Shown here: positions 1 through 45,995 of the stretch, in pieces
Layout of the letters: each line of letters starts with the position of its first letter
Numbering within the stretch: the stretch's first letter is position 1
DNA from: an uncultured Pelagibacteraceae bacterium
GTDB taxonomy: Bacteria; Pseudomonadota; Alphaproteobacteria; Pelagibacterales; Pelagibacteraceae
Reading direction: 5' to 3'
Assembly: GCA_902604695.1 (NCBI GenBank)
Contig: CACKZT010000006.1
Coordinates: forward strand, 1 to 45,995
DNA length: 45,995 nt
The notes under the pieces: model-generated
What the model was told of the DNA's origin: nothing
The model's input: only the letters and a program-made list of their open reading frames with translations
Databases searched by the model: none
Made by a program: the position numbers and the translations under genes

Positions 1-14
1 AAGGAGAATTTTTT

Positions 15-710
15 GTGTTAGTAGTAAAAATATTTACTCTATATCCAGATTTATTTCCTGGTCCATTAGGCACGGGTCTTTATAAAAGAGCAAGAGAAAA
101 AAAATTGTGGGATTTGCAAATTATCAATATTAGAAAATTTAGTATTGATAGCCATGGAACAGTAGATGATACTCCTTTCGGTGGGGGATCTGGTATGTTG
201 ATGAGACCAGATGTTTTAGCGAAATCTTTAGACAAAAATATTAATTATAAAAAAAAGGAAAAAAATATTTATTTATCCCCTAAAGGAAAAAAATTTAATC
301 AGGCTAAAGCAAAGTCTTTAAGTAAAGAAAATAATATAAATATTATATGTGGTCATTTTGAGGGAATTGATCAGAGACTTTTAGAAACAAGGGATATAGA
401 AGAAATTAGCATTGGAGATTTTATTTTATCTGGTGGAGAAACTGCCTCATTTGTTTTTCTAGACTCAATTATTAGATTAATACCTGGAGTTTTAGGAAAT
501 AAATTGTCTGTAAAAGATGAAAGTTTTGAAAATAGTTTATTAGAGTATCCTCAATATACTAAGCCTCAAAAATGGGAGAAAAAAGCAGTACCAGATGTGT
601 TATTATCAGGAGATCATGGGAAAATTAAGGGGTGGCGTTTATCTCAATCTGAGGCTATAACACGTCGCCAGAGACCCGATCTTTGGGAAAAATATAAAAA
701 CAAAAAATGA
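15..710 (+). CDS. trmD: tRNA (guanine-N1)-methyltransferase TrmD
   Basis: TrmD methylates N1 of G37, next to the anticodon, in a subset of tRNAs using S-adenosylmethionine, and prevents frameshifting. The 231-residue product has the family hallmarks: [12 protein letters not shown] at residues 51-62, GHFEGIDQR at 113-121, and the trefoil-knot SAM-binding segment [11 protein letters not shown] at 132-142, followed by EYPQYTKP at 177-184. The start is GTG, chosen because a strong AAGGAG ribosome-binding site lies at 1-6, eight bases upstream, and the protein then begins as the family does ([11 protein letters not shown]). The stop overlaps the rplS start by four bases (ATGA), so translation is probably coupled. 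The usual upstream partners rpsP and rimM would lie outside the window. Confidence 0.97.
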
Positions 711-1216
711 AAAATATAGAAGATATAAATAAAGAATCAGTAAAAAGAATTATCTCTAATAAGAAAATACCAGGCTTTTCTCCAGGAGACACAGTTAAAG
801 TTGGAGTAAAAATAGTTGAAGGTAAGAGAGAGAGAATTCAATTTTTTGAAGGGGTATGCATAGCAAAAAAGAACAGAGACATAAATTCTTCATTCACTGT
901 GAGAAAGATTTCTTTTGGAGAAGGTGTAGAGAGAACATTTGCTTTATACAGTCCAATTGTAGACTCAATTAAAATTATAAGAACGGGAAAAGTCAGAAGA
1001 GCTAAATTGTATTATTTAAGAGATAGAAAAGGTAAGTCAGCAAGAATTGCAGAAAAGATTAAGAAAAAAATTGGAATAGATGTTTCTGTAAAACCTGAAG
1101 AACTAAAAGTAGAAGCTGCTGAGGTTTCAAAAGAGGAAGTGTCTGTTGAGAATGTTAAAAAAGAAACTGCATCAACTGAAATTAAATCTGAAAAGTCAAC
1201 CAGCGAAAAAAAATAA
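707..1216 (+). CDS. rplS: 50S ribosomal protein L19, with charged C-terminal tail
   Basis: L19 is a large-subunit protein at the interface with the 30S subunit. The core, about residues 20-122, shows the family pattern: [49 protein letters not shown], and a [16 protein letters not shown] end. The protein is 169 residues against a usual 115-130, because of a roughly 45-residue Lys/Glu/Ser/Val-rich low-complexity tail after the conserved domain. Such tails are known on ribosomal proteins of some alphaproteobacteria; its function here is unknown. It overlaps trmD by four bases (the conserved trmD-rplS pair) and is nine bases ahead of leuC. Confidence 0.97.
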
Positions 1217-1225
1217 AATATTTTA

Positions 1226-2626
1226 ATGCCAAAAACTCTGTATGATAAGATATGGGAAAACCATCTTGTACACGAACAAGATGACGGAACTTCTTTAATC
1301 TATGTAGACCGGCACTTAGTTCATGAAGTAACAAGCCCTCAAGCCTTTGAAGGATTAAGGCTGCAAAATAGAAAAGTAAGAAGACCAGAATTAACATTAG
1401 CAGTTCCTGATCACAATGTTCCAACTACAGATAGATCAAAAGGAATTGATGATAAAGAGTCTAGGATTCAGGTTGAAACATTAAGAAAAAATTGTAAAGA
1501 ATTTGGCGTACAGCTTTTTGATGTAAATGATAAAAGACAAGGTATAGTTCACATCATAGGTCCCGAACAAGGGTTTACTCAACCTGGTACAGTTATAGTT
1601 TGTGGTGATAGCCACACAGCAACCCATGGAGCTTTTGGTGCATTAGCTTTTGGAATAGGAACATCAGAAGTAGAACACGTTTTAGCAACTCAGACGCTAA
1701 TACAAAAAAAATCAAAAAACTTAAGAATCAATGTAAACGGTGTATTACCTAAAGGGGTTACGGCTAAAGACGTTATATTAAAAATAATTGGAACAATTGG
1801 TACAGCTGGAGGGACCGGCTATGTAGTTGAATTTGCTGGAGGAGTGATAAAAAATTTAAGTATGGAAGAAAGAATGACTATTTGTAATATGACTATAGAA
1901 GCTGGGGCTAGAGCAGGATTGATCGCTCCAGATGAAAAAACTTATAAATACTTAAAAGGAAAATCAATGTCTCCGAAAGGAGAAAATTGGGATCAAGCTT
2001 TAAAATTTTGGGAATCATTATATTCTGACAAAGATTGTAAGTTTGATAAAGAAATTAATATAGATGGAAAAGAAATTGAACCATTAGTAACATGGGGAAC
2101 CTCACCTCAAGATGTGTCTCCAATAACCGGAATTGTTCCAGACCCGGATCAAGAAAAAAATGAAGATAGAAAAATGGCTATGAAAAGATCTCTTGAATAT
2201 ATGGGTTTAAAGGCAAACACAAAAATATCAGAAATTAAAATCGATAAAATATTTATTGGAAGTTGTACCAATGGAAGAATTGAGGACTTAAGATTAGCTG
2301 CCGGACTTTTAAAAGGGAAAAAAATTGCAGGAAATGTGAGTGCTATGGTGGTTCCAGGTTCAGGATTAGTCAAAGCTCAAGCCGAAAAAGAAGGTTTACA
2401 TAAAATATTCATCGAAGCTGGTTTTGAATGGAGAGAGCCAGGATGTTCCATGTGTTTAGGAATGAACCCGGATCAATTAAAACCAAAAGAAAGATGTGCT
2501 TCAACCTCAAACAGAAATTTTGAGGGTAGACAGGGTCGAGGAGGAAGAACTCATTTAGTTAGTCCAGGAATGGCGATTGCAGCTGCTGTAACGGGGCATT
2601 TATCAGACGTAAGAAAGATACAATAA
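1226..2626 (+). CDS. leuC: 3-isopropylmalate dehydratase large subunit
   Basis: LeuC with LeuD isomerises 2-isopropylmalate to 3-isopropylmalate in leucine synthesis. The 466-residue length is normal. The three [4Fe-4S] ligands are present at C347 (in GSCTNGR), C407 and C410 (in CSMCLGMN). Other signatures are [23 protein letters not shown] near residue 130, [13 protein letters not shown] near 227, and [14 protein letters not shown] near the end. It lies nine bases after rplS and its stop overlaps the leuD start by one base, so the leu genes appear to be read together with the trmD-rplS unit. No leuA (isopropylmalate synthase) is in the window. Confidence 0.97.
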
Positions 2627-3234
2627 TGGAAAAATTTTCAAATTTAAAATCTATACCTTCATACTTGTCTTTACAAAATATTGATACAGATATGATAATT
2701 CCGAAACAATTTCTAAAGACTATAAAAAGAACTGGCTTAGGTAAAAGTTTGTTTTATGAAATGAGATATGACGAAAAAGGTAAAATTATAGAAAATTTTA
2801 TTTTAAATAAAGAGCCGTATAATAAATCTAAAATTCTTTTAGCGGGAAAAAACTTTGGCTGTGGATCCTCCAGAGAACATGCACCTTGGGCTTTATTAGA
2901 TTTTGGAGTTAAGTGTGTTATTAGCTCTAGTTTTGCAGATATTTTTTATAATAATTGTTTTAAAAATGGAATTTTACCAATAAAAATTAATGAACAAATA
3001 GTTTTAGAGTTAGCTGATTATTCACATAGAAAGGAAGAAGTGGAAATTGATTTAGGAGATCAAGAGATAAAATTTGGAAATAAAATTGAAAAATTTGAAA
3101 TCGATCCATTTAAAAAAAAATGTTTAATGGAGGGATTAGATGATATCGCATTATCAATGGAAAAAATAAGTCAAATAGACAAATTCGAAAAAGAAATTAA
3201 AATTAACAGACCTTGGTTGTTAAATAATGATTAA
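2626..3234 (+). CDS. leuD: 3-isopropylmalate dehydratase small subunit
   Basis: Small, swivelling-domain subunit of isopropylmalate isomerase, partner of LeuC. The 202-residue protein has the family signatures [16 protein letters not shown] near residue 20, [20 protein letters not shown] near 71-90, and [19 protein letters not shown] near 105. Its length is typical for the proteobacterial form. The start overlaps the leuC stop by one base (TAATG) and its end overlaps leuB by eight bases, a compact leuCDB cluster that suggests translational coupling. Confidence 0.97.
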
Positions 3235-4333
3235 AGTTAAAAATAGAAAAATCTTATTATTACCTGGTGATGGCATAGGACCTGAGGTTATTCGAGAAGT
3301 AAAAAAAATAATTGAATGGTTTAATAAAAATAAATCCCTAGATTTTAAAATAGAGGAAGGATTAGTAGGAGGAGCATCATATGACAAACATAAAAATCCG
3401 ATTACAGATGAAGTTTTTTATAAAGCTTTAGAAAGTGAGGCAGTTATTCTTGGAGCAGTCGGAGGACCTAAATATGATAATCTTGAGTTTTCTAAAAGAC
3501 CAGAAAGAGCTCTTTTAAAACTAAGAAAAGAATTAAAACTTTTTGCTAATTTAAGACCAGCAATTTGTTTTGAACAACTTGTAGCTGCTTCTTCATTAAA
3601 ACCTGAAATTATTTCAGGATTAGATATTATGATAGTTAGAGAGCTTACAGGTGGAATATATTTTGGGGAGCCCAGAGGAATAGAAGCGATAGAAAATAAC
3701 GAAAGAAAAGGAGTTAACACTCATTCATATACAACTAGTGAGATCCAAAGAGTTGCTAAAGTTGCATTTGATTTAGCAAAAAAAAGAAATAATAAAGTTA
3801 CATCTTGTGAAAAATCTAATGTTATGGAAGCCGGAGTTTTATGGAGAGAAGAAGTACAAGCATTAAAGGATAAAGAATATCCTAATATCGATTTAAGTCA
3901 TATGTTAGCAGATAACTGTGCCATGCAGCTTTTGAGAAACCCCAAACAATTTGATGTTATAGTAACCGACAATTTATTTGGTGATATACTTTCAGATGAA
4001 GCTGCGATGTTAACAGGATCATTGGGTCTTTTACCTTCAGCTTCTTTAGGCGCCAAGGATAAAAATGGAAAAACAAGGTCTATGTATGAGCCAGTTCATG
4101 GATCAGCTCCAGATATAGCAGGTAAAAATATCGCAAATCCAATTGCAACTGTATTGAGCTTATCCATGGCTCTAAGATATTCTTTGGATTTAGATATAGA
4201 AGCGGATTTATTAGATTCAGCTGTTCAAAAAGTACTAGATGACGGTATCCGAACTAAAGATATAATGTCTTCTGGAAAAAAAGAAGTTAATACATCAGTT
4301 ATGGGTGATGCTATTATTTCTAAATTGAAATAA
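3227..4333 (+). CDS. leuB: 3-isopropylmalate dehydrogenase
   Basis: LeuB carries out the NAD-dependent oxidation and decarboxylation of 3-isopropylmalate to 2-oxoisocaproate, the third dedicated leucine step. The 368-residue protein has GDGIGPEV near the N terminus, the substrate loop [14 protein letters not shown] near residue 138, the metal-binding segment [15 protein letters not shown] near 246, and [20 protein letters not shown] near 285. The isopropylmalate type is favoured over isocitrate dehydrogenase by this motif set and by its position after leuCD. The start lies inside the leuD 3' end (eight-base overlap). Confidence 0.97.
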
Positions 4334-4345
4334 ACTATCAGTAAT

Positions 4346-5334
4346 ATGAATTTAGCAATAATCGGCGCTACAGGCAATGTAGGAAGAAAAATACTAGAAG
4401 TTTTGGAGAAATCTGAAGTAGCGGTTGATAATCTTATTCTGGTAGCGTCAAAAAAAAGCGAAGGTAAAAAAATTTTTTTTAAGAAAAAAGAATTTATAAT
4501 TGAGTCTTTAGCAGAATATGATTTTTCAAGAGCTGAATTTACAATATTCGCCGCGGGCAGTGAAATAGCTAAGGAATGGGTAACTATAGCTTCAAAAAAA
4601 ACTATTGTTATAGATAATTCAAGTTTTTTTCGAATGGAAAAAGATATTCCACTCGTAGTACCTGAAGTTAATGCCTCAGTATTAAAAGAACATAATAATA
4701 TAATTTCAAATCCTAACTGCTCAACAATACAGATGGTACTAGTTTTAAAACCTTTACATGACAAGTACAGAATAAAAAGAGTTGTAGTCTCAACATATCA
4801 GGCAGTGTCCGGTGCTGGTAAAGTTCCTATGGACGAATTATTTAGCCAGTCCAAAGATTATCTTCAAGGAAAAAAAATTATTTCAAAAAATTTTACAAAA
4901 CAAATTGCTTTTAATTTAATTCCACATATAGATGTTTTTAGCAAAGATGGATACACTAAAGAAGAATTAAAAATGATTAATGAAACTAAAAAATTTTAGG
5001 TGATAATATTAACGTTACCGCAACATGTGTACGTGTACCAGTTAAAACCGGTCACTCCGAGTCAATAAATATTGAGTTTGAGAAATCATATGATTTAGAA
5101 AATATTAGAAAAATTTTAACAAATGCTCCGGGATGTAAAATAATAGATGAACAAAAAGATGGAGGATATATTACTCCTATTGAGGCCGAAGGTAATTATT
5201 CCACTTTTATATCTAGAATTAGAAAAGATAACTCAAATTCTAACGCAATTAATATATGGGTAGTGTCAGATAATATTCTTAAAGGGGCAGCTTTAAATAC
5301 TGTGCAAATAGTTGAAAAACTTTTAAAAAATTAA
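4346..5334 (+). pseudogene. asd: aspartate-semialdehyde dehydrogenase, interrupted by a one-base frameshift
   Basis: Asd reduces aspartyl phosphate to aspartate semialdehyde, the branch point to lysine/diaminopimelate, threonine and methionine. The first frame (4346-4999, 217 codons) holds the NADP fold (IIGATGNVGRKIL) and catalytic C125 in NPNCSTIQM, then stops at a TAG just after NETKK. The -1 frame, entered at the A6 run at 4988-4993, continues without a stop as LGDNINVTATCVRVPVKTGHSESIN and runs to TAA at 5332-5334, including the catalytic-region GHSE and the closing KGAALNTVQI. Adding one A restores 330 codons (329 residues), the family length. The cause is either a sequencing or assembly deletion in a homopolymer, a real mutation, or slippage. 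Error is most likely, because the gene is essential in most bacteria and the downstream half is intact. Confidence 0.93.
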
Positions 5335-5337
5335 TAT

Positions 5338-5721
5338 ATGCAAAATAATAATCCTTTAGCTCCTCATTTACAAATTTATAGATGGCAAATATCTTCTTTG
5401 CTATCGATAACCCATCGAATTGTAGGAGTAATAAATATTCTAGCCATAAGTCTAATTTGTTTTTGGTCTATTTCTTTATTGATGGGTGAGACAAACTACA
5501 AAATGACAGAATTTTTTTTAAATTCATTTTTTGGAAAATTTTTAGTTATCTCTTTGTGTTGGAGTTTTAGTTTTCATATACTAAACGAAATAAGACATTT
5601 AGCTTGGGACTTAGGGTATGGATATGATTTAAAAACTTCAAAAATTACAGGATTAATAGTTATTATAGGCTCAATAATTTTAGGGATTTCAATTTTTGTC
5701 GTTGGAAAATATATAATTTAA
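5338..5721 (+). CDS. sdhC: succinate dehydrogenase cytochrome b556 subunit
   Basis: Membrane anchor subunit of complex II, which helps bind heme b and ubiquinone. The 127-residue protein starts with the family signature PLAPHLQIYRWQISSLLSITHRIVG and has three hydrophobic helices, at about residues 28-50, 62-82 and 104-126. SFHILNEIRHLAWDLGYG in the second helix region carries the expected heme-ligand histidine. It is three bases after the asd stop and directly abuts sdhD. Confidence 0.95.
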   Translation: MQNNNPLAPHLQIYRWQISSLLSITHRIVGVINILAISLICFWSISLLMGETNYKMTEFFLNSFFGKFLVISLCWSFSFHILNEIRHLAWDLGYGYDLKTSKITGLIVIIGSIILGISIFVVGKYII

Positions 5722-6051
5722 ATGAACAGTTCTACAAAAAAATGGTTATTTATAAAATACAGCTCAGCTATTCTTTTGCCTTTGATGCTATGGTTTATTA
5801 TAAATTTAGCCTCAATTTATAATTCAAATTACACCGACCTTCTTATTTTTTTTTCAAATCTACGTACAAGAATACTTTTTTCATTATTTTTGATTTTTTC
5901 CTTCTTTTTTTCAGCATTAACGATAAGTGAGATTTTTGAAGACTATATACATGATGAAAAAATCAAAAATGTCGCAAATAAAGTTATGTATATTTTTGCT
6001 ATAGTAATGCCATTATTAACTATTATATGTATATTTAAATTAACTTTATGA
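5722..6051 (+). CDS. sdhD: succinate dehydrogenase membrane anchor subunit
   Basis: Second membrane anchor of complex II. This is a fast-evolving 109-residue protein with three predicted helices, at about residues 12-32, 45-68 and 84-107. The recognisable family element is [10 protein letters not shown] near residues 70-80, equivalent to the EDYIH motif of SdhD. The call also relies strongly on position: it abuts sdhC with no gap and overlaps sdhA by four bases in the standard sdhCDAB order. Confidence 0.92.
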
Positions 6052-7823
6052 GTTCATATAAAATTATAGATCATGAATACGATGTTGTAGTTCTGGGTGC
6101 AGGGGGATCAGGATTAAGAGCGGCGGTCGGACTTTCAGAGGCTGGCTTAAAAACAGCTTGCATATCAAAAGTTTTCCCTACCAGAAGTCATACTTCAGCA
6201 GCTCAAGGTGGAATTTCAGCAGCCTTAGGAAATATGGGTGAAGACGATTGGAGATGGCACATGTACGATACTGTGAAAGGTTCAGATTGGTTAGGAGATC
6301 AAGATGCTATTGAGTATCTTTGTAAAGAAGCCCCACGAGCAGTAATCGAACTTGAAAGATATGGAGTGCCATTTAGTAGGACAGATGATGGTAAGATTTA
6401 TCAAAGACCATTTGGTGGTATGACGAAAAATTATGGTAACGGCACTATTCAAAGAACTTGTGCAGCTGCAGATAGAACTGGACACGCAATACTTCATACG
6501 CTTTATGGACAAGCGCTAAAACATAACACAGAATTTTTTATTGAATATTTTGCTTTAGATTTAATTATGAAAAACGGTGAATGCAAAGGAGTTATTGCCT
6601 GGAATTTAACCGATGGAACAATTCATAGATTTAGAGCTCATATTACAATTATTGCAACAGGAGGATATGGAAAAGTATATTATTCTGCGACCTCGGCCCA
6701 CACATGTACTGGTGATGGAAATGCAATGGTACTAAGAGCCGGCCTGCCTCTTCAAGATATGGAATTTGTTCAATTTCATCCTACAGGAATATACGGTGTT
6801 GGCTGTTTGATTACCGAGGGAGTAAGAGGAGAAGGAGGCTTTCTTGTTAATGGCGAGGGTGAAAGATTTATGGAAAGATACGCACCAAACGCAAAAGATT
6901 TAGCATCTAGGGATGTTGTGAGCAGATCAATGGAAATTGAAATTAATGAAGGACGTGGAGCAGGTAAAAATAAAGATCACATAAATCTTCACTTAGATCA
7001 TTTAGATCAAAAAGTAATTGAAGAAAGATTACCAGGAATTTCAGATGCAGCTAAAACTTTTGCAAATGTTGATGTAAGTAAAGATCCGATACCAGTTGTT
7101 CCAACTGTGCATTATAATATGGGAGGGATACCTACAAATTATAAAGCTGAAGTGTTAACTTTGAATGGTTCTGAAAAAGTAGTTAAGGGATTAATGGCGA
7201 TAGGAGAAGCAGCATGTGTTTCTGTTCACGGAGCTAATAGACTTGGCTCAAACTCATTAATAGATTTGGTAGTTTTTGGAAGAGCAGCTGCAAAAAGAGC
7301 AGCAGAACTAGTTAAACCTGGTATGCCTCACGAACAAATTACAGAAAGTGAAACACAAAAATGTTTAGATAGGTTTGACAAAATACGTCACGCAGATGGC
7401 GGAACCAAAACATCGGAACTAAGACTGTCTATGCAAAAAACTATGCAATCAAAGTGCGCAGTTTTTAGAACAGAAAAAACTTTGAAAGAAGGAGTTGATC
7501 TTATTAGGCAACCCCTTGATGGAATAAGCGATGTATCTGTAAAAGATAAATCTTTATTATTTAATACTGATTTAGTAGAAACTCTAGAGTTCGACAACTT
7601 AATACGTCAAGCACTTACAACAATGGACTCAGCATATCATAGAAAAGAAAGTAGAGGAGCTCATGCCAGGGAAGATTATTCAAAAAGAGATGATAAGAAT
7701 TTTATGAAACACACAATGGCTTGGCAAGATGGCAGGGAGGTTAAGGTGAAATATAGAGATGTTCACAACAGAACATTAACAAATGATGTACAATATTTTC
7801 CTCCTAAAGAAAGAGTTTACTAA
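6048..7823 (+). CDS. sdhA: succinate dehydrogenase flavoprotein subunit
   Basis: Catalytic subunit oxidising succinate to fumarate with covalently bound FAD. The 591-residue length is normal. It shows the dinucleotide-binding [13 protein letters not shown] at about residues 14-26, the FAD-linking H48 in [34 protein letters not shown] in the capping/active-site region, GGIPTNY, and [20 protein letters not shown]. The C-terminal [16 protein letters not shown] block is typical of SdhA rather than fumarate reductase. It overlaps sdhD by four bases and abuts sdhB. Confidence 0.98.
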
Positions 7824-8600
7824 ATGGTACAATTTAATTTACCTCAAAATTCTAAAATTTTAAAAGGTGATTATTATAAAGACAAAACCAATTCAAATAA
7901 TTTAAAAAAAATAAATATATATAGATGGGATCCCTCTAGCGGGAAAAATCCAAGGGTAGATACATTTGAAGTTGACATGGATAATTGTGGACCTAAAGTT
8001 TTAGATATTTTGTTTAAAATCAAAAATGAAATTGATCCCTCTTTAACATTTAGGAGATCTTGTGCTCACGGAGTTTGTGGTTCCTGTGCAATGAATGTAG
8101 ACGGAGTAAATACTCTTTCATGCATTAAATCTCATACTGATATCAAAGGTGATTTAAATATTTATCCTCTTCCACATTTAAAAGTTATTAAAGATTTAAT
8201 TGGAGACTTAAGTGGCTTATATAAACAGTATGAGTCTATTCAGCCTTGGTTACAAACTAGTCAGACAGGACAAGAAAAAAAAGAAATTACTCAATCACAA
8301 AAAGATAGATCTAAATTAGATGGATATTACGAGTGTATATTATGTGCTTGTTGCTCTACAGCATGTCCAAGCTATTGGTGGAATGGAGATAAGTACTTAG
8401 GACCTGCAGTATTATTGCAAGCTTATAGGTGGATCAATGATAGTAGAGATGCGGAAAAAAAACAAAGATTAAAAAAGGTAGCTGATGAATTAAAACTTTA
8501 CAGGTGTCATACTATTATGAATTGTACAAATTCTTGTCCAAAGGGATTAAATCCTGCTAAAGCAATTGGTTCAATTAAAAAGATGTTAGCTACAACTTAA
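7824..8600 (+). CDS. sdhB: succinate dehydrogenase iron-sulfur subunit
   Basis: Electron-transfer subunit of complex II with three clusters. The 258-residue protein has the [2Fe-2S] ligands C80, C85, C88 and C100 ([15 protein letters not shown] ... LSC), then the ferredoxin-like domain with [12 protein letters not shown] at 171-182 and C228, C234 and C238 in the [17 protein letters not shown] block. It is the last gene of the long plus-strand run. Only seven bases separate it from the stop of the oppositely oriented mmsA, and no hairpin terminator is visible in that gap. Confidence 0.98.
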
Positions 8601-8607
8601 CTTGATC

Positions 8608-10101
8608 TTACGAAAGCACTGGAATTGTAAACTCAGGCCCTGCGTCATCCTCTACCCAAGTAACTGTAGCTGTTTTAAGTTTTGTGTAAAATCTAACGCC
8701 CTCAGGTCCATGCATTGAGTGATCGCCAAACAATGATCTTTTCCATCCCCCAAAGCTATGATACGCCACAGGCACAGGTATAGGGACATTAACACCTATC
8801 ATTCCAATTTTTGCATTTTCTGTAAAATGTTTTGCTATATTTCCACTTTTAGTAAAAACTGCTGCACCATTTCCTAGTTCATGATCATTTACTAGCTTAA
8901 GGGCATCTTCATAAGTATCAGTTGTCATCATACTTAACACTGGACCAAAAATTTCCTCTTTATAAATTTTCATGTTTGGTTTTACATCATCAAAAATTGT
9001 TGGGCCAACAAAGTAACCATTTTCATACCCTTGTAATTTCATATTTCTACCATCAGTTAAAAGTTTAGCTCCTTCTTTTTCTCCGGTATCAATATACCCA
9101 AGTACTTTTTCGTAATGAGCCTTATTATTAAGTGGGCCAAAATCACTTTTTGAGTCTGTATAAGGACCAACTTTTAGTTTTGTTGTTTCTTCTAATAATT
9201 TTTTTTTGAGATTTTCTGAAGTTTTTTTACCTACACAAACCGCCACTGAAATTGCCATACATCTTTCACCTGCTGAACCAAAAGCTGAACCTATTATTGC
9301 ATCTGTTGTTTTTTTTACATCTGCGTCAGGCATAACAACCATGTGATTTTTAGCTCCTCCAAGAGCTTGAACCCTTTTGTTATTTTTAGTTCCAGTATGA
9401 TAAACATACTCAGCAATCGGGGTCGATCCAACGAAACTTACTGCTTGAATATCTTTGCTTTCTAAAATCGTATCTACAGCTTCTTTGTCACCATTAACTA
9501 CATTTAAAACCCCAGCTGGCAAACCAGCTTCAATTGCGATCTCAGCAAGTCTCATAGGGCAACTAGGATCTTTTTCTGAAGGTTTTAAAACAAACGTATT
9601 TCCACAAGCAATTGCAACTGGATACATCCACATAGGAACCATTGCAGGAAAATTAAAAGGAGTTATACCTGCGCAAACTCCAAGAGGTTGACGCATCGTA
9701 TGAGAGTCAACATTCGTACCAACGCTCGTAGAATGATCTCCCTTAAGTGAGTCAGTAATTCCAGTTGCATACTCAACAACTTCAATTCCTCTTTGAATTG
9801 AACCCTTTGCATCTGGTATAGTTTTTCCATGCTGCTCGGAAACCATAACGGCAAGCTCTTCCATGTTTTTAATCAATAAATCTTTATATTTTGATAAAAT
9901 CCTCGCTCTATTAATTGGAGTAGTTTTGGACCATTTTGTAAAAGCTTCAGCTGAATTCTTTATTGCTTTTTCTACAGTACTTTTTGGAGCTAATTCAACC
10001 TCAGCTATTTGTTCACCTATAGCAGGATTAAAAATTTTTCCTACTCTCGAGTTTTTGTCACTATAGACTTTTCCACCAATAAAATGACTTACTTTTTTCA
10101 T
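8608..10101 (-). CDS. mmsA: methylmalonate-semialdehyde dehydrogenase (CoA-acylating)
   Basis: MmsA oxidatively decarboxylates methylmalonate or malonate semialdehyde to propionyl-CoA or acetyl-CoA in valine, beta-alanine, inositol and related breakdown. It is an ALDH-fold protein with PFNFPAMVPMWMYP at about 148-161 and catalytic C281 in GSAGERCMA, plus the MmsA-type C-terminal PVPVAYHSFGGWKRSLFGD. The reading frame is open up to 10152, but I place the start at ATG 10101. AAGGAA lies just upstream of it, the product is then 497 residues (the family length), and an extended -10 promoter occupies 10126-10134. It converges on sdhB and diverges from the TRAP genes. The exact substrate is not shown by the sequence. 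Confidence 0.93.
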   Translation of the reverse strand: MKKVSHFIGGKVYSDKNSRVGKIFNPAIGEQIAEVELAPKSTVEKAIKNSAEAFTKWSKTTPINRARILSKYKDLLIKNMEELAVMVSEQHGKTIPDAKGSIQRGIEVVEYATGITDSLKGDHSTSVGTNVDSHTMRQPLGVCAGITPFNFPAMVPMWMYPVAIACGNTFVLKPSEKDPSCPMRLAEIAIEAGLPAGVLNVVNGDKEAVDTILESKDIQAVSFVGSTPIAEYVYHTGTKNNKRVQALGGAKNHMVVMPDADVKKTTDAIIGSAFGSAGERCMAISVAVCVGKKTSENLKKKLLEETTKLKVGPYTDSKSDFGPLNNKAHYEKVLGYIDTGEKEGAKLLTDGRNMKLQGYENGYFVGPTIFDDVKPNMKIYKEEIFGPVLSMMTTDTYEDALKLVNDHELGNGAAVFTKSGNIAKHFTENAKIGMIGVNVPIPVPVAYHSFGGWKRSLFGDHSMHGPEGVRFYTKLKTATVTWVEDDAGPEFTIPVLS

Positions 10102-10125
10102 GAATTCCTTATTAATTTCCACTAA

Positions 10126-10134
10126 ATTATACCA
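10126..10134 (-). promoter_or_regulatory. extended -10 promoter of mmsA
   Basis: On the minus strand this reads TGGTATAAT, a perfect TATAAT with an extended TGn. No good -35 is present; the best candidate, TTGTTT, is 19 bases further upstream. Transcription would start near 10119, leaving a leader of about 18 bases containing the AAGGAA ribosome-binding site. This argues that the longer open frame to 10152 is not the true gene start. Confidence 0.6.
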
Positions 10135-10172
10135 AGACTTTTTTATTTGCAAACAATTTCCAAAAATCCAGA

Positions 10173-10203
10173 GTTGACTCTTAAAATCACATAAGCTTAA
10201 ATA
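10173..10203 (+). repeat. 31-bp imperfect direct repeat, copy A (mmsA side)
   Basis: This starts GTTGACTC and ends TAAGCTTAAATA. It matches copy B at 10326-10356 at 26 of 31 positions with no gaps, including the first eight and last twelve bases. It holds the palindrome TAAGCTTA and lies about 40-70 bases upstream of the mmsA -10. It could be a binding site for a shared regulator. TTGACT-N17-TTAAAT also resembles a sigma-70 promoter pointing toward dctP. Confidence 0.55.
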
Positions 10204-10231
10204 ATGAAATAATCAATATTAGAATAGTTAT

Positions 10232-10253
10232 TTTCAAAAATATGTTTTTGAAA
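10232..10253. other. inverted repeat in the mmsA/dctP intergenic region
   Basis: TTTCAAAAA, a four-base loop TATG, then TTTTTGAAA form a perfect nine-base-pair AT-rich hairpin between the two direct-repeat copies. It could be a weak terminator for either direction, a cruciform or an operator. Nothing in the sequence decides between these. The surrounding 10204-10325 is otherwise featureless AT-rich DNA. Confidence 0.35.
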
Positions 10254-10325
10254 TAAACTAGATTTACATCTTTCAATATAAAAAAATCTTCTTTTCATTT
10301 TTTTAACAAACATTCTTATACTTTG

Positions 10326-10356
10326 GTTGACTCCTTAAATTAGTTAAGCTTAAATA
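10326..10356 (+). promoter_or_regulatory. 31-bp direct repeat, copy B, with candidate promoter of the TRAP operon
   Basis: Second copy of the repeat at 10173-10203. TTGACT (10327-10332), a 17-base spacer and TTAAAT (10350-10355) give a plausible sigma-70 promoter whose start would fall near 10362, about 30 bases ahead of the dctP ATG. The perfect ten-base palindrome TTAAGCTTAA at 10344-10353 overlaps the -10. An operator overlapping the promoter is therefore also possible. Confidence 0.5.
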
Positions 10357-10391
10357 TCGCAGTTAAAATACCAATAAAAAGGGAGAACAAA

Positions 10392-11471
10392 ATGGAAAAC
10401 AAGACAATAAAATCGCTAATGAAATCTTTCGTTAGTGTTTTTGCTGTATTTGCTTTGATGATTACTTTTTCATTTCAGCAAGTAAATGCCGCAGAAAAAA
10501 TTAGATGGAAAGTTCAGTCAACTTTTAACACTGGATGGCCAGCATTAGGAGATCCTGTTGCTCGACTATCTGACACATTAAAAAAAGCTACTGACGGAAG
10601 AATTCAGCTCAAAGTATATGAGCCTGGAAAAATTCTTCCTCCATTAGAAATTTCACCTTCAATAAGCAAAGGTGACTTACCAGCTGCTTACAACTATATG
10701 GCTTATGACCAAGGCAGAATTCCTGCTGCTGTATTATTTGCAGCGGTACCTTTTGGAATGGAACCATGGGAATATGCTGCGTGGTGGTTTGAAGGAGAAG
10801 GATCAAAATTAGCAAACGAGATATACAACAAACAAAATATTAAAGTTTTGTTATGTAGCACTATTGGACCTGAAACTGCTGGTTGGTATAGAAATCCAAT
10901 TAAAAGTTTAAGTGATCTTAAAGGTTTAAAAATTAGATTCTCTGGTTTAGGAGGAATGGTTTTAAACGAAATAGGTGCCTCAGCAACTTTAATGGCTGGT
11001 GGTGAAATATTTGCTGCTCTAGAAAAAGGAACTTTAGATGCAACTGAATATTCAATGCCTGCAATTGATGAAGTACTTGGGTTTCACAAAATAACAAAGT
11101 TCAATCTGTTTCCAGGTTGGCACCAAGTATCAACATCTACTCACTTTATGGTTAATCTAGACCTATGGAAGAAAATGGGTAAAGCTGACCAAGCTCTTTT
11201 CGAAATGGCTTGTACAGCAGCAGCTATGAGAGCAATTACAACTGGTGAATTTTTACAAGGAAAACAAATCGCTAGTTTTCCTTCTAAAGGTGTAACAGCT
11301 GCAAGATTGCCAGATAGCGTTTTGAGAGAACTTCAAAAAGTAAGTGCGAAAGTTATGGCAGAACAATCTGCTAAAGACGCGGACTTCAAAAGAGTTTGGA
11401 ATTCTCAACAAGCATTCATGAAGGAGTATGATGTTTGGCAAAAATGGGGTTATTTACCTAGAAACTTTTAG
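10392..11471 (+). CDS. TRAP transporter substrate-binding protein, TakP-like (DctP superfamily)
   Basis: Periplasmic solute receptor of a tripartite ATP-independent periplasmic transporter. The 359-residue product has a signal peptide (charged start, hydrophobic core at about 12-28, cleavage near VNA at 31-33). The central block has GLKIRFSGLGGMVL, GGEIFAALEKGTLDATEY and GFHKITKFNLFPGWHQ. It resembles the subfamily usually labelled mannitol/chloroaromatic, which contains the 2-oxo acid receptor TakP, rather than the C4-dicarboxylate DctP. That favours a carboxylate or 2-oxo acid substrate, which is inference. GGGAG at 10381-10385 is the ribosome-binding site. A 79-base gap with a strong hairpin separates it from the permease genes. 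It diverges from mmsA and carries the same repeat upstream. Confidence 0.93.
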   Translation: MENKTIKSLMKSFVSVFAVFALMITFSFQQVNAAEKIRWKVQSTFNTGWPALGDPVARLSDTLKKATDGRIQLKVYEPGKILPPLEISPSISKGDLPAAYNYMAYDQGRIPAAVLFAAVPFGMEPWEYAAWWFEGEGSKLANEIYNKQNIKVLLCSTIGPETAGWYRNPIKSLSDLKGLKIRFSGLGGMVLNEIGASATLMAGGEIFAALEKGTLDATEYSMPAIDEVLGFHKITKFNLFPGWHQVSTSTHFMVNLDLWKKMGKADQALFEMACTAAAMRAITTGEFLQGKQIASFPSKGVTAARLPDSVLRELQKVSAKVMAEQSAKDADFKRVWNSQQAFMKEYDVWQKWGYLPRNF

Positions 11472-11502
11472 TATTAAATCCTGAAAGTTTAATGTAAATT
11501 GA

Positions 11503-11531
11503 GAAAGCAGTCGGTATTACCGACTGCTTTC
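11503..11531 (+). terminator. strong intercistronic hairpin between the TRAP receptor and permease genes
   Basis: GAAAGCAGTCGGTA and TACCGACTGCTTTC are perfect reverse complements with a single base between them; in practice this is a 12-base-pair stem with a TATTA loop. It is unusually GC-rich for this genome. It is followed by CGTCTTTAAG rather than a clean T run, so it is better read as a partial terminator or a 3'-end stabiliser. Either would leave more receptor than permease message, a common arrangement in binding-protein operons. Confidence 0.7.
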
Positions 11532-11550
11532 GTCTTTAAGAGAAAATATT

Positions 11551-12117
11551 ATGGCAGTTAATTTAACAGAAAACAGCGCTCTGGATAGAAAGTTAAAACT
11601 TGAGCACACTTCAATTACAAAAAAAATAGACACATTTGTAACTAATGTTGGAGAAATTTTTAACTGGTTTTGGGTAATTTTAATTGCAGTAATATTAATA
11701 AACGTAATTCTCAGATATGTATTTAAAAATGGCATGATAGAATTAGAGGAGTTGCAATGGCACCTTTATGCCATAGGTTGGTTAATTGGATTATCTTCTA
11801 CATATGTTGTTGACGGCCATGTAAGAGTAGATGTTTTAACAGATAAATTAGCAATAAAGAGAAGATTGTGGTTTGAGTTTTTCGGTATTCTTTTATTATT
11901 TTTACCTTTTATAATTTTAGTTTTTGTTTATTCAATACCTTTTTTTGAATTATCTTGGGCTTCAAGTGAAAGATCAACCTCAGCTAACGGTTTACCAGCT
12001 AGATGGTTTGTAAAAGGATTTTTAGTTTTAGGGTTCTTTTTATTATTATTAGCAGGTCTTTCAAGGCTAACGCGTGTATTAGTGACATTACGTTCAAAAT
12101 TTGGAGTAGGGAAATAA
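11551..12117 (+). CDS. TRAP transporter small permease subunit (DctQ family)
   Basis: Four-helix membrane subunit that pairs with the large TRAP permease. The 188-residue protein has hydrophobic segments at about 38-56, 68-90, 109-130 and 153-173. The DctQ pattern is present: ILRYVFKNGMIELEELQWHLYAIGWLIG near 52-79, then VDGHVRVDVL near 88-97. No signal peptide precedes the first helix, although a roughly 30-residue hydrophilic N terminus does. The stop directly abuts the start of the large permease. Its translation follows the intercistronic hairpin after the receptor gene. Confidence 0.92.
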   Translation: MAVNLTENSALDRKLKLEHTSITKKIDTFVTNVGEIFNWFWVILIAVILINVILRYVFKNGMIELEELQWHLYAIGWLIGLSSTYVVDGHVRVDVLTDKLAIKRRLWFEFFGILLLFLPFIILVFVYSIPFFELSWASSERSTSANGLPARWFVKGFLVLGFFLLLLAGLSRLTRVLVTLRSKFGVGK

Positions 12118-13479
12118 ATGGAATTAGTTTTTGAATACTTCATGGCAATATTGTTATTTTTTAGTTTCATAACTTTAATTTTTTATGGATTTCCTGTTGC
12201 ATGGACAATGGGAGGACTAGCAGTTTTGTTCACTATGATTTCAATGTTATCTGACAATTATTTAGATACTTTTTTTGGCGTTGATTGGAAATTTGCATCA
12301 ATGGTCGTCTACAGACTTTATGGAGTAATGGCAAACTGGGTATTAGTTGCTTTGCCAATGTTTATATTTATGGGAATAATGATGGATAAATCTGGAATTG
12401 CAGAGGACCTTATGACCGATCTTTCAAAATTATTTGGTCGTATGCGAGGAGGATTAGCAATTGCAGTTGTTTTCATAGGCGTTCTTTTAGCTGCCTCAAC
12501 TGGAATCGTCGGAGCCGCTGTAGTTCTACTAACTATTCTTGGTGTTCCACTGATGTTAAAAAATAATTATAGTCCTGATTTAGCCTGTGGAGTTTGTTGT
12601 GCAACAGGTACACTCGGAATATTAATTCCACCAAGCATCATGCTTGTAATCATGGGTGACCAGGTTAGAATTTCTGTTGGTGATTTATTTATGGGAGCAG
12701 TGTTTCCTGGTTTACTGTTAGGTTTATTGTATACTGTTTTTATCATTGGTTATGCTTTTATGAGACCTAAGGTTGCACCAGCACCAAAAAGTGCTGAGCC
12801 AGTTTCAATAGATATTATTTTCAGAGTCTTCAAATCAATAATACCACCAGCATTACTAATCGTTGCAGTTCTCGGAAGTATTTTTATGGGTATAGCTACT
12901 CCAACGGAAGCATCAGGAGTAGGAGCATTTGGAGCTTCACTTTTAGCAATTTTAAGGGGAAGACTTTCATTTCAGGATTTAAAAAGTGTAATTAGAAAAA
13001 CTACTCATACCACAGCTTATATTTTTGCTTTATTTGTTGGAGCGACTATGTTTGCTCTTGTCTTAAGAGGTCTAGGCGGTGACGAATTAATAGAGGGCGC
13101 TTTAAACGGCTTACCATTTGGTCCAAATGGAGTAGTTTTAGTTGTTCTTTTTATTGCTTTTCTACTCGGATTTTTTCTTGACTGGATTGAAATCACATTA
13201 ATTATACTTCCTTTCTTAGCACCTGTGATGGTTGATCTTGGAGTTGATTTGGTTTGGTTTATAGTTATGTTTGCAGTAGTTCTTCAGACTTCTTTTATAA
13301 CACCACCCGTAGGATTTTCCCTGTTTTATATGAAGGGTGTCGCTCCGCGAGGAATTACAATTAAAAATATTTATAAAGGAATTATACCATTTGTATTTCT
13401 TCAAGTTGTTGCTGTAGCAATTGTATTTAATTTTCCAAAAATTGTTACATGGTTGCCTCAAGTAGCTTACGGTCCGTAA
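12118..13479 (+). CDS. TRAP transporter large permease subunit (DctM family)
   Basis: Ion-coupled transporter core of the TRAP system. The 453-residue protein is strongly hydrophobic throughout with about a dozen helices. DctM signatures include GFPVAWTMGGLAVLF near 23, VALPMFIFMGIMMDKSGIAEDL near 77, CCATGTLGILIPPSIMLVIMG near 160, ATPTEASGVGAFGA near 261, and SFITPPVGFSLFYMKGVAP near 380. It starts at the base after the small permease stop, giving the usual receptor-small-large order. It is 15 bases ahead of a small secreted protein gene, which may be co-transcribed. Confidence 0.95.
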   Translation: MELVFEYFMAILLFFSFITLIFYGFPVAWTMGGLAVLFTMISMLSDNYLDTFFGVDWKFASMVVYRLYGVMANWVLVALPMFIFMGIMMDKSGIAEDLMTDLSKLFGRMRGGLAIAVVFIGVLLAASTGIVGAAVVLLTILGVPLMLKNNYSPDLACGVCCATGTLGILIPPSIMLVIMGDQVRISVGDLFMGAVFPGLLLGLLYTVFIIGYAFMRPKVAPAPKSAEPVSIDIIFRVFKSIIPPALLIVAVLGSIFMGIATPTEASGVGAFGASLLAILRGRLSFQDLKSVIRKTTHTTAYIFALFVGATMFALVLRGLGGDELIEGALNGLPFGPNGVVLVVLFIAFLLGFFLDWIEITLIILPFLAPVMVDLGVDLVWFIVMFAVVLQTSFITPPVGFSLFYMKGVAPRGITIKNIYKGIIPFVFLQVVAVAIVFNFPKIVTWLPQVAYGP

Positions 13480-13494
13480 ACTCAAAATCTTTAA

Positions 13495-13935
13495 ATGAGA
13501 AAAATCAATTTAATAGCCCTAATTTGCTACTATTTATTAATTGGAAACTTGCAAGCAAATACTGAAATTTCAATTAAAAAATATCTTGAAAAAAACAATA
13601 TTGAAAAAAGTTCAACTCAAATTTATTTATTAAACAGGTGCAGCGCAATTTATGCATATGCATCAGCTGTTATCCTTAAAACTGATACTGCAAATTCAAA
13701 AAAATTTATTGAGATAGCTAATAATCTTTTACTTAAATCAGTTGAAATTAGAGTTATCGAGAATAAAGAAAAATTTGAAACTTCTCAAAAAAAAGCTGAA
13801 AGTGAAAGAAAATCTTTATTTGATAATTATATCAATGAAGGAAAGAAAAACTGGGAAAAAAACAATTCTTACTTTAAAGGCTCATATATTTCAGAAGATT
13901 TGAGTATTTGTACGAAGCTCGTTGAGGACAAATAG
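13495..13935 (+). CDS. small secreted protein of unknown function
   Basis: I do not recognise a family. The 146-residue product begins with a short signal peptide (MRKINLIALICYYLLIGN, probable cleavage after LQA at about residue 22). The mature part is soluble, mostly helical-looking and Lys/Glu/Asn-rich. Two cysteines remain, in NRCSAIYAYASAV (about residue 44) and SICTKLVEDK at the C terminus, and could form a disulfide in the periplasm. It follows the TRAP large permease by 15 bases and precedes mdh by 54. That fits the end of the TRAP operon, so a transport-related periplasmic role is possible but unsupported. Codon use matches its neighbours. Confidence 0.75.
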   Translation: MRKINLIALICYYLLIGNLQANTEISIKKYLEKNNIEKSSTQIYLLNRCSAIYAYASAVILKTDTANSKKFIEIANNLLLKSVEIRVIENKEKFETSQKKAESERKSLFDNYINEGKKNWEKNNSYFKGSYISEDLSICTKLVEDK

Positions 13936-13936
13936 A

Positions 13937-13954
13937 CAATATAAAATTATATTG
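13937..13954. other. AT-only inverted repeat upstream of mdh
   Basis: CAATATAA, a two-base spacer, then TTATATTG lies immediately after the stop of the small secreted protein gene. Such a small loop and AT-only stem make a weak hairpin. It may mark the end of the TRAP transcript or an operator for mdh. The rest of the 54-base gap is AT-rich, with no promoter I would defend. Confidence 0.25.
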
Positions 13955-13959
13955 CATAA

Positions 13960-14946
<987 letters not shown>

Positions 14947-14948
14947 AA

Positions 14949-15758
14949 TTATTTTTTTATCAAAACTATCTGTCTACCCATTGCAAAAAAATTGGGGAAA
15001 AATTTTACCAAAAATCCATCTATAAAATTTAAAAATTTTAAAAAAAAGAAATTTAAAGGTAAATAAAATGTTTTTGACGATACACCTCCTGAATTTAAAA
15101 ATGTTAAACATTCGTAAAATTTTTGGTGTTTAATTTCAAACTTTGATCCTAACTCATCTTGAAATTTTTCAAGATCATCAAAAATCAAATGGGGAACAGC
15201 AATATTGCCAGCCCAAATATCATCCTCATCAGATGATGGGGCGTTTTTACTCCAAACATTTTTGGTAAAATCAAATCCTTCATGTCTCATTAATATTGTG
15301 ATTAATTGAAATGTTAAAGAACAATAAGCTTCTTGAATAATTAATTTTCCACCTTTTTTTAAAATTCTAAACATTTCATTAAAAAATTTTATCGGATAAG
15401 GAACATGATGGACCATATTTACTGCGATAACAAAATCGTAAAAATTATTTTCCAGTTTTGTATTTTGCGCGTCTATATTTTTTATATCAAGATGATCATA
15501 TTCAGCTAAATCACTTATCTTAAAATTTTTGCATTGTATAAAATTTTTTGAAAAGCCAGCACCTGCACCTACTTCTATACCTTGATCATTTTTTGATATG
15601 AACTTATTCATCCATCCAAATCTATTCTTTAATAAAAAAAATAAATTTTTATTTTTTTGAGCTTTAAATTCTTCAATTGCATTTTTAATGTTTCCAACCT
15701 TTCTCATTCTGTTAGATTCAGGAGCGAAATAAGCTTTGTTTTTAATCCTAAGCATCAT
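14949..15758 (-). CDS. class I SAM-dependent methyltransferase, unknown substrate
   Basis: About 269 residues. The Rossmann-like motif I is GIEVGAGAGFSKNF near residue 60, with a motif II acidic region in DLAEYDHLDIKNID. FDFVIAVNMVHHVPYPIKFFNEMFRILKKGGKLII near 108-145 is the usual Methyltransf_11 arrangement. The C-terminal third is hydrophobic (PLNFFFLKFLNFIDGFLVKFFPNFF) and could contact a membrane or lipid-linked substrate. The open frame begins at TTG 15761, but ATG at 15758 or 15755 is more likely; no clear ribosome-binding site marks the start. It diverges from a second methyltransferase and converges on mdh. This suggests a surface-polysaccharide or lipid modification role, which is inference. 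Confidence 0.8.
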   Translation of the reverse strand: MMLRIKNKAYFAPESNRMRKVGNIKNAIEEFKAQKNKNLFFLLKNRFGWMNKFISKNDQGIEVGAGAGFSKNFIQCKNFKISDLAEYDHLDIKNIDAQNTKLENNFYDFVIAVNMVHHVPYPIKFFNEMFRILKKGGKLIIQEAYCSLTFQLITILMRHEGFDFTKNVWSKNAPSSDEDDIWAGNIAVPHLIFDDLEKFQDELGSKFEIKHQKFYECLTFLNSGGVSSKTFYLPLNFFFLKFLNFIDGFLVKFFPNFFAMGRQIVLIKK

Positions 15759-15863
15759 CAATAATTTTTTGTTGATCTAAAAAAAATACACTACCATTTT
15801 TTCATTCTTTATATAATATATACTTTTCTTTTAAATGAAATTAATCTATTAAAATTCGAAAAA

Positions 15864-16682
15864 ATGCAATTAAACTATAAATATCTTAATAAAAAATATT
15901 TAAAGTATTTTAACTATAATAAAGAATACTGTAATTTTGTTTTAACTGATGTAATTTTCTCTTTTAAGGAATTAAATAAGTTCATTAAACCTAAAAACAT
16001 AAAATCTATTTTAGAGATAGGTTCTGGAACTGGGGTTTTACTCAATGAACTTAAGTTGCTTTATCCTAAGAAAAAATTTGTAGGTGTTGACCCTAACGAG
16101 AGTGGGTTTCACAATTACGAGAAAATTTCAAAAAAAATGAATAAGCTAAATATTGTCAAAAAGTCAGTAAATAATTTTAAATCAAAAAAAAAATTCGATT
16201 TAATATTTTCCACTAACGTTTTTGAACATGTAAAAAGTCAGGATAAATATATTAAAAAGACTTATAATTTATTAAATAAAAATGGGAAAAATATAATTAT
16301 TTGTCCCAATTATGATTTTCCTTATGAGCCACACTTTGTTTTACCGATTATTTTAAATAAGAGGATAACGAAAATTATTTTCAGAAATCTTATTTATAAA
16401 CATGAAAAAAAGTCTGGTGAAAAAGGTCTTTGGGATGGAATAAATATTAATGGAAAAAAAAAGGTTGAGAAAATTTTAAAATTACTAAAAATTGATTATA
16501 AATTTGATCATTCAATCAAAGATAGAATGATTGATAGAGTTTTTAAAGATGATACATTTAAAAAAAGACAAGGCATCGCAGCATTACTTGCTATTTTTTG
16601 CAAACTTATCTACATAGATAAATTGATGTTTAATATACTCAAAATCCCCTTTCCTTATATGAAATTAATAATCAAGAAATAA
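15864..16682 (+). CDS. class I SAM-dependent methyltransferase, unknown substrate
   Basis: 272-residue protein with motif I ILEIGSGTGVLLNEL near residues 49-63, the acidic FVGVDPNESG at the end of strand 2, FDLIFSTNVFEHV near 111-123, and LLNKNGKNIIICPNYDFPYEPHF near 136-158. The family is clear but the acceptor is not. The protein is extremely lysine- and asparagine-rich, and the gene looks more AT-rich than the TCA genes around it. It is five bases ahead of a GT-C-like membrane protein gene, which in turn is one base ahead of sucC, so it looks like the first gene of the suc operon. A role in glycan or lipid decoration is inference from the pairing. Confidence 0.8.
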   Translation: MQLNYKYLNKKYLKYFNYNKEYCNFVLTDVIFSFKELNKFIKPKNIKSILEIGSGTGVLLNELKLLYPKKKFVGVDPNESGFHNYEKISKKMNKLNIVKKSVNNFKSKKKFDLIFSTNVFEHVKSQDKYIKKTYNLLNKNGKNIIICPNYDFPYEPHFVLPIILNKRITKIIFRNLIYKHEKKSGEKGLWDGININGKKKVEKILKLLKIDYKFDHSIKDRMIDRVFKDDTFKKRQGIAALLAIFCKLIYIDKLMFNILKIPFPYMKLIIKK

Positions 16683-16687
16683 AATTC

Positions 16688-18283
16688 ATGCATATAAAAA
16701 ATATAAAAATTTTATATATTTTTTTTCTTACTATTTTTTCATTAGGCGTAAATTTCTTTTACGGAAACATTGGTATTTTCCCCATTGATAGCTTCGCATT
16801 TTTTGATACTGGTTTTAGTATTTTACAGGGCAAACATCCCTTCAAAGATATCTGGATTACGACAGGTCCAGTAGTAGATTACTTACAAGCCTTTTTTTTT
16901 AAATTATTTGGAACAAACTGGAACAGTTATATTTTTCATGCTTCATTCTTAAATTCATTAATCACAATTTTCTCTTTCATTTTTTTTGTAAAAAATAAAG
17001 CCAACATACATTTCAGTTTTTTATGCTCTCTAAGTATTGGAATTTTATGCTATCCAGTTATGGGCACACCATTCGCTTATCATCACGCATATATCTTTTC
17101 AGTAATTGCTATTTACATTTTTATTGATGCTATTAAGTACAAATCAAACCTATCCTGGTTTTTATTGCCCATAATAATGTTAATTTCTTTTTTTTCAATG
17201 CAAACGCCTAGCGCATATATTTGCTCAATAATATTTTTATTTGGAATAATTTATTTTCTTAAGTTTGATTTTAAAGATAATTTAAAATTCTTTTTTTATG
17301 GAGTTTTAATTTCTTTGATTTTTTTTATTAGCTACTTTTTAATTTTAGAAATACCACTATCTAATTTTACAGAACAATACATATTATTTCCTATTTCACT
17401 AGGTTCAAATAGAATGCTTGGTGGAGAGGGTGCCTTTGTTTCTTTAAGTGAAAAAATTACATTTAGAGGTCTTATAGGTCATTTTAAATTTATTCATTTA
17501 TTAATACTACCTTTAATTTACTTTTTATATAGTTTGATAAAAGCGAAAAAAAATAACTTGGACGAAAATGTAATTTCTTTATTATTGGTTATTGTTTCAG
17601 TATATCTTTTTATCTTTAATCAACTGTTAACAGCTAATCAAACTTTTATATTTTCATTAATACCTATAGTTGGGGGATTTTTTTATGTCCACGGTTATTC
17701 AAATAAAATGATTAAACAAAAAAATTATCTTAATTATTTAGTGTTATTCATAATTATTTTTTCGACGGTAAAATATCATAATGTATATAATTCTAATAGG
17801 AAATTTATAGATTTACAAAATGTAAATCTTTCAAATTCTCTACCCGCTAAACAGATAAGTACAAAATTTAGAAACTTAGAATGGATAACGCCTGTTTATT
17901 CTGAAAAAGTTGTAACAGAAATTAATTTTTTAAAAAAATCCTTAGAAATATTGAGATCTGATAAAAGAACTAAAATGGTTATTTCAGATTATCAAATTTT
18001 TTCGGTATTATTAGAAGAGGATCTGAATATACCAAATAGATGGTACACTAACGATAATAATAGTTATCCTCTTAAAAATCACAAATATTTTTCTTTTTAT
18101 GAAAAATTTATAAATAATTCGATAAAAAACAATGAAATCGATGTTATCTATATTATAAATAGCACAGCAAACAATGATATAAATTTTTTAAATTTTAAAA
18201 GTTATTTATCTTCAATTTGTTTTAAAGATAAATATATTATAAAAGATTTCATTTCTTCTCATGAAATAATAAAATGTAAATAA
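16688..18283 (+). CDS. polytopic membrane protein, probable GT-C fold glycosyltransferase
   Basis: 531-residue protein with roughly ten to twelve hydrophobic segments in residues 1-365, followed by a soluble C-terminal region of about 165 residues. After the first helix comes PIDSFAFFDTGFSILQGKHPFKDIW, a loop with acidic residues in the place where GT-C glycosyltransferases (PMT/ArnT-like, using polyprenyl-phosphate sugars) keep the catalytic Asp. The GT-C label rests on this layout, not on a diagnostic motif. It is five bases after a methyltransferase gene, and its TAA is one base before the sucC ATG. It therefore probably shares a transcript with the suc genes although it is functionally unrelated to them. 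Confidence 0.6.
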   Translation: MHIKNIKILYIFFLTIFSLGVNFFYGNIGIFPIDSFAFFDTGFSILQGKHPFKDIWITTGPVVDYLQAFFFKLFGTNWNSYIFHASFLNSLITIFSFIFFVKNKANIHFSFLCSLSIGILCYPVMGTPFAYHHAYIFSVIAIYIFIDAIKYKSNLSWFLLPIIMLISFFSMQTPSAYICSIIFLFGIIYFLKFDFKDNLKFFFYGVLISLIFFISYFLILEIPLSNFTEQYILFPISLGSNRMLGGEGAFVSLSEKITFRGLIGHFKFIHLLILPLIYFLYSLIKAKKNNLDENVISLLLVIVSVYLFIFNQLLTANQTFIFSLIPIVGGFFYVHGYSNKMIKQKNYLNYLVLFIIIFSTVKYHNVYNSNRKFIDLQNVNLSNSLPAKQISTKFRNLEWITPVYSEKVVTEINFLKKSLEILRSDKRTKMVISDYQIFSVLLEEDLNIPNRWYTNDNNSYPLKNHKYFSFYEKFINNSIKNNEIDVIYIINSTANNDINFLNFKSYLSSICFKDKYIIKDFISSHEIIKCK

Positions 18284-18284
18284 A

Positions 18285-19445
18285 ATGAATATACACGAAC
18301 ATCAGGCTAAGAAGATCTTAAAAGATAATGGGGCTCCGGTTTCTAATGGTATTGTAATATTTAATGTTTCTGAAATAGAAGAAAAAATTAAATTATTAAA
18401 TTCCAAAAATTTTGTTGTAAAAGCCCAAATTCATGCAGGAGGAAGGGGAAAAGCTGGAGGCGTCAAGTTAGTCAAAAATTTTGAAGAATTGAAAAAAGAA
18501 ACTCAAAATATGTTTGGTAAAATACTAAAAACACATCAAACTGGACCAGAGGGAAAAGAAGTAAAAAGAATTTACATAGAGGAAGCGTCAGATATATCAA
18601 AGGAGTTTTATCTATCTTGTGTAGTTGATAGAGAAAGTTCAAAAATTGCATTTATTAGTAGTACTGAAGGAGGAATGGATATTGAGAAAGTAGCGTCAGA
18701 GAATCCCGAAAAAATTCATACTACAAAAATTGATTACAAAAAAGATATTGAAGAAAGTGATATGGATAAAATTATTAAACCATTTAATTTTACTAATGCT
18801 CAAAAAACACAATCTAAAAATTTAATAAAATCAATTTATAAAATTTTAATTGAAAAAGATGCAATTTTAATCGAAATAAATCCTTTAATAATCACAAAAG
18901 ATGACAAATTAATATGTCTGGATGCTAAAATGAATTTTGATGACAATGCAATATTTAGAAGACCAGAAATCTTAGCTTTACGAGATTTAAATGAGGAAGA
19001 ACCTGCAGAAATTGAAGCAAGTAAACATGACCTGGCTTATATAAAACTTAATGGTTCAATCGGTTGTATGGTTAATGGCGCTGGTTTAGCTATGGCAACA
19101 ATGGATATCATAAAATTGTACGGTCAAGAACCAGCTAATTTTTTAGATGTTGGAGGAGGAGCATCGAAAGAAAAAGTTGCTGCAGCATTTAAATTAATTT
19201 TATCTGATAAAAATGTAAAAGGAATACTTATAAATATTTTTGGAGGTATAATGCGTTGCGATGTTTTAGCTCAAGGCGTAGTAGATGCTGCCAAGGAAAC
19301 TAATTTAACTGTTCCGCTGGTTGTGAGATTAGCGGGTACAAATTTTAAAGAAGGTAAAAATATTTTAGATAAATCTGGATTAAAAATATTATCTGCAGAT
19401 GATTTAAATGATGCAGCAAAAAAAATTGTAGAGGCAATAAGATAA
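18285..19445 (+). CDS. sucC: succinyl-CoA synthetase (ADP-forming) beta subunit
   Basis: ATP-grasp subunit that, with SucD, converts succinyl-CoA to succinate with nucleotide triphosphate formation. The 386-residue length is standard. It has [22 protein letters not shown] at the start, [16 protein letters not shown] near 46-61, IEINPLIIT near 200, and the C-terminal power-helix/ligase block [18 protein letters not shown] and [17 protein letters not shown]. No clear ribosome-binding site precedes the ATG. The preceding stop is one base away, so reinitiation from the upstream gene is likely. It overlaps sucD by one base. Confidence 0.97.
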
Positions 19446-20320
19446 TGTCTGTTTTAGTTAACAAAGATACTAAATTGATTTGTCAAGGTTTTACTGGAAC
19501 TCATGGCACTTTTCATTCTGAACAGGCCTTAAAATATGGAACTCAATTAGTTGGAGGTGTTACTCCTAAAAAAGGAGGACAAAAACACTTAAACCTTCCA
19601 GTTTTTAATACTGTGCAAGAAGCTAAAGAGAAGACAGAAGCTAACGCTACAATGATTTATGTTCCTCCAAAATTTGCTGCCGAAGCAATTATTGAAGCAA
19701 TAAATTCAAAAATTGAATTAATAGTTTGTATTACTGAAGGTATTCCAGTTATTGATATGATAAAAGTTAAAAAAGAACTTAAGAAAAGTACGAGCAGATT
19801 AATAGGACCTAATTGCCCCGGTATAATAACTCCTGAAGAATGTAAAATAGGCATCATGCCCGGTAATATTCATAAAAAGGGATCGGTAGGGATTGTTTCT
19901 CGATCTGGAACACTAACTTATGAAGCAGTTGCTCAAACTACTGCAAACGGTATGGGTCAATCAACTTGCATTGGAATTGGTGGAGATCCAATTAATGGAA
20001 CTAACTTTATCGATTGTTTAGATTTATTTCTGAAAGATGAAGAAACAAAATCTATAGTAATGATTGGAGAGATAGGAGGATCAGCTGAGGAGGAAGCTTC
20101 TGATTTTCTTAAAAAGTCTAACACTAAAAAGCCGATGGTAGGTTTTATTGCAGGTTTAACAGCCCCTCCTGGAAGAAGAATGGGTCATGCAGGGGCAATT
20201 ATATCAGGTGGAAAGGGAGGAGCTGAAGATAAAATAGAAGTAATGAAATCAGCAGGAATTACTATTTCCAAATCTCCTGCTGACATAGGAAAAACTTTAT
20301 TTGAGAAACTAAAGGGTTGA
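19445..20320 (+). CDS. sucD: succinyl-CoA synthetase alpha subunit
   Basis: CoA-binding and phosphohistidine subunit of succinyl-CoA synthetase. The 291-residue protein has [17 protein letters not shown] near the start (CoA-binding fold), [11 protein letters not shown] near 120, [16 protein letters not shown] near 154, [15 protein letters not shown], and the phosphorylated H248 in [14 protein letters not shown]. It starts at the last base of sucC (TAATG). A 39-base gap follows before sucA, containing only a ribosome-binding site (AGGAATT) and AT-rich sequence. Confidence 0.97.
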
Positions 20321-20359
20321 TTTTTGTAAAGTTGTGTTAAATTAGGAATTATAAAAATA

Positions 20360-23254
20360 ATGTCTTCTTCAAAAGATAACAATATATATAAGTACACTTC
20401 CTTTTTGGCAGGAAATAACTCTGATTTCATTCAGGAACTTTATTCAGAATATTTGTCAAACCCAAACTCATTACCTAGAGGTTGGAAACCTTTTTTTGAT
20501 GGTTTGAAGGATAACCAAGAAATTATCAAAAAAAATTTACTTGGACCTAGCTGGGCTCCAAAAGATTTAAAGAAAAAAAATTTTGAAAAAATCAAAACAT
20601 TAACAAATAAGGAAAATATTTCTCAAGAGCCAATTCTTGCAGAACAAGCAACTAAGGATTCTGTAAGAGCGATAATGCTTATCAGGGCCTATAGAATAAG
20701 AGGACATTTAATTTCAAATTTAGATCCATTAGGTATTCAAAAAAGGGAAGAACATCCAGAGTTAAAACCTGAGACATATGGATTTAACTCAAGCGATTAC
20801 GATAGGAAAATATTTTTAGACGGTGTTCTAGGCCAACAACATTTAAATTTAAATGAAATACTTTATATTCTTAAAAAAACTTATTGTTCAAATATTGGTT
20901 ATGAATATATGCATATGGGCGATCCTGATGAAAAATCTTGGATAAGAGATAGGATAGAAGGAAAGGAAAAAAATATCACTTTCACGGAAAATGGAAAAAA
21001 AGCAATTTTAAATAAGATTATTGAAGCTGAAGGATTTGAAAAATATTTACATGTAAAATTTGTAGGAACTAAAAGATTTGGACTAGATGGTGGTGAATCT
21101 TTAATACCAGCTTTAGAACAAATTATTAAAAGAGGTGGAAATCTTGGGGCCAAAGAAATTAAATTAGGAATGCCTCATCGAGGAAGACTGAATGTTTTAG
21201 CTAATGTAATGGGAAAACCATATAAAGCAATATTTAGCGAATTTTTTGGAAAAAGTGTTTCCTCTGAAAAAGATTTTGAAGGTGATGTTAAATATCACTT
21301 AGGAGCTTCGGCTAACAGAGAGTTTGATGGTAATCTCGTTCATATAAGTTTGACTGATAACCCATCACATTTAGAAGCTGTTAACCCCGTTGTTTTAGGC
21401 CAAACTAGAGCGAAACAATTTTTCCATAAAGATCCTGAGAGAAAAAAAGTAATTCCTGTTTTAATGCATGGCGATGCTGCATTTGCTGGACAAGGAGTAG
21501 TCGCTGAGTGTTTTGCAATGTCAGGCTTACCCGGGCATAACATCGGGGGAACGATACACATTATTGTAAATAATCAGATAGGATTTACAACAGCTCCAAG
21601 GTTTGCAAGGTCATCACCTTATCCATCAGATGTTGCAAAAACTGCTCAGGCTCCGATTTTTCACGTAAATGCCGATGATCCTGAAGCAGTTGTTCATTGT
21701 GCAAAAATTGCAACGGAGTTTAGACAAAAATTTAATAGAGACGTAGTTATTGATATGGTTTGTTATAGAAGGTTTGGACATAATGAAGGAGATGAGCCAT
21801 CTTTTACCCAACCTTTAATGTATAAAAAAATCAAAGAACAACCAACAGCTCTTCAAATTTACGGGGAAAAAATTTCAAACGAAGGTTTGCTTTCGAAGGA
21901 ATTAATTGAAGAAAAAAAAATTAATTTTAAAAAATTCTTAGAAAAAGAATTTAATGCTTCAAAAAGTTATAAATCGGAATTAAAATGGTATGATGGTGTA
22001 TGGTCAAGATTTAAACCAGAACTTGGAAAAGATAAAAGAGGAGTTAGTGGAGTTGATAAGAAACAACTAATCAATTTAGGAAAAAAAATAACCCATATTC
22101 CTCCTAATTTTGTAATTCATAAAACTCTCAAAAAAATTTTTGAAAATAAACATAAAATTTTTACAGAAAATAAAGATGTGGATTGGTCAACCGCAGAGAC
22201 ATTAGCGTTTGGATCTCTTTTAATAGAGGGTTTTTCTGTGCGTCTTTCAGGCCAAGACTCAGGGAGAGGAACTTTTAGCCAAAGACATTCAGTTTTAAGG
22301 AATCAAGATAATCACGAAAGGTACATTCCTTTAAACCATATATCTAAGGATCAAAAAAAATTTGAAATAATCGATACTTTGTTATCAGAACTAGCTGTAC
22401 TTGGATTTGAATTTGGATATTCGCTTTCAGAACCTGAAACCTTAGTTGTGTGGGAAGCTCAATTCGGCGATTTTGCCAATGGTGCTCAGGTTATAATTGA
22501 TCAATTTATTACGTCAGCTGAGTCAAAATGGGGAAGATCAAGTGGAATAGTTATGTTACTACCCCACGGATACGAAGGACAAGGGCCCGAACATTCTTCG
22601 GCAAGATTAGAAAGATTTTTGCAGCTCTGCGCAGGAGAAAATATTCAAGTAGTAAATTGTACAACTCCTGCAAATTATTTTCATGCCCTAAGAAGACAAA
22701 TGCATAGAACTTTTAGAAAGCCTCTTATTATAATGACTCCTAAATCTCTTTTACGTCACAAAAAATGTATTTCACAATTAGTAGATTTTACGAAAGAAAA
22801 TTCTTTTCACAGAATTTTAACTGATCATGCATACACTAAAGAAAATAAATTAATTAAATTAAAAAAAGATAAAAATATTGAAAAAGTTGTCATTTGTAGT
22901 GGTAAAATTTACTTTGATTTAATTGAAGCGAGAGAAAAAGCAAAAAACGACAAAGTGGTTTTTATTAGAATAGAACAACTTTACCCTTTCCCAGCTAAGA
23001 CACTAGCTCAAGAGTTAAAGCGGTACAGTAAAAAGGCAAAATATTATTGGTGCCAGGAAGAACCTCAAAATATGGGTGCCTGGAACACAGTGAGAAATTA
23101 TATAGAAAGAACTTTAGGTATAATTCAATCAAAAAGTGATAGTTTAAAATACATTGGTAGAGCTCCTTCCGCATCGACTGCGACTGGAAATCTAAATAAA
23201 CATCTTGCACAACAAAAGGAAATATTAGAAAAGGTATTAGGAAAATTTAATTAA
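20360..23254 (+). CDS. sucA: 2-oxoglutarate dehydrogenase E1 component
   Basis: Thiamine-diphosphate enzyme that decarboxylates 2-oxoglutarate and transfers the succinyl group to the lipoyl E2. The 964-residue product has the N-terminal E2-interaction segment ([17 protein letters not shown]), [20 protein letters not shown] near 234, [18 protein letters not shown] near 271, the TPP-binding [14 protein letters not shown] near 370, and [22 protein letters not shown]. The C-terminal half carries [16 protein letters not shown] and [24 protein letters not shown]. Length and motifs are normal. Its stop overlaps the sucB start by one base. Confidence 0.98.
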
Positions 23255-24570
23255 TGTCTGAAAAAATAGTAGTTCCAGCACTTGGAGAGTCTGTTACAGA
23301 GGCAACAGTTTCTAAATGGTTAAAAAATCAAGGAGATAATGTTTCGCCAGATGAACCTTTAGTTGAATTAGAAACAGATAAAGTAAACATAGAAGTGCCT
23401 TCTCCTTCCAATGGTATATTAGAATCAATCTCAGTTCAAACCGGTGAAACAGTTAATGTCGGATCTTTGTTAGGAACAATTAAAATGTCTTCCAAAAAAA
23501 ATGAAGTAAATATAAAAGAGATTAAAAAATATGCACCTCCATCAAAAAATAATAATGTCGAAAAAAAACAACCTTTAAAAACGAAGAAAAAAATCGATAC
23601 CCTGGTTTTAGATAAAGAAATTGAATCAAAAAAAGAGGAAAAAAAACATGAAGAAGAACCTTTAGTTCTTAATGATCTTTATCAAGAGGAAGAAGAAGTA
23701 GAATCCGAAAAAGAAAGTCTTGTTTCTCCTGCAGCAAGAAAAATTGCTGAGGAAAAAAAAATTGATTTAAGCAAGATAAAAGGATCTGGAAAAAACGGTG
23801 TAATTCTCAAAGGAGATCTTATCTCTTTAATGGGTAATAAACCTCAGCCATCAGAAAGAAAAATTGCTCATGGTCCCGAGGAAAGAATTAAAATGACAAG
23901 ATTACGTCAAACGATTGCTAAAAGACTAAAAGAAGCCCAAGAAAACGCTGCAATGCTAACAACGTTTAACGAAGTAGACATGCACGAAGTCATTTCCATG
24001 AAAAATAATTATAAAGAAGAATTTCAAAAAAAATATTCTGTTAAACTAGGTTTTATGTCTTTTTTTGTCAAAGCCTGCGTAATAGGATTAAAAAATTATC
24101 CTGCAGTTAATGCAGAGATACAATCAGATGAAATAGTTTACAAAAATTATTATAATATAAGTATAGCCGTAGGAACAGATAGAGGTCTCGTAGTTCCTGT
24201 TTTGAGAAACACAGATGAAATGTCCTTTGCTGATATTGAAAATAATATTAGTTCACTTGGACAAAAAGCTAGAGATGGAAAAATTACAATTGAGGATTTG
24301 CAAGGAGGAACTTTTACAATTACAAATGGCGGCATATATGGATCTATGTTATCCACCCCAATTCTAAATCCTCCTCAATCAGCTGTTTTAGGTATGCACA
24401 ATATAGTCGAAAGACCAGTAGTAATTGATGGTAAAATCACAACAAGGCCAATGATGTATTTAGCCCTTTCATACGATCATAGAATTATCGATGGAAAAGA
24501 AGCGGTATCTTTTTTAAAGACTGTTAAAGAGTGCCTAGAGCAACCTAAAAGGTTATTTTTGAATTTATAA
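23254..24570 (+). CDS. sucB: dihydrolipoyllysine succinyltransferase, E2 of 2-oxoglutarate dehydrogenase
   Basis: Core of the 2-oxoglutarate dehydrogenase complex. Domain order in the 438 residues: a single lipoyl domain at about 1-78 with lipoylated K43 in ETDKVNIE; a charged linker at about 85-155 rich in Lys/Glu; a peripheral-subunit-binding domain near 156-193 ([19 protein letters not shown]); and the acyltransferase domain from about 208, ending with [12 protein letters not shown] and catalytic H409. Its position between sucA and lpdA makes it the oxoglutarate rather than the pyruvate E2. It is one base from lpdA. Confidence 0.97.
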
Positions 24571-24571
24571 C

Positions 24572-25975
24572 ATGGAAAATAATTTTGATACTATAGTAAT
24601 TGGTGGTGGCCCAGGAGGATATGTTTGTGCAATCAGATCCGCACAATTAGGACTTAAAACCGCTTGCATAGAGTCTAGAGGATCATTAGGCGGCACTTGC
24701 TTAAATGTTGGATGTATACCTTCTAAAAGCCTACTTAATTTATCAGAAAACTTTCATAAAGCAAAAAATAATTTTCAAAATCAAGGAATAGAAATTTCTG
24801 AAATAAATTTAAATGTATCCAAAATGATGTCTAATAAAGATAAGTCTGTACAAGTTTTAACTAAAGGGGTTGAGTTTTTATTTAAAAAAAATAAGGTTAC
24901 ATATTTAAGAGGTAAAGGAGTGCTTTTCTCAAAAAATAACGTAGTAGTTTACGAAAATGGAAAAAAGACTTCTTATGAAGCAAAAAATATTGTTATTGCC
25001 ACAGGATCAGCTCCTTCATCTCTCCCTGGTATAAATATTGATGAAAAAAATATAATTTCTTCGACTGGGGCATTATCACTACAAAATGTTCCTAAAGAAC
25101 TCGTGGTTATAGGTGGAGGATACATTGGTTTAGAAATGGGTTCAGTTTGGTCTAGACTTGGTTCAAATGTTACAGTGGTAGAATATTTAGATCATATTAC
25201 ACCTGGAATGGACAAAGAAATTTCAAAAGAATTTCAAAAGATACTTACAAAACAAGGTATAAAATTTAAACTTAACTCTAAAGTAACAGGAGTAAAAAAT
25301 TTAGGTAAAAATGTTAAAATTGAATTTATAAACAATTCTGATTCTAAAAAAGAAGAAATTACTGCTGATAAAGTATTGGTTTCAGTAGGAAGAAAACCTT
25401 ATACAGAAGGATTAAATCTTTCCAAAATTGGAATAAAAAAAGATAGCAAAGGTAAAATAAATGTTAATAAAAAATTACAAACTTCAGTAGAAAATATATA
25501 TGCCATAGGAGACGTGATTGATGGTCCAATGCTAGCTCATAAAGCTGAAGAAGAGGGTATCGCTGTTGCGGAAACATTAGCTGGTCAGGCAGGACATGTA
25601 AACTATGATGTTATACCAGGAGTCATTTATACATCTCCCGAAGTTGCAACAGTAGGAAAAACAGAAGAGCAGCTAAAAAAAGAAAAAATATCTTACAAAA
25701 TTGGCAAATTTCCGTTTCTAGCTAATTCAAGAGCTAAAGTAATTAATGAAACAGATGGTTTTGTTAAAATATTAGCAGACGCAGAGTCCGATAAAGTTTT
25801 GGGTGTACATATTATAGGCCCTCATTCTGGAGATATGATTGCTGAAATGGCATTAGCAATGGAGTTCGGTGCTAGCGCAGAAGATATTGCTAGAACTTGC
25901 CACGCCCATCCAACTCATACAGAAGCTATAAAAGAAGCAGCCTTAGCTGTTGATAAGAGACCAATTCATTTTTAA
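24572..25975 (+). CDS. lpdA: dihydrolipoyl dehydrogenase (E3)
   Basis: FAD enzyme that reoxidises the lipoyl group of E2 with NAD. The 467-residue protein has the FAD motif [19 protein letters not shown] at about 9-27, the redox disulfide C43/C48 in [16 protein letters not shown], the NAD motif [15 protein letters not shown] near 181, [20 protein letters not shown] near 310, and the C-terminal active-site H446 and E451 in [15 protein letters not shown]. It closes the suc operon. A 30-base gap leads to priA, which may be read from the same message. Confidence 0.97.
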
Positions 25976-26005
25976 TTAATTTAATATCATTTAAAATCTC
26001 ATTAG

Positions 26006-27964
26006 ATGAAAGTTCCTGTTTTAATTCCAAAGATATTTAATCATCCATTTACTTACGATTCAGGTCAAATAAAACCATTAAATCTAGGAGATGTAGTGGT
26101 TGTTCCTTTTGGAAAAGGTCAAGAAATTGGTGTTGTATGGGACAAAATTCATCCAATAAAAAAAAAAATTAGATTAAAAAAAATTGAAAAAAGGCTGGTT
26201 GATATTTCAATTAATAAGGAAATGATTAATTTTATCAATTGGTTTTCAATGTATAATATTACTCCCAGAGGCATGGTTCTCAAAATGTGCCTAGGTAACA
26301 AAAATAATATATTTAAAAAAGAAAAATTATACAGTGAAGAGAAAATTTTATATAAAAATAACTTTATCTTAAATACAGAACAAAAAAATTCATTAGAGTA
26401 CTTAAAACAAAAAAGTAAAAAATTTAATGTTTCAGTTTTAGAAGGAACAACAGGCTCAGGAAAAACACTCGTATATTTTGAGAGAATCAAAGAAGTAATA
26501 AGTCAAAATAAACAGGCACTAGTTCTTCTTCCAGAAATTTTTCTAACAAATCAATTCAAATCAAGATTTAATGAATTTTTTAAATTTGAACCAGAGATTT
26601 GGCATTCAAAGATTACACCTAAAAACAAAAGAAGAATATGGCAGGGCGTAGTTCAAAATAAAATTAAACTTATAGTCGGTGCCAGATCGTCTCTTACTCT
26701 TCCTTTCAAAAAACTTGGATTAATCGTTGTGGATGAGGAACATGACTCATCTTATAAGCAAGATGAAGGTCTCATTTACAACGCAAGAGATATGGCAATA
26801 GCTCGAAGTTATTTTGAAAATATTCCGACTCACCTAGTTACATCAATTCCTTCATTGGAGACTTTTAATAATATAAAAAATAAAAAATATGGCCATACCA
26901 AAATTAAAAAAAGATATAGTAATTTTCCTTTACCTGAGGCAAAAATAATAAATCTTAATTTTTCAAAACTTAAAAAAGATGAATTCATTTCAGAAGAAAC
27001 AGTAAGATGTGTCAAAAGTTATTTAGATAAAAATGAACAAGTATTATTTTTTTTAAATAGAAGAGGATACGCTCCTTTTTTAGTATGTAAAAAATGTGGT
27101 TTTAAACACCTATGTCCTAATTGTTCAATTTATTTAACATATCATAAACATTTAAATAAATTAGTTTGTCATCATTGTGGTTTTAAAACTAAAAAAGAAA
27201 TTAAGTGTAAAAAAGAAAAAGAGTTATGTGACTTTAATATGTATGGACCAGGAGTGGAAAAAATTTTCGATGAAGTTAAGAAAAAATTCTCAAATAAGAT
27301 AATAAAAATTTTTTCTAGTGATTATTTATCAAGTCAAAAAAGTGCTAAATTGTTTTTAAATCAAATTGAAAAAAATGAGATTAATATTTTAATTGGTACA
27401 CAAATGATATCCAAGGGATTCAACTTTTCAAAATTAAATTGTATAGTTGTTGTTGATGCAGATTTTTCAGGAAAAGGTTATGATTTGAGAACTACTGAAA
27501 AAAATATTCAACTTTATAATCAATTAAGCGGTCGTGCTGGTAGGTTTTCAAAAAAATCACTAATAATATATCAAACAATGTCACCATCTGATGAAGTTTT
27601 AAAAGATATACTAAAAAATAAGCCTGAGCAATTTCTTTTAAATGAGCTAGTAATTAGAAAAAAAAATAAACTTCCTCCTTTTTACAGATTAATTTCTTTA
27701 ATTATTTCATCTAAAAATGACTCTAATAGTTATAAGGGTGCACAAGAGATTAAGAAAAAGTTACTCTCAATTAAAAATATAGAAGTTCTTGGTCCAGTTT
27801 CTTCACCTATTTTTAAGATAAAAAATAAGTATAGAACTAGGCTTTTAATTAGATCTAAAAACAATAACCTAATACAAAAAAAAATAAGTGTAATTTTAGA
27901 AAATCTTCAAATATCCAAAAGAATTAAACTCACGGTTGATGTGGATCCAATTAATTTCACTTAA
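26006..27964 (+). CDS. priA: primosomal protein N' (replication restart helicase PriA)
   Basis: PriA recognises stalled forks and reloads DnaB. The 652-residue product is shorter than the E. coli protein (about 730), mainly from a compact N terminus. It has Walker A GTTGSGKT at 147-154, DEEH at 243-246, FLNRRGYAPFLVCKKCG, and the helicase motif IGTQMISKGFNF plus QLSGRAGR. Eight zinc-site cysteines are recognisable in four pairs near 366-410. The last pair is spaced CX6C (CKKEKELC) where CX2C is usual. It lies between lpdA and the ATP synthase genes. Its lysine-rich composition is like that of its neighbours. Confidence 0.95.
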   Translation: MKVPVLIPKIFNHPFTYDSGQIKPLNLGDVVVVPFGKGQEIGVVWDKIHPIKKKIRLKKIEKRLVDISINKEMINFINWFSMYNITPRGMVLKMCLGNKNNIFKKEKLYSEEKILYKNNFILNTEQKNSLEYLKQKSKKFNVSVLEGTTGSGKTLVYFERIKEVISQNKQALVLLPEIFLTNQFKSRFNEFFKFEPEIWHSKITPKNKRRIWQGVVQNKIKLIVGARSSLTLPFKKLGLIVVDEEHDSSYKQDEGLIYNARDMAIARSYFENIPTHLVTSIPSLETFNNIKNKKYGHTKIKKRYSNFPLPEAKIINLNFSKLKKDEFISEETVRCVKSYLDKNEQVLFFLNRRGYAPFLVCKKCGFKHLCPNCSIYLTYHKHLNKLVCHHCGFKTKKEIKCKKEKELCDFNMYGPGVEKIFDEVKKKFSNKIIKIFSSDYLSSQKSAKLFLNQIEKNEINILIGTQMISKGFNFSKLNCIVVVDADFSGKGYDLRTTEKNIQLYNQLSGRAGRFSKKSLIIYQTMSPSDEVLKDILKNKPEQFLLNELVIRKKNKLPPFYRLISLIISSKNDSNSYKGAQEIKKKLLSIKNIEVLGPVSSPIFKIKNKYRTRLLIRSKNNNLIQKKISVILENLQISKRIKLTVDVDPINFT

Positions 27965-27972
27965 ATCGAGCT

Positions 27973-28004
27973 TACCATCTTGAAGAGTATATACTCTTAT
28001 GGTA
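27973..28004. promoter_or_regulatory. nested inverted repeat between priA and atpH
   Basis: The central AAGAGTAT-ATACTCTT (27983-27998) is a perfect 16-base palindrome. TACCAT (27973-27978) and ATGGTA (27999-28004) flank it as a second, outer pair, with a four-base CTTG bulge on the left. It begins nine bases after the priA stop. It could be a terminator for priA (no T run follows) or an operator over the atp promoter. TATACT at 27990-27995 would be an acceptable -10. The remaining 40 bases before atpH show no further structure. Confidence 0.4.
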
Positions 28005-28045
28005 CCAAACCAAATTAATTTCGTTAAAATCAATAATATACATAA

Positions 28046-28603
28046 ATGAGTTCAAATAAAAACTTTTCAACAGAGACCTCAGAAAGATATGCTAAGGCCT
28101 TGCTTGAACTGTCTAAAGAAAATTCTGAGTTAGAAAAAATTGAGAATGATGCGCGTAATTTTTTAGAAATTTATAATTCTAATAATATATTAGAAAATTT
28201 TATCAAAAATCCCACAGAAACATTTTCAAACCAACTTGAATTTATTGAAAAAATATCAAAAATTGCAAATTTTTCTAAAAATTTTAAAAACTTTTTGTCA
28301 ATTCTTGTTATAAAAAGAAGAGTCTTTTTTGTAAAAAAAATAATAAATAATTTTTTAACATTGGCAACATTTAAAAAGGGTAAAGTTGATGCTAAACTAG
28401 TTTCTTCTAAAAGCCTTACTTCTGAAGAACTTAAAAACATAAATAGTGAACTTTCAAAAGCCATAGGTTCAGAATTAAATTTTGACTACAAGGTTGATAA
28501 AGATTTAATAGGAGGATTTAAAATTCAGGTTGGAAGCCTTATGATTGACACTTCGATAAAAAATAAATTAAGAAAATACGAACAAAAAATGTTAGAAAAT
28601 TAA
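28046..28603 (+). CDS. atpH: ATP synthase F1 delta subunit
   Basis: Delta (OSCP) subunit linking F1 to the peripheral stalk. The 185-residue protein has the family layout: [16 protein letters not shown] near the N terminus, [15 protein letters not shown] near 80-95, and the conserved C-terminal [30 protein letters not shown]. It is the first gene of the atpHAGDC cluster, the alphaproteobacterial arrangement in which the F0 genes are elsewhere. One base separates it from atpA. Confidence 0.95.
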
Positions 28604-28604
28604 T

Positions 28605-30131
28605 ATGCAAATAAATCCTTCAGAAATAACAAAACTACTTAAAGAACAAATAAAAAATTTTGGTGAAAAAGCAGAAGTCTCTGAAATAGGAAAAGTATTA
28701 TCAGTGGGAGATGGTATTGCAAGAGTTTATGGATTAGACAACGTTCAAGCAGGAGAAATGGTAGAATTTGACGATGGATCAAAAGGTATGGCTTTAAACT
28801 TGGAGAGTGATAATGTTGGAGTAGTAATATTTGGTGACGATAAAAATATCAAAGAAGGTAATACAGTTAAGAGAACAAATTCAATTGTTGATGTTCCCGT
28901 TGGAAAAGAATTACTCGGGAGAGTTGTCGATGGATTAGGAAATCCAATCGATGGAAAAGGAAATCTTACTGCAAAAATTCAAAGAAAAAGAGTTGAAGTA
29001 AAAGCTCCAGGAATAATTCCACGTCAATCTGTTAATGAACCAATGCAAACTGGATTAAAATCTATTGACACATTGATACCTATCGGCCGAGGACAAAGAG
29101 AACTAATTATTGGAGATAGACAAACTGGAAAAACTGCAGTTGCAATAGATACAATTATAAATCAAAAAGAAATAAACGAGTCAAATGATGAAAAGAAAAA
29201 ACTTTACTGCGTATATGTTGCCATTGGTCAAAAAAGATCCACTGTAGCTCAAATAGCAAAAACTTTAGAAGAAGCCGGAGCTATGAAGTATACAACTGTA
29301 GTTTCAGCTACAGCCTCAGATTCTGCACCTTTGCAATTTCTTGCGCCTTACACAGGATGTACTATAGGAGAATTCTTTAGAGATAATGGTATGCATGCTT
29401 TGATAATATATGATGATCTATCGAAACAAGCCGTAGCATATAGACAAATGTCTTTACTATTGAGAAGACCACCAGGAAGAGAAGCTTATCCAGGTGATGT
29501 TTTTTATTTACATAGTAGATTACTCGAAAGAGCTGCAAAATTAAGTGATGCAAATGGAGGCGGATCTTTAACTGCGTTACCTATAATTGAAACACAAGCG
29601 GGCGATGTCTCAGCTTATATTCCAACTAACGTAATTTCGATTACAGATGGACAAATTTTTCTTGAAACTGAACTATTTAATCAAGGAATAAGACCAGCTG
29701 TAAATGTTGGACTTTCCGTATCAAGAGTAGGTTCTGCCGCTCAAACAAAAGCTATGAAAAAAGTATCAGGATCAATTAAATTAGAACTTGCTCAGTATCG
29801 TGAAATGGCCGCCTTTGCTCAATTTGGATCAGATTTAGATGCTTCTACTCAAAAGCTTTTAAATAGAGGCGCAAAATTAACTGAATTATTAAAACAAGAT
29901 CAATATTCACCTCTTAGAGTTGGAGAGCAAGTGGTGGCAGTTTTTACAGGCGTAAGAGGGTATTTGGATGATGTGGAATTAAAGAATATTAAAACTTTTG
30001 AAAAAGATATTCTAGATAAAATTAAGAATGAAAAACCCGAAATTTTAGAAACTATTCAATCTTCTGGTAAACTTGAAAAAGAAACTGAAGAATCTTTAAT
30101 CCAAATAATAGAAGAACATAAAAAAAAATAA
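28605..30131 (+). CDS. atpA: ATP synthase F1 alpha subunit
   Basis: Non-catalytic nucleotide-binding subunit of F1. The 508-residue protein has P-loop GDRQTGKT at 170-177, [45 protein letters not shown] near 265-295, and the signature [17 protein letters not shown] near 364-380, with the arginine finger. Length and order are standard. One base separates it from both neighbours. Confidence 0.98.
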
Positions 30132-30132
30132 A

Positions 30133-32429
<2,297 letters not shown>

Positions 32430-32431
32430 TA

Positions 32432-32824
32432 ATGTCGGAAAAAATAGAATTTGAAATTATAAGCCCAGACGAAACAATTATTAAAGCAGAGGCAGATCAA
32501 GTGATATTACCTGCATTTGAAGGCTTAATGACAATACTTAAAAATCATATTTCACTTGTAACTTTTTTGAGACCAGGAATAATCGTAGCTACAATCGATA
32601 ATAAAAATAAAAACTTTTACGTCGAAGATGGTACTGTTGAATTTTCTGAAAATAATCTGCTAATCCTATCCTCTACAGCTAAAGATGTAAATAATATAAA
32701 AACTGAGGAAGCTCAAAAAATGATTGCAAACGCAAAACAAGCTATTTCAAAAAATGACATTAAAGATAAGGATAAATATATTTTATCTTATAAAATAGAC
32801 ACACTACAGGAAATCACACAATAA
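32432..32824 (+). CDS. atpC: ATP synthase F1 epsilon subunit
   Basis: Regulatory subunit at the foot of the rotor. The 130-residue protein has the beta-sandwich domain (FEIISPDETIIKAEADQVILPAFEGLMTILKNH ... LRPGII, VEDGTVEFSENNLLILSS) and a short C-terminal helical part containing EEAQKMIANAKQAIS. It closes the atp cluster. Its last 11 bases overlap the end of the convergent rppH gene, leaving no intergenic room for a terminator. Confidence 0.95.
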   Translation: MSEKIEFEIISPDETIIKAEADQVILPAFEGLMTILKNHISLVTFLRPGIIVATIDNKNKNFYVEDGTVEFSENNLLILSSTAKDVNNIKTEEAQKMIANAKQAISKNDIKDKDKYILSYKIDTLQEITQ

Positions 32825-33284
32825 TCTTTTTAAGTTCTTTTTTTAATTTTTCATAAATATGTTTTTTGAAATAAACAATCACTTTTGGAAGATCTTCAAT
32901 ATCTAACCATTTCCACTCAATAAACTCAGCATTTTTTGTTCTAATATTTATATCACTATCTTTTCCTAAAAATTTAACAATAAACCATTTTTGTTTTTGC
33001 CCTCTAAATTTTCCTTTCCAGATTATTCCTACTAGGTTTTTAGGCAACTCATATTCTAAGTAATAATCCAATTCCTTTACGACTTTAATGTTTGAAATAC
33101 TCGTTTCCTCTTCCAATTCTCTTTTCATTGCAGAAATATAATTTTCACCATTATTGACACCACCTTGAGGCATCTGCCAATTATTATTAGGATTATCTTT
33201 TCTTTTTCCAACAAAAACTTTATTTCTTGAATTAAGTACAATTATGCCAACCCCTTCTCTAAGGGGTAGTTTTTGTTTTTCCAT
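32814..33284 (-). CDS. rppH: RNA pyrophosphohydrolase (Nudix), RppH
   Basis: Converts triphosphate 5' ends of mRNA to monophosphate, which opens them to RNase E; alphaproteobacterial members were formerly called dinucleoside polyphosphate hydrolase. The 156-residue protein has LREGVGIIVLNSRNKVFVGKR at the N terminus, WQMPQGGVN, and the Nudix box at 41-63 (GGVNNGENYISAMKRELEEETSI), with the box glycine after EET replaced by Ser. YPKNLVG-like and WKGKF elements support RppH over other Nudix enzymes. It follows ctpA by two bases and overlaps atpC tail to tail. Confidence 0.92.
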   Translation of the reverse strand: MEKQKLPLREGVGIIVLNSRNKVFVGKRKDNPNNNWQMPQGGVNNGENYISAMKRELEEETSISNIKVVKELDYYLEYELPKNLVGIIWKGKFRGQKQKWFIVKFLGKDSDINIRTKNAEFIEWKWLDIEDLPKVIVYFKKHIYEKLKKELKKIIV

Positions 33285-33286
33285 AT

Positions 33287-34429
33287 TTATAATTTTAATA
33301 ATTTTATAGCGTAATTTAACTGATTATCAGTTGTAGTATTCATCTCGAAAGCATCACCGTCTTCCTCGACAGTAATATCCGGAGAAACTCCTATTTCTGA
33401 TATAGATTTTCCTGAAGGCAAATAATATTTAGAGATAGTCAAGCGTATTCCACCACCGTTTCTTAAAGGTATAATTGATTGAACAGATCCTTTTCCATAA
33501 GTAGTTTCACCAAGAATAATTGCTCTTTTATGATCTTTCAATGCACCTGCTAATATTTCGGATGCCGATGCAGAACCATTATTTACCATTATTATAACCG
33601 GTTTTCCATTAATGCCATCACCCTTTTTAGCAAAAAACTTTCTTGTTTCGGAAATATTTCTACCTTTTGTAGAAACTATTTCACCATCGTCTAAAAAAAA
33701 GTCAGTAATGCTAATTGCTTGAGCTAGTAGACCACCAGGATTATTTCTTATATCAATAATGTAACTTTTTATCTTTTTCTCTTTTTCAAATTTTTTTATT
33801 TTTTCTATAAATTGTTGATCACTATTTTCATTAAAGGATTTAAGTCTAATGTAACCTATATTTTTTTCCTCTCCAATTATTTTGGCATCAACAGATCTGA
33901 CCTCTATGATTTGTCTTTTAATTTTAAAAATTAGGGATTTTTTAACATTTTTTCTCCGTATAGTAAGTTCAATGCTTGAGCCGACAGGTCCTCGCATTAA
34001 TTTTACACTCTCCATTAAAGTTTTGCCTTGGACCTGTTCGTCGTTAATCTTCACGATATAATCGCCGGCTTTAATTCCGGCTTTAGCCGCTGGCGTATCA
34101 TCTATTGGAGATATAACTTTAATTACACCAGACTCCATACCAATTTCAATTCCCAAACCTCCAAATTCTCCTTTAGTTTCTGTTCTCATACTTTTAAAAA
34201 GTTCAGGGCTCATATAGGCCGAATATGGATCCAAAGATTGCAAAACACCATTAATGGCTGAGTCCATAACATTTGCCTGATCTACTTCATCAACATATTC
34301 TTCTTTAATTTTTTCAAGAACTTCACCAAATAAGTCTATTTTTTCATAGAGTTCATTTGAGTTTTTAGCGTAAGAAATACTTTGAAAGGATAAAATAATA
34401 GAAATATAAAAAATAATTATTTTTTTCAT
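33287..34429 (-). CDS. ctpA: carboxy-terminal processing peptidase (S41 family)
   Basis: Periplasmic serine protease of the CtpA/Prc type. The 380-residue protein has a signal peptide at 1-21 (ending SYA), a PDZ domain at about 88-165 (GEFGGLGIEIGMESGVIKVISPIDDTPAAKAGIKAGD), and the S41 core with LKSFNENSDQQF and DIRNNPGGLL. The catalytic Ser lies in NNGSASASE (283-291) and the Lys is K313 in YGKGSVQ. It overlaps rsfS by four bases and precedes rppH by two. In many alphaproteobacteria rlmH and an M23 peptidase gene sit between rsfS and ctpA; both are absent here. Confidence 0.95.
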   Translation of the reverse strand: MKKIIIFYISIILSFQSISYAKNSNELYEKIDLFGEVLEKIKEEYVDEVDQANVMDSAINGVLQSLDPYSAYMSPELFKSMRTETKGEFGGLGIEIGMESGVIKVISPIDDTPAAKAGIKAGDYIVKINDEQVQGKTLMESVKLMRGPVGSSIELTIRRKNVKKSLIFKIKRQIIEVRSVDAKIIGEEKNIGYIRLKSFNENSDQQFIEKIKKFEKEKKIKSYIIDIRNNPGGLLAQAISITDFFLDDGEIVSTKGRNISETRKFFAKKGDGINGKPVIIMVNNGSASASEILAGALKDHKRAIILGETTYGKGSVQSIIPLRNGGGIRLTISKYYLPSGKSISEIGVSPDITVEEDGDAFEMNTTTDNQLNYAIKLLKL

Positions 34430-34773
34430 AATAAAATTTTTTCTTTTGGAAGAGGCTCAGACCACATCTTTTCGAGATCATAAAACTCTCTTTTATCTGG
34501 ATGAAATATATGTACTATTATATCAATTGCATCTACAAGTTTCCAATCATTGCTGTCTGAACCTTCAATTCTACAATTAGATAATCCCTGTTGTTTTAGT
34601 TTAGATATTAGTATTTCAGATAAAGCCTGAAGATGCCTCGAAGAAGTACCAGAAGCTATTATCATATAGTCAGCAATATAAGATTTCCTTTTAAGATCAA
34701 TAGAAACAATATTATTTGCTTTATTCTCATCTAATGTTTTTTCAATGATATTTTTAATTTTTTTTATTTCCAT
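34426..34773 (-). CDS. rsfS: ribosome silencing factor RsfS
   Basis: RsfS binds L14 and blocks 30S-50S joining under nutrient limitation. The 115-residue protein shows ADYMIIASGTSSRHLQALSE near 33-52, GSDSNDWKLVDAIDIIVHIF near 85-104, and EFYDLEKMW near the end, all family hallmarks. It lies eight bases after nadD, the conserved nadD-rsfS pair, and its stop overlaps the ctpA start by four bases. Confidence 0.95.
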   Translation of the reverse strand: MEIKKIKNIIEKTLDENKANNIVSIDLKRKSYIADYMIIASGTSSRHLQALSEILISKLKQQGLSNCRIEGSDSNDWKLVDAIDIIVHIFHPDKREFYDLEKMWSEPLPKEKILL

Positions 34774-34781
34774 TAAGTAAA

Positions 34782-35318
34782 CTAACTTAGTAAATTTTCC
34801 CTCAATTTAGAAGAGGAAATATTTATTTTATAGTTTTTTACAAATATAATATTTTTTTGTTTCAGAAAGTTTACAATAACAGATTTTTTAGCTTTTGCAT
34901 CATATCCTGTCCTCGAAAATACAACTAATTTAGTTATTTTTGTTAATTCTTTCCAATTCTTCCATTTATGGAAATTAATAAGATTATCGGAACCTAAAAT
35001 TAAAAAAAAAATTGCATTTTTATGCTTTAGAGATAAATATTTTACAGTTTTATAAGTTTGCGATGATCTTACAATTTTATCTAGGTTTTTAATTAAAATA
35101 TTGTCTTTTTTTTTAATTATTTGTTTACTTTTTTTTATCCTCACCAAATTACTATAGTAGGGTTTTGGTTTGAAAGGATTCTGGTTTGTAATGAGCCAAT
35201 ATAATTTATCAAGTTTAAGTATCTTTATACTTTTAGAAGCAATTTTTACATGACCTCTATGAGGAGGGTCAAAAGTACCTCCAAATATTCCAATAATTTT
35301 TTTTGATCTTTTCATCAA
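34782..35318 (-). CDS. nadD: nicotinate-nucleotide adenylyltransferase
   Basis: Adenylates nicotinate mononucleotide to deamido-NAD. The 178-residue protein has the nucleotidyltransferase motif GIFGGTFDPPHRGHVKIA at about 10-27, with the HxGH signature, WLITNQNPFKP near 47-57, FFLILGSDNLINFHKWKNW near 104-122, and the ISSSKLREN end motif in place of the common ISST-x-IR. It is slightly short for the family. It lies between proA (three bases) and rsfS (eight bases). Confidence 0.93.
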   Translation of the reverse strand: MMKRSKKIIGIFGGTFDPPHRGHVKIASKSIKILKLDKLYWLITNQNPFKPKPYYSNLVRIKKSKQIIKKKDNILIKNLDKIVRSSQTYKTVKYLSLKHKNAIFFLILGSDNLINFHKWKNWKELTKITKLVVFSRTGYDAKAKKSVIVNFLKQKNIIFVKNYKINISSSKLRENLLS

Positions 35319-35321
35319 TCT

Positions 35322-36563
35322 CTAAGATCTTAAAATTCCTTTTCCAGAAACCATATATTTATAAGATGTTAGTTGATTTATACCTACAGGACCTCTTGGC
35401 GGAAGTTTATTGGTCGAAATTCCAATTTCACCTCCAAAACCAAATTCTCCCCCATCTGCGAATTGCGTAGATACGTTATGCATAGCAATTGAACTGTTTA
35501 CTCCATTCAAAAATATTTTAGCTGTCTTTTTATTATTTGTAATAATACTATCTGTATGCATTGTTCCATATTTTAAAATATGGCTAATTGCTTCGTGGAC
35601 ATTTTTAATTGATTTTACAGAAATTTTCTTATCTAGATACTCTGTTTTCCAGTCCAACTCTTTTGCAGATTTCATTTTATTAGAAAATAAATTATTAATT
35701 TTTTTATCTACAACCACATCACAATTTGACGACAACAATTTTTTTATAATTGGCACTCCATGAGATTTAAGAGATTTTTCGTTCACAAGTAGAGTCTCTA
35801 CCGCTCCACAAATGCTAGTTCTTCTCATTTTGGAATTTAAAACAATCTTAGTTGCCATATCTAAATTTGAATCTTTATCAACATAGATATGACAAAGACC
35901 TTCAAGATGACCTATTATTGGAACATTTGAAAATTTTTGAACTTTAGCAATTAAATTTTTTCCACCCCTGGGAACAATAACATCTATATAGTTGTTCATG
36001 TTTGATAGTAATTTGTCCACTATACTTCTCTCTCTCCTTTCAATAAATTGAACAATATTTTTATCTATCCCGTTTTTAGATAATGCACCTCTAAATAAAT
36101 CCGCCAATATTTTGTTTGAATTAAATGCTTCTGAACCACCTCTTAAAATTGCGCAATTTTTTGACTTTAAACATAAAGCCGATACGTCTGCAGTTACGTT
36201 AGGTCTACTTTCATAAATTACTCCCACAACACCTATAGGTGTTGTTACTCTTTTTATTCTTAATCCATTTGGCCTTTTCCATTCAGATAAAACCTTTCCG
36301 ATGGGATCCTTAAATTTTCTTATTTGATCAATTGAGTGACGAATTCCTTCAATTTTTGACTCGTTTAGAATTAATCTATCAATTAAATTTTTCCTTTTTG
36401 CTTTTTTTACATCTTTTATATTTTCTTTAATTATTTTTTTTTTATTTATTCTTAAAGATTTATTAAATGATTCTAAGACTTTATTAATTTTAAAATCTGA
36501 AATTTTATTTAATTGTATAGATGCTTTTTTTGCACTTAATCCAATCTTATTTAAATACTTCAT
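35322..36563 (-). CDS. proA: gamma-glutamyl phosphate reductase
   Basis: Second proline-synthesis step: NADPH reduction of glutamyl phosphate to glutamate semialdehyde. The 413-residue protein has VTTPIGVVGVIYESRPNVTADVSALCLKSKN near 107-137, RGGSEAFNSN, VPRGGKNLI near 198, catalytic C252 in RRTSICGAVETLLV, and ADGGEFGFGGEIGISTNKLPPRGPVG near the end. It abuts proB with no gap, so the two proline enzymes are almost certainly co-translated. Confidence 0.97.
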   Translation of the reverse strand: MKYLNKIGLSAKKASIQLNKISDFKINKVLESFNKSLRINKKKIIKENIKDVKKAKRKNLIDRLILNESKIEGIRHSIDQIRKFKDPIGKVLSEWKRPNGLRIKRVTTPIGVVGVIYESRPNVTADVSALCLKSKNCAILRGGSEAFNSNKILADLFRGALSKNGIDKNIVQFIERRERSIVDKLLSNMNNYIDVIVPRGGKNLIAKVQKFSNVPIIGHLEGLCHIYVDKDSNLDMATKIVLNSKMRRTSICGAVETLLVNEKSLKSHGVPIIKKLLSSNCDVVVDKKINNLFSNKMKSAKELDWKTEYLDKKISVKSIKNVHEAISHILKYGTMHTDSIITNNKKTAKIFLNGVNSSIAMHNVSTQFADGGEFGFGGEIGISTNKLPPRGPVGINQLTSYKYMVSGKGILRS

Positions 36564-38649
<2,086 letters not shown>

Positions 38650-38666
38650 TTATGTTATCTATTTTA

Positions 38667-38921
38667 TTAATTGGGGATAACAGAAACAAATGTTCTATTT
38701 AATTTAGATTTTTTAAATTTAACTTTTCCTTTTATTAAGGAGAAAATTGAATGATCTTTACCCATACCTACATTTATTCCCGGATGTATTTTTGTTCCTC
38801 TTTGTCTAACTATAATATTCCCTGGAATTACAATTTGATCACCATATCTTTTAACACCTAGACGTCTCCCTTTACTATCTCGTCCGTTACGCGATGATCC
38901 ACCTGCTTTTTTTGTTGCCAT
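38667..38921 (-). CDS. rpmA: 50S ribosomal protein L27
   Basis: L27 reaches the peptidyl transferase centre with its N-terminal tail. The 84-residue protein reads [20 protein letters not shown] at the start, then [28 protein letters not shown] and [12 protein letters not shown], the full family pattern. It lacks the cleaved N-terminal extension found in Firmicutes. It follows rplU by nine bases. Confidence 0.98.
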
Positions 38922-38930
38922 TTTAAATTC

Positions 38931-39365
38931 CTATTTCTTTTTAATAACTTTTTTTTTAGTACTTGAAGTCTCTTTATCTTTATTTTTTTTAATTAAAGTT
39001 TCTTTTTTTGCAGTTTTTGACTCAGCAAATTCAGAGATAATTTTGCCGTCTTTAGAAAGAATTTTTGTAATCTGTATTTTAGAATGTCTTTGTCTATGTC
39101 CATTTTTTTTTCTTGAGTGTTTTCTTCTTCTTTTGTGAAAAATTAAAACTGTTCTATCCTTTACATTTTCAATTAATTTTGCTTCTACTACTGCTCCTTG
39201 AATATTAGGATTACCAATTTCTACTTCAGAATTATTATTTAATAGCAAAACTTTTTTAAATTGAATAGTTTTACCTTTTTCAACATCAAGTTTTTCAACT
39301 TCTAAAATTTTACTAGTAGATACTTTGTATTGTTTTCCACCTGTTTCGATAATAGCAAATGACAT
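38931..39365 (-). CDS. rplU: 50S ribosomal protein L21, with lysine-rich C-terminal tail
   Basis: The L21 core at about residues 1-102 shows FAIIETGGKQYKVS, ILEVEKLDVEKG, VEAKLIENVKDRTVLIFHKRRRKHSRKKNGHRQ and the TKILS end. The 144-residue length includes a further tail of about 40 residues, almost entirely Lys, Glu, Thr and Ser. A similar tail is seen on L19 in this window. It is the first gene of a nine-gene minus-strand cluster ending at rppH and is preceded by AAAGGA and a good promoter. Confidence 0.96.
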   Translation of the reverse strand: MSFAIIETGGKQYKVSTSKILEVEKLDVEKGKTIQFKKVLLLNNNSEVEIGNPNIQGAVVEAKLIENVKDRTVLIFHKRRRKHSRKKNGHRQRHSKIQITKILSKDGKIISEFAESKTAKKETLIKKNKDKETSSTKKKVIKKK

Positions 39366-39391
39366 AAAATAAGTTCCTTTAAATTTAAGGC

Positions 39392-39419
39392 AATATAACT
39401 TGAAAGATATTCAAGTCAA
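39392..39419 (-). promoter_or_regulatory. sigma-70 promoter of the rplU-rpmA-obgE-proBA-nadD-rsfS-ctpA-rppH cluster
   Basis: On the minus strand TTGACT (39419-39414), a 16-base spacer and TATATT (39397-39392) give five of six matches in both hexamers. The start would fall near 39385, about 20 bases before the rplU ATG at 39365, with AAAGGA as the ribosome-binding site. The spacer contains a TTGAA/TTCAA inverted repeat. This is the only clear promoter seen for the nine genes that follow. Confidence 0.65.
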
Positions 39420-39430
39420 GATTTATGAGA

Positions 39431-40192
39431 TCAAAATTGATCCTTTAAATTACGCAATCTTTGGAAAACAAGAACTTCTGAAGAATCCTCCATTTTTAGT
39501 TCCTTTTTTAAAGCAATATTATCACATCTGAGAAAAATATTAGTATTACACTCCTCTTCTAAAGTTACAGGAATAGTTGGCAAACCTTTTTTTATTCTAT
39601 CTTCAATCCATAATTTTTTTTTTGGCAACTCTTTATTTGTAGTATCAAAAGTTTTACAAAATTCATAATTACTTTTAGTATATTCATGGCCACAATAAAT
39701 TTTAGTGTCTTTAGGTAATTTTTTAATTTTTTTTATAGAACTAAACATTTGTTCAAACGTTCCCTCAAATATTCTGCCACAACCCAAAGAAAAAAGTGTA
39801 TCCCCAGTAAATATAATTTTTTCTTCTTTTGAATAGAAACCTATATGACCTTTAGTATGTCCCGGAATAAATAAAATTTGAAAGGCTATATTTCCTAAAT
39901 TAAATTTGGTATCTTCATCAACATATAAATCTATATTCTGAATTCTATCTTTATCAATTTTAGAAGCTACAATTTTTGCTTTATACTTTTTTTTTAAATC
40001 TTGGTTTCCACCAATATGATCATTATGATGGTGTGTATTTAAAATATAATCAAGTTTTTGATACTTATTGAATATAATATCATCAATAGATTTAAATTCT
40101 GATGGGTCAACAACACCCACTGTATTTGTCAATTCGTCTTGAATTATGTAACTATAATTATCATTTAAACATGAAACAATTTCTATTTTCAT
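39431..40192 (-). CDS. gloB: hydroxyacylglutathione hydrolase (glyoxalase II)
   Basis: Metallo-beta-lactamase-fold enzyme that hydrolyses S-lactoylglutathione, completing methylglyoxal detoxification. The 253-residue protein has the metal site THHHNDHIGG at 53-62, FIPGHTKGHIGFYS near 109-122, and FTGDTLFSLGCGRIFEGTFEQM near 131-152. The C-terminal glutathione-binding region has CGHEYTKSNYEFC and an ECNTNIFLRC end. It is two bases after metW and probably shares the metXW message, although it has no direct role in methionine synthesis. Confidence 0.95.
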   Translation of the reverse strand: MKIEIVSCLNDNYSYIIQDELTNTVGVVDPSEFKSIDDIIFNKYQKLDYILNTHHHNDHIGGNQDLKKKYKAKIVASKIDKDRIQNIDLYVDEDTKFNLGNIAFQILFIPGHTKGHIGFYSKEEKIIFTGDTLFSLGCGRIFEGTFEQMFSSIKKIKKLPKDTKIYCGHEYTKSNYEFCKTFDTTNKELPKKKLWIEDRIKKGLPTIPVTLEEECNTNIFLRCDNIALKKELKMEDSSEVLVFQRLRNLKDQF

Positions 40193-40194
40193 TA

Positions 40195-40788
40195 TTAACC
40201 TATAAGAAAAATTCCGAGTTTAGAGAAAAAATTTTTTATTTCGAGATTACTTTTTTTTATCTCAGATGTATTATTTTCGTTAATTCCAATTACTTTTTTA
40301 ATTTTTATATTTTTTTCGATACAGAAGTGAAATAAATCTTTAACTGTGCACATATGTAAATTTGGGGTATTATACCACGAGTTTGGTAAAGTTTTAGTAA
40401 CTGGCATTTTACCAAAAAATAATAAACTAGCCCTTACTTTCCAATAACCAAAGTTAGGTATAGAAATAACTACTGATTTTCCTATTCTTAACAATTCTTT
40501 CAAAACTTTTTCTGGATTATAAAAAGCTTGGAGAGTTTGGCTTAATATCACATAATCAAAAGACTGGTTTGGAAATTGATGAAGTTCAGTCTCAGCATTT
40601 CCTTGTATAACAGGTAAACCTCTATAAATACATTTTTGGACATTTTCTTTTTCAAGTTCTAGACCTCGAGCTTCTATATTTTTTTCTTGTATGAGATGAC
40701 TCATTAATGAGCCATCACCACAACCTACATCTAAAACTCTTATATTTTGTGGCAGCAAATCTGCGATTACTTTAAATTCTTTTTTCAT
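40195..40788 (-). CDS. metW: methionine biosynthesis protein MetW
   Basis: MetW is a methyltransferase-fold partner of MetX; in several alphaproteobacteria it is required for full homoserine acetyltransferase activity. The 197-residue protein shows RVLDVGCGDGSLMSHL near 17-32, GLELEKENVQKCIYRGLPVIQGNAE, FDYVILSQTLQAFYNPEKVLKEL, and SIPNFGYWKVRASLLFFGKMPVTKTLPNSWYNTPNLHMCT, all MetW features. It overlaps the metX 3' end by 17 bases and so is coupled to it and to the upstream riboswitch. Confidence 0.95.
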   Translation of the reverse strand: MKKEFKVIADLLPQNIRVLDVGCGDGSLMSHLIQEKNIEARGLELEKENVQKCIYRGLPVIQGNAETELHQFPNQSFDYVILSQTLQAFYNPEKVLKELLRIGKSVVISIPNFGYWKVRASLLFFGKMPVTKTLPNSWYNTPNLHMCTVKDLFHFCIEKNIKIKKVIGINENNTSEIKKSNLEIKNFFSKLGIFLIG

Positions 40789-41911
40789 TTCTAAATTTCG
40801 TATGCATTGAGTCCAAAAACCCTTTCAAAGTTTTAAGAAACTCTGGTTCATTAACTAAAAAGGAGTCATGCCCTTTATCCGTCGTGATTTCAGAAAATGA
40901 AACATCAGCTCCTGAAGCATTTAATGCAATCACGATATCTTTATTTTCTTTAGTCGTGTAAAGCCAATCTGAAGAAAAAGAAATTACTAAGTATTTAATT
41001 TTTTGACCTTTAAAAGCTTCCAAAAGACCACCTTTAAATTTTTTTGATAGATCAAAATAATCCATTGCTCTAGTGATGTATAAAATTGAATTAGCATCAA
41101 ATCTCTCTACAAAGGTATATCCTTGGTGTCTCAAATAAGATTCTACTTGAAAGTCAGCATTAAAACTAAATTCATAATCAGCTTTCTCTTGAAGTTTTCT
41201 TCCGAACTTTTCTTGCATACCTTTCTCTGATAAATAAGTAATATGTCCTACCATTCTTGCTACAGCTAATCCATTTTTGGGTTGAACATTTTTTTTTATA
41301 TATTTACCGTTGTCCCATACTGGATCAGCCATAATAGCTTGTCTGGCTAATTCGTTAAGCGCAATATTTTGAGCACTATGACTTGTGCTACAAGCGATTG
41401 GAATTGCTGAAAAAGTTCTATTAGGAAATGTTGAACAAAATTCAAGTAATTGCATTCCCCCCATTGATCCTCCAGTTGCACATAAAAGTTTATTTATACC
41501 CAAGTAATCTAGAAGAGTTTCTTGCGCATTTACCATATCTCTAATGGTGATTACTGGAAAATTTAATCCGTAAGGTTCGTTAGTTTTTTTATCTATTTCT
41601 TTCGGCCCCCATGATCCCATACATCCACCAATAACATTTGCGCAAATTACAAAATATTTGTCTGTATCTATTGCCTTACCCGGCCCTACTGCTGTTACCC
41701 ACCAACCTTCTTTTTTTGTAATAGGATTTATATTACTGACAAATTGATCTCCTGTAAGTGCATGAAAAACAAGTATAGCGTTATCTTTATTTTTATTTAA
41801 CTTTCCATAAGTTTCGTAAGCTAATGGAAAATCTTTAATAGTTTTCCCACAATCTAATTTAAGTGGTTTTTCTACTATTATGTGTTTTATATTTTCAGTT
41901 TTATAGTTCAT
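40772..41911 (-). CDS. metX: homoserine O-acetyltransferase
   Basis: First committed step of methionine synthesis: acetylation of homoserine. It has an alpha/beta-hydrolase fold with the nucleophile S149 in ATGGSMGGMQ, WVTAVGPGKAIDTDKYFVICANVIGGCMGS near 71-100, and a catalytic His in DKGHDSFLV about 30 residues from the end. The frame is open to a TTG at 41941, but that stretch encodes the leader terminator. I therefore place the start at ATG 41911, giving 379 residues. No ribosome-binding site lies directly before this ATG, which is preceded by the T tract. It is controlled by the SAM-II riboswitch and is followed by overlapping metW. Confidence 0.95.
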   Translation of the reverse strand: MNYKTENIKHIIVEKPLKLDCGKTIKDFPLAYETYGKLNKNKDNAILVFHALTGDQFVSNINPITKKEGWWVTAVGPGKAIDTDKYFVICANVIGGCMGSWGPKEIDKKTNEPYGLNFPVITIRDMVNAQETLLDYLGINKLLCATGGSMGGMQLLEFCSTFPNRTFSAIPIACSTSHSAQNIALNELARQAIMADPVWDNGKYIKKNVQPKNGLAVARMVGHITYLSEKGMQEKFGRKLQEKADYEFSFNADFQVESYLRHQGYTFVERFDANSILYITRAMDYFDLSKKFKGGLLEAFKGQKIKYLVISFSSDWLYTTKENKDIVIALNASGADVSFSEITTDKGHDSFLVNEPEFLKTLKGFLDSMHTKFRNEKRI

Positions 41912-41913
41912 AT

Positions 41914-41939
41914 AAAAAAAAAGCCCAGCTAAACTGGGC
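41914..41939 (-). terminator. intrinsic terminator in the metX leader
   Basis: On the minus strand GCCCAG (41939-41934), loop TTTAG, CTGGGC (41928-41923), then nine T residues (41922-41914). This is a textbook intrinsic terminator ending two bases before the metX ATG. It sits directly behind the SAM-II aptamer. An alternative helix with the aptamer tail would disrupt it, so it is the expression platform rather than an operon end. Confidence 0.88.
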
Positions 41940-41943
41940 AAAT

Positions 41944-41995
41944 CCCTGTTTAGCGAAATTTATCTAGCGCCCGCAATTCGGTTAAATCAGCGCTA
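41944..41995 (-). promoter_or_regulatory. SAM-II riboswitch aptamer upstream of metX
   Basis: These 52 bases match the SAM-II (metA-type) aptamer as I recall it from the marine metX example. The P1 arms AGCGC (41994-41990) and GCGCT (41970-41966) pair. The loop holds TGATTTAACCG, followed after P1 by GATAAAT and the conserved GCTAAA (41954-41949), ending in AGGG (41947-41944). ATTTA and TAAAT are complementary, as needed for the pseudoknot. The outer P1 pair appears to have changed in a compensating way relative to the remembered reference. SAM binding should repress metX-metW. A terminator follows directly, suggesting control of transcription. Confidence 0.93.
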
Positions 41996-41999
41996 CATA

Positions 42000-42028
42000 T
42001 ATGTACTAAATAGTCATAAACTTGTCAA
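42000..42028 (-). promoter_or_regulatory. probable metX promoter
   Basis: On the minus strand there is a perfect TTGACA (42028-42023), a 17-base spacer and a poor -10, TACATA (42005-42000). Transcription would start around 41993-41995, at the first bases of the riboswitch P1 stem, so almost no untranslated RNA would precede the aptamer. The other side, 42029-42101, holds the hisC upstream region: AT-rich, with no promoter I would defend. Confidence 0.5.
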
Positions 42029-42101
42029 TTTTATATAGGATTAATGGACAAAAATTCAAATATAGTAAAAGTAGAGCTTTTTATATATTAAATAAAGTAA
42101 A

Positions 42102-43184
42102 ATGAAATTACCAAAAGCTAAAAAAATAAATGCTGAAAAATATGTTGCTGGCTTAAGTTTATTTAAAAAGAAGTCTGCTAAAATTAAACTATCAGCTAAT
42201 GAGTCGGCACTCGGACCAAGTCCAAAAGCTATTCGTATTTTCTATGAGGTTGCAAAAAATATTCAAAGATATCCAGATTCAAATGGATCTAATTTAAAAA
42301 AAATTATTTCAAAAAAATTTAATTTAAATCATAAGCAATTAATTTTAGGTTCAGGATCAGATCAAATTTTTGAACTTGTTTGTAAAGCTTTTTTGAACCC
42401 TAATGATGAAGTAATTGTATCAAAAAATAGTTTTATTCTCTACAGAATATACAGTAAATTAAATGGTGCAAAAGTTTTATTTGCAAAAGAAAAAAATTTT
42501 TTCACTTCAGTAAAAAATATTCTATCGATGGTGACCAGAAAGACCAAGATTGTTTTTTTAGCTAATCCAAACAATCCAACTGGTACTTATATTAATAAAA
42601 AAGAAATAATTAAATTGAGAAATAAACTGAGAAGCGATATTTTACTTGTGATAGATGACGCATATTTTGAGTATGTAAATTCAAGTGATTTTCTCTCTGG
42701 ATTAAAACTTTTCTCGAAAAGAAAAAACACTGTTGTCACTAGAACCTTTTCTAAAATCTATGGATTAGCTGGTTTAAGAGTAGGTTGGGCTTATGCTTCA
42801 AAAGATATTATTAAGAGTTTAGAAAAAATAAGACCTCCATTTGCAATAAATAGTCCAGGTTTGGCAGCAGCAGCATCGGCTTTATCAGATATAAAATGGC
42901 TTAGAAAAGAAATAAATCACATTAACAAATGGCGAAATATAATGTTTGATAAATTTAAAAAAATGAAAATTGAAACCAATAAAGGAAATGCAAACTTTCT
43001 TTTAATTAATTTCGATAAAGTCAAAATAAGTTCTAGAAAAGTATTTCAAAATCTTGCAAAGTCAGGAATAATAGTGAGAAATATGGAAGCTTACAAAATT
43101 AAAAACTCATTAAGAGTTACTATAGGTACAACTAAAGAAAATAAAAAGTTTATTTTAAAATTAGGAAAAATAATTAATGTTTAA
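42102..43184 (+). CDS. hisC: histidinol-phosphate aminotransferase
   Basis: PLP enzyme, aminotransferase fold type I, transaminating histidinol phosphate and often also aromatic 2-oxo acids. The 360-residue protein has KLSANESALGPSPKA near 29-43, LGSGSDQIFEL near 83, FLANPNNPTGTYI near 151, IDDAYFEYV near 184, the PLP lysine K218 in TFSKIYGLAGLRVGW, and IVRNMEAYKIKNSLRVTIGT at the end. It overlaps tyrA by eight bases. That pairing suggests a dual role in tyrosine/phenylalanine synthesis as well as histidine synthesis. Confidence 0.92.
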   Translation: MKLPKAKKINAEKYVAGLSLFKKKSAKIKLSANESALGPSPKAIRIFYEVAKNIQRYPDSNGSNLKKIISKKFNLNHKQLILGSGSDQIFELVCKAFLNPNDEVIVSKNSFILYRIYSKLNGAKVLFAKEKNFFTSVKNILSMVTRKTKIVFLANPNNPTGTYINKKEIIKLRNKLRSDILLVIDDAYFEYVNSSDFLSGLKLFSKRKNTVVTRTFSKIYGLAGLRVGWAYASKDIIKSLEKIRPPFAINSPGLAAAASALSDIKWLRKEINHINKWRNIMFDKFKKMKIETNKGNANFLLINFDKVKISSRKVFQNLAKSGIIVRNMEAYKIKNSLRVTIGTTKENKKFILKLGKIINV

Positions 43185-44079
43185 TAAAATTGCTATAATT
43201 GGCTGTGGTTTAATTGGCTCATCAATTTTAAGATCAATAAAAGAATACAAGATTGCAAAAAAAGTGAATATTTTTGACAAATCTAAAGATGTTTTTACAT
43301 TTTTAAAGAAAGAAAATTTGATAGAAGGAACAAATGACATCAATCAGTCTGTTAGAGATGCAGATTTAATTGTGATAGCTACTCCGCTTGGAGCTTATAA
43401 AGAAATACTTTTGTCAATAAAAGATGATTTAAAAAAAAATATAATTCTCACAGATACTGGTTCTGCAAAAAAAGAAATCAATAAGATAATTGAAAACTTA
43501 AACTTAAAGGAAATTTCATGGATAGCTTCACATCCTATAGCTGGTACAGAGGAAAGCGGGCCGCAAGCTGGTTTTCATAAATTATTTAAAGATAGATACT
43601 GTATTATTTCTCCGTCACAAGAAGCAAAAAAGGAAGATGTAGAAAAGCTTAAAAAATTTTGGGAAAAAATTGGGTGCAAAGTTAAAACTATGTCATTCGA
43701 GGAACACGATCATATATTATCACTAACTAGTCATTTGCCGCATGCAATAGCATATAATTTAGTAAGAACTGCCATTAGTAAAGAAGATCAGTTTAAAAAA
43801 GAAATAATCCAATACAGTGCTGGCGGATTAAGAGATTTCACTAGAATTGCATCTTCAGATCCAACTATGTGGAAAGATATTTTTAAAGATAATAGTGAGA
43901 ATATTCTCAAAGCATTAGATAATTTTTCAAATAATTTAGTTGAGTTAAAGGAAGCTATTAAAGAAAAAAATGAGAGTAAATTAATTCAAATATTTTCTAA
44001 AACTAAAAATGTAAGAAAAGAAATTATAGAAGCAGGTCAAGATACAAACAAACCAGACTTTGGGAGAAAAAAAGATTAA
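43177..44079 (+). CDS. tyrA: prephenate/arogenate dehydrogenase (TyrA family)
   Basis: Oxidative decarboxylation of prephenate or arogenate in tyrosine synthesis. The 300-residue single-domain protein has the NAD(P) motif IIGCGLIGSSILRSI near 7-21, VIATPLGAYKEIL near 70, ILTDTGSAKKEI, SHPIAGTEESGPQAG near 117-131, and LTSHLPHAIAYNLV near 188. No chorismate mutase or ACT domain is fused. Which substrate and cofactor it prefers cannot be read from the sequence. It ends with a four-base overlap with convergent plsC. Confidence 0.94.
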   Translation: MFNKIAIIGCGLIGSSILRSIKEYKIAKKVNIFDKSKDVFTFLKKENLIEGTNDINQSVRDADLIVIATPLGAYKEILLSIKDDLKKNIILTDTGSAKKEINKIIENLNLKEISWIASHPIAGTEESGPQAGFHKLFKDRYCIISPSQEAKKEDVEKLKKFWEKIGCKVKTMSFEEHDHILSLTSHLPHAIAYNLVRTAISKEDQFKKEIIQYSAGGLRDFTRIASSDPTMWKDIFKDNSENILKALDNFSNNLVELKEAIKEKNESKLIQIFSKTKNVRKEIIEAGQDTNKPDFGRKKD

Positions 44080-44783
44080 TTAAACCTTTCAATTTCGTTA
44101 TAAATTTTTTCTTCTATTTCTTTTATAAAAATTTCTTTTTCTTTACCAGGCTTTATGGGTTCCAAAAAAGATATATGTATGTCTCCTTTATATTTCATAA
44201 AACTATTTTTCGGCCAAATTTTTCCAGTATTTAAAGCAATTGGTATACAGTTTATATTTAAAAAACTATAAATTCTTCCCACTCCTTTTTTAAAATTCAC
44301 TTTTTCTCCAATTTTTACTCTAGTTCCTTGCGGAAATATTAAAAGCGGCCTGTTATCTTTATTTATTGATTCTTTAATTTTATCTAAAAAAAACAAATTA
44401 TCTTTCGTCGTCTTTTCTCTTACAATTTCAATTGAACCAATCTTTTTAAGATACCAACCAAACAAAGGAATTTTAAGTAACTCTTTTTTTAAAATAAAAA
44501 TAGGATAATCTATAGGTGATTGAAGAATAAAAGTTTCACACATCGACTGATGTGCCGAAGCTAAGAAAAAATTTTTATTTTTTTTTAAATTTTCTAGTCC
44601 ATGAAAAATTACTTTTGTATTTAAGATTATTCTTAGTAAAAATATTATGTAATTTGCGAGTATTTTGCCAAAGTATAAGGTATATTTTTTTGGTAATATT
44701 AATGTAGGCAAAGCAACTAAAAAAATTAATATGACTCCAGAATAGAAAAAAAAATTGAATATTAAAGATTTGGTAAATTGCAT
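44076..44783 (-). CDS. plsC: 1-acyl-sn-glycerol-3-phosphate acyltransferase
   Basis: Makes phosphatidic acid from lysophosphatidic acid at the inner membrane. The 235-residue protein has an N-terminal hydrophobic helix (about 8-30), a second hydrophobic segment (about 43-57), and the acyltransferase motif I as HQSMCE (H78, E83). HX4E in place of HX4D is common in alphaproteobacterial homologs. Motif III is FPQGTR (149-154), followed by PIALNTGKIWPKNSF. It begins at the last base of the lysA stop and overlaps tyrA tail to tail, matching the hisC-tyrA-plsC neighbourhood of many alphaproteobacteria. Confidence 0.93.
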   Translation of the reverse strand: MQFTKSLIFNFFFYSGVILIFLVALPTLILPKKYTLYFGKILANYIIFLLRIILNTKVIFHGLENLKKNKNFFLASAHQSMCETFILQSPIDYPIFILKKELLKIPLFGWYLKKIGSIEIVREKTTKDNLFFLDKIKESINKDNRPLLIFPQGTRVKIGEKVNFKKGVGRIYSFLNINCIPIALNTGKIWPKNSFMKYKGDIHISFLEPIKPGKEKEIFIKEIEEKIYNEIERFN

Positions 44784-45994
44784 TAAGAGTTTATTAGTTT
44801 TAATAAATCTTGTTTCTTTTTAATTATTTTAAATTTATTTTTATTCACTAAAATTTCAGCTATTAAGGGCTTGGTGTTATAATTAGAGGACAGTGACGAA
44901 CCATAAGCGCCGGCATTCGTAATCGCAATAAAGTCGTTTTCTTTTATTTTCTGATAATTTTTATATTTGTTAAACTTACATGTTGTTTCACAAATTGGAC
45001 CAACAAATTCGATAATATTATTTTCTTTTTTGTTATTTTTTATTACAGGAATAATCTCATGTATTGCATCGTATAATGCTGGTCGCATAAAGTCATTCAT
45101 TCCAGCGTCTAATATAATAAATTTTTTATTAAGACCACTTTTAATAAACTGAATTTTACTTATTAAAATTCCTGCATTTCCAACTAAAGCTCTCCCTGGC
45201 TCAAAAATAATATTACAATTATTTTTTTTTTTGAAACTTTCAACAAGTTTAGCGTAATTTTTTAATTTAATTGATTTGTCATTTTTTTTATAGGTTATTC
45301 CAAATCCACCGCCCAAATCTACATATTTAAGTTTCAAATTTAATTCATGGATTAATTTTGAAAGAACAATTAAAGTTTTTCTATAAGGTGTATCTGAAAG
45401 TATTTGACTTCCTATGTGAACACTTAAAGCATCAATTTTAAGAAATTTCAGTTCCTCAATATTTTTATAAATTCTTTTAAACTCCCTTATCGAAATCCCA
45501 AATTTATTTTCTGCTTTACCAGTGGAAATTTTTTTGTGAGTTTTTGCATCTATATTTGGATTCAGTCTGAATCCAACTGAAACCCTTCTTTTAGCTTTTT
45601 TAGCTAATTTATCTATTAATATAGCTTCACTCTCAGACTCTATATTAATTAAAAGTATTTTTTTATTGATTGCAATTTTTAACTCTTCTTCTGATTTCCC
45701 CACTCCTGAGAATACAATTTTGTTATATTTGATCCCGGCTTTTAATGCTTTCAAAAGTTCTCCTCCTGATACTACATCTGCTCCGGATCCTAGCTTTCCA
45801 AGTATTTTTAAAATATTTAAATTACCGTTTGCTTTTGCAGCAAAGCAGATAATGGGATTAACTTTTTTAAAAGTCTTAGAAAAATCTAAATAATTTTTTT
45901 TAATTTGATTTAATGAATAAAGATAAAAGGGTGTTTTATTTTTTTTTATAATATTTAATATTGATGATTTTTCTACTAGTAGATTTTTTCCTTT
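44783..45994 (-). CDS. lysA: diaminopimelate decarboxylase, 5' end beyond the window
   Basis: Last step of lysine synthesis: PLP-dependent decarboxylation of meso-diaminopimelate. The frame stays open to the window edge and gives 403 residues, so only a short N-terminal piece is missing. It shows TPFYLYS, the PLP lysine in CFAAKAN (residue 54 of the visible part), GSGADVVSGGELLKAL, FRLNPNID, HIGSQI, DLGGGFGITY, EPGRALVGNAG, DAGMNDFMRPALY, GPICETTCKF and NAGAYGSSLSSNYN. A TTG at 45754 could be mistaken for the start but lies within the conserved barrel. It overlaps plsC by one base. Confidence 0.95.
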   Translation of the reverse strand, partial: KGKNLLVEKSSILNIIKKNKTPFYLYSLNQIKKNYLDFSKTFKKVNPIICFAAKANGNLNILKILGKLGSGADVVSGGELLKALKAGIKYNKIVFSGVGKSEEELKIAINKKILLINIESESEAILIDKLAKKAKRRVSVGFRLNPNIDAKTHKKISTGKAENKFGISIREFKRIYKNIEELKFLKIDALSVHIGSQILSDTPYRKTLIVLSKLIHELNLKLKYVDLGGGFGITYKKNDKSIKLKNYAKLVESFKKKNNCNIIFEPGRALVGNAGILISKIQFIKSGLNKKFIILDAGMNDFMRPALYDAIHEIIPVIKNNKKENNIIEFVGPICETTCKFNKYKNYQKIKENDFIAITNAGAYGSSLSSNYNTKPLIAEILVNKNKFKIIKKKQDLLKLINS

Positions 45995-45995
45995 G

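Follow-up and report, generated by a model that had tools for sequence, protein, structure and literature searches.

The window (the whole stretch of DNA analysed, 45,995 nucleotides) comes from an uncultured Pelagibacteraceae bacterium, the genome of which is 78.6% complete. The 52-nt SAM-II aptamer that a preliminary description had placed before metX is located there, and its methionine-gene context was confirmed, as the aptamer is followed on the minus strand by metX and then by metW. The leader also contains an intrinsic terminator and a candidate antiterminator (Table 1). Upstream of P1 there is a TTGACA hexamer resembling a -35 box, whereas no clear -10 box was found upstream of the window aptamer by eye. 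The exact hexamer is present in all 60 metX loci with a similar terminator (type A, see below), in 52 of them at the same distance as in the window and in 8 at a distance of 39. Since 31% of shuffled upstream stretches contain a match to five of its six positions, the weight of this signal rests on its fixed position, and therefore the transcription start is placed just before P1. Among the 42 open reading frames of at least 120 codons in the window, called mechanically from ATG starts, only 8 have an upstream Shine-Dalgarno match of at least four nucleotides; the use of Shine-Dalgarno boxes in this organism may be low.

Table 1. Features of the metX locus in the window
Feature	Position	Strand	Comment
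SAM-II aptamer, 52 nt	41944..41995	-	RF00521 match; P2 pairing via homology to the crystal-structure RNA
P1	41995-41990 with 41970-41965	-	aptamer stem
P2b strand UUGC	41976-41973, with GCUAA 41954-41950	-	homology to the crystal-structure RNA
GCUAAA	41949..41954	-	5' half of the antiterminator core
Intrinsic terminator	41914..41939	-	stem-loop GCCCAGTTTAGCTGGGC 41939-41923, -10.8 kcal/mol; nine U 41922-41914
Candidate antiterminator hairpin	41928..41954	-	-12.1 kcal/mol alone, 5-nt loop
metX	40772..41911	-	homoserine O-acetyltransferase, 379 aa; NF001209, E 1e-153, 511.7 bits (cut-off 331)
metX ATG	41911-41909	-	2 nt past the T tract
metW	40195..40788	-	next gene, overlaps the end of metX; TIGR02081, E 4.3e-70
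-35-like hexamer TTGACA	42023..42028	-	35 nt upstream of P1

The P1 stem, the L1 sequence GAUUU and the P2b strands UUGC and GCUAA are all present in the window aptamer, which ends with AGGG. We take UUGC to pair with GCUAA, by homology to the crystal-structure RNA, and GCUAAA to be the SAM-binding strand of the pseudoknot. The proposed search with the Rfam model RF00521 produced a full-length match (model positions 1-79), but at 27.9 bits (E 0.0018) it falls short of the gathering score, 36. This shortfall seems to be a property of the model, because even the locus carrying the crystal-structure RNA reaches no more than 34.1 bits and the cut-off is passed in none of the family's 247 genomes; matches with E at most 0.001 are present in 152 of these.

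The terminator hairpin has a GCCCAG/CUGGGC stem and the loop UUUAG, followed by the U tract. The aptamer strand GCUAAACAGGG (41954-41944) pairs with the terminator strand CCCAGUUUAGC (41938-41928), 41954-41948 with 41934-41928 (7 bp) and 41946-41944 with 41938-41936 (3 bp), the two parts being separated by an A-A mismatch, 41947/41935. Thus both complementarities described earlier, that of GCTAAAC (41954-41948) to GTTTAGC (41934-41928) and that of GCTAAACAGGG (41954-41944) to CCCAGTTTAGC (41938-41928) with one mismatch, are observed. The spacer coordinates, 41943-41940, had been given correctly, but there are four rather than five bases between the aptamer and the stem. The three helices, those of the aptamer, the antiterminator and the terminator, are present in the sequence and are mutually exclusive. 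When the growing chain was folded, the antiterminator belonged to the minimum-energy fold for chain ends 41928 to 41923, and from 41922 on the terminator was slightly ahead. Forced on the full leader, the terminator and the antiterminator have -27.5 and -26.7 kcal/mol, respectively, the pseudoknot and SAM being ignored. Near-equal energies and an antiterminator made first are the requirements of a kinetic switch.

It is highly likely that this element is a SAM-II riboswitch turning off metX, or metX with metW, by transcription termination. At low SAM, the terminator's 5' arm and loop, as soon as they are synthesised, would capture GCUAAACAGGG, the aptamer's 3' strand. The antiterminator would form approximately five nucleotides before completion of the terminator, allowing the polymerase to run on into metX. 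With SAM in place, GCUAAA would be held in the pseudoknot with the ligand and the antiterminator would be blocked; the GCCCAG/CUGGGC hairpin with the U tract would then halt transcription immediately ahead of the start codon of metX. Such an outcome, with SAM leading to the terminator, is well supported as a model by the anatomy, the energies, the order of transcription and the conservation, which also back the exclusivity of the three structures proposed originally. On the best reading, the special feature of the switch is that its antiterminator strand is the ligand-contacting strand; therefore UUUAGC or UUAGC would be needed around the terminator loop. We know of no other reason for this loop to be UUUAG. 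The element is very probably a real and well-conserved transcriptional SAM-II switch, of an ordinary kind but with an unusual antiterminator.

We analysed 131 loci of the family, 31 derived from the search and 100 fetched as regions, among the matches listed from the 152 genomes; nearly all listed loci outside this set belong to the genus g4. GCTAAA is present in all 131 loci, as the search pattern itself required it. Four types of expression platform were distinguished. Type A (60 loci) comprises metX with the terminator GCCCAG-UUUAG-CUGGGC or near variants; type B (32 loci), other genes with the terminator CCACCG-CUUUAGC-CGGUGG or near variants; type C (25 loci), metX with no GC-rich terminator; type D (10 loci), genes other than metX with GGAG(G) 3-4 nt before the ATG and no terminator. 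Thus 60 of the 85 metX leaders contain the terminator, and the remaining 25 have another platform. A contiguous antiterminator helix of at least seven pairs, at least four of them formed by GCUAAA bases, is present in all 60 terminator-bearing metX leaders; in the 32 loci of other genes the contiguous helix has nine pairs in 27 cases, seven or eight in two, and five in three. Many loci are near-identical relatives, so that the 60 metX loci represent 8 distinct 7+7 rows. The antiterminators were compared with randomised sequences, in which the aptamer tail and the base pairs and composition of the terminator were kept, and the stem order, the loop and the spacer were permuted (a single run, 500 permutations for each of 56 distinct sequences from the 92 terminator-bearing loci). 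Scored on the chain up to one base past the loop, the window antiterminator has -8.9 kcal/mol versus a randomised mean of -3.1 kcal/mol and is better than 99.4% of the 500 permutations (p 0.006). The p-value is below 0.05 in 45 of the 56 distinct sequences and at most 0.01 in 32; the 11 non-significant ones are all nine sequences of a distant metX group (protein identity under 75%), L030 and L066.

The complementarity might be fortuitous, with a real terminator that is uncoupled from SAM. Strict covariation of GCTAAAC and GTTTAGC, proposed as a check in the preliminary description, did not appear: no pair from 1 to 6 changes on both sides in the aligned loci of the family, because GCUAAA is invariant. 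This invariance leaves room for a chance match. Double-sided change is seen only at pair 7 and only between two platform types: the window has C-G at this position, the other-gene type has G-C, and 50 of the 60 metX loci (4 of the 8 distinct rows) show an A-G mismatch. On the other hand, in the three of the 60 loci where the base before GCUAAA cannot pair, the base after it always does, compared to 7 of the other 57, and thus seven pairs are kept (kinship uncorrected). Sliding the partner strand by 1-3 bases decreases pairing from 88% to 9-59% in the metX type and from 92% to 29-67% in the other-gene type (L203 and L208 were left out of this control and of the covariation count). A small control in the same genome, with only eight terminators satisfying a strict rule in 446 kb (the window and 400 kb of other stretches, L134-L153), points both ways: TTAG is present in three of the eight, the window terminator included, whereas TTTAG and the 7-nt complement to GCTAAAC are found only in that of the window. 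With two unrelated stems, GCCCAG and CCACCG, sharing the same loop complement, and with the p of 0.006 for the window pairing, we give a fortuitous match hardly any credit. Strong intrinsic terminators, as counted in this control, seem to be rare in the genome.

Two other explanations involve translation. In the published occlusion model, described for the metX RNA in PMC10907184 and for SAM-II in PMC12434664 and PMC5352136 (as far as the available parts of these papers go), AGGG at the 3' end of the aptamer would be the ribosome-binding site, hidden directly by SAM. Indeed, 36 of 50 close metX leaders have an in-frame ATG directly before the CCC of the terminator. However, this place is taken by TAG in six of the other 14, by another triplet in seven and by an ATG out of frame in one, and the window has TTG. 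An ATG after the U tract is present in all 50, but it is 30-33 nt from GG, beyond the working distance of a Shine-Dalgarno box, and under the switching model GGG would be paired in both states, in P2a or in the antiterminator. Loci of the family that do look like Shine-Dalgarno control, with GGAG(G) 3-4 nt before the ATG, are 10 of the 14 that have neither metX nor a terminator. Thus occlusion is very improbable here. Dual control, as in Sinorhizobium meliloti metA, would combine a more or less constitutive terminator between two AUGs with an aptamer Shine-Dalgarno box that exerts its effect from a distance and also via mRNA stability. The order is shared with the metA leader of PMC9373788: first the aptamer, then AUG1 (in some species), the terminator and AUG2. 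However, according to the available text of that paper, no SAM-II-driven antiterminator could be predicted for metA, whereas here it is strong and conserved, and AUG1 is not conserved, being in frame in the 36 of 50 leaders mentioned above. Dual control is therefore an unlikely description of the window leader, and we retain transcription termination opposed by a GCUAAA-based antiterminator.

Terminators after SAM-II aptamers are old knowledge (available parts of PMC1273637, PMC2258182, PMC9481103, PMC6061858 and PMC9373788). PMC5069961, in the text at hand, incidentally ascribes an effect on transcription to the bhmT and metX SAM-II elements of Ca. P. ubique, whereas the corresponding text of PMC6061858 has metX SAM-II as 'rare translational', and translational SAM-II also features in sections of PMC10907184, PMC5352136 and PMC12434664. 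As to the initial characterisation of SAM-II as mostly translation-controlling, this label is attached in these sources to the metX RNA of the crystal structure, and terminator-linked representatives have long been known. The literature searched, part of it available as excerpts, did not describe any GCUAAA-based antiterminator; an earlier mention in Gilbert 2008, Poiata 2009 or Chen 2012 is possible.

The 52-nt sequence called SAM-II-WT in the available part of PMC8494917 has exact copies in two records of uncultured Pelagibacteraceae within the genome collection, AG-914-J05 and AG-918-M15, both of which match genomes listed under the genus of the window. We take this sequence to be the RNA of PDB 2QWY, a metX aptamer from the Sargasso Sea. 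In both copies it is followed, three bases on, by GCCCAGTTTAGCTGGGC and nine T. Its native antiterminator has -10.4 kcal/mol, with p 0.006 in the randomisation (L009). Further copies were not found in viral contigs with 51 of the 52 bases as the pattern. The gene, the 52-nt architecture, the terminator and its loop are the same as in the window. After GCUAAA the window has C where the 2QWY RNA has A, which adds one pair there, but the window lacks the extra pairs that this RNA has before GCUAAA. In print this RNA is translational, and its native terminator and antiterminator are unmentioned in the available text. SAM-II, above all the 52-nt RNA, is treated as a model of ribosome-site occlusion in a review and some biophysical work (PMC10907184, PMC12434664 and PMC5352136), one of which, in the portions considered, expressly describes it as lacking shared-sequence exchange. 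In these two loci (L009 and L010, from the contigs of L132 and L133) an in-frame AUG directly follows AGGGG, and it is suggested, without proof, that this codon led to the translational assignment. If translation started there, MetX would be extended by MPSLAGLFFW, a peptide encoded by the terminator, and gene callers may choose this start. As the metX start in general, an AUG directly before the terminator was rejected, since it is in frame in only those 36 of the 50 close leaders. That the crystal RNA has a native terminator, though it was called translational up to 2025, looks new in the literature searched, some of it seen in excerpt.

In the sister family, which belongs to the same taxonomic order, the core is likewise paired in 24 of 26 terminator-bearing loci, with UUAGU or UAGC loops; these antiterminators are weaker (-2.4 to -7.0 kcal/mol), and so is the slide control (64% versus 4-57%). 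In other Alphaproteobacteria, 35 of 50 sampled loci have a terminator. The transcriptional OFF logic is common to these loci and the window, but 33 of the 35 pair the P2a strand (of the GGUCGGG type in many) by a loose rule, which accepts any pairing within the 12 bases that follow GCUAAA as long as no more than three core bases are paired; the two scored as core lie within larger folds. S. meliloti metZ, predicted by its authors to be a terminator-linked transcriptional SAM-II, belongs to the same wider group; the sample of 35 did not include S. meliloti. In total 80 loci were considered, 30 from the sister family and 50 from the class, the latter being 30 fetched ones and 20 picked among the matches listed, with preference for smaller genomes; the counts of 26 and 35 exclude 7 loci without the aptamer pattern and 12 without a terminator by rule. 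L185 and L202, among those counted as terminator-less, are terminator-like by eye, and in L162 the terminator is misplaced in the P2a/core count. UUUAG was also considered as a general feature of SAM-II terminators and rejected, being absent in the 35 loci outside Pelagibacterales and in the 26 of the sister family, which have UUAG or similar loops. Because the sister family has 24 of 26 core-paired loci and the wider class 33 of 35 with P2a, core antitermination looks like a Pelagibacterales trait. Its frequency there as compared to P2a elsewhere also looks new in the literature searched. Taken together, it is fairly likely that the SAM-II RNA used as the structural model is natively a transcription-terminating strand-exchange switch, and that in the order Pelagibacterales the antiterminator has shifted to the SAM-binding core from its place on the P2a extension. 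The genomic surroundings speak for the crystal RNA having been studied without its expression platform, and for its 3' strand undergoing exchange after all.

Type B includes tandem SAM-II/SAM-V leaders. According to the available text of PMC9481103, SAM-II always precedes a terminator in such tandems. Three type B genes were tested and encode, one each, a Cys/Met PLP enzyme, a homocysteine S-methyltransferase and a methylenetetrahydrofolate reductase. A SAM-V aptamer (RF01826) lies behind the terminator in L006 and L116; none was found behind L036 by covariance search. The tandem leaders of SAR11 (e.g. bhmT) resemble the window in having SAM-II and a terminator with an antiterminator to GCUAAA, but differ in the stem CCACCG/CGGUGG, the longer helix GCUAAAGCG/CGCUUUAGC and the SAM-V aptamer that comes next. 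In the sections of PMC11508383 considered, the linker makes SAM-II of the tandem RNA unresponsive to SAM, an effect that is called puzzling and not fully understood, and oligonucleotides on the U tract and beyond restore responsiveness. The stretch after SAM-II in type B contains the complement of GCUAAAGCG, and the U tract is at 78-96 (counted in type B loci from a start of our choice) versus U82-U90 in the Ca. P. ubique RNA of that study. Judging from these sequences, the GCUAAA antiterminator could explain the silencing of SAM-II by the linker. The restoration by oligonucleotides in PMC11508383, as reported in the part available, is compatible with this cause but is no proof of it. The antiterminator would thus offer a direct cause for SAM-II being non-functional in the tandem RNA of PMC11508383.

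Most type C leaders have a different alternative hairpin, UGAAUUGCGAG/CUCACAAUUCA, which is weaker: p is 0.04-0.2 in 20 of 24 distinct sequences, with the range 0.005-0.57. In L013, L027, L048 and others the aptamer is followed by 5-8 T and then by CTCACAATTCA or a close variant; CTCACAATTCA is complementary to the L1/P1 strand TGAATTGCGAG. For most of them an anti-aptamer hairpin is the best predicted fold, and its inner A/U helix lies immediately ahead of the start codon. Besides the 10 loci of type D, the 14 loci with neither metX nor a terminator include three metW-like ones (identified by eye from the N-terminus, two of them read at length) and one homocysteine-methyltransferase-like one, also called by eye. 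Type D has a true translational look by its sequence. The proteins read in three of its loci (the type consists of L068, L032, L029 and seven more) are 55-61 aa long; two of the three have no Pfam match, and the NCBIfam matches are insignificant. A SAM-regulated small protein is possible. With 25 metX leaders of the family having no such terminator, the expression platform changes around one conserved aptamer.
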